From Candidatus Nitrosopumilus sp. (lineage in GTDB: Archaea > Thermoproteota > Nitrososphaeria > Nitrososphaerales > Nitrosopumilaceae), in contig JAOTTS010000015.1 in assembly GCA_029864335.1 (NCBI GenBank), forward strand, positions 1 through 53,585: a stretch of 53,585 nucleotides of DNA, in the 5' to 3' direction. The position numbers and the translations under genes were made by a program. Shown here piece by piece: positions 1 to 53,585 of the stretch (positions are counted from its first letter, which is position 1; each line of letters opens with the position of its first letter). Below the pieces are notes generated by a model, which did not search any database, had not been told where the DNA came from, and saw only the letters and a program-made list of their open reading frames with translations.

Positions 1-249
1 ACTGCTTAAAGTCATTTTACACATAAATTAATAAGACGATTAGACTAACCATTCTTCTCTTTAGATGTTTACTTGTCAATTAATCTCATCATATCAAAAT
101 CTTATTGCCACAATACATCTACGGAGAAAACTGTACAAACCTGAATATTTTCAGTATGAAAATTATGGGAAAGACATGTAAGTAGCTTAATGATTATTCT
201 TCTAATCTTTTCATAATCTTAGATGGGAGTATGCAAGAATATTCTTAAT

Positions 250-525
250 TTAAAGTACAGATTCAACTAATGTACCTCCTACTTCTCCTAACCATCTGCC
301 TACATCACATGTTAAGTAATTATTGGGAGCATTTTTTAATTTGGTTTTTATATTTTCGAGGACACATCTTGGACAATCAAAAATCTCCTCTAATTTCCCT
401 TTGATTTCTCTTCCTATCCAATGTTTTTTTGGACAACTCAGAGTATTGTCAGAGGTAAGATTCAACTTAGTCTTTATACCTTCTAAAGCACATCTAGGAC
501 AGAATTTTTTTGATTTGTTTGACAT
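250..525 (-). CDS. Small protein with duplicated zinc-ribbon-like unit
   Basis: 91 residues made of two tandem copies of one unit. Each opens CPRC, continues with xGIKTKL or xNIKTKL, has one more Cys about 20 residues on, and then an aromatic/Gly segment (HWIGR, RWLGE). The CPxC pairs suggest zinc binding, but the second half of each ribbon is incomplete. A TATA-like AAATTTAAT lies about 25-30 nt before the start on the minus strand, with a 22-bp palindrome directly upstream of it. I do not recognise a named family; the function is unknown. Confidence 0.6.
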   Translation of the reverse strand: MSNKSKKFCPRCALEGIKTKLNLTSDNTLSCPKKHWIGREIKGKLEEIFDCPRCVLENIKTKLKNAPNNYLTCDVGRWLGEVGGTLVESVL

Positions 526-562
526 CTGATTCAGTCAAGTCTTGATCATTAAATTTGTATTT

Positions 563-584
563 CATAATCCTATACAAGATTATG
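563..584. repeat. 22-bp palindromic repeat, copy 1
   Basis: CATAATCCTATACAAGATTATG: arms CATAATC/GATTATG around an 8-base centre. The same word occurs near 22214, 29689 and 29942. Here it sits just upstream of the probable TATA box of the minus-strand gene ending at 525, a place suited to an operator. Confidence 0.7.
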
Positions 585-627
585 ATCTAAACAATTCTCA
601 TAAGAAAAATAATTCCTCAAAACTCAA

Positions 628-687
628 ATGACAAACGAAGACGAACTTCGAAAAGAACTAGAAGCCAATAAAGAAATAATATGCTAA
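628..687 (+). CDS. 19-residue micro-ORF
   Basis: ATG-initiated ORF encoding a charged, probably helical peptide starting MTNEDELRKELEANKE. It lies between the palindrome at 563 and the helical protein at 741. Nothing beyond composition supports translation; it may be the remnant of a longer coiled-coil gene. Confidence 0.25.
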   Translation: MTNEDELRKELEANKEIIC

Positions 688-740
688 AAGCAAGAGGTAA
701 TTGTGATACCAAAAAAGTTAATTTTTGTAGAAGGTTAGAA

Positions 741-1001
741 ATGACGATGAACAATGAAAAAACTGTGATAGCAGATATTTTAGCCAACATCAAACATTGT
801 TTGGACGTCAAAGATTCATCAAAAACATGGCAAGAATGTCAAAATCTGATGGAATACCGTACGAAATGTAACCTACATGATGATATCAACAAGAGATTAG
901 AAAAAGTGGAAAAAACAGTTTTTCTAGGTTCTTCATTATTGGACAATAATACTGTTAACGCTCTCAAAAATGAAATTGATGAATTAACAAAAGTTATCTG
1001 A
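741..1001 (+). CDS. Small helical protein (tandem paralogue A)
   Basis: 86 residues from the ATG at 741 (an in-frame ATG at 681 would add 20 residues that do not align with the neighbour, so I prefer 741). Charged and helical, no signal peptide or membrane segment. It aligns end to end with the next reading frame at 1023-1280: NEK/NER near the start, ILANIKH/NLAEIKH, then RLEKV/RLEHV, and a C-terminal helix ELTKVI/DLIDIL. Function unknown; probably a pair produced by tandem duplication. Confidence 0.6.
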   Translation: MTMNNEKTVIADILANIKHCLDVKDSSKTWQECQNLMEYRTKCNLHDDINKRLEKVEKTVFLGSSLLDNNTVNALKNEIDELTKVI

Positions 1002-1022
1002 AGTTTACAATGAGTTTTTTCG

Positions 1023-1280
1023 ATGGCAAAAAATGAGAGAATCATAGCACAAAATCTAGCTGAAATAAAACATGCCATACAAACTTAGGATACCGCTAAA
1101 ATTAACGAATTATGTAAAATCTTGGCAAGGGAGATTGAGAAATATACTGTCAAACCAAACATTATGGATAGGTTAGAACACGTATCTTGGTCCACAGAAT
1201 CATCAACATTAAACATGTCTGTTGATGAACAGGTAAAAGAAGTAAGAGATTTGATTGATATTCTTATTTCAGATAGATAG
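1023..1280 (+). pseudogene. Tandem paralogue B, interrupted by in-frame TAG
   Basis: The frame from ATG 1023 reads 21 codons, meets TAG at 1086-1088, and continues open in the same frame for 63 more codons to TAG 1278-1280. Both sides of the TAG align with the protein encoded at 741-1001, with no frame change. So the break is a nonsense mutation, or a read-through codon, rather than an indel. Function unknown. The downstream part contains an ATG (around 1164) from which a shorter product could start. Confidence 0.65.
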
Positions 1281-1489
1281 TTCTCACATTACATCCTAAA
1301 TGAGACAATACTTTCCCAAAAAGTACTTTGATCTGGATTAACTATGGCAGGAATAGGCATATAATTGGTTTAGGGGTCAAAGCTAATCGAGTATTCCTTC
1401 GCTTGGGATTAAATCTAAAACTAAGCCAGAAATTCAAACTTTTACATTAAATCTTGAAATCTCAGTAATCAGCTCTCATCTTGAGATAT

Positions 1490-1654
1490 ATGGTAACCAA
1501 ATCCACTACAAAACCTAAAAAAACAAAAGCCAAGAAACCAAAACCTGTTAAAAAAACAAAACCAAAAACCAAAACAGAATCCTATGATGATTTGTATAAA
1601 AAAATTATTGATCTGGAATTAAAAATTGATGAGATTGAAAAAATAATGTCTTGA
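1490..1654 (+). CDS. Lysine-rich small basic protein with C-terminal helix
   Basis: 54 residues. Residues 1-28 are almost only Lys, Pro and Thr (KPKKTKAKKPKPVKKTKPK), like histone H1 tails or other nucleic-acid-binding tails. Residues 30-54 form an acidic amphipathic helix (DLYKKIIDLELKIDEIEKI) that could be a short coiled coil. It probably binds DNA or RNA, inferred from charge only. A second Lys/Ala-rich peptide lies at 27660. Confidence 0.6.
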   Translation: MVTKSTTKPKKTKAKKPKPVKKTKPKTKTESYDDLYKKIIDLELKIDEIEKIMS

Positions 1655-1721
1655 TTATTCTTTGCACATACATTTCAATTGGAACACCAAAGTCTTAATA
1701 ATCTGATGAGCAATTTAGATC

Positions 1722-1853
1722 ATGATTCATCAATGCTACTATTGTGAACAGATTTTTCATACCCAAGAAAAACTGTACCAGCATCTTGAAGAGCATGCAA
1801 AGACAAAGGATGAACAGGAAAATCAGAAAAAAAATCATCCTAGTAATGGTTGA
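1722..1853 (+). CDS. C2H2 zinc-finger microprotein
   Basis: 43 residues. The pattern C-x2-C-x12-H-x3-H (CYYCEQIF ... YQHLEEH) is a textbook C2H2 finger with Phe and Leu at the expected core positions; the tail is Lys/Glu/Asn rich. A lone finger this short is probably a DNA- or protein-binding regulator of an archaeal mobile element, an inference from fold alone. A separate C2H2-type microprotein is at 18907. Confidence 0.7.
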   Translation: MIHQCYYCEQIFHTQEKLYQHLEEHAKTKDEQENQKKNHPSNG

Positions 1854-2046
1854 AAAAATTGCAATCATGCTGAATAACTAAGATGACGTGTAAGGACTAC
1901 TGGCAGAAGACATCATTGCATCATTACTAGAACAATATCAAATTAAAACAGATACAATATTCTATACGGATGAACCATAGTTCTAGGTTATCTTTGTAAT
2001 ATGATGATCTCTGTTTTTTATTCGATTTTCATTCATAAAGTTCAGA

Positions 2047-2154
2047 ATGTACATAATCTTCCGATGTGGATGCAAGATTCAGGATCATAACGGAGTATTG
2101 GTAGAAGAATGCGACATTCACAGGGAAGGGAATTTTTTTAAAATAAACAGATAG
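2047..2154 (+). CDS. CGC...EEC..H family microprotein
   Basis: 35 residues with RCGCKIQDHNGVLVEECDIH. The spacing CGC-x(4-5)-x-G-x-L-x-E-E-C-x2-H is shared with proteins at 25174 and 27443, marking a small putative zinc-binding family found in both accessory regions. Start is the only ATG. Function unknown. Confidence 0.6.
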   Translation: MYIIFRCGCKIQDHNGVLVEECDIHREGNFFKINR

Positions 2155-2248
2155 TCGATACAAACATCAAACTGCGTAGAGATTGATGTCCTGACTCTTT
2201 TTTTCTTAACACTTTTGTTTTTATCTAAATTTTGTCTTAATTATACGG

Positions 2249-2341
2249 ATGTACAACAAGGAATACAAGCAAAAAGTAGACCCTGATTCTTTTGACAGAG
2301 AAACAATTCTGTTGGGTGTTACAGCAACTCAGCAGAACTAG
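2249..2341 (+). CDS. 30-residue hypothetical protein
   Basis: ATG ORF beginning MYNKEYKQKVDPDSFDRE. It fills a gap between recognised microgenes and has plausible composition, but no homologue is recognised and no Cys/His motif is present. Confidence 0.3.
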   Translation: MYNKEYKQKVDPDSFDRETILLGVTATQQN

Positions 2342-2347
2342 ATTTTT

Positions 2348-2428
2348 TCATTCTAAATTCTGATTCATATTAAAACTCATTAAATGATCATAAATCTCAA
2401 ATCCCCTTACTGTGCAACATTTTTTCAT
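2348..2428 (-). CDS. CTxRGFEIYDHLMSF family, C-terminally truncated copy
   Basis: 26 residues, MKKCCTVRGFEIYDHLMSF then a divergent tail. The core CT-x-RG-[FY]-[ED]-IY-[DN]-HL-[MI]-SF recurs at 4855 (minus) and 28418 (plus), where the C-terminus is WDQRK. In this copy WDQRK is missing, so it is probably damaged at its 3' end. Confidence 0.55.
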   Translation of the reverse strand: MKKCCTVRGFEIYDHLMSFNMNQNLE

Positions 2429-2566
2429 GATGATGAATTATATTTTTTTCTAGATAAAGGATACTGATAATTTGTTTTTGCTTTGTGTAAATAACTGTTC
2501 CGCAATTTTTTTCATAATAACCCCTTCCTCTTAAGATAAAGCACCAAACAAACATCACAAGTCATT

Positions 2567-2677
2567 ATGATCATTGTTTGCACTTTATGCAAAAAGCAAC
2601 TTTACTTGGATGAATGCAGGGTAGGTACGATCATTGGTATCCTAGAAGTATGTCTGGCATGTAACGCACTTGGTTAG
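2567..2677 (+). CDS. Two-CxxC zinc-ribbon microprotein
   Basis: 36 residues with CTLC near the N-terminus and CLAC near the C-terminus separated by about 20 residues, the layout of a minimal zinc ribbon. ATG start, TAG stop. Probably a small nucleic-acid- or protein-binding ribbon; role unknown. Confidence 0.55.
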   Translation: MIIVCTLCKKQLYLDECRVGTIIGILEVCLACNALG

Positions 2678-2730
2678 GTTGGATGCTTTCTTTTGGTTTG
2701 CCATGAGTTCGTAATCCTAGACATAGAATG

Positions 2731-2932
2731 ATGGCGTGTAAGGGAATATGTGAGCAGCACGTGCCGTAGAAACAAAAATATCTCCTACTATGAGTTTGGT
2801 GCAAAGTACTGCAACACCAGCAGCATATTCATAATGTGGGACGGGATTTGGTGTCAGTGCTGCAAGGCCAAACTGCGACTAAAGCCTGTTACAAGAAAAT
2901 CAAAGATGCGTATTGCAATCCCCCGATACTAA
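2731..2932 (+). pseudogene. Degenerate copy of the MPC...WDGxxCxCC zinc protein
   Basis: ATG 2731 starts MACKGICEQHVP and stops at TAG 2767. The homologous continuation (YEFGAKYC ... WDGIWCQCCKAKL) lies in another frame to 2932. The intact relative at 8733 has MPCQNQCIQHKA followed by AAGQKYCSYC and WDGSHCPCC, so order and spacing match once one frame change is allowed. One further Cys pair (CSYC in the relative) has become CNTS here. I read this as a decayed duplicate. Confidence 0.65.
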
Positions 2933-2934
2933 CA

Positions 2935-3078
2935 ATGAAAAATATTTTACCCTATCATTGTGCACTGAAGTTAGATTTCTGTAAAAATTGGGACAATTAC
3001 ATTACTGGATATTGCACAAAACGGGTCGTAACTATCCAAGTTATTTATATGACAAAATTATATTATATAATCACATGA
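2935..3078 (+). CDS. Hypothetical 47-residue protein, first gene of the overlap chain
   Basis: ATG 2935 to TGA 3076-3078. Contains three Cys (HCALKLDFCKNWDNYITGYC). The stop overlaps the next ATG as ATGA, the arrangement used by the following genes, which supports translation. No family recognised. Confidence 0.4.
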   Translation: MKNILPYHCALKLDFCKNWDNYITGYCTKRVVTIQVIYMTKLYYIIT

Positions 3079-3182
3079 ATGATTGGCTTGACACACTATT
3101 TGATTACTTTTATGACATGATGCATGAATTTTATCGTAACTTTTGGAAGTCATGGTTTAGATCATTGTGGAATATTCAATGA
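3075..3182 (+). CDS. Aromatic-rich 35-residue protein
   Basis: MNDWLDTLFDYFYDMMHEFY opens a peptide unusually rich in Phe, Tyr, Trp and Met, likely an amphipathic helix that could lie on a membrane. Its ATG overlaps the previous stop (ATGA at 3075) and its stop overlaps the next ATG (ATGA at 3179). Function unknown. Confidence 0.45.
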   Translation: MNDWLDTLFDYFYDMMHEFYRNFWKSWFRSLWNIQ

Positions 3183-3223
3183 CAAAAGAGAGCACCAATT
3201 ACACAAAATCCATTATCGGATAA
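3179..3223 (+). CDS. 14-residue micro-ORF in overlap chain
   Basis: ATG 3179 within an ATGA overlap, ending TAA at 3223, 15 nt before the next ATG. It may only be a translational link or the stub of a lost gene; included because its start is positioned like those of its neighbours. Confidence 0.25.
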   Translation: MTKESTNYTKSIIG

Positions 3224-3238
3224 AGCACAAAGACGATC

Positions 3239-3385
3239 ATGAGTGATGATATTATTTATAGAAATAGAATCTATGAATGCCTTGGGTGTGGCTTTGTAGG
3301 TAGAGAGCAAGAAGCTGAAGAACATCAAATAGAATGTGACAATCCTATGAGACAGATTACAAATGCCGGAGGTAGTAAACCATGA
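3239..3385 (+). CDS. C2HC zinc-finger microprotein
   Basis: 48 residues. CLGCGFVGREQEAEEHQIEC gives C-x2-C-x12-H-x3-C, a C2HC finger close in spacing to the C2H2 finger at 1722. Its TGA overlaps the ATG of the following metallophosphatase (ATGA at 3382), implying translational coupling. Likely a small binding protein; target unknown. Confidence 0.6.
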   Translation: MSDDIIYRNRIYECLGCGFVGREQEAEEHQIECDNPMRQITNAGGSKP

Positions 3386-4030
3386 AAACACTTATCATCC
3401 CAGACATCCATACAAAATTTGGAATAGCTGAAACTATCATAGTGAAAGAATCTCCTGACAATGTGGTATTCTTGGGAGATTACTTTGATTCTCTTGATGA
3501 CTCTAGAAATTGCACATCAAACAGCAGAGTGGCTCAAAGAATCCCTAGAGAAACCAAATAGAATTCATCTTATGGGAAATCATGATCTTAGTTATAAGGA
3601 TACAAGATTTGCTTGTTCCGGATTTTCAGAATCAAAACTTATGGCACTTAAACAGGCAAAAGTGGATCTTTCAAAACTCCAACATTATTGTTGGGTAGAA
3701 GATTGGCTTTGTACTCATGCAGGTCTATCAAATGATTTCTATGAAGAATATGCAATGGATTATTCAGTAAATGAGTTCCTGCAAATCTTTTCACAAGATG
3801 AAAAACTAAAGGAAAGATTGTATGACTGTAGCCCATTTAGAGGAGGTCTTGATAGGTTCAGCGGGATAGTATGGTGTGATTATTATGAGTTTAAGGATAT
3901 TCCAAACATAAAACAGATCTTCGGCCATACTAGAGGCCCATTAAGACAAACTGACTATCATATTTGTCTGGATACGGCACCACAACTATGCAATTTATGA
4001 ACAAGATAATCTTACAATGCATGAGATGAA
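3382..4030 (+). pseudogene. Calcineurin-like metallophosphoesterase with two frameshifts
   Basis: Three frames are needed. Frame A from ATG 3382 gives KTLIIPDIH and FLGDYFDSLDD (metal motifs DxH and GDxxD). Frame B from about 3505 gives GNHD, HAGL and GHTRG, the remaining metal-binding motifs. Frame C from about 3981 gives a plausible C-terminus (NYAIYEQDNL). All motifs of the PP2A/ApaH-like superfamily are present in order over about 210 residues, so the ancestor was complete. Upstream and downstream neighbours are joined by ATGA overlaps. Indels or assembly errors separate the frames. Confidence 0.75.
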
Positions 4031-4033
4031 AAC

Positions 4034-4156
4034 ATGTTCAAAAAAGAAAATTACATTGTCGAACAATGTCCAGGCAATTCCAAGAAACAAGACATCTACA
4101 TTACTGACGAAGAAGGAATCGATAGACTGGTGTACTGTGGGAATCGAGGATCTTAG
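4034..4156 (+). CDS. 40-residue hypothetical protein
   Basis: Starts MFKKENYIVEQCPGNSKKQD, two Cys only. TAG stop is directly followed by the next ATG (4157) with no gap. Its composition is more protein-like than the competing frame of the decayed phosphatase over the same bases. Confidence 0.45.
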   Translation: MFKKENYIVEQCPGNSKKQDIYITDEEGIDRLVYCGNRGS

Positions 4157-4330
4157 ATGACAAAAAATAAAGAAAGTGAAACCTATGAAAAAGGATTCAT
4201 GTTGATTCCAGAAGAGTCTTTGGGACCATGTGAAAATTGTGGAAATGGTATCATCATAAAATTCTGTAGAATGTATAATGGATACATTGGCAAATGCACA
4301 ACATGTGATGTTAATTGGAGAGAATCATGA
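4157..4330 (+). CDS. Zinc-ribbon protein, 57 aa
   Basis: PCENCGNGIIIKFCR followed by GKCTTCDVNW: two CxxC knuckles about 20 residues apart, the classical zinc-ribbon layout, with an acidic N-terminal extension. Begins immediately after the previous stop and its TGA overlaps the next ATG (4327). Probably nucleic-acid binding; not assigned to a named family. Confidence 0.6.
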   Translation: MTKNKESETYEKGFMLIPEESLGPCENCGNGIIIKFCRMYNGYIGKCTTCDVNWRES

Positions 4331-4461
4331 CAAGTGAATTATCAAGTCAACTAACAATTAATTTCATCAAGTTAAGGATTGGAAATATTATCCAATTTGG
4401 TAACCCTGCAAACATCTATGATAATTTAAGAAAACTCTTGAGGGATATTGAACGACAATGA
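4327..4461 (+). CDS. 44-residue hypothetical protein
   Basis: Starts MTSELSSQLTINFIKLRIGN; no Cys, amphipathic. Both ends are ATGA overlaps (4327 and 4458), which is the main support for its being a gene. Confidence 0.5.
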   Translation: MTSELSSQLTINFIKLRIGNIIQFGNPANIYDNLRKLLRDIERQ

Positions 4462-4661
4462 GCAACACATGTTATGTTGTAGTTAATGGGTATCATGGAG
4501 ATGACGGCTATATTGATGGAACAATCAGAATATTCTCAACCAGACAAAAGGCTGAAGAATTTATTAAAAAACTCAAAGAGGAAATGAAAAAGGGTAAGAG
4601 ACCTGGTGAACACTTCTCTGATTATTATAATCAAACTATTATGGAGATTGAAATAGAATGA
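4458..4661 (+). CDS. 67-residue hypothetical protein
   Basis: Starts MSNTCYVVVNGYHGDDGYID, with a beta-rich N-terminus followed by a Lys/Glu helix (AEEFIKKLKEEMKKG). It reads like a small alpha/beta protein of archaeal virus or plasmid type. Coupled by ATGA to the gene before; its own TGA overlaps a 7-codon ORF (4658) that seems the broken start of the next unit. Confidence 0.6.
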   Translation: MSNTCYVVVNGYHGDDGYIDGTIRIFSTRQKAEEFIKKLKEEMKKGKRPGEHFSDYYNQTIMEIEIE

Positions 4662-4688
4662 CAAAACAATCATGTAGTTAATTACCTG

Positions 4689-4838
4689 ATGGGAAGGAAT
4701 AACGACATGGGAATAGCACGGGAGCTGTCAATTCACGGATGCGTACAGATGGGATAAAAAGTGGACATGCCAGGGAACCATGTCGGTACACAAGTGTTGG
4801 AAGAACATGAAATCAATTATGGGATAGGAACTTTCTAA
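4689..4838 (+). pseudogene. Decayed copy of RNND.../GNHVG family, copy 1
   Basis: Frame from 4689 reads RNNDMGIA and stops after 22 codons. A following ATG frame (4767-4838) reads PGNHVGTQ ... EINYGIGTF. The minus-strand segment 28640-28830 shows the same two blocks in the same order (RNNDIGIA; GNHVGSQ ... EINY), also split over frames. Two decayed copies of one unknown small gene. Confidence 0.5.
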
Positions 4839-4854
4839 ATGATAAAATATTAAT

Positions 4855-4965
4855 TTATTTTCTCTGATCCCACGGTTCTGGATAAAATGAAATTAAATGA
4901 TTGTATATCTCAAATCCTCTTTGAGTGCAATCATTAGTCATGCCTAATTTATGCAATCTGCGCAT
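4855..4965 (-). CDS. CTxRGFEIYNHLISF family microprotein
   Basis: 36 residues: a basic start, then DCTQRGFEIYNHLISF and the terminal WDQRK. The core and the WDQRK end match the protein at 28418, and the core matches 2348. Conserved residues are mostly hydrophobic/aromatic plus one or two Cys. Intact copy; function unknown. Confidence 0.6.
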   Translation of the reverse strand: MRRLHKLGMTNDCTQRGFEIYNHLISFYPEPWDQRK

Positions 4966-5138
4966 ATAAGGAGACTGATTACATTGTTAACAAATGTTAA
5001 CACCTACGATGATTTCAGCAAAACTTGATGAAATTTCTAAACTGTCTAGCATTTAACACTTAGACTATGCCATTAGACTAACATTAAATTTCTAGACCCT
5101 TCTAATTAGAAATTAATTAAAATCTCAATTATCACAAA

Positions 5139-5197
5139 GGGAGCGGTAAACCACCATTTATCGTGATTTCGGTCAGGAGTAGGCCGGTACTCGCTCC
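5139..5197 (+). ncRNA. GC-rich structured element, candidate RNA
   Basis: In an AT-rich gap, GGAGCG (5140-5145) can pair with CGCTCC (5192-5197), with a hairpin GAGTA/TACTC (5177-5181/5188-5192) at its 3' side. It is tRNA-sized but has no T-arm consensus and no anticodon arm, so I do not call it a tRNA. It lies immediately before the shared promoter-like motif at 5200. It could equally be a DNA binding or recombination site. Confidence 0.3.
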
Positions 5198-5199
5198 AT

Positions 5200-5212
5200 C
5201 TAAACACTTCTC
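5200..5212 (+). promoter_or_regulatory. Shared promoter-like motif, copy a
   Basis: CTAAACACTTCTC followed by ATAATC. It ends 28 nt before the TTG start of the gene at 5241. Related motifs precede element genes at 25977, 27547, 29147 and 30006 at 28-37 nt. Confidence 0.55.
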
Positions 5213-5240
5213 ATAATCTAAAAAACAATCCAAATCTTAT

Positions 5241-5411
5241 TTGACAGCAAAAAAGAAAGGTTCCAGCTATGCAGTACCAGCTGCACAAAAACCAAAAGGA
5301 ATCTCAGAGCTTGAGACAAGAAACAAGCTGGTCCAAGCTATATGGAAAAAGATTCTAGTCTCCCTTGGCGTTGCATCTACAATGATTTCAATACTTGTTG
5401 TAATCACATAG
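5241..5411 (+). CDS. Small tail-anchored membrane protein
   Basis: 56 residues from TTG. Basic N-terminus (TAKKKGSSYAVPAAQKPKG), a short helix (ELETRNKLVQAIWKK), then a hydrophobic C-terminal segment (ILVSLGVASTMISILVVIT) that fits a single membrane anchor. The TTG is chosen because the shared promoter motif lies 28 nt before it. About 40 bases around NKLVQAIWKKILV are nearly identical to a decayed copy at 27986 on the other strand. T-rich sequence after the stop could terminate transcription. Confidence 0.6.
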   Translation: MTAKKKGSSYAVPAAQKPKGISELETRNKLVQAIWKKILVSLGVASTMISILVVIT

Positions 5412-5800
5412 TTTTTCTTTTTTCTAAAAGGGGATCGGATGGCATGCTAGTCCATAGTTCAATCTTTTATCTGCTGTTATACCATGGTTCCATAGTCACA
5501 TTAAAGAGATGGCTGGTGATTATTTCGCCTCGTTTTGTGTTTGTTACAAATGGTTTCATGTAATTCTATGAATATGGAAGGAGAGTAATAAAGGGTATGA
5601 ATGCAGTGCAATCACTTTTCCTTTTTTCTAAACACTTCTCTTTATCTTCCGATTTCGTTTATGAATCCCTGAAATAGACAAGGTCAAATCTCCGTGGGCC
5701 CATATGAACTTCTTATGTTATTACTTTTGTAGTGAATTCGTAGATATTAATCCCGAAAATGATGGTAATGGTTTAAATTTTAATTATTGATTTTGACTAC
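5412..5800. other. Intergenic stretch, no convincing gene
   Basis: I see no convincing coding sequence. Contents are two T-rich tracts (around 5412-5425 and 5618-5628), one exact copy of the shared motif at 5628, and a TATA-like GTTTAAATTT at 5771-5780 about 20 nt before the secreted Met/His-rich gene. Confidence 0.5.
5628..5640 (+). promoter_or_regulatory. Shared promoter-like motif, copy b (orphan)
   Basis: Exact CTAAACACTTCTC. The only start codon at the usual distance (ATG 5661) opens a three-codon ORF, so its gene appears lost, or the motif has another role. Confidence 0.45.
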
Positions 5801-6268
5801 ATGCACAGTTTCTTGATTTTCGCATTAATTCCTCTAATTATTTCAATGGGAATAATTTCTGTATTACAAGTTGAATTAATTCCAGAAGCTGATGCAATAA
5901 AATCAAAAGGAAATTCCCTAACTGAGATTGGCTCTAACAAAGTTTGCGGAAATAGACTTTGTTCTGAAGTTGATTCACAAGATCAGATGAAACACCATGA
6001 TTCTATGAAATATGCTGGTTCAATGGACATACACGCAATGATGAAAAGAATGGACAAGGTTCATGAAAACCATCAACAACACATGATGCAGTCTTGGAAT
6101 TCTGTGACAGCAGACGAACAATCACAGATGTATCACAAAATGCAAAAAATGATTGAAAAGATGGAATCAATGGACATGCAGGAACACATGAAAATGATGT
6201 CAAGTATGGGTGAAAAACATGGAGAAAAAAAATCACATGGAAACCTCTATGTCACCAGTTCATCCTGA
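5801..6268 (+). CDS. Secreted Met/His-rich putative metal-binding protein
   Basis: 155 residues. Residues 1-24 are a signal peptide or membrane anchor (FLIFALIPLIISMGIISVLQ). A Cys-containing segment follows (VCGNRLCSE). From about residue 65 on, Met and His dominate (KHHDSMKY, HQQHMM, MDMQEHMKMM), the composition of extracytoplasmic copper/silver-binding proteins. A TATA-like box lies about 20 nt upstream. Its 3' end overlaps the MBL hydrolase by 59 nt in another frame, suggesting coupling. A role in copper handling is plausible for an ammonia oxidiser but is inference. Confidence 0.65.
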   Translation: MHSFLIFALIPLIISMGIISVLQVELIPEADAIKSKGNSLTEIGSNKVCGNRLCSEVDSQDQMKHHDSMKYAGSMDIHAMMKRMDKVHENHQQHMMQSWNSVTADEQSQMYHKMQKMIEKMESMDMQEHMKMMSSMGEKHGEKKSHGNLYVTSSS

Positions 6269-7172
6269 AAAGATGAGAACTGCAGCACCACTTCCAGATA
6301 CAGTAATAGGACCTCAAATTGACTATTTAAAAGGATATTTACTTGAAGAAATCAAAGATGGACTTTACTGGGTTACTGATGGTGCATATCAAGCAATGTT
6401 TCTCACAACAGGCGAAGGTGTAATTGCAGTTGATGCACCACCATCAATTGGAGAAAACTATCTCAAAGCAATTGCAGAAGTAACTGATGAATCAATTACT
6501 CATGTAATTTACAGTCATACTCACAATGATCATGTTGGAGCTATGAGCATGTTCCCTGATGACGCAGTATACGTAGCACATCAAGAGGTAGCTGACACGC
6601 TTGCAAAAAGAAATGATCCAAACCGACCTGTACCAATTATAACATTTGAAGATAAATACACACTTGAAGTTGGAAGTCAAAAATTAGAATTAACATATTA
6701 TGGCCCAATGCATGAACCAGGAAACATCTTCATCTATGCACCAAACCAGAAAGTTCTGATGTTAGTTGATGTAATATTTCCTGGATGGACTCCATTCAAA
6801 GATTTGGCAATGGCACAAGATGTTCCAGAATTTCTTGCAGCACATGACAAAGTTCTAGAATATGACTTTGACACATACATTGGAGGACATCTTACACGTC
6901 TAGGAACTCCAGACGATGTTCAAATCCAAAAAGAATACTTTCAAGATATTCAAGCTAGTGCAGGTAAAGCTAACCAGGAAGTCTCCTTTATGGCAATAGG
7001 ACAAGAAGTTGGTTTCTCAAATCCTTGGCTAGTCTTCCAAATCTATGCTGATGCTATCACGCAACAATGTGCTGATGAGGTCGTTCCAAAATGGATTGAC
7101 AGACTTGGTGGTGTTGATTTGTTCACTTATGATCACTGTTGGAAGATTTCAGAATCTCAAAGAATAGACTAG
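6210..7172 (+). CDS. MBL-fold metallo-hydrolase
   Basis: Up to 320 residues. The HTHNDHVGA motif (residues about 105-113) is the metal-binding signature of the metallo-beta-lactamase fold; a later His (YYGPMHEPGN), Asp (MLVDVIFPG) and GGHLTR complete the site. Residues about 1-40 are unlike the family and overlap the previous gene, so the true start may be a later ATG such as 6240. No signal peptide is evident from 6210. Substrate unknown; the family includes lactonases, glyoxalase II-like and sulfur-transfer enzymes. Overlap with the Met/His-rich secreted protein suggests shared expression. Confidence 0.8.
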   Translation: MKNMEKKNHMETSMSPVHPEKMRTAAPLPDTVIGPQIDYLKGYLLEEIKDGLYWVTDGAYQAMFLTTGEGVIAVDAPPSIGENYLKAIAEVTDESITHVIYSHTHNDHVGAMSMFPDDAVYVAHQEVADTLAKRNDPNRPVPIITFEDKYTLEVGSQKLELTYYGPMHEPGNIFIYAPNQKVLMLVDVIFPGWTPFKDLAMAQDVPEFLAAHDKVLEYDFDTYIGGHLTRLGTPDDVQIQKEYFQDIQASAGKANQEVSFMAIGQEVGFSNPWLVFQIYADAITQQCADEVVPKWIDRLGGVDLFTYDHCWKISESQRID

Positions 7173-7229
7173 ATTTTCAAGTTTACCTGCATCTACTTTT
7201 ATTCCCAAAATGGTGGGTGAGTTCCTGTG

Positions 7230-7298
7230 ATGTATGTTAGCAAAATGGTTCAAGCCTTTACGGATTCACCAAGAGTCTTGGATGAATTTGAAGAGTAA
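7230..7298 (+). CDS. 22-residue micro-ORF
   Basis: MYVSKMVQAFTDSPRVLDEF begins a short peptide of ordinary composition between the MBL gene and the next zinc protein. Weak support only. Confidence 0.25.
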   Translation: MYVSKMVQAFTDSPRVLDEFEE

Positions 7299-7331
7299 AC
7301 CTTAATGCGTATTTTAACAAATTAGAATAGA

Positions 7332-7469
7332 TTGGTTTGTTTCAGATGTGATGGAAAAGGTCAGTACAAAAATGAATTTGGTATAATGGAAAAATGTGAA
7401 TCCTGTCAAAGAAAGGATATGACTTTTGAAAAGGCAGATGCTGAACCAGATATTAATGAAGGATACTGA
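7332..7469 (+). CDS. CxxC/CxxC zinc-binding small protein
   Basis: 45 residues from TTG: CFRCDGKGQYKNEFG then KCESCQRK, resembling one DnaJ-type CxxCxGxG zinc knuckle pair, followed by an acidic tail. TTG is the only start that keeps the first Cys pair. Function unknown; thiol/zinc chemistry or chaperone association is possible. Confidence 0.55.
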   Translation: MVCFRCDGKGQYKNEFGIMEKCESCQRKDMTFEKADAEPDINEGY

Positions 7470-7510
7470 TTAGAAAATAAAATAAATATCTGTAAAAAGA
7501 TTACCTAGTC

Positions 7511-7687
7511 ATGGGAAAAACAATCAGTTGTTCAGATGCAGGAAAAGATTGTGATTGGTCAGCATCAGCAGCTTCTGAAGAAGAATTGATGTCTTTAGTC
7601 ACTGAACATGTTTTATCAGAACACAAAGAAATCGAACTAAATTCTGAAAGCATTTCACACATAAAATCACTTATCAAAGAAAAATGA
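7511..7687 (+). CDS. DUF1059-like small protein
   Basis: 58 residues. ISCSDAGKDCDWSASA then a helix ending TEHVLSEHKE matches the pattern of DUF1059 proteins (C-x3-G-x2-C near the N-terminus, His pair in a C-terminal helix), common in archaea and bacteria and without known function. Length is typical of the family. ATG start, TGA stop. Confidence 0.75.
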   Translation: MGKTISCSDAGKDCDWSASAASEEELMSLVTEHVLSEHKEIELNSESISHIKSLIKEK

Positions 7688-7700
7688 TTCTAAAAAAATC

Positions 7701-7838
7701 ATGATTAACATATTCTCCCTCTATTTTACACAAGAATCACTAAATTCCTATGAACCAATCCATCTGTTACTTGGAGCTAGTATTGGGATTGTTGCAGTTG
7801 TGATTTTGATTAAAAAAATAATTAACAAGAGAAAATGA
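7701..7838 (+). CDS. Single-span membrane microprotein
   Basis: 45 residues with one hydrophobic helix (LLLGASIGIVAVVILI) followed by a Lys/Arg tail (KKIINKRK), so the C-terminus is probably cytoplasmic. Its TGA overlaps the next ATG (7835). Role unknown. Confidence 0.55.
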   Translation: MINIFSLYFTQESLNSYEPIHLLLGASIGIVAVVILIKKIINKRK

Positions 7839-7924
7839 AAACTAAATTTTTAAAATTAATTCCAGTTTCAATAGGTGTAATACTTGTCATTTTACTATTG
7901 ACTGTTTTTTCATCTAATGCCTAA
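7835..7924 (+). CDS. 29-residue membrane microprotein
   Basis: MKTKFLKLIPVSIGVILVIL continues hydrophobic to SSNA: a basic start and one membrane helix, resembling a free signal anchor. Coupled to the preceding membrane microprotein by an ATGA overlap; the two could form a pair in the membrane. Confidence 0.5.
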   Translation: MKTKFLKLIPVSIGVILVILLLTVFSSNA

Positions 7925-7996
7925 CTGTGTCTCATTTTATTCCCAAATTAGTGTCTGGCCTCTATGGATTCAAATCTAGAATAACTCTTTTGTAAT

Positions 7997-8140
7997 TTGA
8001 GTGAGAAAAGAAAGATATTGGAAGATTCATCAGAAAAGACACAATTCTGTGGTTATTGCACAGAAGACAAATGTCTGCTTGATTGCAAAATATGCAATCC
8101 TAGAAGAGGTAACAGCAGCAATTGCAACTGTTCGATTTAA
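7997..8140 (+). CDS. Cys-rich microprotein
   Basis: 47 residues from TTG. Seven Cys in the C-terminal half (FCGYCTEDKCLLDCKICNP, then NCNC) suggest one or two bound metals. Chosen over the overlapping GTG frame because the Cys spacing CxxC/CxxxC/CxxC is orderly. Function unknown. Confidence 0.5.
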   Translation: MSEKRKILEDSSEKTQFCGYCTEDKCLLDCKICNPRRGNSSNCNCSI

Positions 8141-8247
8141 AAAAATCCATTTAAAATAAACTGAAATTACATTCTTCTGTTTTATATCACATTCGATAAT
8201 CACATAATAACCACACTTTCTTATTTTCATTTTCTCAATCATTGTTC

Positions 8248-8379
8248 TTGATCTGCAACATAATCGGATGCAACGCCGAAGGCTATGTGAAACTGATGTT
8301 TTATTATTTCAAGGGAAAATCAAGGCAGCCAATGTGCAAGGAGATAATGCGAGTCTGCGAGATTCATGCAAAAAAATAG
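8248..8379 (+). CDS. Small CxxxxGC...C protein
   Basis: 43 residues from TTG 8248: ICNIIGCNAEGYVKLMFYY, then GKSRQPMCKEIMRVCEIHA. Four Cys and one His in a zinc-ribbon-like order (C-x4-C ... C-x7-C-x2-H). No ATG is available, so the start is uncertain. Confidence 0.45.
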   Translation: MICNIIGCNAEGYVKLMFYYFKGKSRQPMCKEIMRVCEIHAKK

Positions 8380-8404
8380 TTGCCGAGGATACCAACATCA
8401 AGGT

Positions 8405-8575
8405 TCAGGCTTTGTCTTGAAATAGTTTTAACTGGGAAAATCTTTTCCTGTTTCTTTCTATAATGATGTAATGCTGTACAATCTCTGAAAGTTTCTCATC
8501 TACTCGCAATCCTGAATGGTTTGCAGCTTCCTGAAAGTCCAGGTAATCCTGATCCTTGATTTTGATCTCTCTCAT
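8405..8575 (-). CDS. Small helical protein, possibly RHH/antitoxin-like
   Basis: 56 residues from ATG 8575 (an ATG at 8587 would add four). MREIKIKDQDYLDFQEAA is a short strand followed by a helix, and the remainder (DEKLSEIVQHYIIIERNRKR) is a second helix. The strand-helix-helix outline resembles ribbon-helix-helix proteins, but the resemblance is weak and no toxin partner is adjacent. Confidence 0.45.
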   Translation of the reverse strand: MREIKIKDQDYLDFQEAANHSGLRVDEKLSEIVQHYIIIERNRKRFSQLKLFQDKA

Positions 8576-8732
8576 GAAGATAATCATAGAACCGATGAAA
8601 ATTTAGCATGTTCTGTGAGGTGGTTGTTCATCTGAAGTTCATTCCGTTTCAAGAATCACCACATTTTGACACTGATCGAGATCAAATCTTACAATAATGG
8701 TTCAAATCATGAAACTATCTAATGTCAACCTC

Positions 8733-8930
8733 ATGCCTTGTCAAAACCAATGCATCCAGCATAAAGCGTCAAAGCCAGGTCAAGGATCACGATATGCAGC
8801 AGGTCAGAAGTACTGTTCTTACTGTTGTCTATTTCTGAATTGGGATGGCAGTCATTGTCCGTGTTGTCACTATCAACTCAAGACCAAGAGCCGAAACTCA
8901 AGGTACAAGATTGAAGTAAAAAGGATTTAG
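8733..8930 (+). CDS. MPCxxxC...WDGxxCPCC zinc-binding protein
   Basis: 65 residues from ATG 8733. Motifs in order: MPCQNQCIQHKA, RYAAGQKYCSYC, LNWDGSHCPCCHYQLKTK. Eight Cys in four pairs or near-pairs suggest two zinc sites. I choose 8733 rather than upstream ATG codons because the decayed relative at 2731 starts at the same place (MACKGIC). Likely nucleic-acid binding because of the basic tail; from memory similar proteins are frequent in Nitrosopumilaceae, not verified here. Confidence 0.65.
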   Translation: MPCQNQCIQHKASKPGQGSRYAAGQKYCSYCCLFLNWDGSHCPCCHYQLKTKSRNSRYKIEVKRI

Positions 8931-9011
8931 ATAATAATGAAATAATTTGAAATTAAATCTAAACTACATTTCTCTTAGAATACATCAAGAACTTTGAAAT
9001 TCAGAATACTT

Positions 9012-9036
9012 TTCTACACGTTTGCCACGCGTAGAA
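9012..9036. promoter_or_regulatory. Inverted repeat abutting aIF5A TATA box
   Basis: TTCTACACG and CGCGTAGAA form 9-bp arms with one mismatch around a 7-base spacer. The right arm ends two bases before the TATA-like TTAAATATT (9038-9046). The position suggests a repressor operator for aIF5A; a terminator of the upstream gene is the alternative. Confidence 0.45.
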
Positions 9037-9065
9037 GTTAAATATTCGACCAAAAACTGTTTTTC

Positions 9066-9476
9066 ATGAGTAAACCATCAGATCTTGGTTCTTTGAAAAT
9101 AGGTTCTTACATTCTATTACCACACACTGATCAACCAAGTGGCGAGCCATGTAGAATTGTTGAATATGATACATCAAAGCCTGGAAAACATGGTGCTGCA
9201 AAAGCCCGGATTGTAGGTGAAGGAATTTTTGATGGCCAAAAAAGACCACTTGTAGGCCCAGTCAGTATGCAAATTCATGTTCCAATGATTAACAAAAAAG
9301 TAGGACAAATTATCTCAATTAATGGTGATACAATTCAAGTAATGGATTCAGAAACATTTGAGACCATTGATATTGCATTAATTGATGATGAAGTCAAAGG
9401 CAAATTGGAAAATGGACAAAATGTGGAATACTGGGTCGTTATGGATAAAACTAAAATCATGCGCATCAAATCCTAA
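9066..9476 (+). CDS. eif5A: Translation initiation factor aIF5A
   Basis: 136 residues, the normal archaeal length. The hypusine loop is clear: TSKPGKHGAAKAR (residues about 37-49), with the Lys of PGKHG as the modified residue, in the N-terminal SH3-like domain; an OB fold follows. It binds the ribosome and relieves stalling during peptide-bond formation. A TATA-like TTAAATATT ends about 20 nt before the ATG, so the message is probably leaderless. An inverted repeat precedes it and a candidate C/D-box sRNA follows the stop. Confidence 0.96.
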   Translation: MSKPSDLGSLKIGSYILLPHTDQPSGEPCRIVEYDTSKPGKHGAAKARIVGEGIFDGQKRPLVGPVSMQIHVPMINKKVGQIISINGDTIQVMDSETFETIDIALIDDEVKGKLENGQNVEYWVVMDKTKIMRIKS

Positions 9477-9479
9477 TTT

Positions 9480-9544
9480 GGATGCTGATGATGAGCGGAA
9501 AAGCCGTCTGAATGTTGATGAGGATTATGAGTAATGAAGCGTCC
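9480..9544 (+). ncRNA. Candidate C/D-box sRNA
   Basis: All expected parts occur in order in 65 nt: terminal stem GGATGC (9480-9485) with GCGTCC (9539-9544), box C TGATGA (9486 or 9489), box D' CTGA (9508), box C' TGATGA (9516), and a box-D position ATGA (9534) deviating from CTGA in its first base. The bases before D' (GGAAAAGCCGT) would be one guide for 2'-O-methylation. A T5 run follows the stem. It starts four nt after the aIF5A stop and might be processed from that transcript. Confidence 0.6.
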
Positions 9545-9592
9545 TTTTTCAATAAATTTCGAAAGTTTGTTGAATGAAATCTTTTTTAGATT

Positions 9593-10282
9593 ATGAAATT
9601 AGCTTCTCTTTTTTCAGGTGGTAAGGATAGTACATATGCTATTTACCTTGCTCAAAAGCAGGGACACAAAGTAACATGTCTTTTGAGTGTTTTTACAAAA
9701 TCTGATGAAAGTCATTTACTGCATCATCCTAATCTTCAATGGACAAAATTACAATCCGAATCTATGAAAATTCCTCAATTGACGATAAATTCTAATTCTG
9801 ATGATACTGGTGATGAATTAATTTTATTGGAACAATTACTGCAAAAAGCAATAAACCAATACCAAATTCAAGGTTTAGTTCATGGTGGAATAAAAAGTAA
9901 TTTCCAAAAAGAAAAATTTGAAACACTTTGCTCTAAATTAAATCTAATTTCCATATCTCCTTTATGGGATTTAGAACCAGAAAAATACATGAATGATTTG
10001 GTTGATTCAAATTTTAATTTCATTATCACTTCTGTTTCCTCTGATGGTTTAAATGATACTTGGCTTGGGAAATCTATTTCAAAGTTTGATGTTAATACTT
10101 TGAAATATCTATCTAAAAAATTTGGATTCAATTTAAATTTTGAAGGAGGTGAAGCAGAAACATTTGTAATTAACTGTCCTCTGTTTTCAAATCCGATCAT
10201 TATTAAAGAATCAAGAAAAGAATGGGATGGTTATAGAGGAAGGTTTGAAATAGTGGATGCGGGGTTGAATTACAATGCTTGA
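9593..10282 (+). CDS. dph6: Diphthine--ammonia ligase Dph6
   Basis: 229 residues. N-terminal PP-loop LFSGGKDSTYA (residues 6-16) binds ATP; the conserved EGGEAETFV (about 184-192) is typical of Dph6-type ATP pyrophosphatases. The enzyme performs the last step of diphthamide formation on elongation factor 2. The gene overlaps SRP54 by 8 nt and follows aIF5A, so genes for modified translation factors cluster here. Full length, no oddities. Confidence 0.9.
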   Translation: MKLASLFSGGKDSTYAIYLAQKQGHKVTCLLSVFTKSDESHLLHHPNLQWTKLQSESMKIPQLTINSNSDDTGDELILLEQLLQKAINQYQIQGLVHGGIKSNFQKEKFETLCSKLNLISISPLWDLEPEKYMNDLVDSNFNFIITSVSSDGLNDTWLGKSISKFDVNTLKYLSKKFGFNLNFEGGEAETFVINCPLFSNPIIIKESRKEWDGYRGRFEIVDAGLNYNA

Positions 10283-11600
10283 CGGACTAAAGAATAGTTT
10301 AGGCGATGCAATCAAAAAAATTGTAAAATCTTCAGGGATTGATGAGGAACTAATCAAAGAACTCTCTAAAGATGTTCAAAGAGCATTATTGCAGTCTGAT
10401 GTCAATGTGCGACTAGTTTTAGAAATCACAAAACACCTAGAAGAAAGGGCACTAAATGAGATTCCTCCTCCAGGTCTTTCACGAAAGGATCACATAGTAA
10501 AGATCCTCTATGATGAGCTATCAAAATTACTTGGCAATGAATCAGATTTTGACTTTAAACCTGGTAAACAAAATAAGATAATTTTACTTGGAATCCAAGG
10601 TAGTGGCAAAACTACTGTTGCAGCAAAACTTGCCAAGTTTTTGACAAGGCAGGGATACAAAGTTGGAGTAGTTGGAGCTGATACCTACAGACCTGGTGCC
10701 TTAGTACAACTCAGAACAATGTGTGAAAAATCTAATGTTGAAGTTTATGGGGAAGAAAATAACAAAGATTCTCCTAGTATTGTAAAAAATGGATTGAAGC
10801 ATTATGAGGGACAACCCATAGATGTTATTCTAATTGATACTGCAGGTCGTCACAAAGAAGAACAAGATTTACTAGATGAAATGGATAGAATTAACAAAGT
10901 TACAGACCCTGATTTGGCATTACTTGTAATTGATGGAACAATAGGACAGCAATGCTTTAGCCAGGCAGAAGCATTTCACAAAACTATTCCTGTAGGGGGT
11001 GTAATTATTACAAAATTAGATAGCTCAGCTAAAGGAGGGGGAGCACTTGCAGCATCAGCTGCTACTGGTGCACAAATAATGTACATTGGTACTGGTGAGA
11101 GAATTGACGATTTAGAAAAATTCTCACCGACCAGATTTGTTGGAAGATTACTTGGGATGGGTGATATTCAAGCTGTTTTGGATTTGGCAAAACGATTAGA
11201 AAATGAAGGGGATGATGTTAGAATGAAAAGAATCTCCAGTGGAAAAATGAATATGGAAGATTTCTTTTACCAATTAGAAGAGGTCACCAAAGTTGGTTCT
11301 ATCAAAGGTTTGCTTGATAGTATGCCCGGTTTCTCTGGAATGGTAAAAAATGATCAACTAGATCAAATGGAAGACAGAGTATCAAAATGGAGATACATTA
11401 TTCAAAGTATGACTAAAGACGAAAAAGCAGATCCTGATTTAATTAATTCATCACGAATCAAAAGAATTGCTCGTGGGTCTGGATGGCCAGAAGGTGAAGT
11501 TAAAGAACTATTAAAAAATTATAAAAATTCTAAAAGTATGATGAAGGCATCCAAAGGACGCCAAATGCAGGGCACTCTTAGAAAAATGGGATTAGGATAA
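10275..11600 (+). CDS. srp54: Signal recognition particle SRP54
   Basis: 441 residues: N domain (1-90), G domain with GIQGSGKTT, DTAGR and TKLD (about 100-290), and a Met-rich M domain carrying the RNA-binding region (SSRIKRIARGSG). It is the GTPase that binds signal sequences and 7S RNA and delivers ribosomes to the membrane receptor FtsY. The start overlaps Dph6 by 8 nt, implying co-transcription; Pus10 follows 21 nt after the stop. Confidence 0.97.
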   Translation: MLDGLKNSLGDAIKKIVKSSGIDEELIKELSKDVQRALLQSDVNVRLVLEITKHLEERALNEIPPPGLSRKDHIVKILYDELSKLLGNESDFDFKPGKQNKIILLGIQGSGKTTVAAKLAKFLTRQGYKVGVVGADTYRPGALVQLRTMCEKSNVEVYGEENNKDSPSIVKNGLKHYEGQPIDVILIDTAGRHKEEQDLLDEMDRINKVTDPDLALLVIDGTIGQQCFSQAEAFHKTIPVGGVIITKLDSSAKGGGALAASAATGAQIMYIGTGERIDDLEKFSPTRFVGRLLGMGDIQAVLDLAKRLENEGDDVRMKRISSGKMNMEDFFYQLEEVTKVGSIKGLLDSMPGFSGMVKNDQLDQMEDRVSKWRYIIQSMTKDEKADPDLINSSRIKRIARGSGWPEGEVKELLKNYKNSKSMMKASKGRQMQGTLRKMGLG

Positions 11601-11621
11601 TACTCAAACAAATTTTCTAGT

Positions 11622-12767
11622 ATGTCTAACTATCAAAAAATTATCCCTATTGTAAATCAAATCTTAAAAAAAAATTCTTTATGCGATTATTGTTTAGGAA
11701 GACTATTCTCAAAAAAATTACGTCGGTCATCAAACAAACTTTTAGGGAAAAAACTAAAGAAAAACCAAAACTCTACAAAAAAATGTCATATCTGTAAAAA
11801 TCTATTTGAAAATTTAAATTATTTTTTAAAATTAATGCTTGATTCTTCATCAAATTATTCCTATGACACATTCAGTGTTGGAACAAAGATAAAACCATCT
11901 ATTGTAGATAGGGATGATTTTATTCGCTCACAATACAAACTCAAAGGAATTGATAGCATTAAGACTGACATTACAAGGGAGATAGCAAAATCATTTTCTA
12001 AAAAAACAAAAAAAATCCTTGATACTCAAAATCCTGATGTCGCTTTCACTGTAAATTTAAAAGATGACTCAATCCAATTACGTTCAAAATCCATTACTTT
12101 TTCTGGAAGATATGTTAAAACTATCCGTGGTATTCCTCAAAAACAAAAACCATGTGTGAATTGTTCTGGAAAAGGATGTAGAATGTGTGATTTTCATGGC
12201 ATTTATGAATTTGAAAGCATTGAGGGTCAGATCTCAAAATTTCTTTTTGAAAAAATTGGGGGAACTACTGCTAAATTCACTTGGATTGGTGGAGAGGACA
12301 AATCTAGTTTAGTTTTAGGTACTGGAAGGCCATTTTTTGTTAAACTTCAAAATCCTTTAAAACGAAATCTGAAATTAACTTCTTTTAAGAGTGATTCTCT
12401 GAAAATTTTGAATCTTAAATTAGTTCATGAATCGCCCAAAAACCCTCTAAAATTCCATTCTTCAATTCAGCTAAAAATTTCTACATCCTCTGATATTGAT
12501 TCAAAAAATCTAAAAAAATTAAAAATTCTTGAAAAGAATCCTGTGGTGATTCATGATAAATCCGGAAAACGATTAGAGAAAAAAATATCCTTTGTAAAAT
12601 ATAAAAAAAATTCTAAAAATATTTTTACCTTATCTTTGAAAACTGAGGGAGGCCTCCCAGTTATGAGATTTATTGAAGGCGATGATGTAACTCCTGGAAT
12701 TTCTCAGATTCTTGATACTCAATGCAAGTGCCATGAATTTGATTTTAAAGATGTTGAAGTGCAATGA
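11622..12767 (+). CDS. pus10: tRNA pseudouridine synthase Pus10
   Basis: 381 residues. N-terminal THUMP-containing part holds zinc ligands CDYC (residue about 21) and CHIC (about 56); the catalytic domain has GGEDKSSLVLGTGRPFF, where the Asp of GGED is the expected nucleophile. Pus10 makes pseudouridine 54 and/or 55 in archaeal tRNA. A second Cys cluster (CVNCSGKGCRMC) sits inside the catalytic half. Strongly Lys/Asn-biased, as expected in a low-GC genome. Probably last gene of the Dph6-SRP54-Pus10 run. Confidence 0.9.
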   Translation: MSNYQKIIPIVNQILKKNSLCDYCLGRLFSKKLRRSSNKLLGKKLKKNQNSTKKCHICKNLFENLNYFLKLMLDSSSNYSYDTFSVGTKIKPSIVDRDDFIRSQYKLKGIDSIKTDITREIAKSFSKKTKKILDTQNPDVAFTVNLKDDSIQLRSKSITFSGRYVKTIRGIPQKQKPCVNCSGKGCRMCDFHGIYEFESIEGQISKFLFEKIGGTTAKFTWIGGEDKSSLVLGTGRPFFVKLQNPLKRNLKLTSFKSDSLKILNLKLVHESPKNPLKFHSSIQLKISTSSDIDSKNLKKLKILEKNPVVIHDKSGKRLEKKISFVKYKKNSKNIFTLSLKTEGGLPVMRFIEGDDVTPGISQILDTQCKCHEFDFKDVEVQ

Positions 12768-12776
12768 TTGTTATCA

Positions 12777-12815
12777 TAAGTATATAAAACGACACAGAAG
12801 TCCAGGACTCTGTGG
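12777..12815 (+). promoter_or_regulatory. TATA-like box followed by 22-bp palindrome
   Basis: AAGTATATAAAA is directly followed by CACAGAAGTCC-A-GGACTCTGTG, a nearly perfect inverted repeat with a one-base centre. As RNA it is too tight to form a good loop; as DNA it resembles an operator just downstream of a promoter. The only ORF following closely is a 15-codon GTG frame (12812). Could drive a short RNA. Confidence 0.35.
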
Positions 12816-13032
12816 TATCTACTGATCAAGTATTGATTTGTGTAATGAATTGTGGATAAATAAGAAAAAAAATCAAGTAATTAGATTCTAAATTCTTTGT
12901 ATTATAATAGATTAGTTCTCTTTTCTCTTCAAACTTTCATACTATCATTGCACAGATACATTTACGGAGAAGATCCAGGCTTCTCAAAACAACTATCACG
13001 GAATTACAATCCATGAACTCCCATAGATTACC

Positions 13033-13233
13033 ATGGATGACCAAACCCCTATACCATTACTACGAGACATTTACGCAATCAGAAACACTTCATTTGATAA
13101 AATATTACAATTTCATACTGATGTACTATTCAAGAAATGGCCACCATTTTACATGGTCTTTGATTACACAAACGAGCGAACTTTCACAGATATGATGATT
13201 AGAGACTTTGGAGAGGATAGAGTAAAAAAATAA
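13033..13233 (+). CDS. 66-residue hypothetical protein
   Basis: ATG 13033, starting MDDQTPIPLLRDIYAIRNTS and ending with a basic segment. Globular-looking composition with aromatic residues. An overlapping frame at 13013 has poorer composition. Stops four bases before the stop of the convergent Kal-like gene. No family recognised. Confidence 0.45.
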   Translation: MDDQTPIPLLRDIYAIRNTSFDKILQFHTDVLFKKWPPFYMVFDYTNERTFTDMMIRDFGEDRVKK

Positions 13234-13236
13234 AAC

Positions 13237-13644
13237 CTAAGATTTTCTTTTTCTTTGTTTTTCTAGGGTTACCACACATGTACCAGTTGCTTTTGCAACA
13301 AGAATTGGTAAATCCAGTACATCACAAGCACTTTCATTTGTATTGTCTTTGTTTGGCGCAATCACCTTGTATGCTTCAAAGCTTATTTTCCTACTAGTTT
13401 TTCCTACCTCAATAATTTTTCCTGTGACTTCAATGAAATCTCCGCTATATACTGGATCTAAAAACTCGACTTTATCATAAGCTCGAAGAAGACCCTCATC
13501 TCCATCATATTGAATTGTTAATTCAGTAGCTAAATCTCCAAACAGATTAAGAATTCGTGCACCATCAACAAGATTCCCAGCATAATGTGCATCATGAGAA
13601 CTCATCCGTATCCGTAATTTAGTTTCTGGAAAAAAATTGCTCAT
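13237..13644 (-). CDS. kal: Hotdog-fold enzyme, 3-aminobutyryl-CoA ammonia-lyase-like
   Basis: 135 residues, the length of Kal. [17 protein letters not shown] (residues 12-28) with the conserved DAHYxGNLVDGA, then the hotdog helix, [12 protein letters not shown] and FEAYKVI match that family in order. Kal removes ammonia from 3-aminobutyryl-CoA in lysine fermentation; here the physiological substrate is uncertain, and a thioesterase or hydratase on another acyl-CoA is possible. Upstream 90 nt lack other genes. Confidence 0.75.
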
Positions 13645-13736
13645 GATAATACTCTAAAAAAAAGTCTAATGAAAGTTTTTTGATGGTATCACCTATGAAC
13701 TTAAAAAACACAATACGAGTTTTAAAGAAAAAAGAA

Positions 13737-13814
13737 TTATTCTTCATAAAACATCCAGGATAATCCTTGAATGTCTTCCCATGTTGGTTTTGCTTGGTTA
13801 TCGTTATTTGTCAT
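13737..13814 (-). CDS. 25-residue acidic microprotein
   Basis: Starts MTNNDNQAKPTWEDIQGLSW and ends FYEE. Sensible composition with two Trp; alone in its region. No function can be given. Confidence 0.35.
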   Translation of the reverse strand: MTNNDNQAKPTWEDIQGLSWMFYEE

Positions 13815-13868
13815 GACTTGGATATGTAAAATTCATTTAAAACCATCACGAATAATTTGTTCAGATCA

Positions 13869-13976
13869 ATGATTCGTGAAATTTCTGAGTTAGAAGTTAA
13901 AATCCAAGAGTGGGGGAACGATTTAGAAATCACACAAATACTAAAGGTAGTAATGGATGGCAAAGTTCAGGAATAG
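13869..13976 (+). CDS. 35-residue hypothetical protein
   Basis: MIREISELEVKIQEWGNDLE begins a short amphipathic helix, ending VMDGKVQE. It is of similar type to the helical microproteins at 741 and 14157. Confidence 0.35.
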   Translation: MIREISELEVKIQEWGNDLEITQILKVVMDGKVQE

Positions 13977-14156
13977 CTAGATTGAGGGCCTTGAACTAAA
14001 ACACTAAGACCCTTTGACGGACTATTATCCCCAAAATGGTGTAACTGTTTTCGTTTTATTAACAAGTAATAATGATGCTAAATATTTCGTCAGTTATTGC
14101 AGCAGTCATGAGAAACGTTATCAAAGTTTTAATCAACACTGTAACCCTATTTTGAT

Positions 14157-14309
14157 ATGGTTGATCTTACTACATATGAAAAAATAAATGAAGATATTAA
14201 ATTCACAGAACAAGAAACAGTAGAACTTTTGAAGTTAAGTGAAAAGGAAATACTGGTTCTGATTCTTTCTGAATTGAAAAAGATAACAGAGAATACTGAT
14301 AAAAAATAA
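14157..14309 (+). CDS. 50-residue helical protein
   Basis: ATG 14157. MVDLTTYEKINEDIKFTEQE then a helix ELLKLSEKEILVLILSELKK, which could dimerise. No Cys or His motif. Function unknown. Confidence 0.4.
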   Translation: MVDLTTYEKINEDIKFTEQETVELLKLSEKEILVLILSELKKITENTDKK

Positions 14310-14483
14310 CATCCAGATTCTTTGACGGCTCAGAACTATCACTAAATTCGTTCTAGTCTTATGGGAATTGAATCTAAATTTAACAGTAAAATGCTTTGAA
14401 CCTTAACAGACTTGTTCCCTAATTTTCCATTCTTTCTGAAAAATGGGACAAATTTTATACGGATACATCATTTTCATGATGCG

Positions 14484-14624
14484 ATGCCTGTTCTAAATTG
14501 GGTTGGAAAAGAATTTATCATTAATCACGATAAAGAAATTCCTTTCAGATTATTAAAAACTAATAAATCAAAATCTGTAGGAACATCAAATAATTTGATT
14601 ATTGAAGTAAATCCTGAATTATGA
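14484..14624 (+). pseudogene. 5' fragment of a site-specific DNA methyltransferase
   Basis: MPVLNWVGKEFIINHDKEIP followed by FRLLK and NNLIIEVNPEL. This resembles the N-terminus of type II/III (Mod-like) DNA methyltransferases, where NLIIxGDNLxAL normally follows. Here the frame ends at the point where the substrate-binding DNA-methylase core would begin, and about 400 bp downstream contain no continuation. I read it as the stub of a deleted restriction-modification gene; recognition is from memory of the family. Confidence 0.5.
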
Positions 14625-14791
14625 AATCGAAACAAAAATGACATTATTCCTTCCCAAAAAATTCTGTATGTTTTTTTATTTTCTGCAAAAAAACCATATG
14701 GAGGTCTAATGTTTAGCGATTTTAATAATATGTAATTTGATTTGAATTTTGCTTGAAATGGCTCAAAAAATTTATTTTCATTCTTTCCTAA

Positions 14792-14872
14792 TTAATATCC
14801 TAATAATCCTCCCAAAAAACCTAAGATAACTTTTTCATCATCCTCCATGGTGGTTCTCAATTGGACTTTCAT
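14792..14872 (-). CDS. 26-residue micro-ORF
   Basis: Starts MKVQLRTTMEDDEKVILGFL and ends GGLLGY; an internal ATG gives an 18-residue form. The Gly-rich hydrophobic C-terminus could touch the membrane. Weak evidence, listed because the surrounding 400 bp hold nothing else. Confidence 0.25.
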   Translation of the reverse strand: MKVQLRTTMEDDEKVILGFLGGLLGY

Positions 14873-15041
14873 TAAAAAATTTACATATTTTACTTTTTAA
14901 TGCCTTAATCATGCATAATTTTCTCACTAATTCTGACTTTCTAAGTAGCAATTTGTAGGCCTAGTTCGGTTGATGTGAATTTCTGATTTCTAAACTAGCA
15001 ATCTCCAAAATAGTAATATCATAATTTCCTCATACTAACAT

Positions 15042-15741
15042 GTGGCTATAATTTATGGAATTTCAGAAGCAACAAAAGAATTTCTAAAGAAAATTCCAAA
15101 AGATGTCAAATCCCTCGATGACATTGAAAAAATTCATCAAAAATTAACTCAAGAATATGATGATCTAGAAAACAAAGGATTGATTGCAAAATTCAGTCAT
15201 TGGAACAAGAAACGTCAAATAAAAAAAATTGAAGATAACCAAGACAGCAGAGCACAAAGGTGCTCGAGGCGAAGTTCAGGCATTAGAAAAATCATCTGAG
15301 CTATCTGATGACTATCATATTTTTTGCGGAGTTAACAAAGAACTAAAAAAATATGTCACATACCGAAGAAAAAGGAATCTCAAATCTGCACAAATGGATT
15401 TTGTTGTAGTATCAAAAAGAGGTGTATCTGTAATTGAGGTAAAAAATTGGAGTTCACACTATTACAAGAATTACTATGGACTTCCTCTACATGAACAAGT
15501 TGACAGGGCAGATAGAGTTTTGTGGATATCACTCAAGTCTTTTTGGTTTAGCCCTAAAGATCCTCAAATCTCGAGTGTATTACTATCCATACAAGGAAAT
15601 ATCAATTATGATGATGATTACGGATATGTCAGTGTAAAAAATCTCAATAATATCAACTACTTGCAAAACCGAGAAGAGCAATTTTCAGACAAAGAAGTCA
15701 GTAGACTTATTGGAAGAATGAAAGGGGACATTACAAAATGA
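15042..15741 (+). pseudogene. NERD-domain nuclease-related protein, frameshifted
   Basis: A GTG-started frame (15042) gives a helical N-terminus (TKEFLKKIPKDVKSLDDIEK) and runs into a basic stretch; about 15230-15245 the homologous reading moves to a +1 frame that continues to TGA 15741. That frame holds the NERD core: GARGEVQALEKS, YRRKRN, MDFVVVSKRGVSVIEVKNW, i.e. the D...E-x-K nuclease-like motif. Total about 230 residues. One indel separates the halves. It overlaps the RusA-like gene by an ATGA, so both were one unit, perhaps part of a mobile or defence locus. Confidence 0.7.
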
Positions 15742-16145
15742 AATGGGACGTAGTTCTACCTAAAATTGAAATTCGTAATTATCCTCCAGTTATTGCTAGT
15801 AGTAAGAAAGTAGAACGAAAACAAGAACTTTTCAAGAAATTGAAAAAAGAAATTGGAAAGGATTTACCAAAAATCAAAAAATTATCCGTTGATAAACCGT
15901 TAACAATTGATGTCTGTTACTACATCTTAGCTTCTGATGAATCTGGAAAATCTAAAAAAGATCTTGATAATCTATTGAAAATTCTCTTTGATGTACTATC
16001 TGTAAATATGAGAAATGGTCATGAACCTCTCAAAGGTTTGGGTTTGATGAGAGACGATACTTACGTCTACAAAATAAAATGTGAGAAAAAGGAAAATTCT
16101 AAAAATCGAGAAGGATTCGATTTGAAAATTTTGAGAAGAATTTGA
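15738..16145 (+). CDS. RusA-like Holliday-junction resolvase
   Basis: 135 residues, similar to RusA in length. KKDLDNLLKILFDVLS (about 72-87) carries the DLDN...K signature and LGLMRDDTYVYKIKCEKKE the DD and following strand, giving the acidic cluster that binds magnesium. RusA-like enzymes cut four-way junctions and are usually phage- or element-borne. ATG overlaps the stop of the NERD frame (ATGA at 15738). Confidence 0.7.
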   Translation: MKWDVVLPKIEIRNYPPVIASSKKVERKQELFKKLKKEIGKDLPKIKKLSVDKPLTIDVCYYILASDESGKSKKDLDNLLKILFDVLSVNMRNGHEPLKGLGLMRDDTYVYKIKCEKKENSKNREGFDLKILRRI

Positions 16146-16151
16146 TGTTAT

Positions 16152-16223
16152 TCAGGCATAATCTGGGACTTTTTTAGACCCAACTTGCTCTACTGGTCCG
16201 GTCGGTGTAAAATTAATTTCCAT
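16152..16223 (-). CDS. 23-residue micro-ORF
   Basis: MEINFTPTGPVEQVGSKKVP then DYA. It lies alone between the resolvase and the LLM oxidoreductase. Composition is sensible; no family recognised. Confidence 0.3.
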   Translation of the reverse strand: MEINFTPTGPVEQVGSKKVPDYA

Positions 16224-16276
16224 CAAACTAACCAATTTCCCAAAAATCTAAAATCTAGTTTACTATTGGGTTAGTC

Positions 16277-17131
16277 ATGAAGATAGGTATCTCTCTTTCA
16301 AATTACGGAGTACTGCCTTCTAGGTCTCTTTTAAAAGGTGCTGCCTTGGAGATTGAACGACTTGAGCTTGATTCCATATGGGTGTCTGATCATATCATCG
16401 TTCCAAAGAATGACACTCCTTGGAACAGAGTCTTTGAGAGTGTTACGACGCTGGGATTTTTAGCATCAATCACCGAATCTATTCGTCTGGGGTCTTCGAT
16501 ACTTTTAGTTCCCCTTAGGGAACCACTTCTCTTGGCAAAACAGATTGCAACTCTGGACTCGCTGTCAAACGGAAGAGTGATGATTGGAGTTGGAATTGGA
16601 TGGAACAAAAAAGAGTTTGATTTACTTGGATATAATTTTAAAGATAGATCCAAGATTGTTGTAGAAAATATTGACATTATGAGAAAGATGTGGGCAGGCG
16701 AGTATTCAAAACAAGGCTATTCTTGTGAACCAATGCCAGTATCAAAAAACGGACCACCCATATTGATTGGAGGGCAATCTGCAGGGGCATTAAAGAGGGT
16801 TGCATCAATTGGTGATGGTTGGCATCCAGTTGGGATATCTGCACAGGAGTATGATTTGGGAATACAAAAGATAACACAAATGAAAAAAAGTAATTTTATC
16901 TGGTCTTTACGAATTAATTTTGCTGCCAATCAAAAAATTGAATCTCAATACACTGGGGCAGATGGTCATCCTAGACTGCGATTGACTGGTAATATTGATG
17001 AGATAATCTCACAAATACAAGAATATCAAAAAATCGGATTGTCTCATCTAGTATGTGATATTAAGGCCAATTCAAAAAAGGAATACTTTGAGCAATTAAA
17101 AACAGTAGGCGAAATCAAGAAATCATTCTAG
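16277..17131 (+). CDS. LLM-class (F420-dependent) oxidoreductase
   Basis: 284 residues of the luciferase-like TIM barrel: MKIGISLSNYG, LDSIWVSDHI, GSSILLVPLREPLLLAKQIA, LDSLSNGRVMIGVGIGWNKK and the later PPILIGGQSAGALKR, all standard for F420-dependent members of this superfamily. The substrate cannot be read from sequence; relatives act on methylene-tetrahydromethanopterin, alcohols or sugar phosphates. Single transcription unit with short flanks. Confidence 0.85.
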   Translation: MKIGISLSNYGVLPSRSLLKGAALEIERLELDSIWVSDHIIVPKNDTPWNRVFESVTTLGFLASITESIRLGSSILLVPLREPLLLAKQIATLDSLSNGRVMIGVGIGWNKKEFDLLGYNFKDRSKIVVENIDIMRKMWAGEYSKQGYSCEPMPVSKNGPPILIGGQSAGALKRVASIGDGWHPVGISAQEYDLGIQKITQMKKSNFIWSLRINFAANQKIESQYTGADGHPRLRLTGNIDEIISQIQEYQKIGLSHLVCDIKANSKKEYFEQLKTVGEIKKSF

Positions 17132-17193
17132 ATGGCGTAATTTCTGATAAAAATAGCGCATGATTATATTGTATTTACTGTTACTGCTAACAC

Positions 17194-18099
17194 TTGACTG
17201 ATTGGACAAAGGATGACACTGATGACGACAAATTTTGGAATTGGATGGAAAAAGACAAAGAAAATTACAATAAAGAACATCCAAGAAAACTCAAAAAACA
17301 AGGAAAGATAAATAAGAAAATTATTGTCTCAGGAATAATTGGTCTTGCATTAGCTGTCATGATTTTTGGGATATTGTCAAGTAACAATGAGTTTGGTTCT
17401 GAAAAATATTATTACATTCCATATTATAGACTGAATAAATCTCCTTTATTCTGTGCTCAAGAATTTTCAGATCCTGTTTTTTTAGATGCTAGTGATATCA
17501 TGATAGAAAAGACTTCGGCAGCTATCAAGGGTTGGGAGATGAAAATAGAACAATATACAGAGACTGACGGAGTATGGAACTTTGAATACAAGGTAATCCT
17601 TCCTGATTCAAAATTTGCTGATTTTGGTTGTGATGCGACAATCGTGTTTGAAAGATTCACCCCTGAGGGACGAGAGATTGTAAGGGGAGAAACTGCACTG
17701 TCACGTTATGGATTTTCTGATGTTGTGATTTTCTATCTTGATCCTACCTCAAAAGATAAGATTGCTCCCAATGTTGACTTGGTAATAGCACATGAAATTG
17801 GACATGTTTTGGGACTAGGTCATCCGTTATTTGGAGGACAGAATGACGGACTACCATTTTATAGAGATAGCAACACCATGCTTTTCTCTCGTTCAATTAT
17901 GGTGACTCCTGAAATATATCCGTCATTGCCATCTGGCATGATTTATTCTATAACTGATTATGATGTCAGGACAGTGGTTAATCTTTATGGTGGAGGTATA
18001 AGCAACACTCCTATATTTTTTGGATACCTAAACTATATTGTAATTGCAGTACTTTTTGGCATTGCTTTATTTGTCAACAAAAAGTTAAAGGAAGACTAG
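17194..18099 (+). CDS. Membrane-anchored zincin metalloprotease
   Basis: 301 residues from TTG. Cytoplasmic charged N-terminus (1-45), membrane helix about 46-66 (IIVSGIIGLALAVMIFGIL), an external catalytic domain with HEIGHVLGLGH (HExxHxxGxxH, matrixin/metzincin-like zinc site), and a second helix near the C-terminus (FGYLNYIVIAVLFGIALFV). A Met-turn-like SIMVTPE follows the zinc motif. It should cleave proteins at the outer face of the membrane. A second matrixin-like protease is encoded at 26398. Confidence 0.8.
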   Translation: MTDWTKDDTDDDKFWNWMEKDKENYNKEHPRKLKKQGKINKKIIVSGIIGLALAVMIFGILSSNNEFGSEKYYYIPYYRLNKSPLFCAQEFSDPVFLDASDIMIEKTSAAIKGWEMKIEQYTETDGVWNFEYKVILPDSKFADFGCDATIVFERFTPEGREIVRGETALSRYGFSDVVIFYLDPTSKDKIAPNVDLVIAHEIGHVLGLGHPLFGGQNDGLPFYRDSNTMLFSRSIMVTPEIYPSLPSGMIYSITDYDVRTVVNLYGGGISNTPIFFGYLNYIVIAVLFGIALFVNKKLKED

Positions 18100-18167
18100 A
18101 AGATTCATGATAGAAAAAATTGGATTTAGTTACAAATAGTCATAAATTAATTAATTCTGGAACTTTT

Positions 18168-18847
18168 CTAGAGACAAGTTACTACCCTACTCCGATCGGG
18201 TCCGCCTACATTTTGTGTCGAACCCTGTCTTAGCACCACTTTGTCGTTTGGAAGGACTGCAACGAATTGCCATCCCTTGATGATCAGTTTTTCTCCCTCT
18301 TCAGGTTCTGTGACTATTTGCCTGTAGATGATTTGCAGTGTATCTTGCAGCGAATCAGCATATTTTATGGTATCAGGATGAATAGTGTCATCTGATCTTA
18401 CCTCTAATGTTTTTGCATCAACATGAAATATAGTATATCTGACATCATTGCCGTCTCTATTTGGTGAATAATTGCTAATTACCGCTTGTACTACCCAAAC
18501 ATCACGGTTAATCTGGTTTTTATCAGAGTTTAGTAGATTTACAAAGTCCATCTTTATCACATAACAGACACTGGAGTTGTGATTCCTATTCCCTTGAGTA
18601 AAGTAATGATAGTTTGCAGCAGAAGTCTGTATTGCTCTAGGATCACAAATCTTGTATGTGTAGGAATTCCCAACTGAGAGATTCTTTCCTATTCCCACAA
18701 GTTACTTTTTTGATCTGAGATTTGTTGATTGTAATCTACTATCCCATATGAGTTGGATATCATGATATCATCGTATGTCAATCCGACCATAGCAGTAATA
18801 ATTACAACAATTACAAACAGTTGCAGATAAATCTTGATCTTTTTCAC
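18168..18847 (-). pseudogene. Exported/membrane-anchored protein, one frameshift
   Basis: GTG 18847 opens a frame with a signal anchor (IYLQLFVIVVIITAMVGLTY) that ends at a TAG near 18692. The remaining 176 residues, down to 18168, lie in another frame that starts inside this region (VGIGKNLSVGNSYTYKICDP). One missing base in the run around TTGTGGG would fuse both into about 227 residues. The long part is beta-rich with a few Cys and no recognised family. Translation from GTG 18698 alone would lack the signal. Confidence 0.6.
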
Positions 18848-18906
18848 AAAAGACTATCTGTGTTTGTTTAAAAGGAAAAAATATTGTTGGCGTTATTGAT
18901 CAATAA

Positions 18907-19044
18907 TTAGGCAGTCAATACTTTTGTTTGTCGTAGTGGATGCTTTGAGAGTCTGATGTGCAAGATAGCAGAAGTTTCGTGTTTGAAGGTCAAGTTACAT
19001 CTGTAACACTTCCAAATTGTTATACTATTAGAAGACACTGACAT
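18907..19044 (-). CDS. C2H2 zinc-finger microprotein
   Basis: 45 residues. WKCYRCNLTFKHETSAILHI continues RLSKH: C-x2-C-x12-H-x5-H, with Phe at the core position, followed by a basic tail. Similar in size to the finger at 1722 but not a close copy. Flanking sequence 18848-18906 and 19045-19197 holds no other gene that I can support. Confidence 0.65.
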   Translation of the reverse strand: MSVSSNSITIWKCYRCNLTFKHETSAILHIRLSKHPLRQTKVLTA

Positions 19045-19197
19045 ATCAGATATCATATGAAATATAACAAAATAGTAGAATTGTGTAGAATGATCTAAAT
19101 GCTATTGCTGCATTGTTGTGACAAGTACCATATTCCTTCTTAATGGAACTGTCATCAAAATACTAGCGCTGGTTTTTGGTCTTAAGTTCCAAAATTA

Positions 19198-19356
19198 TTA
19201 TTTTCTTTTTTGATTGATATTTAGAATTATTTGATTCTCTTGATTCCAACCTAATCTTTTGATAATGTCATCAGGTATGTTAATTCTGTGCTGAAGATAT
19301 TTTGTTGTTCGGTCTGCTCCAAGATATATTCTATGTTGTAGTTTGATTGTTTTCAC
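19198..19356 (-). CDS. AbrB-like (SpoVT-AbrB) DNA-binding protein
   Basis: 52 residues from GTG. RINIPDDIIKRLGWNQENQI followed by ILNI matches the swapped-hairpin AbrB pattern (x-Ile-Pro-x-x-Ile-hydrophobic turn, then a strand). Such proteins dimerise and bind DNA as transition regulators or antitoxins. The next gene upstream (19427) is a small helical protein and might be a partner, but I see no toxin domain. Confidence 0.6.
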   Translation of the reverse strand: MKTIKLQHRIYLGADRTTKYLQHRINIPDDIIKRLGWNQENQIILNINQKRK

Positions 19357-19426
19357 AGATACATTATAATGCTGATTATCTTAAAACGTAGAAACTATGG
19401 GGTGTTACAAATGAGAATGACAGTAA

Positions 19427-19570
19427 TCAGGTTACCTTGTGAATATGGGGTCTGATTTTACTAACGATCTTTTGCAGTTTTAGTTCTATCTCATCAGAAG
19501 GCTTTTTGCCAATCTGTCCAATTACGCCTACAAAATCACTTATTATCTCGTCTTTGGGGTATATTTTCAT
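19427..19570 (-). CDS. 47-residue hypothetical protein
   Basis: MKIYPKDEIISDFVGVIGQI then GKKPSDEIELKLQKIVSKIR: a helical, charged protein. It lies 70 nt upstream of the AbrB-like gene on the same strand. Three copies of ACGCCTA (rough positions 19529, 19592 and 19624) lie in or before it. Function unknown. Confidence 0.45.
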   Translation of the reverse strand: MKIYPKDEIISDFVGVIGQIGKKPSDEIELKLQKIVSKIRPHIHKVT

Positions 19571-19670
19571 TTAAATTACAATATGTGTTTCACGCCTAAA
19601 AGTATCACTATTGAAATATACTCACGCCTACAGTAAGTCACAAGTTCATAAATTCATTATATATGACAGA

Positions 19671-19863
19671 TCAGTCATCTCTGCCAGCAGGATGTAACTT
19701 TCTTACATCTTTTATGATTTCGGCAAGTTTTTCATTTATCTTATTATGATCGTAGTTATCCATATCTAAGATAGATCTGAATTCCTGAATAATATGATGC
19801 CTGTGTCTGAAAAAAAATTGGTAGGAGTTTGAAAGTATTTCAATAGCTTTCTGCGTTATTTTT
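19671..19863 (-). pseudogene. Small helical protein, probably truncated at its start
   Basis: The open frame ends NEKLAEIIKDVRKLHPAGRD and is coding-like back to about 19863 (QKAIEILSNSYQFFFRHRHH), but no ATG/GTG/TTG occurs before the internal ATG at 19763. Either a 30-residue protein starts at 19763 or the 5' end has been lost. Confidence 0.4.
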
Positions 19864-19923
19864 TAGGATTCGATAGTGATTAGTGTGTAACACAGTCGGG
19901 TCCGTTTGCCTGTAAATGGAAGA

Positions 19924-19946
19924 AATCTAAATACGATGTTTAGATT
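19924..19946. promoter_or_regulatory. Inverted repeat AATCTAAA-N7-TTTAGATT
   Basis: Perfect 8-bp arms around TACGATG in a gene-free stretch (19864-20099). It could be an operator for a flanking gene; I see no TATA box abutting it. Confidence 0.35.
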
Positions 19947-20099
19947 GTCATGTTTTAGAGTCTGTTAACATGTGGATAAATGGTGGCATGATGTTTCTAG
20001 ATCATATTCTTTTTTTGTTCAAACAATCAGGTTAATGAAAAATTGACGTTTTATCTGTCTATGATAACAATTAACTACCTCTGAATATCGTAAAACATC

Positions 20100-20198
20100 A
20101 TGCCAATGAGAAAAAAAGGTAAACATCAAAGACATGCTGATCAAAGGGCTGAAACTCGTAAAAAAAAGAAAGCAAAATCTGGAAAGCCAAGATCCTAA
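20100..20198 (+). CDS. Very basic 32-residue peptide
   Basis: MPMRKKGKHQRHADQRAETR then KKKKAKSGKPRS. About half the residues are Lys/Arg/His. A ribosome- or nucleic-acid-associated peptide is likely. It lies 36 nt before the putative metallopeptidase gene. Confidence 0.5.
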   Translation: MPMRKKGKHQRHADQRAETRKKKKAKSGKPRS

Positions 20199-20234
20199 AC
20201 AAATTAACCCTTTTACATTCAAACTTGCCAAGGA

Positions 20235-20948
20235 GTGATATTGGACCCGCTAATACGTTTCAAAGATGCACATTCTAAAGGAATGATTCCTGATGATGTC
20301 TATGATCTTGTAGTAGAACGTTTCCCAATTGTTGTTGCAGGAATAAATCGAATCGAAAAAGCATCTGGCATAAAATATCCAGTTGTATATGTGGAGCCTT
20401 CACTTGTATTGTCTTCTCCCAATCCTAATTCATATGAATTTGGAATACTATTTGCAAGAACAATTCCTGTAATGTTTGATGATAATTTTCAGGTTGTAAT
20501 TCAGATTTCTGCACCACTAATTGCTCATGGGCTCAAAGGTACTATTCATGCAATTTTAGCACATGAGTTTTTACATTTTCTAGAATTGATGAGAAAAATT
20601 TCAAAGATGGAATTACTATCTGATGAAATCTCTGGAAATTTATTTGAAAATGTTTACACTGATGAAACGCGATTATTTGAACCCAGAGTTGTCTTCAAAG
20701 ATCGTACTTTGTTAAATCACATTACAAAAAAATTTCCTTCTGGTTTCCGTGATTACAAACTTGAAGATAAGGTGATGAAATTTTGGGCTGACAAAAATCT
20801 ACCCAAATCCAATATATCTCTGGATGCAAATAATGTGAAATTGTCTGCTGAATCACTTTCTAAAATTAAACTTGTACCCGAATTTGTTTCAAAAATTGAG
20901 CAATTAGAAGAAAAAAGCTCTAAAATTCGCCAAAAAAGATTGTACTAA
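20235..20948 (+). CDS. Putative HExxH metallopeptidase
   Basis: 237 residues from GTG. ILAHEFLHFLELM (about 112-124) is a classic HExxH zinc motif in a predicted helix, and a distal Glu cluster (LLSDEISGNLFENVYTDE) could provide the third ligand. No signal peptide or membrane segment. The C-terminus is a Lys/Glu helix. From context (ribosomal protein genes next door) it looks like a housekeeping gene; substrate unknown. Confidence 0.65.
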   Translation: MILDPLIRFKDAHSKGMIPDDVYDLVVERFPIVVAGINRIEKASGIKYPVVYVEPSLVLSSPNPNSYEFGILFARTIPVMFDDNFQVVIQISAPLIAHGLKGTIHAILAHEFLHFLELMRKISKMELLSDEISGNLFENVYTDETRLFEPRVVFKDRTLLNHITKKFPSGFRDYKLEDKVMKFWADKNLPKSNISLDANNVKLSAESLSKIKLVPEFVSKIEQLEEKSSKIRQKRLY

Positions 20949-20975
20949 TTTTACAATGAACTTAAAATAATTTTT

Positions 20976-21164
20976 TTACTGATTGAATTCAGTTAGTCCA
21001 CACTTTCCACAAGTATGTCTGTCTTTATGCTCTGACATAAACACCCCTTTTCCACATCTAGAGCAAATCTTTCTAATTCTTGTAACTTTATCTCCATCTA
21101 CTTTGAAATATTTGTAAACATTTGGACTAGAACCTTTCTTTCCTTTTTGTTCTACAGGCATCAT
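20976..21164 (-). CDS. rps27ae: Ribosomal protein eS31 (S27ae)
   Basis: 62 residues. [20 protein letters not shown] followed by [20 protein letters not shown] gives the C4 zinc ribbon (CSRC...CGKC) of archaeal S27ae, without the ubiquitin fusion seen in eukaryotes. It overlaps eS24 by an ATGA (21161-21164), the usual archaeal pairing. Confidence 0.95.
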
Positions 21165-21568
21165 TCATCTTTCTCCTCTGGTTTTGTTTCTTCAGGTGCT
21201 GCATCATCTGCTTTTACTTCAGCTGATGTTTCTTCAGATGCCTCTTCTGCAGGAGTTTCTGCTGCTTGGGCCTCTGCCAATTTCGTTTTTATTTTTTCAA
21301 TTCTTGAGAAAATTGTTGGATTCACATGTTTTTTTGCCAAACCTTCATCATCATAAACATAGAAAGTACCTGTGACATGTGATTTTCCTACATGAGTTCT
21401 AAGTCTCATTGGAATTACAACTTTGCCGTCTAGCTTGAATTCCTTTGTAATCATATCTACTGCCTCTAGACTTTTGAGCTTTCCGCCCAATCCTGCAAAA
21501 TTACATGCAATCTCTCTTCTAGATAGGAAGGTGTTATCTACGTCTGTGATTGTCTCGATGATAGACAT
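21161..21568 (-). CDS. rps24e: Ribosomal protein eS24
   Basis: 135 residues. The first 97 are eS24 ([37 protein letters not shown] in part). Residues 98-135 are an Ala/Glu-rich acidic tail, absent from most bacterial-size archaeal eS24 proteins and probably flexible. Small-subunit protein, co-transcribed with eS31 on the minus strand. Confidence 0.93.
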
Positions 21569-21657
21569 GTATCAAAAATCCTTTGGATATTTCATATAAA
21601 CCTTGAACTAAGATCCTATCTGTGCCATATAAATAAATCAGGTACCATTATCTAATC

Positions 21658-22183
21658 ATGCAAAGATCGCTCTTACTTTTTGAGAATTCTATTAAAATAA
21701 AGGCCACAAGAACCAGATATTTGTATCATCTTAACAAGTTTAGGAAATTTTACAAGATAAAGGACTATGACTCCTTGCTGATAATTGACATCAAGAAACT
21801 GCAAATCATGGTCGAGGATTATGTAATGATGCTAAAAAAGAAGGTCAGTCCAAATTCTATCAACTCATACATGGGCAGGAATTCAGGCTTTCTTTGAGAC
21901 AAATGATGTGGAATTAAGGTGGAGAAAAATCAGGAGACTATTTCCTGCAAGGGTCAAAAAGAAAGGAATGAAAATCTGGACAACAGATGAGATTGATTTG
22001 ATGTTGAAAAGTACAAGGGATTTCAGACAAAAAGCGCTGATTCATTTCATTGCCGCCTCAGGTGTAAGACGTGGGGCAATCCGTGACCTTAAGCTAAAGC
22101 ATCTGAGTAGAATTGAGAACTGTTATTCTGTCCTGGTTTATGATGGAAGTCTTGAGGAATATACGACATCATTCATGGTTTAG
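21658..22183 (+). pseudogene. Tyrosine recombinase/integrase, broken and truncated
   Basis: The first frame (21658-21897) encodes an N-terminal SAM-like core-binding domain (RTRYLYHLNKFRKFY ... VSPNSINSYM). A shift near 21873 leads to the second frame, with the start of the catalytic domain: ALIHFIAASGVRRGAIRDL, whose first Arg of GVRRGA is the catalytic Arg I. The reading ends at 22183 after LEEYTTS; the H-x-x-R and catalytic Tyr are absent. So the enzyme is inactive. It lies just beyond eS24 and marks one side of a decayed element extending to about 31 kb. Confidence 0.8.
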
Positions 22184-22213
22184 TGTATAAAAGAATTGTA
22201 TTGAGAACTAATT

Positions 22214-22235
22214 CATAATTCTATACAAGATTATG
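22214..22235. repeat. 22-bp palindromic repeat, copy 2
   Basis: CATAATTCTATACAAGATTATG, one base different from copies 1 and 3. It overlaps the last codons of the minus-strand gene at 22231, between convergent reading frames. Confidence 0.7.
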
Positions 22236-22368
22236 AAATTTCCTCATTGGATTCTTTTTTTGATTTCCTTTTGATATACCTATGATAAATGTAAAACCAA
22301 GGATCCATATTCAGAGTACTCAGATGTTTTTCAATCTCTTTTCCTTTTTTTGTTGGTTCTAATGTCAT
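22231..22368 (-). CDS. KKGxEIExHLxxxNMDPWFYIY family protein
   Basis: From ATG 22368: 45 residues with KKGKEIEKHLSTLNMDPWFY then IYHRYIK. A longer form from ATG 22473 adds a hydrophobic/aromatic N-terminal helix (FSFFVGQIFYFFMNRFIF) that could be a membrane anchor. The paralogue at 29716 begins at the equivalent short position, so I choose 22368. Both copies have the 22-bp palindrome at their 3' end, so gene and palindrome seem to travel together. Confidence 0.55.
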   Translation of the reverse strand: MTLEPTKKGKEIEKHLSTLNMDPWFYIYHRYIKRKSKKESNEEIS

Positions 22369-22522
22369 ATTTTTCCTCATCCATTTGTGAATTAAATGAA
22401 AAATAAATCTATTCATAAAAAAATAGAATATTTGTCCAACAAAAAAAGAAAAAATGTACAAATTTTGAATCATCTGATTAAATGAAAATTCATAATGTCC
22501 ATTAGGATTATGAAAAAACTGA

Positions 22523-22607
22523 CTGCAAATCTCCCCATTGCAGCCAGACCATGGCAGATAACTGGTCTGTTAAACGGTACAAGAATCGCTTAACGACAGT
22601 AAAATGA
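22523..22607 (+). other. Three consecutive inverted repeats over an 18-codon ORF
   Basis: CTGCAA/TTGCAG, CCAGACCA/TGGTCTG and GTTAA/TTAAC stand in a row within about 72 nt, more structured than the surrounding AT-rich DNA. The same bases contain an ATG frame (22551-22607) starting MADNWSVKRYKNRLTTVK, which resembles an integrase N-terminus. Either a structured RNA, a recombination site or an integrase scrap. Confidence 0.3.
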
Positions 22608-22751
22608 TGTAACCCATATTAAGAGAGAAGATGAGAAAAGTAGTAAGCCTTTTTTAGCCTGAATTTTCATTTTTTAGCACTATGAAATCTTTTTGTATTA
22701 ACTTTGCATTCAGTTGTTTTAGTCTCAGGAATGAGTTTAGTTTATGCTAAC

Positions 22752-22922
22752 TCAGTTTAATTTCCAGTTATGAATCTCGTTATGACATTTTTTGCATAGA
22801 GCGATTCCGGTGTTGACATTCAGGGATACTGCAGAGTATTTTGATTGATGAAGTATGTGGTGTGAGATTTCAGCTTGTGAAGAATAGTTTTGGTATTGAT
22901 TAGAGTCTCGTGTTTTGATTGT
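22752..22922 (-). pseudogene. HNH endonuclease, C-terminal remnant
   Basis: The open frame ending at 22752 reads AEISHHILHQSKYSAVSLNV, then GIALCKKCHNEIHNWKLN: the His pair and CxxCHxxxH of an HNH/McrA-like nuclease. Only about 56 residues remain and no start codon or upstream CxxC is seen in frame. Typical of homing or element-borne nucleases; not functional as it stands. Confidence 0.65.
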
Positions 22923-22955
22923 GGATGATTATTCATAAATGGATCATTGATATGA

Positions 22956-23171
22956 CTAAGGATCCATTTTTAGAGAAAAACCGTTTATTTTTGGGGCATA
23001 TTCTCCACCATAAAATCTTTTGAGGGTTGTTTTTCGTATATTCCACGTTTGCAATAATTCGTTTTTTACTATTACGCTTACGATTATTTTTCCCCATCTT
23101 AGAACTTTCTCAGGATTATTTTTCCTATCAGGTTCTAGAATATCTCGAATACCATCAGATCTAAATTCCAC
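22956..23171 (-). CDS. 71-residue hypothetical protein
   Basis: MEFRSDGIRDILEPDRKNNP start; central VLRWGKIIVSVIVKNELL, then RFYGGEYAPKINGFSLKMDP. Mixed alpha/beta composition, no known motif. It follows the HNH remnant on the same strand of the element. Confidence 0.4.
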   Translation of the reverse strand: MEFRSDGIRDILEPDRKNNPEKVLRWGKIIVSVIVKNELLQTWNIRKTTLKRFYGGEYAPKINGFSLKMDP

Positions 23172-23225
23172 ATAATTTTTTATTTCTGATTAGATTAAGG
23201 AAGTATTCTTTTGTTCTATCAAAGC

Positions 23226-23741
23226 CTAATGAAATTCAGATTTATGTGATTTCATTTTCAAAGATAGTTTTGCAATGGTAGCTGTCAATAATACGATCAT
23301 TAATGCAACAATGACAGATAAAAATATTATAGTGTTATCTTCAATTTTCTGTCTTGATTCAGGCAAGTCTTCTTCTGTGATGATTTCTGCTGGTCCAGTA
23401 ACTGTTTTCGCATAATAATATTTGTCATCAAAGCACTTTACCATTTCAATTTTTGATTTACCAAACACCTCTTTAGCTTTATCATAATCATCAAAAATAA
23501 TCAATAGATTCTTTGCATCAGAAAGATGACCATTGACTTTTTTCATCTCCTCGTTATTCATATTACAATTTTTCAAGTTTTCCAAAGAATAATCAATTTG
23601 TTTTTCTAATTTATCAAATTTTGATGGATCAGTGATCAAATCATACAATTGAAATGATACTCCAGGAAGTGCTACTAGCAATCCTATTGCAACACCAATC
23701 AAAATTTTGTCACCGGTGGTTGTTTTAGGAAGGATACTCAT
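23226..23741 (-). CDS. Two-span membrane protein with helical external domain
   Basis: 171 residues. Membrane helix 1 at about 14-32 (ILIGVAIGLLVALPGVSF), helix 2 at about 141-162 (TIIFLSVIVALMIVLLTATI), with about 100 helical, charged residues between them carrying two Cys (NLKNC ... VKCFDD). Intact, ATG start. Within the decaying element; unknown family. A cell-surface or virion membrane protein is possible. Confidence 0.6.
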   Translation of the reverse strand: MSILPKTTTGDKILIGVAIGLLVALPGVSFQLYDLITDPSKFDKLEKQIDYSLENLKNCNMNNEEMKKVNGHLSDAKNLLIIFDDYDKAKEVFGKSKIEMVKCFDDKYYYAKTVTGPAEIITEEDLPESRQKIEDNTIIFLSVIVALMIVLLTATIAKLSLKMKSHKSEFH

Positions 23742-23785
23742 GAGTTTTAAGGTTAAAATTGTTCATATTTGAAGTTAACAGTGAT

Positions 23786-24275
23786 TTATGAAGTCATCAG
23801 GTTAGCGCCAGGTACAATGTTTGTGGAATCAAGTGAACGATTTATCGTTACACCAAAGATACTATCAAGACAAGAGTCAATCTCTTTTTCAAATCTATTC
23901 AGTCTCTCCAGTATCACATCTGTACATATCAATTACTCCGTCATCAACAATATCCCAAATTATAGGATACAAAAGCGCCTCTACTACCTCGGATCCCGGA
24001 GTTACTGTATTGATTTAATGTTTTAGTAAAGTAATGTCTAATTGGAGATTAATCTTATATTCATTAGTATCACAGAAACCAAGTTTTGCTCTTAGTTTCT
24101 TGTCAATGAAATCATCAATGTATTTCTGGTGGATATCGTAGATTGTGTCTTGTGTTGGGACATCAACTGTTTGTAAATTAAATATTCTTGGGATTATGTG
24201 ATCTCTTCTTGTGTAGATTTCGGAATGTACAGCAGGGCCATTAATAATTAAAAATAAAAAAAGTAAGAGAAGTGT
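23786..24275 (-). pseudogene. Remnants of one or two element genes
   Basis: Reading the minus strand from 24275: a hydrophobic signal-like segment (ETLLLLFLFLIINGPAVHS), then EIYTRRDHIIPRIFNLQTVD, stop at 24015-24017. In the same frame follows TVTPGSEVVEALLYPIIWDI to a TAG near 23899, and a third stretch in another frame (LERLNRFEKEIDSCLDSIFG) to 23786. All look coding-like, yet no standard start codon precedes the first. The shared motif (GAAACACTTCTC, 24278-24267) overlaps its beginning. Confidence 0.5.
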
Positions 24276-24277
24276 TT

Positions 24278-25090
24278 CTACAATATTTCTCCATACAAAA
24301 GGGAATGGTCTGAAATATTTGTGACAAATTCTTTTCTGGCATTGTTATCCAAGTCAACCCATCCATCCACAATTATTGGAAATGTTGTGTTTGAATCGCT
24401 TGGAAAATACCATTGCTGTATTTTCACATCATTACTGGTTATGACATGATCAAGGTCACCTCTGCCATTTCCAGAGGCACTCCATGTTTTCTCGTGGGAC
24501 TTGTTTAGCAGTTTCATTTCATTATTTGCAGCATCATTAGTCAATTTGTTGATCTCTTGGGTTGCAGTTATGGTGCCACTCTTGCCCATCGTATTTAGAT
24601 CTCCCGCAACAACTAGTCTTGCCTTTCCTTTCTGGATTGACAAGCTTTTCAGACCGTTATTTAGGCCCCAAATCTTTTTGAACATGGTTTGACGGTTTTG
24701 GTAGTCAGTGGTTCGTGTTCCACTATCGGTATGCAGGAACAAGAGATTGTCAAATGATGATTGTCCTTTCTGCCTTACGCTCAAAATTGCGCCAGGTCTG
24801 AGATGTATGGAGCCTGCATTAAATTCACGTCTCTGTGTGAATATGCTCTGGTCAAATTTTGAACGATTGTGTCCAACTAGAATCTCCATTACTCCTTTGC
24901 TCTCAGTTATACCAAAGTCATATTCTTTGAAATAGTCAAAAGCAAGCCTTCTTGCAACGTCCTTGTCAGAAAACTCAAGTATTCCAAAGACATCCGGATT
25001 GTACTTTTTGATAAGGTCTACTATTTTTTTGGTTCTTACAGGACTGGCCTTGAACTTTCTAATATTCCAGGATAAAAAAGAAAATCCCAT
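24278..25090 (-). CDS. Endonuclease/exonuclease/phosphatase (EEP) family protein
   Basis: 270 residues. Motifs in order: FLSWNIRKFK (5-14), FGILEFSDKD with the metal-binding Glu (35-44), LFLHTDSGT, VVAGDLNTMG (catalytic Asp/Asn, about 168), GRGDLDHVI, and NISDHSLLYGE near the C-terminus (catalytic Asp-His). This is the DNase I-like fold, complete. No signal peptide. Such enzymes cut DNA/RNA or remove phosphates; in this element a nuclease role is likeliest. The stop overlaps the shared promoter-like motif. Confidence 0.82.
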   Translation of the reverse strand: MGFSFLSWNIRKFKASPVRTKKIVDLIKKYNPDVFGILEFSDKDVARRLAFDYFKEYDFGITESKGVMEILVGHNRSKFDQSIFTQRREFNAGSIHLRPGAILSVRQKGQSSFDNLLFLHTDSGTRTTDYQNRQTMFKKIWGLNNGLKSLSIQKGKARLVVAGDLNTMGKSGTITATQEINKLTNDAANNEMKLLNKSHEKTWSASGNGRGDLDHVITSNDVKIQQWYFPSDSNTTFPIIVDGWVDLDNNARKEFVTNISDHSLLYGEIL

Positions 25091-25173
25091 TAAATCATAA
25101 TCACAAAGAATTACTTAGCATTCACTGATAAATCGTCCATCGGTGTTTTAAACAAATTTTGAGATGCCTGTTC

Positions 25174-25356
25174 ATGGAAGAATTCTGCTATGAGTTGACT
25201 CAGTTTGTAAAGTTGAATTGTGGTTGCCGAATACATGAAGATTCAGGTGAATTATATGAGGAATGTAGGCCTCATAGCCAGGCAAACTTTATGCGATACC
25301 CCTTTTCTTTTAACCTAAATTTTTTATTTTTTAAATTCTTAAGTACCAATCTCTAA
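25174..25356 (+). CDS. CGC...GELxxEC..H family protein
   Basis: 60 residues from ATG 25174 (ATG 25159 also possible). LNCGCRIHEDSGELYEECRP then HSQANFMRY matches LCCGCELNKFGELRKDCEYH-SKANFMK at 27443 and, more loosely, the protein at 2047. Three Cys plus a His suggest a metal site. The last 20 residues (FNLNFLFFKFLSTNL) are hydrophobic and may be non-native read-on. TATA-like TTTTAAAC lies about 20-30 nt upstream of the first ATG. Confidence 0.6.
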   Translation: MEEFCYELTQFVKLNCGCRIHEDSGELYEECRPHSQANFMRYPFSFNLNFLFFKFLSTNL

Positions 25357-25443
25357 GCAAAGTTACTTGATAGTTATTTTTATTCCAGTCAGACCTTCAA
25401 GACTAGATTCGGATGAAGATGAGTAAAAAAGTAAGAGAGTATC

Positions 25444-25977
25444 TCAGTCCACACTTGTGTTTGAGATTCTCATAGTATGCCCCTCGTTTTTGACAAAGCC
25501 TCTGAGAACTTGTGTGTTAGTTACATTAGTTACTTGTTACTTGTTCCATCTCTTAGCTTCTAGTGTAAAGTCTCTCTCTGAAACTAAACCAAACGCAGCA
25601 AATGGTTTGAACAACACAGAACGTTTACCAGCATTTACGCCAGTTCTGTTAGCTATTGCAGAACTCTTCACAATGTTGACACCTGCAATTTTGTGTGCAA
25701 CATCTTGCATGCTAGTCTGTGCACTTGCAAATCCTATGTCACCTCCCTTGATTGCAGTATCAAGTGTGTATCCACCACCCATAGATATTTGATCTTGTAT
25801 CTCATCCAAGTCTGGCAGGAACTTTGATTGTGATGCGTTTAGTTGAGCTCCTACAGATGTTACGGGTTTGTCAGTTACGTGAACCCACTTTGTGGCCTTA
25901 TTTGAAATGTCATCCTCGATTTCCTTTTGTCTTTCCCTGTCGTTTTCTCCTTCAATTGATAAAACAAACTGTGGCAA
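25444..25977 (-). CDS. Element protein with in-frame continuation past its stop
   Basis: From TTG 25977 the frame encodes 146 residues (PQFVLSIEGENDRERQKEIE ... KPFAAFGLVSERDF) and stops at TAA 25537-25539. The same frame stays open for 30 more codons (NTQVLRGFVKNEGHTMRISN) to TGA 25444-25446, so the TAA may be a nonsense mutation. Residues about 60-110 are Ala/Gly/Ser rich with a regular character that suits a virion or surface protein, but no family is recognised. The shared promoter motif lies 37 nt before the start. Confidence 0.55.
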
Positions 25978-26014
25978 TATGGGTAATTCAATTATTTTGT
26001 CTAGTCAATAATAA

Positions 26015-26026
26015 GAGAAGTGTTAG
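26015..26026 (-). promoter_or_regulatory. Shared promoter-like motif, copy d
   Basis: On the minus strand CTAACACTTCTC followed by TTATTATTG; 37 nt before the TTG start at 25977. Confidence 0.5.
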
Positions 26027-26045
26027 AAAAAAGAAAAGAAGATGT

Positions 26046-26303
26046 TTAGACTCCATTGCCACCACAATCACAGGGACAGATTAGATTGTCTATTGCAACA
26101 TAGATGATCTTTTTCTTTACATTCTCAGAGGGATCCTCAATTATTTTGAGCACATAGATGTTACCATCATTGTTTCGGTCTATTGTGTGATCAGATACTT
26201 TTGTTAGATCTCCTCTCTCACACCAGGGTCCAGCTTCGTAAGATGTCTGCATTGCAGATGGAATCATAATTCCTGCGAGAGCAAAAATGGACATTCCCAT
26301 CAA
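26046..26303 (-). CDS. Secreted small Cys-containing protein
   Basis: 85 residues from TTG 26303 or the adjacent ATG. Signal peptide about 1-22 (IFALAGIMIPSAMQTSYEA), a mature domain of strands, and a C-terminal CPCDCGGNG cluster with another Cys at PWCERG. The metal or disulfide chemistry cannot be told apart. It lies between the structural-looking protein (25537) and the matrixin-like protease, on the same strand. Confidence 0.55.
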   Translation of the reverse strand: MMGMSIFALAGIMIPSAMQTSYEAGPWCERGDLTKVSDHTIDRNNDGNIYVLKIIEDPSENVKKKIIYVAIDNLICPCDCGGNGV

Positions 26304-26377
26304 AATGGTTTTTCATTGATGCATGAAGTGCTACCAAATACTTAAGATTGTAAGTACAATGGACTAAAAATTGCTAA

Positions 26378-26389
26378 GACAAGTGTTAG
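26378..26389 (-). promoter_or_regulatory. Shared promoter-like motif, variant e
   Basis: Minus strand CTAACACTTGTC, one base from the consensus, followed by TTAG. It is about 75 nt before the secreted protein start at 26303, farther than in other copies. Confidence 0.35.
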
Positions 26390-26397
26390 AATTGTTG

Positions 26398-27039
26398 CTA
26401 ATCAAAGTCCCAGCCCATGTCTCTACGGTTTCTGAAATAGTCAATTATTCTCTGCGAGATGGTTCTTGCCCCATATCTTTCCTGTATTCTTGCAACGTCT
26501 CTTGGATGCAACGAGTTTTTCTTTTTTCCCAGATCAAATGAAGGATACATGATGCTGTCCATTGCGGTTGTGTCATGTCGCAATCCTAGTGAATGTCCAA
26601 ACTCATGAATTAGCACTGGTACCAAGGGAGGAGTTGAAAGTTTCTGCAAGGCACTGTGTGTTGTCCAGTTCCACTCATCGTTGATGTGGCAATCACCGGA
26701 GATGTCTCCCTGTCCAGGAAAATATGCATGTGCCAGAACCCCCTTCATATTATCAAAGTGTGAAAGTGGTTCAAATGATACGTTAAAGTCAACTGAGGCA
26801 CCAGGGGTTCTTTCTCGTCTGAACTTTAATTTCCTAATTCTTAGTTGCCAGGCTCTCAAAGATACTGTAACTGCTTTATGCTGCAGTCTTTCCTTTAAGA
26901 CGTCTTTAGTCTTGTTGTTTAGCCTATATGATATCTCGCCTTCAGGCCATGAATGAGGCCACTCGTCAATCCCTTCAATGTTTTCGGTAAATTTCAAGGA
27001 GTTAGACTCACTAGAGTGTGATTCACAAAAGTGTTCCAT
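26398..27039 (-). CDS. Matrixin-like metalloprotease
   Basis: 213 residues. HEFGHSLGLRHD (HExxHxxGxxH, residues about 139-150) plus DSIMYPSFD, the Met-turn, give a complete metzincin active site. The upstream part resembles matrixin domains (WPEGEISYRLNN at the start of the fold, ACAAYFPG-like AHAYFPGQGD). No signal peptide is visible, unlike the membrane-anchored relative at 17194. In this element a role in entry, release or processing of structural proteins is conceivable; that is inference. Confidence 0.8.
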   Translation of the reverse strand: MEHFCESHSSESNSLKFTENIEGIDEWPHSWPEGEISYRLNNKTKDVLKERLQHKAVTVSLRAWQLRIRKLKFRRERTPGASVDFNVSFEPLSHFDNMKGVLAHAYFPGQGDISGDCHINDEWNWTTHSALQKLSTPPLVPVLIHEFGHSLGLRHDTTAMDSIMYPSFDLGKKKNSLHPRDVARIQERYGARTISQRIIDYFRNRRDMGWDFD

Positions 27040-27086
27040 GATAATAAAAAAATGAGAAAGAAGAAGTAAAGAAGTTTTACTATTCT

Positions 27087-27406
27087 CTATTTTTTTTGTT
27101 TGTTTGACAATGCGCTTGTAATTGCGCCACCTGTGTTTTTGACGAGCTGGTCAATACCTGCCATAGCTGCCACTACTCCTATCAAAATTAGGAATACTGT
27201 CATATCATCTGCCCCTTTTAGGATAGATTGAACTGCTGTTGCAACAACCGTAAATGATACTACTAATGCAATGATTGCCGATGTAAGCAATTGCTTGCCA
27301 ACAAAAGGATTGTCTGATTTTAGGTATCCTAATCCGACTTGCAATCCCACACCAATATGGTAACGATTATTGTTGCTTGTATTGGCTCGAGTCCGAATAC
27401 GTCCAT
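27087..27406 (-). pseudogene. Multi-span membrane protein with one-base deletion
   Basis: ATG 27406 opens MDVFGLEPIQATIIVTIL, and the sequence continues GVGLQVGLGYLKSDNPF only after a shift of one base in the run TTGGTGTGG (about 27355): restoring one G gives an unbroken protein of about 106 residues. It has three membrane helices (TIIVTILGVGLQVGLGYL; LTSAIIALVVSFTVVATAV; DMTVFLILIGVVAAMAGI) and a basic C-terminus. The layout would suit a holin-like or virion membrane protein. Start at 27406 is preferred over 27413 because of the coherent N-terminus. Confidence 0.65.
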
Positions 27407-27442
27407 GAATCATCGCAAGAATTATAGTTTAGAGGAAGTATC

Positions 27443-27547
27443 TCATTTCATAAAGTTGGCTTTGCTGTGGTATTCGCAATCTTTTCTTAATTCTCCAAAC
27501 TTGTTCAATTCACAACCACAGCAAAGTGTGAAGTTTGTGTGCTTCAA
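27443..27547 (-). CDS. CGC...GELxxDC..H family microprotein
   Basis: 34 residues from TTG: LCCGCELNKFGELRKDCEYH then SKANFMK. It shares CGC, GEL, C, HSxANFM with the protein at 25174. The shared promoter motif ends 31 nt before this TTG, which fixes the start. Probably a zinc-binding microprotein; function unknown. Confidence 0.6.
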   Translation of the reverse strand: MKHTNFTLCCGCELNKFGELRKDCEYHSKANFMK

Positions 27548-27578
27548 TTCCGAAAGTAGTTTTTAGATTATTCCATTA

Positions 27579-27590
27579 GAGAAGTGTTAG
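27579..27590 (-). promoter_or_regulatory. Shared promoter-like motif, copy f
   Basis: Minus strand CTAACACTTCTC followed by TAATGGAATAATC; 31 nt before the TTG at 27547. Confidence 0.5.
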
Positions 27591-27659
27591 TTCTTTATGT
27601 AAAGAATTAATTTATTTTCATAATTCCAATTGAAATGCAATTGTCTTTCTTCAAAACCA

Positions 27660-27734
27660 ATGGCCGCAAAAGCTAAACCAAAAACTGCAGCAAAGAAAAC
27701 TACAAAGAAAACAGCAGCAAAGAAAAAGAAATAG
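27660..27734 (+). CDS. Lys/Ala-rich histone-H1-tail-like peptide
   Basis: 24 residues consisting only of Met, Ala, Lys, Pro and Thr (AAKAKPKTAAKKTTKKTAAK). It is preceded by an AT-rich promoter-like stretch (TTAATTTATTTTC) and followed by T-rich sequence. It should bind nucleic acid by charge, as bacterial and algal H1-like peptides do. Confidence 0.5.
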   Translation: MAAKAKPKTAAKKTTKKTAAKKKK

Positions 27735-27790
27735 TCAGTTAGACTATTTTATTTTTTATTAATCATCTATTTTATCAAACAAACGTAAAG

Positions 27791-27901
27791 TTAGTCTTTG
27801 TAATCCAAGAACTCATCACGCATTTTCGTGAGAAGTTCAATTTTTATTGATAACTCATACGTTTCTATTTCATTTTTTACATTTATTGAAAGAAATTTCA
27901 C
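27791..27901 (-). CDS. 36-residue helical microprotein
   Basis: GTG start; KFLSINVKNEIETYELSIKI then ELLTKMRDEFLDYKD. A canonical TATA-like TTTAAGTATATA sits about 25-35 nt upstream on the minus strand. Charged single helix; function unknown. Confidence 0.45.
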   Translation of the reverse strand: MKFLSINVKNEIETYELSIKIELLTKMRDEFLDYKD

Positions 27902-27985
27902 TAAAGACTTTTCATGAAATTAGTATATACTTAAATCAACAAAAAATTTATAGTGCTAACTAATTTACATAGTGAAAACAGAAAT

Positions 27986-28185
27986 CTACGTAAGAACAAC
28001 AAGTATTAAAATTATTGTAGATATCACATCCAGTGCAACTAGAATCTTTTTCCATATAGCTTGGACCAGCTTGTTTGTCTCCTCTATTCCTGAGATTCTC
28101 TTGATTGCTTGTGAAGAGTGTCATCTATGTTGTTGAGTTTTTCAAATATTCTTTTAATTATAACTTCTGGAATTTCGGTACACAA
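27986..28185 (-). pseudogene. Frameshifted copy of the tail-anchored protein at 5241
   Basis: TTG 28185 opens CTEIPEVIIKRIFEKLNNID; after one frame change near HKQ the reading becomes ISGIEETNKLVQAIWKKILV and a hydrophobic anchor ending LILVVLT. The DNA for NKLVQAIWKKIL is almost identical to 5310-5350, so the duplication is recent or converted. The extra N-terminal helix is not present in the 5241 copy. Confidence 0.6.
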
Positions 28186-28214
28186 TACCCCTGAATAATA
28201 GGTTAAAAGAAAGG

Positions 28215-28352
28215 TTACAGCTTGCCCTGTTCATCTTTTAGTATCCTATCAACGTCGTTTTCAAATGTAGAGACTTCTTTTGGATAATTGCGAATGCTCT
28301 GCTTGTCAATCTCTGATTCCTCTACAATTTGTTCAATTGCATAGTCGTACAA
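28215..28352 (-). CDS. 45-residue acidic helical protein
   Basis: TTG start; YDYAIEQIVEESEIDKQSIR then NYPKEVSTFENDVDRILKDE. An AT-rich box (AAGTATTTC) lies just upstream. It precedes the decayed tail-anchored gene on the same strand. No family recognised. Confidence 0.45.
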   Translation of the reverse strand: MYDYAIEQIVEESEIDKQSIRNYPKEVSTFENDVDRILKDEQGKL

Positions 28353-28417
28353 AATGAAATACTTAAACTGAATATGGTATTATCTCAGGTGAATTATAGA
28401 TTACTCCCCTTTAATAC

Positions 28418-28525
28418 ATGGATAAAATCATTAAAGGTATGAAGTGTGGTTGTACAAAAAGAGGATATGATATTTACGATCACTTGATGTCTTTTAATAT
28501 GGAATTTTGGGATCAAAGAAAATAA
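28418..28525 (+). CDS. CTxRGYDIYDHLMSF family microprotein
   Basis: 35 residues: KCGCTKRGYDIYDHLMSF and terminal WDQRK. Closest relatives are the minus-strand genes at 4855 (same WDQRK end) and 2348 (truncated). After the stop, a different frame continues coding-like (KNPKYKNDVIELPEESHFQY) to about 28612, perhaps a lost extension or another gene scrap. Confidence 0.6.
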   Translation: MDKIIKGMKCGCTKRGYDIYDHLMSFNMEFWDQRK

Positions 28526-28639
28526 ATCAATTTTTTTTAGAAAAAAATCCTAAATACAAAAACGACGTAATAGAATTGCCAGAGGAGTCTCATTTTCAGT
28601 ATCATAGGTGAGCGTTTATCTCCATTCACTCCTTTGGCA

Positions 28640-28830
28640 TTTAGAAACTTCCCATGAAATAATTAATCTCAGGTATTTCAGTTAATTGTGATCCTACATG
28701 ATTCCCTGACATATCTATCTTCAAACCCAATTGAATACATCATGAATTGACAGTCCCATGCTATTCCAATGTCGTTGTTTCTACAAGTAGGATGATCAAA
28801 TGATTCCTTACTTGATGGTGAGATCTTCAT
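28640..28830 (-). pseudogene. Decayed copy of RNND.../GNHVG family, copy 2
   Basis: From ATG 28830: KISPSSKESFDHPTCRNNDI then GIAWDC; an alternative frame later gives SGNHVGSQLTEIPEINYFMG and stops at 28640-28642. The two blocks match those at 4689-4838. One or more indels disrupt the gene. Confidence 0.5.
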
Positions 28831-28993
28831 CTCAATAAAGATACCTAAACGGATAGTTCACAATATCATTATATTGATTTTTTTAGGATTCTGAAAGAAT
28901 AATGTCCTCAATATACTCAATTGATTAAATTATTCCTATTTTCTATTGAATCTGAAACTTTTATTCTCAATATCATCAATGTATTATTTTCTA

Positions 28994-29147
28994 CTAGTGA
29001 CCAATATCTGGAATTTTTGGTCTATAGTATTTTTCTACTAGACTCTTGTTCTTCTGGTGTTAGATCCTGGTACACAGAAATCTCAGCAAAAGCAAATGGG
29101 TTAATCCCAATAATTGAAATTGCAGCTAATAGAATCAGTGCTTTCAT
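28994..29147 (-). pseudogene. Small secreted protein, interrupted
   Basis: ATG 29147 starts a clear signal peptide (KALILLAAISIIGINPFAFA) followed by EISVYQDLTPEEQESSRKIL and TAG at 29022-29024. A neighbouring frame would continue VEKYYRPKIPDIGH to a stop at 28994-28996, so one indel near 29040 probably truncated it. The shared promoter motif ends 28 nt before the ATG. Confidence 0.5.
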
Positions 29148-29175
29148 TAATCATTCGAATGAATTATTCGAATAA

Positions 29176-29187
29176 GAGAAGTATATC
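29176..29187 (-). promoter_or_regulatory. Shared promoter-like motif, variant h
   Basis: Minus strand GATATACTTCTC followed by TTATTCG. It ke­eps ACTTCTC and lies 28 nt before ATG 29147. Confidence 0.4.
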
Positions 29188-29199
29188 AGATTATCAATT

Positions 29200-29693
29200 A
29201 TGTTTCATGCACCATTTCCATATCATAATTAGGGTTCCAAAACTGTATTAAGATGGGCTGCGTTTACAATTAGACAAGCAGCAAATTCAATCAAAATTCA
29301 AGTTCCAACTGGGATTACAATTAATGCCGTAACTGCAGGTATGCCGGATTCACCGTTCCAATACCTGATGCTAGTAAGCCTTTAGATCCATATCATATTT
29401 CCATAACAAAAGAGGTTCCAGATGCACTAAAGGATGTAAGTGAGATGTTAAAGACTACAGCAGACGTATCAGAAACGCTTGAATCAGACACTGTTCATCT
29501 GATAAGACAAACTCAAAATCAAATGACTCAACTAGGAGAAACTTTTGGCACCGCAGGCGGTCTGCTTTATACAACTGGAAACTATGTTTATTGCGCAGGG
29601 AAAATATTTCGTTTAGAGCCTCCTTCGCCAAATGATGAAATGCAATATCCACCTCCAGGATTAAAAAATTATTTACAAAATAATTTTTCATAA
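29200..29693 (+). pseudogene. Element protein interrupted by TAG and a frameshift
   Basis: ATG 29200 reads ten codons, TAG at 29230-29232, then continues in the same frame with GSKTVLRWAAFTIRQAANSI ... NAVTAGMP. At about 29345 one base is missing and the frame changes to GFTVPIPDASKPLDPYHISI, running to TAA 29691-29693. The last 82 residues are open (TTADVSETLESDTVHLIRQT ... GNYVYCAGKIFRLEPP). About 160 residues in the repaired form, mixed strand/helix, unknown family, structural-protein-like. The stop lies inside palindrome copy 3. Confidence 0.6.
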
Positions 29694-29710
29694 TCCTATA
29701 CAAGATTATG
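29689..29710. repeat. 22-bp palindromic repeat, copy 3
   Basis: CATAATCCTATACAAGATTATG, identical to copy 1, with arms extended by TTTT/AAAA. It sits between the stop codons of two convergent frames (29693 plus, 29716 minus), so could act as a bidirectional terminator. Confidence 0.7.
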
Positions 29711-29715
29711 AAAAT

Positions 29716-29871
29716 TTAGTCACTAGAATTTTCTTCTTTTTTTGTTTGATCTAGTTTTTCTTTTGGTTCGTCTTTGATATAATTCTCATAAATGTAAAAC
29801 CATGGATCCATATTGATACTATTCAAATGTTCTTCAATCTCATTTCCTTTTTTTGATGAATTAGTTATCAT
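29716..29871 (-). CDS. KKGxEIExHLxxxNMDPWFYIY family protein
   Basis: 51 residues: SKKGNEIEEHLNSINMDPWF then YIYENYIK and an acidic/basic tail. Paralogue of 22231, with about two thirds of the central 30 residues identical. The 22-bp palindrome follows the stop in both. Conserved aromatic cluster WFYIY suggests a folded or membrane-contacting core; function unknown. Confidence 0.6.
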   Translation of the reverse strand: MITNSSKKGNEIEEHLNSINMDPWFYIYENYIKDEPKEKLDQTKKEENSSD

Positions 29872-29941
29872 GTCATTGCATGTTACGTCATAATGATATT
29901 AAAATGATCAAAAATATGTGATATAATTCATCATGATATTT

Positions 29942-29963
29942 CATAATCATATACGAGATTATT
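29942..29963. repeat. 22-bp palindromic repeat, diverged copy 4
   Basis: CATAATCATATACGAGATTATT, three bases from copy 1. It directly precedes the shared promoter motif at 29966, as copy 1 precedes a TATA box, which favours an operator role. Confidence 0.55.
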
Positions 29964-29965
29964 CC

Positions 29966-29977
29966 CTAAACACTTCC
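29966..29977 (+). promoter_or_regulatory. Shared promoter-like motif, copy i
   Basis: CTAAACACTTCC; 28 nt before the TTG start at 30006 and two bases after palindrome copy 4. Confidence 0.5.
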
Positions 29978-30005
29978 TTTAGTGGTATAATCTCAAAAAA
30001 TCTCA

Positions 30006-30212
30006 TTGCCTGACCAGACTTTAAACCAATTCATAGAATTAAACAAGACTCAATACGGAATTCAAAAAGGAACCCCCGCATCAAATGAATACATTACTAT
30101 TATCACACCTTATGTTAACCAAACCATATCTTTGCAGCAAGAAATCAAATCATTACAAGAAAAACTTCCAAAGAAAGAACGTGTCAAGATAGTAAAGAAA
30201 GGTAAGAAATGA
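30006..30212 (+). CDS. Small coiled-coil protein with basic tail
   Basis: 68 residues from TTG, fixed by the promoter motif 28 nt upstream. PDQTLNQFIELNKTQYGIQK, then a predicted coil (ISLQQEIKSLQEKLPKKERV) and a Lys-rich end (KIVKKGKK). Its TGA overlaps the next ATG (ATGA at 30209). Intact, within the element; function unknown. Confidence 0.55.
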   Translation: MPDQTLNQFIELNKTQYGIQKGTPASNEYITIITPYVNQTISLQQEIKSLQEKLPKKERVKIVKKGKK

Positions 30213-30274
30213 TTGAGTACGCTATCTTCCTGGTGGTTCAACAAAAATTTAAGCGGAATAATTACAATGTCTGA
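30209..30274 (+). CDS. 21-residue micro-ORF
   Basis: MIEYAIFLVVQQKFKRNNYN: a hydrophobic stretch then basic residues. Coupled to the preceding gene by ATGA and overlapping the ATG of the next (30267). May be a translational bridge. Confidence 0.3.
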   Translation: MIEYAIFLVVQQKFKRNNYNV

Positions 30275-30701
30275 CATTTCTCGCAGTAAAGGAGCACACA
30301 GGCAAGCTTAGAAGTAATGAGGGATTATCAAGTACCACAGAATACTTGGCAACACTGACTGTCGATACTGGCAAGGACATGTATCTTGCAAGGGTAAAGG
30401 TCATATTCCATACCAATACTATTACAAGAAATCTCTCCGCTGCTGATGAGGTTGTGCTAAAGGTAAATGACACCATAATTGAAACTGCAAAATATTCAGC
30501 TAATGTATCCAGTGGTTCGGATATGGGTGGGGATGGCAAGGGATACTGTTCCTTTGAAAATATTGGTCACAAGGTTGCACAGGTGAAATAATCAAGCTAG
30601 AGGTAATTACATTAACTTCTGTCATTGATGTTGAAGGGTTCATAGAGTGCTTTGAGGAATCTACAGGTGAATCGCCATATCAGGCATCTGAATTTACATA
30701 G
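30267..30701 (+). pseudogene. Beta-rich structural-looking protein with two frameshifts
   Basis: Frame 1 (ATG 30267) reads SDISRSKGAHRQA and stops at 30309. Frame 2 from 30301 reads KLRSNEGLSSTTEYLATLTV ... ENIGHKVA to TAA 30591. Frame 3 from 30582 reads GEIIKLEVITLTSVIDVEGF to TAG 30699-30701. Joined, about 144 residues, strand-rich and Thr/Ser/Val-rich like a virion or pilus-type beta sandwich. The first break fits loss of one 5-bp unit from a GGCAA tandem; the second, loss of one A. Family not identified. Confidence 0.65.
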
Positions 30702-30704
30702 AAT

Positions 30705-30833
30705 CTAATTCTTGCACTTTTCACAAACAGCCTCAAAGTTCCCATCAAGAATAATTGAGATCCCTGATGAGAAGCATTTTGTACATAATCCTGTCATGTA
30801 ATATTCGAAACTATTGTGGAAAATTTGAATCAT
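30705..30833 (-). CDS. CxxC/CxxC zinc-ribbon microprotein
   Basis: 42 residues from ATG 30833 (or 31 from ATG 30797): TGLCTKCFSSGISIILDGNF then EAVCEKCKN, a minimal zinc ribbon. Stops four bases from the stop of the convergent broken gene at 30701. Confidence 0.5.
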   Translation of the reverse strand: MIQIFHNSFEYYMTGLCTKCFSSGISIILDGNFEAVCEKCKN

Positions 30834-30924
30834 AATATTGAATATAGTCTCGATCATAGTCAACTAAAAAAAACAAAACCATGATGCGTAATTGTTTTAA
30901 GTTGAGATCCTAAGATGGAGCATT

Positions 30925-31038
30925 ATGCCTGAAAACCAGCATTGCATTGTATGTGGGAAGGAAGTCATATCAAAAGAGCATACGTCATATCTCTACTGCA
31001 AGCTGCATCAAAACCACAGTATCCCCATTGGTGCCTAG
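30925..31038 (+). CDS. CxxC...CxxH zinc-finger microprotein
   Basis: 37 residues: QHCIVCGKEVISKEHTSYLY then CKLHQNHSIPIGA. Ligand order C-x2-C-x(15-16)-C-x2-H is a treble-clef- or ribbon-like site. It lies between the element and the DUF309 gene. Confidence 0.5.
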   Translation: MPENQHCIVCGKEVISKEHTSYLYCKLHQNHSIPIGA

Positions 31039-31176
31039 ATTGGTGATTTTTAATATTATCCTCATAATAGATAATCTGTGACCTGTGCTGATTACGTGTT
31101 TATATGAAACAAACAGTATCGTAAACCTTGATTGAAATTCCAGAAGAAATTTAAGAAATCCCTTCAGAACTATATC

Positions 31177-31740
31177 GTGGAACGTTATCTGCTTCATTTC
31201 AAAAATGAGAAATACTTACCTCAGAATTGTAGAGATCTTGCTTACAAAGCAAGAGATCTTGCATCTGACATGAAAAATGTCTCAGTGAGACTAGCTAGAG
31301 TTGCCACTAAATTTATTGAATTTGATGTTGCTGCCGAAAAAGAAGATTTGGATGCACTGGTTGATAAATTATCTCCAATTGGGGATGTTGATAATGTAAG
31401 ACATGTTTTTGAAGAGCACATTGAAAAAGAGAAGGGAATTGAGGATGGAATCTTTTTCTTTAATAATGAAAGATTTTGGGAATGTCATGAAGCATTTGAA
31501 GGAGTTTGGAATCAATGTTATGGACGAGAAAAGGAGCTAGTACAAGGAATTATTTTAGTTGCAGTGGCATTTGCTCATGAGCAAGAAAATGAAGAAAGTA
31601 TTGGCATTGGCATGTTAAGTAGAGCATTAGAAAAATTAGGTTCTTCACCCTCTGTGTATCATTCCATTGATGTTGATAGAATTAGAAAGAAAGCAGTTGA
31701 AATGCAACAAGCAAAAAAATTAACTAGGTTTGAGATTTAA
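31177..31740 (+). CDS. DUF309 family protein
   Basis: 187 residues from GTG 31177; TTG 31132 would add 15 basic residues and is less likely. The C-terminal half contains FFNNERFWECHEAFEGVWNQ, the DUF309 signature (E-x-W-E-x-H-E-x-x-E/W), followed by a helix QGIILVAVAFAHEQEN. The family is helical, found across archaea and bacteria, without known function. The 3' end overlaps the convergent apgM by 17 nt. Confidence 0.8.
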   Translation: MERYLLHFKNEKYLPQNCRDLAYKARDLASDMKNVSVRLARVATKFIEFDVAAEKEDLDALVDKLSPIGDVDNVRHVFEEHIEKEKGIEDGIFFFNNERFWECHEAFEGVWNQCYGREKELVQGIILVAVAFAHEQENEESIGIGMLSRALEKLGSSPSVYHSIDVDRIRKKAVEMQQAKKLTRFEI

Positions 31741-33010
31741 TTAATTCTAGAGCTTTTGGAATTACTTCTGCACCTTGAAGCAAACCTATACTTCCTTTCT
31801 TTGCTTGCTCTTCAGTCATTCTAGTAGTTCCATCATTTTGAATAAAATCAGCTGAAATTAAAACTGGTACAGGATCATCACTGTGACCTTTGTTAATACA
31901 TGGTGTAGAATGATCAGCAGATATGACAATTGCGACTTTGCTTGAATCAATATTTTCAACAAGTGTTTTAAAAAATCTCTGATCAATTTCTTCTATATTT
32001 TTCATCTTGCCAACTGCATCCCCATCATGACCAAATTCATCTGGTCCTTTGAGATGAACATAAATTGAATTTTGAGTCTCCATTGCTTTTGCTGCAACTC
32101 TGGCTTTTTCTTCATAATCTGTTAATCCTCCAGCTTCAAATGCTTTCATCTTTAAAACATCTGAGATTCCAAGCTCTACTGGCATATCTACAATACATGA
32201 AAATTGCATAGAATATTTTTCATTAATTGGAATTACATCTGGATATTTATTTCCTGCATCTCTGAGTAGAATACAACTAAGTTCCTTCTTTCCTTGTTCT
32301 TTTCTTTTTTTATTAATTTGACTCTCTTTCATAATTTTGATTGATTGTTCTGAAAATTCATTAACAATATTTGCAGTAAATTTTGAATCTTCATCATCTT
32401 CTAAGGGTAAACATTTTTCAATTTTTAGAAAATCGCCAACTGCTTTTGCTACACCCATACCTCCGATGTTACTGTAAGCTGGGTCTGTATTGGTAATTTT
32501 TGAAGAAAGTTTTCTAGAGTTTGTTCTAATTCTAACTGTGACCCTATGACCGATTGTAGGTGCCACCACAACAGATGTATTTGGACTTGACAACTTTATT
32601 TTTTGTTCAATCTCTTTTGCAACTCCATGTGCATCTTCTTTTTCAATATTTCTGCCTGCTCTTCTATCTATTATTACTCCATCATCATTTAGTGTTGAAT
32701 AATTTCCTCTTAATGCTAAATCCCCATCTTTGAAGTCAATCCCAATTCCAATGGCTTCGATAACTCCTCTTCCTGCATATTCTGAATGATTGAATTTGTA
32801 TCCCAACATATTGAAAACAGCAATGTCTGACTCTGGAGCAATTCCTTTTCCAACAGAAATTACTTCTCCTATACAGCCGTTACTTGCAATCTTGTCCAAA
32901 GTTGGTGTATTTGCAGCCTCCAATGGTGTTTTTCCTTCTAAATCTGGATGTGGAAGATCTCCAACTCCGTCTAGTAGAACGTAAATTATATGAATATCCG
33001 AATTATCCAT
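31724..33010 (-). CDS. apgM: 2,3-bisphosphoglycerate-independent phosphoglycerate mutase (archaeal)
   Basis: 428 residues of the alkaline phosphatase superfamily: VLLDGVGDLPHPDLEGKTPL near the N-terminus (metal-binding Asp), APESDIAVFNMLGY with the serine nucleophile, GPDEFGHDGD, ISADHSTPCINKGHSDDPVP with the remaining metal ligands. The enzyme interconverts 2- and 3-phosphoglycerate in gluconeogenesis/glycolysis. Length and order fit archaeal ApgM. Monocistronic, promoter region 33011-33060. Confidence 0.93.
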   Translation of the reverse strand: MDNSDIHIIYVLLDGVGDLPHPDLEGKTPLEAANTPTLDKIASNGCIGEVISVGKGIAPESDIAVFNMLGYKFNHSEYAGRGVIEAIGIGIDFKDGDLALRGNYSTLNDDGVIIDRRAGRNIEKEDAHGVAKEIEQKIKLSSPNTSVVVAPTIGHRVTVRIRTNSRKLSSKITNTDPAYSNIGGMGVAKAVGDFLKIEKCLPLEDDEDSKFTANIVNEFSEQSIKIMKESQINKKRKEQGKKELSCILLRDAGNKYPDVIPINEKYSMQFSCIVDMPVELGISDVLKMKAFEAGGLTDYEEKARVAAKAMETQNSIYVHLKGPDEFGHDGDAVGKMKNIEEIDQRFFKTLVENIDSSKVAIVISADHSTPCINKGHSDDPVPVLISADFIQNDGTTRMTEEQAKKGSIGLLQGAEVIPKALELIKSQT

Positions 33011-33241
33011 AATACTCCCTGTTTATCCAACTTAGATGCCACCTTTAAAGCTTGCAACAAAATATGCGATCAAAAATTTAGAATCAACTTGATTTTTCTA
33101 ATTTAATTTTTCAAATTATTAATATTTGATCAAAGTATGGTTTTTTAATTTTTATTGAAATTAATTGCAAAACATGTTTTGAATTTAGAAATATAATCTC
33201 TTAGCAAACGTTTTAACAGACATTTACTTTCAGTTACACTT

Positions 33242-34258
33242 ATGGGGGATATGCGTAAAGATTATGTCTCCGAGCGTTTCATGATTGTATCAAAAAAAGA
33301 AGACAAAATTATTGATCCAAAAAAATCCCCATTTGCTCCTGGTAATGAGTCCATGACAAATCCTTCAGTATTATCGCTTGTTGAAAAAGATGGAATGCTA
33401 CAACGTCTTCAAGATAATGAGGATGAATATGTCGAGGGTTGGGTTATTAGAGTATTTGAAAGTAAAAATCCTACTGTTTCAATTGATACAGAAAATTCTT
33501 ACAGTGACAGGCCTTTCTATAGTGAACCTGCATACGGATATCATTACATTGTTGTTGCATCCCCAAAAGAAAAAGATACATTTGCAACAATTGATCCTGA
33601 ACAATGGTCAAATGTTTTAGTTGTTGTTCAAGATAGATTGAGGTGGCTCTATACTCAAAAAGGTGTTACCTACGTTTCAATTTACGCTGATTATGGTGAT
33701 TTGGCAGGAAGCACTAACTCTCATCCTCACCTTAATCTTCTTACATTTTCCACTATTCCTCCAGTAATTGAGAATGAAGCTGAGGCATCACACAAAATTC
33801 TAAATGAAAAAGGCGTATGTCCAATGTGCCAAACAGTAAATGAAGAAATTGGTGGTCCAAGACAGGTTCTTCAATCAGAAGGCTTTATCGCATTTTGTCC
33901 TTGGTCCCCTTCATATCCCTACGAATTTTGGATTTCTCCAAAAAAACATACTACTAGTTTTTCCAAAATCACTCAAAAAGAAATTAATGATTTGTCTTTA
34001 ATTTTGAGGGCAACTTTGGGTGGATTGTCCAAAACTGTCAAAAATGTATCATATAATCTTGTTTTCCATCTTTCTCCTGAAAAGAAAAATAGTAGACAAA
34101 TTCATTGGCACATTGAAGTTTATCCAATTACAAAATCATGGTCTGGATTAGAACGTGGTTATGGTATTTTCTTAAATGATATTTCTCCAGAGCAAGCTGC
34201 TGAAAAACTTGGAGCGTCTTGCAGAAAAGAATTAGCTAATCTCGTTGGCATTGTATGA
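33242..34258 (+). CDS. Galactose-1-phosphate uridylyltransferase-like (GalT/HIT) protein
   Basis: 338 residues. GSTNSHPHLNLLTF (about 159-172) and IHWHIEVYP (about 284-292) carry the two HxH-type motifs of the HIT superfamily; CPMCQT (195-200) adds a possible zinc ligand pair. The size fits GalT-like or ADP-glucose phosphorylase enzymes rather than small HIT hydrolases. It would transfer nucleotidyl groups to sugar 1-phosphates. The exact sugar is not decidable. Intact and monocistronic. Confidence 0.8.
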   Translation: MGDMRKDYVSERFMIVSKKEDKIIDPKKSPFAPGNESMTNPSVLSLVEKDGMLQRLQDNEDEYVEGWVIRVFESKNPTVSIDTENSYSDRPFYSEPAYGYHYIVVASPKEKDTFATIDPEQWSNVLVVVQDRLRWLYTQKGVTYVSIYADYGDLAGSTNSHPHLNLLTFSTIPPVIENEAEASHKILNEKGVCPMCQTVNEEIGGPRQVLQSEGFIAFCPWSPSYPYEFWISPKKHTTSFSKITQKEINDLSLILRATLGGLSKTVKNVSYNLVFHLSPEKKNSRQIHWHIEVYPITKSWSGLERGYGIFLNDISPEQAAEKLGASCRKELANLVGIV

Positions 34259-34300
34259 TTTTCTGAATGGTTTATTTATCAACTAGAATCTGTTTTAATT

Positions 34301-34738
34301 ATGGCAATAGAGAAATGGCTTGCAATAACAAGTGTAGCTTTGTTTGCAATGTTTGTAGGTGAAATGATTTCAATTTACACTTATGCTATCACTCCTCCTG
34401 AAAATGCTGTAATTGATGATTCCTGGTTTGATTCTAAAATATTTCAGTTTATTTCGATCGGTGTTGCCCCAGCTGGAATTTTAGCTGCAGTTCCTTATTT
34501 TATGACAAAACAATATGGTTCAAAATCAATAGGTGGATTAATTGTTGTAGGCGGAGTAATTTTGTTAGTGGGAATGTTTGTTTGTTATACTATATTAGAT
34601 CAAATCAATGATGTTTATCTTACCGATATTGTAACCTTTACTCCAGTTTTATTTATGGGTCTGTCCCCTATTGTAATTGCTGTTGGTGCCTATTTGACCA
34701 AACAAAAAAAGAAACGTCCAAAAAAAGAATTCTTCTAA
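34301..34738 (+). CDS. Four-helix integral membrane protein
   Basis: 145 residues with hydrophobic segments at about 5-27, 47-66, 76-100 and 110-132 and a basic C-terminus (KQKKKRPKKEFF) that should be cytoplasmic. No enzymatic motif. It follows the GalT-like gene by 42 nt. The stop overlaps the convergent GNAT gene by 4 nt. Unknown family. Confidence 0.65.
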   Translation: MAIEKWLAITSVALFAMFVGEMISIYTYAITPPENAVIDDSWFDSKIFQFISIGVAPAGILAAVPYFMTKQYGSKSIGGLIVVGGVILLVGMFVCYTILDQINDVYLTDIVTFTPVLFMGLSPIVIAVGAYLTKQKKKRPKKEFF

Positions 34739-35172
34739 TCATTATCAAATCTTAATTCATTTGCAGTTTGCTTAAAGCCTAATTTTTCATAAAATGGTTT
34801 TACATCATCTGTGCAATCTAGAATTGTTTTATAGCAACCTCTACTCTTTGCAATTTCTAGAAGGTATTTCATAATTTTATCACCTATTTTTTGTCCTTGA
34901 AAATCCTTGTTTACTACCACATCTTCAATATGGCCTACCATTCCTCCATCATGAATGAATTTTTGCTCTATTAGTAGTGTAGTGGAACCCACAATTTTTC
35001 CATCTAATTCTGCAACTGCAATTATGTGATCTGGATTGGAATTTATTTTCTCAAAAATCTTAACTGCCTTCTCATTATCAATATCACTTGTCTTCCGCAA
35101 TGAATCAAGCGTTGTTAAAAATCCATTTTGAATGTCTTCTTTTCTTAATTCTCTTATTGTTATATTGTTCAT
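34735..35172 (-). CDS. GNAT N-acetyltransferase, GNA1-like
   Basis: 145 residues. VGSTTLLIEQKFIHDGGMVG, HIEDVVVNKDFQGQKIGDKI (acetyl-CoA motif QxxKIG) and LDCTDDVKPFYEKLGF follow the order in glucosamine-6-phosphate N-acetyltransferase (GNA1). So UDP-GlcNAc synthesis is a reasonable role. Next to it lies a dead sugar-nucleotidyltransferase gene, consistent with a sugar-activation neighbourhood. Confidence 0.75.
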   Translation of the reverse strand: MNNITIRELRKEDIQNGFLTTLDSLRKTSDIDNEKAVKIFEKINSNPDHIIAVAELDGKIVGSTTLLIEQKFIHDGGMVGHIEDVVVNKDFQGQKIGDKIMKYLLEIAKSRGCYKTILDCTDDVKPFYEKLGFKQTANELRFDND

Positions 35173-35198
35173 TTTTATTTTCAGTTCTTACCTAGATT

Positions 35199-35892
35199 TT
35201 AAAAATGTTCTTGTCCTGCTTTTTTATAGATTGCTTTATTTCCAATATCTGTAAATCTGTTATTTGTAAGAAAATTATTGACTGGTTTTTTCTACTCATG
35301 GCCTTCTTGATTTCATAATCCCTTCAAAAGGATTTGTTTTTTGGTATGAATTCCAAAATTTCCTGTTCCATGATATATGGCCCACTATTTACATTGGCTT
35401 TTATCTCTGGTTTTTCATTCCAACTTTACATCTTTCTATTCTTTGAAATCTCAATTGCTCCTATGCCAAATTAGTTTTGTGTTCATTAAGACTCATAGTA
35501 ACGAATACTTTTTTCTTATTGTATTGTTTTATCATATTTCTAAGACTAAAATTAAAAATTTAATCACGTTATATACAAACAAAAATATCATCAATTAACT
35601 TTTCAGTAGTTTTTAGATGTTCTAGAGTAGTTAGCGGTTTAATTGACACTGCCTACTTAATATTCACTCAAAATCTTTTACCATTCTCAAAACAATCTTC
35701 AATTGTTTTTCTAAGATAACTATCACACAATCAAACTGATTTTACACTATTTTCTCTTGCCCAATCAATTAGGTGCTCCCATATTGATTATTATCTCAAC
35801 AGTGACTTGGGCTTTGGAAAAAATGTGGTGTATGGCGTAACCTTGTACCTAAACCTGCAACAAAAATTACTGCTTTCACAAATTCCATTTGA
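35199..35892 (-). pseudogene. Sugar-1-phosphate nucleotidyltransferase, heavily decayed
   Basis: The minus strand reads MEFVKAVIFVAGLGTRLRHT (G-x-G-T-R-x-R of NTP transferases), then blocks in changing frames: HLIDWARENSVK, CDSYLRKTIEDCFENG, IKPLTTLEHLKTTEKLIDDI, KPEIKANVNSGPYIMEQEIL, and RFTDIGNKAIYKKAGQEHF before a TAA at 35199. The blocks occur in the family's order over about 230 codons, with at least five stops or frame changes. Clearly a long-dead gene, next to the GNA1-like acetyltransferase. Confidence 0.75.
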
Positions 35893-35932
35893 AAATTGAC
35901 TATTTATGTTCAAGAATGAATTTTGACCAGAC

Positions 35933-37225
35933 TCAAATAATTTTTAAAATTTTTTTCAAAACGTTATCTGGAGTTTCCCCAAATACTATAATCATTGGTT
36001 CTTTTCCAAAATCCCCTTTATGGTAAATTGCATCTGGTATTTTTGTTGAATTCTTGACTACTTTTTTTATGCCCCATTCAATGGTTGAGCCCTTAACTTT
36101 CACATTTTTTGGCTCTTCATTTCTATCATAACTTGAAACTACTAATTTTGATTTTTTGATTTTTGAAATTGTATTATTTTGATATTTTAGATTTATTGCA
36201 GAGCAAATTTTTGGATATTTTTTATTCATTATTAGTAATGCTGTTGCAACATGTTTTGAACCACCATAAGTCAGCTGACCAGATACAACTGCATCTTTTC
36301 CTGATTTGACTATTCTTCCAGAAATTCCTAGAATATCTTTTATTGATTTTGGTTTTTGTTTGGAATAAACAAAATTTATTTGGCATTCAGGAATATTTTT
36401 GTAAATATTTTTAATTTGAATAAATTTGTCTATTGCTTCTGATAAATCTCGATTTACAGTATCTTGAATTTCTGTGATTGCTATTCCTTTTCCTATTTTC
36501 TTTGCATTTATAATTGAATTTTGAGTAAATTGTTGGGCAAATTTTAATGACTCCTTTATTGTCTTGTTTTTTGCTAGAGCAAAAATTATGGCTGCTGAAT
36601 AATTACATCCACTACCATGATTGACTCTGTTAATTTTGTTTCCAAAAATAAAATATTCTGTATTTTTTTCCAAAATAAAATCTGATATTGTTTTATCTCC
36701 TGTCTTGGCTCCAGTAATTACAACATTCTTTGCGCCCATTTTTTGAATTTTTTTTGCAATACTATGTAGTGATTTTTTAGAACCTATCTTAGTATTTGAT
36801 AGTATTTTGGCCTCAAATTTGTTTGGTGTAATTACTGTTGCAAGAGGAATGATGTACTTTTGAAAATCCGAGATGGCTGATTTTTCTATTAGTGCTCCCC
36901 CAGTCGTTGATTTGATTACAGGGTCTACTACAATTGGAATTTTTATCTTTCTTAATTTACTATTTAGAATTTTAATAATTTGAGAATTGTATACCATTCC
37001 AATTTTTATTCCATCAATTTTAAAATCTGACATTAACAATTCAAACTGATCTTTTAAAATTTTTTGTGAAACAGGTTCCGTAATACCAAAATTTGATGTG
37101 TTTTGGCTGGTGATAGCTGTGATAACTGTTAACCCATGAACATTAAATGATGAAAAAGTTTTGATATCACTTTGAATTCCAGCACCAGATGATGGATCCG
37201 AGCCTCCGATTGAAAGTAAATTCAT
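35933..37225 (-). CDS. thiDN: Bifunctional ThiD-ThiN (HMP-P kinase / thiamine-phosphate synthase)
   Basis: 430 residues. Residues 1-255 are ThiD: IGGSDPSSGAGIQSDIKTFS at the start, MVYNSQIIKIL, VITGAKTGD, NHGSGCNYSAAII (ATP/anion site). Residues about 265-430 are ThiN: VYSKQKPKSIKDILGISGRI and GKDAVVSGQLTYGGSKHVAT. The fusion phosphorylates hydroxymethylpyrimidine phosphate and joins it with the thiazole to thiamine phosphate; archaea use ThiN in place of ThiE. ThiC is encoded 750 nt away on the other strand. Confidence 0.93.
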   Translation of the reverse strand: MNLLSIGGSDPSSGAGIQSDIKTFSSFNVHGLTVITAITSQNTSNFGITEPVSQKILKDQFELLMSDFKIDGIKIGMVYNSQIIKILNSKLRKIKIPIVVDPVIKSTTGGALIEKSAISDFQKYIIPLATVITPNKFEAKILSNTKIGSKKSLHSIAKKIQKMGAKNVVITGAKTGDKTISDFILEKNTEYFIFGNKINRVNHGSGCNYSAAIIFALAKNKTIKESLKFAQQFTQNSIINAKKIGKGIAITEIQDTVNRDLSEAIDKFIQIKNIYKNIPECQINFVYSKQKPKSIKDILGISGRIVKSGKDAVVSGQLTYGGSKHVATALLIMNKKYPKICSAINLKYQNNTISKIKKSKLVVSSYDRNEEPKNVKVKGSTIEWGIKKVVKNSTKIPDAIYHKGDFGKEPMIIVFGETPDNVLKKILKII

Positions 37226-37327
37226 AATTTTCTATTTTTCTTAGCACTAATTTGTTTTTACTTTACATTTTTTAAATATTTCACTTTGTAACATTGATTT
37301 TATACTTGAATGATTCTCTTAAAACTA

Positions 37328-37516
37328 ATGACTAAAATTCTAATAGTAAATGATGCTCCTACTGAAGAATTGCGATGTATAACATGTTTACTTCCTATGC
37401 AATATCAAACAAAAAAAGATGGAAAATTCTTTTGGCAATGTTTCAAATGTGGTAAACAATACCTTGTATCTACAAACACTGAGCACATTGAAGAAAGTTG
37501 CAGTCCTCCAAGATGA
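37328..37516 (+). CDS. Zinc-ribbon protein, 62 aa
   Basis: From ATG 37328 (37310 would add six residues): ELRCITCLLPMQYQTKKDGK then FFWQCFKCGKQYLV, two CxxC knuckles 18-20 residues apart. Stop overlaps the next ATG (ATGA at 37513), indicating a two-gene unit. Probably general housekeeping; role unknown. Confidence 0.6.
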   Translation: MTKILIVNDAPTEELRCITCLLPMQYQTKKDGKFFWQCFKCGKQYLVSTNTEHIEESCSPPR

Positions 37517-37695
37517 CCAACGTCTCTGAAATTGAATCTCTAAAATCTGAAAATCAAAAACTAAGAAAACATATTTCTCTAATTTCTGCCGAAACTGAAT
37601 TAACTCAAAGAGTGGGGGAGATAAGGAAAAATTTTACAAATTCTGATGATTCTAAGTCCATTATCAAGCCTATTATGGAAGAATCCTTAGAATAA
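37513..37695 (+). CDS. Small coiled-coil protein
   Basis: 60 residues from ATG 37513: NVSEIESLKSENQKLRKHIS is a leucine-zipper-like helix (Leu/Ile every seven), then a charged tail. ATGA overlap with the zinc-ribbon gene suggests the two act together, perhaps as a small DNA-binding complex (inference). Confidence 0.55.
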   Translation: MTNVSEIESLKSENQKLRKHISLISAETELTQRVGEIRKNFTNSDDSKSIIKPIMEESLE

Positions 37696-37747
37696 AATCT
37701 GAAAAACTAACTCTACAAAAGGAATTGGGACTAAATTAATTTTAAAA

Positions 37748-37864
37748 TTATGATGATGATTGGGTCACACAATCAAAAGAACAAAAATCATCTTTTAAAC
37801 TATAGAATTCCCTACCACAATGCCTACATTCTTTTATTGCCCTCACAATAACATATAATGGCAT
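37748..37864 (-). CDS. CxxC...CxxxC microprotein
   Basis: 38 residues from ATG 37864 (or GTG 37846): KECRHCGREFYSLKDDFCSF then DCVTQSSS. Four Cys in the order of a short treble-clef zinc finger, as in the FCS/MYM or DUF2116-like type. Lies between the coiled-coil gene and ThiC. Confidence 0.5.
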   Translation of the reverse strand: MPLYVIVRAIKECRHCGREFYSLKDDFCSFDCVTQSSS

Positions 37865-37978
37865 TCTAACATTTAAGATAATCTATTTTCTTAATATTGT
37901 GCCAAGGAATTATGGGGCGATCAACACTTTTTTCATTTTCCACGATTGTTTAAATCAGGCAAAAACATAGATTAAGTT

Positions 37979-39307
37979 ATGGCTACACAAATGACTTCTG
38001 CCAGACGCGGTGTTGCGACTGATGAAATGAAACAAGTTGCAAAAGATGAAGATGTTTCCTTAGATTGGCTTATTCCAAAAATTGCTCGTGGCTCAATAAT
38101 AATTCCAAGTAATAATGTACGACCACAAAAAATTCACAATGTTGGAATTGGTAGCGGTCTTAAAACTAAAGTAAATGTAAACATTGGAACTTCAACTCTA
38201 AATGTAAATCTGGATGAAGAAATTGAAAAAGCAAAAGTTGCAATAAAATATCATGCAGATACAATTATGGATCTTAGTGATGGCGGTGATGTTAAAATGA
38301 TAAGACAAACTCTTATGGATTCTGCACCAATAACATTTGGAACGGTTCCAATTTATGAGGCTTATAATTATGGTGTTGAAATTCACAAAAATCCTCTGAA
38401 TTTAACAGAAGATGATTATCTAAATGCATTTGAAAATAATGCAAAAGATGGAGTTGATTATACAACAATTCACTGTGGAATTACTAAAGATATTGCAAAA
38501 AGAATTCTAAAAGTTCAACGATATGGTGGAGTTGTAAGTAAAGGTGGAACAATTACTGCTGCATGGATGTTAAAACATGATAAGGAAAATCCATACTTCA
38601 CTCACTATGACTATTTGATTGAAATTGCTAAAAAATATGATGTTACATTTAGCCTCGGAGATGCACTTAGACCAGGCTCAATCTTGGATTCTCATGATGA
38701 ATTACAAGTTCAAGAGATGATCAATATTTCTCAATTAACGAAACGAGCGCATGAACAAGATATTCAAGTAATGGTTGAAGGCCCAGGACATGTTCCATTA
38801 AATGAAGTTGCAGCAAATGTAAGGTTGGCAAAATCTCTAATTGGTGATGTGCCATACTATGTTCTAGGTCCATTAGTTACTGATGTTGCATCAGGTCATG
38901 ATCATATTGCAAGTGCAATAGGAGCTGCAGTTTCAGCCAGTGAAGGTGTAGATCTTTTATGTTATCTTACTCCTTCTGAACATTTGGCTTTACCAAATGC
39001 TGAAGAAGTAAAAGCTGGATTAATTGCATATAGAATTGCAGCTCATGCAGGTGATCTTGTTAAAATTCGTGATAAAGTTATCAAATGGGATATGGAAATG
39101 ACAGAAGCTAGACGTACTTTAGATTGGGAAAAGCAACTTGCATTATCTATAGATCCTGAAGAAGCAGCTAAGATTCATAGTAGAACAGGACAGCATCCTG
39201 GAAATAATGTGCCATGTACAATGTGTGGTGGTGCATGTGTTTACATGATGTTACCACAACAAAAAAAATACGAAAAAGAAAGTAATAATTTACAACAAAT
39301 TGAATAA
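37979..39307 (+). CDS. thiC: Phosphomethylpyrimidine synthase ThiC
   Basis: 442 residues. Radical SAM enzyme turning aminoimidazole ribotide into HMP-phosphate. Visible landmarks: NVNIGTSTLNVNLDEEIEKA (substrate region), DGVDYTTIHCGITK, SLGDALRPGSILDSHDELQV, VMVEGPGHVP, and the C-terminal cluster CTMCGGACVYM. The cluster spacing is C-x2-C-x3-C, the shorter archaeal/clostridial form. A TATA-like TTGTTTAAATC ends 22 nt before the ATG, so the transcript is probably leaderless and has no room for a TPP riboswitch. Confidence 0.96.
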   Translation: MATQMTSARRGVATDEMKQVAKDEDVSLDWLIPKIARGSIIIPSNNVRPQKIHNVGIGSGLKTKVNVNIGTSTLNVNLDEEIEKAKVAIKYHADTIMDLSDGGDVKMIRQTLMDSAPITFGTVPIYEAYNYGVEIHKNPLNLTEDDYLNAFENNAKDGVDYTTIHCGITKDIAKRILKVQRYGGVVSKGGTITAAWMLKHDKENPYFTHYDYLIEIAKKYDVTFSLGDALRPGSILDSHDELQVQEMINISQLTKRAHEQDIQVMVEGPGHVPLNEVAANVRLAKSLIGDVPYYVLGPLVTDVASGHDHIASAIGAAVSASEGVDLLCYLTPSEHLALPNAEEVKAGLIAYRIAAHAGDLVKIRDKVIKWDMEMTEARRTLDWEKQLALSIDPEEAAKIHSRTGQHPGNNVPCTMCGGACVYMMLPQQKKYEKESNNLQQIE

Positions 39308-39694
39308 GACTTTTTCAAGACTAGGAACTGTCTCATAATTTCCTAACTCTTCAACATCTATCCATTCAAATTGTGAATTTTCCCAGTTAAGCTCGATCGT
39401 TGGGTTCTCTGCTTCAAATAAAAATGGGTATATCTCCCATTCATGATTTTCATATTGTGGAGAATTCACTCGCATTCCTTCTGCAGATTTTACAAGTGTA
39501 ATCTTGTCTTCTGTAATTCCAACTTCTTCAAAAATTTCAATCTTTGCTCTTTTCAATGGCTCTTCATCATTTTCAATGATTCCGCTAATTCCAGCCCAGA
39601 GCCCTTTCATTGATTTTACTCTGTCACTTCTTTTGAGAATCAATAATTTGTCATTATTTCTAATGAAGGATGTGACAATTTTTGTTGAACGCAT
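39290..39694 (-). CDS. Nudix hydrolase with atypical box
   Basis: 134 residues. The Nudix segment GIIENDEEPLKRAKIEIFEE then VGI fits G-x5-E-x7-R-E-U-x-E-E-x-G-U except that the invariant Arg is Ile. The Glu residues for magnesium remain. Family members cleave nucleoside diphosphates linked to X. The gene overlaps the ThiC 3' end by 18 nt on the opposite strand and is downstream of TyrA on its own strand. Confidence 0.82.
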   Translation of the reverse strand: MRSTKIVTSFIRNNDKLLILKRSDRVKSMKGLWAGISGIIENDEEPLKRAKIEIFEEVGITEDKITLVKSAEGMRVNSPQYENHEWEIYPFLFEAENPTIELNWENSQFEWIDVEELGNYETVPSLEKVLFNLL

Positions 39695-39699
39695 ACTTG

Positions 39700-40551
39700 C
39701 TATTTTTCAATGGATTTTGCCATTTTAGTTAGTTTTTTGTAAGATTCATTGGTATCTGTATGCTTTGCAAGTCTCTCTTGGCATTCTTTGATGTATGTAA
39801 TTACCTCTTCAGTCTTTGATTCTTGAACAGCAGTAAGTAATCTGCCAATGTCTTTCCAAAGTTCTTCTGCAACTCTTCTAATTTCTGGATTAGCAATAAT
39901 TGTTTCAATTAGTTCTGGGGATTCTGTCATGATGCTTTCTGCCAATGTCTTTTGAACTCTAAATGTTGTACCTGACATTTTTTCTGTAAGATTCATTTTT
40001 TCATCTTTTGAAATAATGTTTGCAAAAACTAAATTTATCAAATGAGTTAACCCCAAAATTACTGCAATTTTTTTATCATGCTCTGCTGCATCAATAGTTA
40101 CAAAATTTGCCCCTTCAAACAATGATTTTACAACTGTTAGTTCTTTTTTAGCATCTTTAATTGGAACTGAAATTATATTTTGACCTTTGATAATTTTTGT
40201 TCCTGGACCAAACATTGGATGAATACAAATTGGATTAATCTTGTCTGGCATTTTTGATAATGATGAAACTACTTTTGATTTTTCTGATGATATTTCTACG
40301 AGATATGTTCCTCTTTTCATCTCTTTTGCAATGAGTCTAATAATTTCCGGTGTTCTTCTTGTGGGTGTACATAATACTACATAATCTGCCTTTAGAATTG
40401 AACCCACCAAAGAATCCGATTGTATAATATTTTTTCCTGTAATTTTATTTTCTGAATCATATCCTGTTACTTCAAAATCTTTCTCTGCAAAATATTTGGC
40501 AAACCATTGTCCCATTTGACCTCCAGCACCAACAACTGTTATCTTCTTCAT
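39700..40551 (-). CDS. tyrA: Prephenate dehydrogenase TyrA
   Basis: 283 residues. Rossmann start ITVVGAGGQMGQWFAKYF; LCTPTRRTPEIIRLI; HPMFGPGTKIIKGQNIISVP with the catalytic His of the TyrA family; a helical C-terminal dimerisation domain. It converts prephenate to 4-hydroxyphenylpyruvate with NAD(P). Overlaps the upstream chorismate mutase-aminotransferase by 4 nt, so flux from chorismate to tyrosine is genetically coupled. Confidence 0.9.
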   Translation of the reverse strand: MKKITVVGAGGQMGQWFAKYFAEKDFEVTGYDSENKITGKNIIQSDSLVGSILKADYVVLCTPTRRTPEIIRLIAKEMKRGTYLVEISSEKSKVVSSLSKMPDKINPICIHPMFGPGTKIIKGQNIISVPIKDAKKELTVVKSLFEGANFVTIDAAEHDKKIAVILGLTHLINLVFANIISKDEKMNLTEKMSGTTFRVQKTLAESIMTESPELIETIIANPEIRRVAEELWKDIGRLLTAVQESKTEEVITYIKECQERLAKHTDTNESYKKLTKMAKSIEK

Positions 40552-41918
40552 TGTTCCTCATTCATAATGTTACTCAGTATATTCATTCCCTCAATTAGTA
40601 TTTTCTCGTCTTGACATGCAGAAATTCTAATAAAATTCTTATAATTTCCAAATCCCTCTCCTGGGGCTATGGCAAGACCTTTACCAAGAGCACTATTTGC
40701 AAATTGAACCCCATCAAATCCATCTTGATTAATTCTAGCAAAAATATACATTGCACCATCTGGAACTACAAAATCTAGTCCCATCTCAGATGCTTTTTCA
40801 GACAACATATCTAGTCTGTTTTGGACCGTATTAGAATTGTTGGATGTGTCTGCCTCTAGGGCTTTCATAGCAATGTATTGGATGGGTTCAGACACATTTG
40901 TCAGGCATAATGCCTCTAATTTTGCCATTTTTTCAATAATTTCTGTATCTGCAATGGCATATCCAATTCTAAAGCCTGTCATTGCATGAGATTTTGAGAA
41001 TGATTGTGTAACAATACTTTTTTTATAATTATATGATAGAATACTTTTCCAGCTAGTTTTTGCATACTGGGAATAGATTTCATCACTAAGTAAATACAGA
41101 TCATTTTGCTTAGCCAATTCCACAATATCGTCTTGCAATTTTTCAGAAAGTATTTTGCCTGTTGGGTTATTCGGATAATTTAAAACAATCATCTTCGTGT
41201 TTGAGTTAATTGTATTTTTCATTTGCTCTAATGATGGCTCCCATTTTTCTTCTAGAGTTGTATTGATAGTCCTTACTTTGATTCCTGCATTTAGTGCACA
41301 ATCTTTGTATGCAGGCCATGCAGGTTCAATCACTATCATTTCATCACCTGGATTAAGAAGCGTTGTAATTGCAGTAAAGATTGAGAATCTGGCACCCGGA
41401 CTGACAATGATGTTATCTTCAGTTACATTTGCGTTAAATTTTTTAGAAACATATTTGGCAAGTGCATCTCTGAATATTGGCATACCTTTTGCTTGACCAT
41501 ATTTTAAAAATCCTTTATCAAAAACTTCTTCTAATGCATTTTTCACAATAACTGGTGGTAAAAAGTCTGGCTCTCCAACTTCCATATGTATTATTTTTTT
41601 ACCTTGTTGCTCCATCGATTTTGCTTTTAGGAAAATTGAGAGGTGTGTTTGTTTATTGGTTGATTGAACTTTCACTGATTCATTTAATAGGAAATTGAAA
41701 AATTTTGCTGCAATAATTTCATCCATTCCAATTTCATTGCATAATGAAATTACTTTTCCACGTAAATTATCTTCTCTGATTTCATCTGTCACTCCTTTCC
41801 CAATATTTTTTTTAACTTCGCCAATTTCTTTTGCAATATCTATTCTAGTTTTTAGTAACTTCATCATTTCAAGTGTAACTTCATCCATCCTGTTTCGAAG
41901 ATCATTAATATCTGCCAT
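40548..41918 (-). CDS. Chorismate mutase-aminotransferase fusion
   Basis: 456 residues from ATG 41918. Residues 1-85 are an AroQ-type chorismate mutase: DINDLRNRMDEVTLEMMKLL, RIDIAKEIGEVK, with the conserved Arg/Lys of the active site. Residues about 95-456 are a class I PLP aminotransferase: KYGQAKGMPIFRDALAKYV, LNYPNNPTGKIL, SFSKSHAMTGFRIGY (Schiff-base Lys), ISACQDEK. The fusion should make prephenate from chorismate and transaminate prephenate or the keto acids. The start at 41918, just after the AroC stop (41923), is chosen; an ATG at 41960 would overlap AroC. Confidence 0.88.
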   Translation of the reverse strand: MADINDLRNRMDEVTLEMMKLLKTRIDIAKEIGEVKKNIGKGVTDEIREDNLRGKVISLCNEIGMDEIIAAKFFNFLLNESVKVQSTNKQTHLSIFLKAKSMEQQGKKIIHMEVGEPDFLPPVIVKNALEEVFDKGFLKYGQAKGMPIFRDALAKYVSKKFNANVTEDNIIVSPGARFSIFTAITTLLNPGDEMIVIEPAWPAYKDCALNAGIKVRTINTTLEEKWEPSLEQMKNTINSNTKMIVLNYPNNPTGKILSEKLQDDIVELAKQNDLYLLSDEIYSQYAKTSWKSILSYNYKKSIVTQSFSKSHAMTGFRIGYAIADTEIIEKMAKLEALCLTNVSEPIQYIAMKALEADTSNNSNTVQNRLDMLSEKASEMGLDFVVPDGAMYIFARINQDGFDGVQFANSALGKGLAIAPGEGFGNYKNFIRISACQDEKILIEGMNILSNIMNEEQ

Positions 41919-41922
41919 TTTC

Positions 41923-43017
41923 TTACAAAACAGGCTTGATTGCCCCAGCAAGTAGTGCATGATCTGCTATGGTTAAGGCAACAAGTGAGTCCACTACCGG
42001 TGGAGCTCTAGGAACTACGCATGGGTCGTGTCTTCCCTTTACTTGAAGAATTGCTTCTTTTTTTGTCTTGATGTCCACAGTACTCTGTTTTTGTGCAATT
42101 GATGAAGCGGGTTTGAATGCAATTCTCATAGTTATTGGCATTCCATTTGAAATTCCTCCAAGAATTCCTCCTGAGTTATTTGTCTTTGTAATTATCTTTC
42201 CTTTTTTTATTGTATACAAGTCATTATTTTCAGAACCACTCATCTCTGAGCCTCTAAATCCTGAACCAAACTCAATCCCTTTAACTGATGGAATTGAAAA
42301 AATTGCTTTGCTCAAATCTGATTCTAATGAACTAAAGATTGGTTCTCCAAAACCCACCGGAACATTTGTTGTAACTGATTCAATAATCCCTCCAAGTGAA
42401 TTCCCTTTTTTACGTGCATTCAAAATACTTTCTCGCATCATTTTTGCAGTTTTATTTTCAGGACATCTAACTTCATTTTTGTAAATAGATGATGTCATTT
42501 TTTCATTGAATTCTTTTTCCATCTTTATTTTTCCGATTTGTGATGTAAATGAATTCGTTTCAATTCCTAGTGATACTTTGAGCAATTTTCTTGCAATTGC
42601 ACCACCCATAACATGTGTTGCAGTTAATCTTCCTGAAAATCTGCCTCCCCCTCTATAATCATTGAAGTGATTATATTTTATCATGGCAGGATAATCTGAA
42701 TGCCCAGGTCTTAGTTTTGTTTTCAAATTTTCATAATCTTTTGATTTTTGATCACTATTCCAAATCAACATAGTAATTGGCGCACCAGTTGTAAATCCTC
42801 TAAACACTCCTGAAATAATTTCTACAACATCTCCTTCCTTTCTTTGTGTTGATATCCTATTTTGACCTGGTTTTCTCAAGTCTAACATTTTCTGAATTTC
42901 TTTCTCATCAATTTCTAAACCTGCAGGGCAACCATCTAACACTGCACCAATAGCTTTTCCATGGCTTTCACCAAAACTTGTTAAAACTAAACGCTGACCA
43001 ATTGAACTTCCGGGCAA
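41923..43017 (-). CDS. aroC: Chorismate synthase AroC
   Basis: 364 residues. SFGESHGKAIGAVLDGCPAG at the start, RPGHSDYPAMIKYNHFNDYR, GGGRFSGRLTATHVMGGAIA, and RHDPCVVPRAPPVVDSLVAL near the C-terminus are the standard AroC signatures. It forms chorismate from EPSP using reduced FMN. Followed five nt later by the chorismate mutase fusion. The 325 bp upstream hold an inverted repeat and a GC-rich structured element. Confidence 0.96.
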   Translation of the reverse strand: MPGSSIGQRLVLTSFGESHGKAIGAVLDGCPAGLEIDEKEIQKMLDLRKPGQNRISTQRKEGDVVEIISGVFRGFTTGAPITMLIWNSDQKSKDYENLKTKLRPGHSDYPAMIKYNHFNDYRGGGRFSGRLTATHVMGGAIARKLLKVSLGIETNSFTSQIGKIKMEKEFNEKMTSSIYKNEVRCPENKTAKMMRESILNARKKGNSLGGIIESVTTNVPVGFGEPIFSSLESDLSKAIFSIPSVKGIEFGSGFRGSEMSGSENNDLYTIKKGKIITKTNNSGGILGGISNGMPITMRIAFKPASSIAQKQSTVDIKTKKEAILQVKGRHDPCVVPRAPPVVDSLVALTIADHALLAGAIKPVL

Positions 43018-43103
43018 TAATTTATCAAAGCTAAATGATGCTTATAATTCCTCATTCTGAAATTTCTACTCTAGGTTAGATTCTTTTTGATAATCTTTTA
43101 TGA

Positions 43104-43126
43104 CTAATTAAAAATTATATAATTAG
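43104..43126. promoter_or_regulatory. Inverted repeat upstream of AroC
   Basis: CTAATTA and TAATTAG, 7-bp perfect arms spaced by nine AT bases, about 90 nt before the AroC start. Possible operator or weak terminator in the only large gap of the aromatic cluster. Confidence 0.4.
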
Positions 43127-43219
43127 CCATATTTTTATGAAATAATTATAATATATTCTTAAATATCATGATTATATACGTAATACATGCGAAAACGTGT
43201 AAATTTTAAACCATAATTT

Positions 43220-43303
43220 GCGCGGCCCTGCGAAAAAGACATGTTATCTGCGCAAAAGCGTTGTGGGTGAGGAGAATGCTTTTCACCCTATACAGGGTCG
43301 CGC
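43220..43303 (+). ncRNA. Candidate structured ncRNA inside the aro cluster
   Basis: An 84-nt GC-rich island closed by GCGCGGCCCTG (43220-43230) and CAGGGTCGCGC (43293-43303): 11 pairs with one G-U. Inside lie the hairpins CGC-AAAA-GCG (43251-43260) and GGGTGA/TCACCC (43265-43270/43283-43288). On the plus strand a TATA-like AAATTTTAAACC ends about 10 nt before it and T8/T6 runs follow at 43323 and 43339, so I favour plus-strand transcription; the minus strand is also possible. No tRNA, 5S, SRP or RNase P features. An H/ACA-like guide or a new RNA family is possible. Confidence 0.6.
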
Positions 43304-43342
43304 CTTTTACAACTTCTACATGATTTTTTTTAAAATCGTTTT

Positions 43343-44611
43343 TTAATTCACTTTAATTTTTGCACCCAGACGATTCATCTCTTCTAGAAAATTTGGAAAC
43401 GAAACATTTACTGATTCAGGATCTGTTACTATACAATCTCCTAAATACATTCCAGCAATACAAAAAGACATGAATAATCTGTGATCATTTTCGGAATTTA
43501 GTTCTGCACCTTTCAAATTCTCTGAAGATTCTAAAATTAAACCGTCATCTTTTTCTTGAATTTTGATTCCAAGTTTTACAAGTTCTCTTGATATAATTGC
43601 AATCCTGTCTGTCTCTTTTAGTCTTGCATGTTTTACATTAACTATTTCAATTGGTGCTGATGATTTTAATGCTAAAATTGCAAGTGGTGGAAGAAGATCT
43701 GGAGAATTACTCAAATCAAATTTTCCTCCTGTTAGTTTTTCAGGTGATTTAATTTTGATTTCTTCATCATTAATCACTATAGTGACTCCTAGCTGCTCCA
43801 AAATATCTATGAATACTTCATCACCTTGTGGTAAATTCCCAATGCTTCCTTTAATTGTGATTTCATCACCATTAAGAACAGTAGCTGAAAGAAGTAATGC
43901 AAGACTAGAAAAATCAATTGGAACTGTAAATGTTGCCTTTTTATATATTTGTGGTGATATGTTGTATCTTTTGTATGGGATTAATGTTTGAACTGTAACT
44001 CCAAATTTTCGCATTGTAGCTATTGTTGCATCAAGATATGGCTTTGATACTAAATTTCCTTCTATTATAAGATTAATTCCTTTTTCTGTTAGAGGGGCAC
44101 TAATTAATAATGCTGAAATAAACTGACTAGAAAAATTTCCTGGGATTTTCACGTCTCCTCCAAAAATCTTTCCTTTAATTTTAATTGGTGGTTTTCCATC
44201 AGTTGTGCTGCATTGCGCTCCTATACTTGATAACGCATCAAGAAGTGGCTGCATAGGCCTTTTCTGCAAACTAGAATCTCCTGTTAGAGTAATCTCTTCC
44301 GAAAACAGACTGGCGATTCCTGATGCGATTCTGATAGTTGTCCCTGAATTTTCCGCATTGATTTCAGGCACGATTTTGTCAAATTTTATAGAATTTTTTA
44401 CAATTATTACTGCGTCTTCAATTTCCATTTCCGCCCCAAATTTTTTACATGCTTCTATAGTAGCAACAGTATCTGCTGAATGTAAAATATTTTCCACTTT
44501 GCTATTATTTCCAGCAAGTGAAGCAAGAAAAATTGCTCTATGTGTATAACTCTTATTTGCAGGACAAACTATTTGTCCAGAAATCTTTGATTTTTTAACT
44601 TTACACTTCAT
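43343..44611 (-). CDS. aroA: EPSP synthase AroA
   Basis: 422 residues. CPANKSYTHRAIFLASLAGN (PEP/shikimate-3-phosphate site), NSGTTIRIASG, GDSSLQKRPMQPLLDAL, and LKETDRIAIISREL near the C-terminus are the family signatures. It joins PEP to shikimate 3-phosphate. The start overlaps the shikimate kinase stop by 11 nt. Last gene of the run 48.8-43.3 kb; a T/A-rich terminator-like palindrome (GATTTT...AAAATC) follows. Confidence 0.96.
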   Translation of the reverse strand: MKCKVKKSKISGQIVCPANKSYTHRAIFLASLAGNNSKVENILHSADTVATIEACKKFGAEMEIEDAVIIVKNSIKFDKIVPEINAENSGTTIRIASGIASLFSEEITLTGDSSLQKRPMQPLLDALSSIGAQCSTTDGKPPIKIKGKIFGGDVKIPGNFSSQFISALLISAPLTEKGINLIIEGNLVSKPYLDATIATMRKFGVTVQTLIPYKRYNISPQIYKKATFTVPIDFSSLALLLSATVLNGDEITIKGSIGNLPQGDEVFIDILEQLGVTIVINDEEIKIKSPEKLTGGKFDLSNSPDLLPPLAILALKSSAPIEIVNVKHARLKETDRIAIISRELVKLGIKIQEKDDGLILESSENLKGAELNSENDHRLFMSFCIAGMYLGDCIVTDPESVNVSFPNFLEEMNRLGAKIKVN

Positions 44612-45458
44612 GAACTTCCGCCTTTTTATTATTCACTTTGGAAACAATCACTCTTCCTTCCATAGTGGCAAATATTTTTTTGATGTTTGATTCATTTTCT
44701 TTTTTTACAATTGCTACAATGGCAGGTCCATTACCAGAAACTGAAGCTGCAAGTGCTCCTTTTTCAATCAAACTAGTAATAATTTTAGGATCTGAATTTA
44801 GAATTGAAGCAGTGGCTAAACCGTTAATTATCATTGCTTCCCAATAATTTGCTTTTCTTGCCAATTCCCAAGCATTTTCAAACACTGTAGATAAAACTTT
44901 GAGATTTTTCAGATTTCCACGTTTTCTATTTTTTGGAATAAATATCACTACAATCAAATTGGTTGGTCCTTTCTCAAAATGGATTCGTCTTTTTTTTGCA
45001 TTGTCAGTTACATTAAATCCACCATAGTAACATGAGCATGCATCATCATATGCCCCAGTAATACTCACTTTGGATTCAATTGATGCATCAACCCCCGCAA
45101 GCAAAATTTGTTGATCAGTAAATTTTGGTTTGAATATCTTTACACATGCAAGTGCAACTGCAGATGAAATTGCACTTGAGCTCTTCAGTCCATACCCTGT
45201 TGGAATTTCAGAATCTAGTCTAACTGAGATTTTGTTTTTCTCCAAATCTTTCTTTGAGATAATCTTCTCAATTGTTTTATTGATTAATCTGGAGCTGAGG
45301 GTTTTATTGTCTGATTCTATTATGATTCCTTTACCTGAACTAGTCTCTACTGTGGTTTCTACCTTCAACTCTATTCCTAAAGTTGCACCCTTTTGATTTG
45401 CAATGGCGTTAACTAGTGATATTGCGCCATGGACTGTAGCCTTTACTTTTGCCATCAA
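44601..45458 (-). CDS. aroK: Shikimate kinase, archaeal GHMP type
   Basis: 285 residues. GYGLKSSSAISSAVALACVK is the GHMP kinase ATP loop (G-L-x-S-S-A), and the C-terminal VSGNGPAIVAIV is the third GHMP motif. This archaeal shikimate kinase is unrelated to bacterial P-loop AroK. It overlaps AroE by 4 nt and AroA by 11 nt, fixing its pathway role. Confidence 0.93.
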   Translation of the reverse strand: MMAKVKATVHGAISLVNAIANQKGATLGIELKVETTVETSSGKGIIIESDNKTLSSRLINKTIEKIISKKDLEKNKISVRLDSEIPTGYGLKSSSAISSAVALACVKIFKPKFTDQQILLAGVDASIESKVSITGAYDDACSCYYGGFNVTDNAKKRRIHFEKGPTNLIVVIFIPKNRKRGNLKNLKVLSTVFENAWELARKANYWEAMIINGLATASILNSDPKIITSLIEKGALAASVSGNGPAIVAIVKKENESNIKKIFATMEGRVIVSKVNNKKAEVHEV

Positions 45459-46276
45459 AATCCCCCTAACAATGCTTTTTTCATGGCATTATAAGGTGCT
45501 TCCATATCGTGCCATATCTCAAATGCTCTTACTGCTTGACCTAATAGCATTTCATAGCCGAAAATTATTACTGCATTTTTTTCTTTTGCCTTTTTTATAA
45601 AATCTGTATGCATTGGCATGTATACAATATCATAAACGATTGTCTTATCATTGATACTATCTAAAGAAATTGGGCTTGGCTCATTTTTTAGTCCTATTGA
45701 TGTTGCATTTACAATAATATCATAATCTTTTGCAGAGTCCTTTACATCTTCAATCTTGATTGCATTTGCATCAAGTCCCATTTTCTTTGCAAATTCTGAT
45801 ATGTTTTCCGCTTTTTCTAAAGTTCTGTTTGCAATTGTAATGCTCTTTGCTTTCTCTTTTGCAAATCCTACAACTATTGCTCTTGCTGCTCCCCCTGCTC
45901 CAAGAAGAAGCACTTTGGTATTTTCTATGTTTAATTTCTTTTTCTTAAATGGCTCTAGAAAACCATCCATATCTGTATTGTATCCTTTGAGAACTCCATC
46001 TTTATTTGTAACAGTATTTACTGCACCAATCAAACTGCATGACTCATCCACTTTATCCAAATACTTCATCATCTCTACTTTATGTGGAACGGTAATATTG
46101 AATCCATCTATCTTTATTTTTTTGAGACCTTCAATTCCTTCTTCTAATTCTCCTGTTGGAATTCTATATGCAATGTATGAGCAATCTAAATTTAATTCTC
46201 TAAATGCTGCACTGTGGATATTTGGAGATAATGAATGATCAATTGGATCTCCAATAACTGCAAATGATTTTCCCAT
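45455..46276 (-). CDS. aroE: Shikimate dehydrogenase AroE
   Basis: 273 residues. IGDPIDHSLSPNIHSAAFRE (shikimate site), FNITVPHKVEMMKYLD with the catalytic Lys, NTVTNKDGVLKGYNTDMDGF, and the NADP loop LLLGAGGAARAIVVGF. It reduces 3-dehydroshikimate. Overlaps the next gene by an ATGA-type 4 nt. Confidence 0.96.
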   Translation of the reverse strand: MGKSFAVIGDPIDHSLSPNIHSAAFRELNLDCSYIAYRIPTGELEEGIEGLKKIKIDGFNITVPHKVEMMKYLDKVDESCSLIGAVNTVTNKDGVLKGYNTDMDGFLEPFKKKKLNIENTKVLLLGAGGAARAIVVGFAKEKAKSITIANRTLEKAENISEFAKKMGLDANAIKIEDVKDSAKDYDIIVNATSIGLKNEPSPISLDSINDKTIVYDIVYMPMHTDFIKKAKEKNAVIIFGYEMLLGQAVRAFEIWHDMEAPYNAMKKALLGGF

Positions 46277-46322
46277 CTTATTTTTCTCACTAGTATGATT
46301 GATTTAAACTCTCAACTGATAA

Positions 46323-46991
46323 TTATTTTAGATTTATAATTTTCTTTACTTCGTCAACACTGAATTGTCCTGGAGCTACCGCCTTTCCTAAAGAGACGTA
46401 TGTGTATGGACTGCCCAAATATAGGCACAAAATCCTTGAAATCCTGCCCATATCGCCCATTGCAAATGATATCAAATTGTTCTTTCCTTTCTTGCTATAC
46501 AATTCAAGCATTCTAGTCGCATCATCTGTTGAATTTGCTGTACTCACAATTTTTAAATTATTTGAGAACTTACTCATTTGAGTAATTTTCTTTTTTAATT
46601 CTGCAGTTTTTGGAGTTCTCTTAAAGTCATGCCATGAAACAAGTAATTTTGTTTTTGTTGATTTTAGATATTTTGTAAATTGTGAATTTTTCTTTAGTGT
46701 GTTAAATTCCACATCTAACAAAAATGGATTATACTCTGCAATAAGTTTTAGGATTGCTATTCTTTCCTTTTCATTTCCAGAAAATTTTCCGCCCTCAGTT
46801 TTTGGTCTGAATGTGCATACAATTCTATTCAGATCTTTTTTGATTAATTCTAATGCTTCTGGAATTTGTTCAATTTTTAAAAAATCGAATCTCACTTCAA
46901 CAAAATCAGATTTCTTTACTGCAATTTTCAATGTCTGTTTAATTTTATTTGGTGTTTCTTCAGTAATTGACACGCAAGTTTTGTACTTCAT
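46323..46991 (-). CDS. aroD: 3-dehydroquinate dehydratase, type I (AroD)
   Basis: 222 residues. FVEVRFDFLK, IVCTFRPKTEGGKFSG, LVSWHDFKRTP with the catalytic His region, KIVSTANSTDDA with the Schiff-base Lys, and GKAVAPGQFSVDEV are the type I signatures. It dehydrates 3-dehydroquinate. Its start overlaps the DHQ synthase stop by 4 nt. Confidence 0.93.
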   Translation of the reverse strand: MKYKTCVSITEETPNKIKQTLKIAVKKSDFVEVRFDFLKIEQIPEALELIKKDLNRIVCTFRPKTEGGKFSGNEKERIAILKLIAEYNPFLLDVEFNTLKKNSQFTKYLKSTKTKLLVSWHDFKRTPKTAELKKKITQMSKFSNNLKIVSTANSTDDATRMLELYSKKGKNNLISFAMGDMGRISRILCLYLGSPYTYVSLGKAVAPGQFSVDEVKKIINLK

Positions 46992-48049
46992 TTTTCTAGA
47001 ATGTATTCATCTGAAACTTCCATTCCAAAATGTCTTCCTGTTGCAGACTTTGAATGAACCATTACAGTATCTCCTTTTTTTAGGTGTGTAACTGACACTA
47101 GTTGTCCGTTAGGTTTTACAAACCTAATTGTTTCAGCATCTTGTGCAATTATTCCTCCAATCTCTCCTTCTGCAGAAGCTTTAATCATCAACATTGGTCT
47201 TCTTTCTATTTTTGATCTTCCTACAGTTGCTCTTCTTGCTTTTCCTTTTGAATTTAGAATTAAAACTTCAGAACCTGTTTCTATTTCTGAAAGATAATTA
47301 GTTGTTCCGTCTGGTGATAATGTGTAACAGTGAACTGCACCTGCATTTACTCTAAATGGTCTAGGTGAAGTAAATGATGAGCCTACTGATTCATTATGGA
47401 CAAGAAACAAAAAGTTTGATCTGCTTCCAATTAACATACCTTCTCCTTTGTGAAGCATAGATGCAGTGTCAACACATACTCGTTCCCCATCACCCACTTC
47501 TTTAATTTCAATAATCTTTGCCGGCTTCATATCAAAACTTCTTGTTCCTAGGTATAGCATTGCTTCTCTTACCTCGTTAATTGAATCTGTGCTGAAAATT
47601 ACTCCGTCTACCCCTACTTCTAAAATTGAGAACATCTTTCTTACTTCTTCAGGAGTTTTTGCAATTGCAAAAATTTTTGTGTGTATTTTATGGAGTTTTG
47701 CTATTATATTTTCTAGTGGAATAATTTTCCAATCCTTAACCTCAACAATCACAAAGTCTAATCCCTTCTTTGCAACAGTAAGAATATGTTCAATATCTGA
47801 ATTTGATAATACTTGAAATTTCATTCCAACTTTCTTGCCTTTTGGTTTTACCATTCCTTCTTTTTCAAGAACCACATAGTTTGATGTATTTGTTGGATAA
47901 ACTGTTTGAACCTTTGTTTTTTCCTTTCCTAGTTTCTTTGGATCAATATACAACATCTTAATTCCTTCAGACTCTAATTGTGGAAGAAATTTATCTAATT
48001 GTGCTTGTGAGACTTTGGGTGAAATAATTAATTCTCTATTCTTATTCAA
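46988..48049 (-). CDS. 3-dehydroquinate synthase II (AroB')
   Basis: 353 residues matching the archaeal DHQ synthase II: LESEGIKMLYIDP near the start, GVDGVIFSTDSINEVREAML, GDGERVCVDTASMLHKGEGM, GSRSNFLFLVHNES, and SLSPDGTTNYLSEIETG in part. It oxidatively deaminates and cyclises ADTH to dehydroquinate with NAD, bypassing DAHP. Overlaps ADTH synthase by 8 nt. Confidence 0.94.
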   Translation of the reverse strand: MNKNRELIISPKVSQAQLDKFLPQLESEGIKMLYIDPKKLGKEKTKVQTVYPTNTSNYVVLEKEGMVKPKGKKVGMKFQVLSNSDIEHILTVAKKGLDFVIVEVKDWKIIPLENIIAKLHKIHTKIFAIAKTPEEVRKMFSILEVGVDGVIFSTDSINEVREAMLYLGTRSFDMKPAKIIEIKEVGDGERVCVDTASMLHKGEGMLIGSRSNFLFLVHNESVGSSFTSPRPFRVNAGAVHCYTLSPDGTTNYLSEIETGSEVLILNSKGKARRATVGRSKIERRPMLMIKASAEGEIGGIIAQDAETIRFVKPNGQLVSVTHLKKGDTVMVHSKSATGRHFGMEVSDEYILEK

Positions 48050-48824
48050 TTTTCTTCATTGCTTCCTTTGCAGTTACTTTTCTAAAAATTATGTCAGCTA
48101 ATGCTTCAACCATTTTTTCAGGTGTTTTGTGTGCAAAGATGTTTCTACCATATGTAATCCCTTTAGCTCCTGCAGTCATGGCATCTTCAGTCATTTGAAG
48201 AATATCTAAATCTGTTTTTGCTTTAGGTCCACCTGCAATTACAATTGGCACTGGTGTACTTTTTACAATTTTTGCAAATGAATCGATATCTCCTGTGTAC
48301 AGTGTCTTTACAATATCTGCACCACATTCTGCTCCAATTCTTGCAACATGTGCAAGAATTTCTGGATCATGTGGGTCTTTGATATTTTCACCTCTTGGAT
48401 ACATCATTGCTAAAAGTGGCATTCCCCATTTATGACATTGGTCTGCAGTCATTCCTAATTGTTCTAACATCTCTGGTTCTTCTTTGCCTCCTATGTTGAT
48501 GTGTAATGAAACTCCATCTGCTCCCATTGCGACTGCTTCCTTTACTGTTCCAGTTAGCATTTTTCGGTTAGGTGATAATGATAATGATGTACTACTTGAG
48601 AAATGAACTAAAACTCCGACTTTGGTTGGTTTTGGGAGTGCTTTGAGAATTCCTTTATTGATAATTACACTAGTAAGTCCATGTCCTTCACATTTGTAAA
48701 TTGTAGATGTAGGATCTTCAAGACCTTCAATTGGTCCATTTGAAATGCCATGATCCATTGGAATACATAACATTCTTCCTTTTCGAAGAATTCGATTTAA
48801 TCTGATTTGATTACCTGATACCAT
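48042..48824 (-). CDS. ADTH synthase (AroA', class I aldolase)
   Basis: 260 residues of the archaeal fructose-bisphosphate aldolase/ADTH synthase family: [56 protein letters not shown] (Schiff-base Lys), [26 protein letters not shown]. First gene of the shikimate operon, making 2-amino-3,7-dideoxyheptulosonate. A TATA-like TTTTTAAG box lies about 27 nt upstream of the ATG. Confidence 0.93.
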
Positions 48825-48967
48825 GCGTTGATCTGCTTTTTGTGCCCTACTTAAAAATAACGTGACTCGTAAATCCAGTATTTTTTAAATTAAGCATAAA
48901 TCACTCATTATATGTATTCATTATTTCTATCAAGGATTAAATAGAAAATGCAAAGGATGTACAACAA

Positions 48968-50083
48968 TTGAGTCAGACTACTGAACAAATTCAAAAAAGT
49001 GATATTAAAGATATTTTAGAAAATTCTCTTAATGGTCAACGACCTGGACCTGAGGACTGCTTGAGACTCTTAGAGTCTGATGATGTTCATTTGATGGGTC
49101 TTGTTTCAGGACACTTGACAAAAAAGAAGTTTGGTAAAAAAGCCTCTTTTGTAAACAACATTATTTTGAATTATACCAACGTGTGCATTACTGATTGTAA
49201 GTTTTGTGCATTTTACCGATCTCCAGGTGCTGAAGATTCTTACACACTTACCCTTGATCAAATAGAATCTAGAGTGAAGGCTGCATGGGACATGTTTAAG
49301 ATTCGTCAAGTCTTGATTCAAGGCGGACACAATCCAAGTTTGAAGATAGAATATTATGAAGATGCATTTAGAATGATTCGAGATAAATTCCCAAAAGTTG
49401 GAGTTCATGGATTATCTACATCTGAAATTGATATGATTGCAAGAGTTGAGAAATCTTCTACTACAGAAATTTTATCTAGACTAAAAGATGCTGGACTACA
49501 ATCAATACCTGGTGCCGGTGCTGAAATTTTAACGGATTCTGTTAAAGACATAATCAGTCCAAAAAAAATCTCTAGTGATGATTGGATTAGAATAATGGAT
49601 GAGGCACACTCACTTGGAATTCCATCTTCTGCAACAATGATGTATGGTCATGTTGAAAACAAAAATGATATTGTTGAACACTTTTTCAAAATTGCAAAAC
49701 TGCAAGAAAAAACTAAAGGCTTCATGGCATTTATCCCATGGAATTTTGAACCAAACAATACTTTGATGCACGAAGAAGGATTGGTAGAATATGGAACTGG
49801 AGGAATCCAACTATTAAAGATGATTGCAATATCAAGATTGGTATTTGATGGATTGATTCCACACATACAATCTTCATGGCTCACTAACGGTGTTGGTATG
49901 GCACAACTTGCATTACAGTATGGTGCTGATGATTTTGGTGGTACTCTAATTGGAGAGGAGGTAGTTTCATGCACTGGTGCACGCTCAACTGAACTTACTG
50001 ACAAAATAATCATCGAAGCAATTCATCAAATTGGCTATGAAGTAGAAGAGCGAGATAATTTCTATAATCCTGTAACTCTATAG
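48968..50083 (+). CDS. mqnC: Cyclic dehypoxanthinyl futalosine synthase MqnC
   Basis: 371 residues from TTG. Radical SAM cluster CITDCKFCAFYRSPG (CxxxCxxC, about 73-80); QVLIQGGHNPSLKIEYYEDA; LQSIPGAGAEIL; ISPKKISSDDW; MMYGHVEN and PHIQSSWLTNG match MqnC rather than CofG/CofH or MqnE. It cyclises dehypoxanthine futalosine in menaquinone synthesis. A TATA-like ATTAAATAG lies about 25 nt before the TTG. The convergent UbiD-type decarboxylase overlaps its end by 6 nt. Confidence 0.88.
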   Translation: MSQTTEQIQKSDIKDILENSLNGQRPGPEDCLRLLESDDVHLMGLVSGHLTKKKFGKKASFVNNIILNYTNVCITDCKFCAFYRSPGAEDSYTLTLDQIESRVKAAWDMFKIRQVLIQGGHNPSLKIEYYEDAFRMIRDKFPKVGVHGLSTSEIDMIARVEKSSTTEILSRLKDAGLQSIPGAGAEILTDSVKDIISPKKISSDDWIRIMDEAHSLGIPSSATMMYGHVENKNDIVEHFFKIAKLQEKTKGFMAFIPWNFEPNNTLMHEEGLVEYGTGGIQLLKMIAISRLVFDGLIPHIQSSWLTNGVGMAQLALQYGADDFGGTLIGEEVVSCTGARSTELTDKIIIEAIHQIGYEVEERDNFYNPVTL

Positions 50084-51520
50084 TCCATAATCGGACCATT
50101 TAGCATCAACTAGATTCTTTGTTTTATCATCAACTTTCACAGGTTGTTGGATTTCTCTTTCATATCCTTCTTCTCTAGTTTTTTGTGTTGCATCAATTCC
50201 CATCTTTGAACCTAGATTGACAAGAGGTGATGCTGGATCAAGAGTATCAGTTGGTGTGTTATTGATAATTGTAGTGTCTCTTGCAGCATCTGCTCTAGTA
50301 GTAATTGCCCAAACCACATCATTGATGTCGTGAACATTGATGTCCTCATCTACCACAACGAACATCTTTGTTAATGATAACTGTCCCATTCCCCATAATC
50401 CCATCATCACTTTCTTTGCTTGACCTGGGTACCTCTTTTTGATTGAAATTATCGCAAATCCTTGGAACCATCCTGCTGCTGGCATACTAAAGTCTACAAC
50501 TTCTGGATGGAACATTTGTATCAATGGCAAAAATGATCTTTCGATCACTTTTCCGATGTGTGCATCCTCTAGAATTGGTTTTCCTACTACCGTAGTTACA
50601 TAAATTGGATCTTTTCTTCTCATAACTCCAGTGAGTGTGAATGTCGGGTATGGTTCAACTGGGGTATAGTATCCTGTATGATCTCCAAATGGTCCTTCAT
50701 CTCTAATGTCAGCAGGATCAACATATCCCTCTAAAACAATTTCTGCATTTGCTGGTACATCCAAATCGATTGTTCTACATTTTACAGTTTTGATTCCTTC
50801 CTTTCGTGTAATTCCTGCAAATAAATATTTGTCAAGTCCTTCTGGTACTGGTGCAATTGATGAAAATATTGTTGCAGGTTCCCCCCCAATAATTATTGCT
50901 ACTGGAATTTTTTCTCCTCTATCTTTTGAAATATCTCCATGATGAGCTCCTCGTTTGTGTTTCTGCCAGTGCATTGATGCATGAGTTTTATCAATAATTT
51001 GCATTCTGTAAACACCAAGATTTCTTATACCGGTTTCTGGATGCTTTGTTGCAACTAGTCCCAAAGTGATGAATCTTCCTGCATCATTTGGCCACGATTT
51101 TAAAATTGGTAAATCATCAAAAGATGCATTACTTGATATTATCTCAGTTACAGGGCCACTTGTTTCTGCTTTAGGAAATGATGCTGTCATCTTTGATAAT
51201 TCTGGAAGTTTTTTTATCTTGTTTAGTAATCCTGATGGAATATCCATCTTTGTCATATCTACAATTCGTTTACCAATCTCAGTAAAATCTGTCATCTCAA
51301 GCCCTATTTCTAATCGTTTCATCGAACCAAACGCATTTCCTAAAACTGGTATGTCAAATCCCTTTACATTTTCAAAAAGAATTGCAGGACCATTAGAATA
51401 CATTTCTCTTCTCAGGATTTCTGCAATTTCTAAATCAATATCGACTTGAGTTTTTACTCTCTTTAATTCTCCTTTCTTTTCTAGTTCTGAGAGGAACTCA
51501 TGAATATCTTCAATTGCCAC
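50078..51520 (-). CDS. ubiD: UbiD-family decarboxylase
   Basis: 480 residues. NLGVYRMQIIDKTHASMHWQ, EIVLEGYVDPADIRDEGPFG, DHTGYYTPVEPYPTFTLTGV and VVVDEDINVHDINDVVWAIT are hallmarks of the UbiD family, which uses prenylated FMN. Members decarboxylate aromatic acids; beside MqnC the likeliest substrate is a dihydroxy-naphthoate intermediate of the futalosine menaquinone route. No prenyltransferase (UbiX) is in the window. Confidence 0.9.
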   Translation of the reverse strand: MAIEDIHEFLSELEKKGELKRVKTQVDIDLEIAEILRREMYSNGPAILFENVKGFDIPVLGNAFGSMKRLEIGLEMTDFTEIGKRIVDMTKMDIPSGLLNKIKKLPELSKMTASFPKAETSGPVTEIISSNASFDDLPILKSWPNDAGRFITLGLVATKHPETGIRNLGVYRMQIIDKTHASMHWQKHKRGAHHGDISKDRGEKIPVAIIIGGEPATIFSSIAPVPEGLDKYLFAGITRKEGIKTVKCRTIDLDVPANAEIVLEGYVDPADIRDEGPFGDHTGYYTPVEPYPTFTLTGVMRRKDPIYVTTVVGKPILEDAHIGKVIERSFLPLIQMFHPEVVDFSMPAAGWFQGFAIISIKKRYPGQAKKVMMGLWGMGQLSLTKMFVVVDEDINVHDINDVVWAITTRADAARDTTIINNTPTDTLDPASPLVNLGSKMGIDATQKTREEGYEREIQQPVKVDDKTKNLVDAKWSDYGL

Positions 51521-51615
51521 AATAACTTTGATCTTAGTTCAAGTATAAGCTTAACTGGATTTATCTAAATTTTTTTAACACATGAATTCTAATTTATACT
51601 GACAGAAAATCAATT

Positions 51616-51845
51616 ATGGCTGATAACAAATGTGTTGTTTGCAAGGGTAATGAAATCATAGAATTACTTGGTTCTGAATGTCTCTTTTGTAATGGAACAG
51701 GTGAGCCAAACAAATCTGCAAAATCATATCTTGATTCTCATATTTGTCAATGCATCTTTCTTGATAGAAAGAAATGCCTCTATGTGGAAAGCGATGTCAT
51801 CATGATACCCCAAACAAACCAAAGATTCTTCTTAGTCCTGAATGA
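51616..51845 (+). pseudogene. Multi-CxxC zinc protein with one-base deletion
   Basis: The ATG frame reads NKCVVCKGNEIIELLGSECL, FCNGTGEPNKSAKSYLDSHI, CQCIFLDRKKC and then loses its character. Shifting by one base at about 51770 (CCC reduced to CC) restores CPLCGKRCHHDTPNKPKILL and a stop at 51843-51845, directly next to the convergent gene's stop instead of overlapping it. The repaired protein (about 76 residues) has five CxxC-type pairs, so two or more zinc ions. Real mutation or base-call error cannot be told apart here. Confidence 0.7.
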
Positions 51846-52220
51846 TTACATTGGTGGCAGTTCATTCTTTCTGTCATGGCCCCCAGATCCAAATTTACAG
51901 TAAAAGCATAATTCTGACTCCATGTACTTTAATTGCTCAACTTGAATTGCTCCTAGTTTTAGTGCAATCTTTGTTAGAATTTTGTATTTTAGTGGCATTG
52001 CAGGAATTACTTCTTCCATGTATACTCTGTAATGATCGGGACAAAATTTGAGTGTGATTTTGGATGGTTCTTTACCTTTCTCATTTACTTGTTTTGTAAA
52101 ATTGATCTGTTCTCGTATGTATTCATGTTTTGGACATGGACAATCTTTGCCTCCTGGATGTTTGTATGCTGGGATATTTTTCCAGTCAAACTCCGGAAAT
52201 TCCTTCTCAAAGTCGTCCAT
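51846..52220 (-). CDS. 124-residue Cys/His protein
   Basis: Motifs: FDWKNIPAYKHPGGKDCPCP, HEYIREQ, KFCPDHYRVYMEEVIPAMPL, and LCFYCKFGSGGHD. The CPCPKH, CPDH and CFYC groups could form a metal or Fe-S site. Intact, ATG start. From memory such proteins are conserved in Nitrosopumilaceae but unnamed. It ends exactly where the repaired zinc protein on the other strand ends. Confidence 0.65.
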   Translation of the reverse strand: MDDFEKEFPEFDWKNIPAYKHPGGKDCPCPKHEYIREQINFTKQVNEKGKEPSKITLKFCPDHYRVYMEEVIPAMPLKYKILTKIALKLGAIQVEQLKYMESELCFYCKFGSGGHDRKNELPPM

Positions 52221-52316
52221 TAGATTGACTATGGCCTCAGTGCATATAAAACTTGATCAAAATTGGTTCGGTAATCAACCCAAATGTACATAAACCCCAG
52301 ATTGCCCACCAAAATT

Positions 52317-52994
52317 ATGGCGACTGCTAAAAAGGAAACAAAGCAAGATCTTGAAAACAAGATTGCCGAATTAGAAGCAAAACTAAATCAACTTTCTACT
52401 CAACTGGATACAAAACCAGCTGAAGCAAAACCAGCTGAAGCAAAACCAGCTGAAGCAAAACCAGCTGAAGCAAAACCAGCTGAAGCAAAACCAGCTGAAA
52501 GGCCTGCTGCAACAACCAAACCTAAAGGTGTTCTACCAAAAGGTATGGAAGCAAAACCAGCTGAAGCTCCCAAACCACAGGATGTGCCAAAACCAGCTGA
52601 AACAACATCACAACCTCCAGCAACAGTACAAGAGGCTTTAGAGAATGCATACTATACTGCTCCTATGACTTCATTCCATGATTACAGAGCAAAAGTAACC
52701 GGATATTCCCCAGCACCCAACAGATACTTTGTAAGAAGATCTGCTCCTGTAGGAAAAGTACCAACAAGAAACTGGAATGATCAAAAAGCAACAGTTACTG
52801 GTTACACAGCACCATCAAACCAATACTTTGCAACAAGAGCAAGAATGGCATTCCATCCAGCTGATAAAACATTTGGAGGATTCAGTGGCATTAACTTGAC
52901 TGTTGAAGGCGTTACTGAACAATTGCAAACACAACAAGCACCTCCACCAGAACCACCAAAGCCTAAAAGAGGCACACTTCCAAAAGGTTTCTAA
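52317..52994 (+). CDS. KPAEA-repeat protein with duplicated VTGYxAPxxxYF motif
   Basis: 225 residues from ATG 52317. A short coiled coil (QDLENKIAELEAKLNQLSTQ), six KPAEA repeats, a Pro-rich linker, then two copies of a motif (YRAKVTGYSPAPNRYFVRR and QKATVTGYTAPSNQYFATRA), ending PKPKRGTLPKGF. ATG 52317 is preferred over 52284 because a box AAATGTACATAAAC (52282-52295) is conserved as AAATGTAAATAAAC 22-23 nt before the paralogue start at 53395; the upstream ATG is part of this box. No signal peptide. Function unknown, possibly a structural or scaffold protein. Confidence 0.75.
   Translation: MATAKKETKQDLENKIAELEAKLNQLSTQLDTKPAEAKPAEAKPAEAKPAEAKPAEAKPAERPAATTKPKGVLPKGMEAKPAEAPKPQDVPKPAETTSQPPATVQEALENAYYTAPMTSFHDYRAKVTGYSPAPNRYFVRRSAPVGKVPTRNWNDQKATVTGYTAPSNQYFATRARMAFHPADKTFGGFSGINLTVEGVTEQLQTQQAPPPEPPKPKRGTLPKGF
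52410..52499 (+). repeat. 15-bp coding minisatellite, 6 units
   Basis: Six tandem units of GCAAAACCAGCTGAA (first unit with ACA in place of GCA) encode KPAEA repeats. Units are otherwise identical. One further unit occurs near 52551-52565. Confidence 0.9.
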
Positions 52995-53062
52995 TTCAAT
53001 TACATCCTTTATTTTCTATTTTTAATAGTAATGTTCTTCCTTCGTCATTTTCTATATTATAT

Positions 53063-53255
53063 ATGTCTCCAAGAATTGTATGTCTTAGATGTCAACAAAA
53101 CGAATGGCTTGAAAATGAAGAATTGAATTATTTGCCAATAGTTGGCAAGATGGAATATGAAAACTATTGTCGCTGATACCGAAAATGGGATTCATGTTAA
53201 ACTGTGGCGATGCAACAATTGCATGTATATCATATATTTTTGGGAACCTAATTAA
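53063..53255 (+). pseudogene. CxxC...CxxC small protein split in two frames
   Basis: ATG 53063 gives SPRIVCLRCQQNEWLENEEL, NYLPIVGKMEYENYCR and stops at 53176. An overlapping ATG frame (53157-53255) gives KTIVADTENGIHVKLWRCNN then CMYIIYFWEPN. Each half has one CxxC, so together they make one zinc ribbon of about 64 residues. Either one indel split a single gene, or two overlapping half-ribbon genes exist. Confidence 0.5.
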
Positions 53256-53394
53256 TTCTATTAATGACCATCCCAAATCTCTATTTGAAATCTTTTAAAA
53301 TTTTTACAAATTATTGTGCATTTTTCTAAATCTCGCTTATCAAGAATAGGACACATCAAAATGTAAATAAACAATGCGATATTTACTGTAAGGA

Positions 53395-53585
53395 ATGACT
53401 GCAAAACGTAAGGCAAGTACGAAACGAGATCTAGAAGAAAAAATCACAGAACTTGAAGTAAAATTAACTAAATTATCTACTCAACTGGAAGCAAAACCAG
53501 CTGAAGCAAAACCAGCTGAAGCAAAACCAGCTGAAGCAAAACCAGCTGAAGCAAAACCAGCTGAAGCAAAACCAGCTGAAAGGCC
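53395..53585 (+). CDS. Second KPAEA-repeat protein, cut by window end
   Basis: At least 63 residues, paralogous to 52317: TAKRKASTKRDLEEKITELE, a coil ending KLSTQLEAKPAEA, then six KPAEA units and the same AERP transition. N-terminal residues 1-35 have diverged while the repeat block and its 3' edge (CAGCTGAAAGGCC) are identical, suggesting exchange between the copies. The C-terminus is outside the window. Confidence 0.75.
   Translation, partial: MTAKRKASTKRDLEEKITELEVKLTKLSTQLEAKPAEAKPAEAKPAEAKPAEAKPAEAKPAER
53491..53580 (+). repeat. 15-bp coding minisatellite, second array
   Basis: Six identical units GCAAAACCAGCTGAA, the same number and phase as in the array at 52410. Confidence 0.9.

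Follow-up and report, generated by a model that had tools for sequence, protein, structure and literature searches.

A family of archaeal RNA genes with predicted leaderless nine-codon ORFs in Nitrosopumilaceae

The GC-rich island lying between aroA and aroC in an ammonia-oxidising archaeon, Candidatus Nitrosopumilus sp., is part of a plus-strand RNA gene and is one of four related small RNA genes in this genome. Each of them appears to begin, without any leader, with a tiny reading frame of about nine codons that stops at the foot of a conserved folded RNA, and the family matches no RNA family in Rfam. All coordinates, unless otherwise stated, refer to the window, that is, the whole stretch of 53,585 nucleotides that was analyzed (contig JAOTTS010000015.1 of assembly GCA_029864335.1).

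A conserved plus-strand RNA gene next to aroA

A sequence-only reading of the window had described an 84-nt island at 43220-43303, closed by an 11-bp stem with two internal hairpins, preceded by a TATA-like box, followed by T-runs and matching no familiar RNA family. This observation was confirmed, with two corrections: the best-supported TATA-like element, TTAAATA, lies further upstream (43159-43165), and the conserved unit starts at 43187 with a mini-ORF rather than at 43220. The island has a GC content of 50%, against 13-35% in its flanks. The plus strand folds to -39.9 kcal/mol (z -5.2, with none of 200 shuffles as good), whereas the minus strand folds less well, to -33.1 kcal/mol (z -4.4). 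The predicted structure comprises the closing stem P1 (11 bp, 43220-43230 paired with 43293-43303), the joining segment ACAUGUUAUC (43239-43248), which is single-stranded, near-invariant in Nitrosopumilus sequences and variable in Nitrosotalea, the hairpin P2 (43248-43253 paired with 43258-43263) and the hairpin P3 (43265-43274 paired with 43279-43288, 98.4% of cells paired). A U-rich 3' region at 43304-43331, ending in a run of eight T at 43324-43331 and T-rich also in relatives, is likely the terminator.

Besides the genome of the window, 39 genomes of the same genus carry the island at 80-99% identity, and in the 31 loci that were compared it always lies beside aroA and nearly always beside aroC, while in its own genome it is single copy at the DNA level. 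An alignment of 37 distinct sequences showed 95.7% of cells paired and eight pairs with changes on both sides, none of 500 shuffles was as good, and sliding the partners destroyed the signal. For P1 alone, 7 of 11 pairs showed changes on both sides, with 98.3% of cells paired, and compensatory changes were found in P2 and P3 as well. Although these shuffle controls ignore relatedness, the result is the opposite of the absence of compensatory changes among relatives that had been set beforehand as grounds for rejecting the structure. Within the stems, G-U pairs occurred in 147 cells and A-C mismatches in only 4 when the strand was read as plus; since a G-U on one strand is an A-C on the other, the RNA is the plus strand. 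A covariance model found the RNA in 108 of 250 genomes of the family, in five genera that apparently include Nitrosopumilus, Nitrosarchaeum and Nitrosotalea, and in Nitrosotalea the structure covaries still more strongly (12 pairs, 63 cells).

The interpretation offered by the sequence-only reading, either a regulatory leader of AroC on the minus strand or an independent ncRNA on the plus strand, was partly supported: the second option is supported by the G-U strand polarity, the compensatory changes and the RNA's own upstream TATA-like element, and the first is rejected. The strand is opposite to aroC, and aroC has its own TATA-like element (TTATAA, 43042-43047, minus strand), about 30 nt before its apparent TTG start at 43017, so aroC may itself be leaderless with a TTG start (43015-43050, minus strand). 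In Nitrosopumilus genomes without a model hit, the aroC-aroA gap was usually readable and simply lacked the RNA, while the TATA-like element of aroC (GCTTATAATTCCTCAT or similar) was still there. With regard to INDEPENDENCE, the conserved upstream block moves with the RNA to a different neighbourhood: in Nitrosotalea the RNA lies between a SIR2-type deacetylase gene and a membrane-protein gene, in either orientation, with the upstream block intact, which led us to reject our reading of this block as the aroC promoter. The aromatic neighbourhood is therefore probably incidental. In the same neighbourhood, the ORF upstream of tyrA (40548-41960, minus strand) reads as a chorismate-mutase-like N-terminus fused to an aminotransferase, its best NCBIfam profile being archaeal aspartate aminotransferase, which matches residues 97-466.

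Searches for a known identity of the RNA gave no support for any. Covariance scans against Rfam 15 returned no hit at the gathering score for the window or for the Nitrosotalea loci, and searches with lax E-values gave only matches far below cut-off. ARAGORN found no tRNA or tmRNA gene in the window. The three-way junction does not fit the single hairpin with pocket, K-turn and adjacent ACA of an H/ACA sRNA, and the ACA that follows P1 in the window is not kept in relatives; the C (RUGAUGA) and D (CUGA) boxes of a C/D box sRNA, near the ends and next to a short terminal stem, were not seen as conserved boxes in the alignments, read by eye. A riboswitch or attenuator leader would lie upstream of and on the same strand as a regulated gene, whereas this RNA is flanked 3' by the convergent aroA here and by a SIR2 or membrane-protein gene in either orientation in Nitrosotalea. 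A second ORF inside the RNA (ATG at 43241) was rejected because relatives shift its frame. No match was found in phage records or viral contigs, and exact-pattern hits in Ruminococcus and Omnitrophota are chance, as they had no model match, whereas a copy of Nitrosopumilus type scoring 113.8 bits on a contig labelled candidate division KSB1 (JAJDAE010000327.1) probably reflects a misbinned contig.

The predicted leaderless ORF and the P0 hairpin

The element TTAAATA lies 28 nt before an ATG at 43187, which opens an ORF of nine codons at 43187-43216 (plus strand) that reads ATG CGA AAA CGT GTA AAT TTT AAA CCA TAA and would encode MRKRVNFKP, with a TAA stop that lies 3 nt before P1. Among 106 homologues, 103 keep this ORF, with ATG or GTG as start and TAA (53), TGA (47) or TAG (3) as stop. 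In three loci (L029, L124 and L125; L numbers denote the loci of our collection) the ATG is lost but the next codon is ATG, and L270 and L328 show the same with TTG/GTG. In Nitrosotalea one extra base sits after the stop and not in the ORF. The ORF frame had no internal stop in 103 sequences, compared with stops in 52 and 73 sequences in the other two frames; however, the column-shuffled test for avoidance of in-frame stops was only marginal once near-identical sequences were removed (p about 0.05), so that the case rests mainly on start and stop interchange and on frame preservation.

Part of the ORF also folds. In the hairpin P0 (43199-43221), GUAAAUU at 43199-43205 pairs with AAUUUGC at 43215-43221, overlapping the end of the ORF, spanning the stop and including the first 2 nt of P1. 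Over 49 sequences, 98% of cells were paired and three of seven pairs had changes on both sides, as in GUAAAUU/AAUUUGC, GUAAUUC/GAAUUGC and GCAAAAU/AUUUUGC. The first 36-38 nt fold better than dinucleotide shuffles in both types of the RNA described below (mean z -2.6 and -2.0), and many ORF columns are also explained by P0 pairing.

Two types and their distribution in Nitrosopumilaceae

A covariance model of ORF plus RNA built from Nitrosotalea (R2) gave weak full-length hits elsewhere, which proved to be a second, divergent type with the same TATA spacing, nine-codon ORF and P1, but with an extra helix (GCAGAAC/GUUCUGC) and a conserved hairpin GAGAGGNAAUCUCUC; its structured domain comprises P1, P1b, P2 and P3, whereas in the first type P1 encloses P2 and P3. 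A model of this second type (R3), built without any type I sequence, finds the RNA of the window at an E-value of 1.8e-6 with ORF aligned to ORF. In the genome of the window it finds three further members, each with a predicted nine-codon leaderless ORF and a GAGAGGNAAUCUCUC hairpin, on genome contigs numbered here C46 (19656-19788, plus strand; MSIDKISID), C40 (1488-1616, minus strand; MSLDIQYIK) and C50 (52662-52788, minus strand; MSLDIRHVE), corresponding to loci L264, L265 and L266. A weak model hit at 29682-29745 of the window (minus strand), over an AT-rich hairpin (TTTTCATAATC/GATTATGAAAA) preceded by an in-frame stop, looks like an ordinary terminator and was not counted.

Among 250 genomes of the order, R3 found 80 Nitrosopumilaceae genomes, usually with 1-4 copies; the only other hit was a weak one (genome G114, E 0.004), and two listed good Nitrosopumilaceae genomes had none. 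In a phylum-wide draw of 300 genomes, 44 gave hits, all of them in this family, and the 256 others did not. A cultured species, apparently N. maritimus SCM1 (contig of 1,645,259 bases), appears to carry three members, with ORF starts at 22398, 488160 and 690171, all on the plus strand; this name, like Nitrosopelagicus and Nitrosotenuis for other numbered genomes, is tentative. The members that we examined are mostly flanked 3' by a convergent gene. The type I RNA is missing from the aroC-aroA gap in many, mostly small (1.1-1.5 Mb), Nitrosopumilus genomes (L187-L205) while type II members remain, and this loss may follow genome reduction. Decaying copies exist but are rare: L041 (genome G064, contig C4) has lost both the ORF and much of P1, and L039 (genome G050, contig C189) has lost the stop codon.

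The ORF rule holds across the family. Reading from the TATA position, 169 of 182 members of both types have exactly nine sense codons, 10 have eight, 1 has ten and 2 are broken, leaving aside 8 more that could not be called by the rule; the stops are TAA in 95, TGA in 58 and TAG in 29. In nearly all members the TATA-like element is kept 28 or 29 nt before the start codon, also in Nitrosotalea, where the gene context differs; by sequence this fits the 25-30 nt between TATA box and start codon expected of a leaderless short ORF. The spacing just outside the ORF varies by 1-2 nt (TATA-ATG 28 or 29; stop-GCG 3, 4 or 5), while changes inside it are whole codons. Two divergent members whose ORF the model had misplaced (L319 and L320) read MLVQCRMMD followed by TGA from the predicted start, a small out-of-sample success, and at sites outside the family with the same TATA-start spacing, none of 42 gave nine codons. 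In contrast, the peptide itself is poorly conserved between and within members: in the MSLV?KSGD subgroup the fifth codon changes freely in its first two bases while its third base, in the P0 loop, stays, which is the reverse of normal coding constraint.

A possible ribosome dock and its alternatives

The most likely explanation, to which we assign a probability of about 0.45 as a whole chain, is that a small stand-alone RNA gene (about 43187-43310) is transcribed from at or next to the ATG, so that the first 30 nt of the transcript would be a leaderless ORF of nine codons plus stop, followed within 3-5 nt by the structured domain. Thirty nucleotides is about one ribosome footprint, and a leaderless 5' AUG is bound by whole ribosomes; we therefore propose that the ORF docks a single ribosome directly on the 5' end of the RNA. 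In this view the ribosome would have to melt P0, and its leading edge would meet P1 by about codon 7-9, as it reaches the stop, so that occupancy would either hold the ribosome or remodel the RNA, whose 3' domain would then act in trans as a reporter or effector of translation state. Because the peptide is not conserved, the act of translation rather than its product is probably what counts. Strand, structure, independence of the gene and family membership are demonstrated here by comparison, and we hold the gene and its structure to be all but certain; the use of the start and stop codons by ribosomes is a strong inference from comparison alone, which we consider likely although no transcript, ribosome footprint or peptide has been seen; and ribosome docking or switching, together with any action in trans, is a hypothesis that rests on geometry alone.

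The strongest alternative, which we nevertheless regard as unlikely, is a purely noncoding structured RNA in which the 5' AUG and the URR after P0 are structural or promoter features, such as a start-site preference or a 5' hairpin that protects the end. In its favour, P0 alone covaries and is more stable than shuffles in both types, the peptides are not conserved, and ribosome-bound sRNAs without coding potential are reported in Haloferax (PMC12482152). Against it stand the interchange of start and stop codons, the whole-codon length changes inside the ORF compared with 1-2-nt changes just outside it, the in-frame re-use of the second codon as start, and the occurrence of nine codons in unlike members with differently placed P0; moreover, UGG, which would suit an RNA turn as well, never occurs at the stop position. 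Far less probable is a micro-gene whose product is the nine-residue peptide and whose 3' UTR is the structured RNA, since, although the frame is conserved, the peptide is poorly conserved whereas the RNA domain is highly conserved with covariation. A cis-regulatory leader or attenuator of aroC or of another downstream gene, suggested by the position between aroA and aroC and by the mini-ORFs of leader-peptide attenuators, is already contradicted by the strand, by the aroC TATA-like element kept where the RNA is absent, and by the convergent aroA downstream, with other members also followed mostly by convergent genes. A mobile or repetitive element, or a DNA operator palindrome, is equally remote: there are several members per genome and P0 is near-palindromic, but type I is single copy and syntenic, G-U pairs, which break DNA symmetry, are common in the stems, and phages and viral contigs gave no match.

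The RNA shares single features with several known systems. Leader-peptide attenuators, including the leaderless short-ORF attenuators of mycobacteria, have a leaderless or short ORF whose translation could choose between RNA structures, comparable to the 2-nt overlap of P0 and P1 in type I, but here the gene stands alone, with no co-directional downstream gene to regulate and no amino-acid-specific codon run. Dual-function sRNAs (SgrS/SgrT, RNAIII/hld, SR1) are likewise independent small RNA genes carrying an ORF, whereas the present RNA has an ORF of nine codons at the very 5' end of its predicted transcript, of almost fixed length, a peptide that is not conserved, a rigid structured domain with covariation and several unlike members per genome. 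tmRNA is a structured RNA with a reading frame of about ten codons, but the present RNA has its own start codon at its predicted 5' end and no tRNA-like domain was seen. The ribosome-associated sRNAs of Haloferax volcanii (PMC12482152) are archaeal small RNAs bound by ribosomes, many without coding potential, which makes the idea reasonable without being evidence for it; no homology or shared architecture is known, and Haloferax is outside the group in which this family was found. The ncRNA Tan1 of Thalassoarchaea (PMC5069720) is also an orphan ncRNA of abundant marine archaea, but it is 229 nt long, belongs to Euryarchaeota and was described there from six homologues. Our search for small RNAs of Nitrosopumilus and Thaumarchaeota found nothing describing this family, although it covered open-access literature only, so that a prior description, for example among the putative small RNAs reportedly described from the ocean in 2009, cannot be excluded; a 2010 survey of 104 motifs does not mention Nitrosopumilus. 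We regard the family as new because neither the RNA nor its layout falls under a known kind, although a reader who counts any orphan structured RNA as a known kind would see it as a variation on one.

Ammonia-oxidising archaea are among the most abundant cells in oceans and soils, and in the open-access literature that we searched no stand-alone regulatory RNA family was found described for them. The family reported here is present in nearly every good Nitrosopumilaceae genome searched, in 1-4 unlike copies, and its layout, a stand-alone RNA gene with a predicted leaderless ORF of almost fixed nine-codon length and a structured domain within a few nucleotides of the stop codon, has no match that we know of. 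More tentatively, it may represent a new class of archaeal regulatory RNA in which an ORF one ribosome long is a built-in dock and the ribosome on it gates or carries a structured trans-acting RNA, for example as a sensor of translation state or a ribosome-parking device. If the ORF is a ribosome dock, it would be a new way to couple translation to a regulatory RNA.
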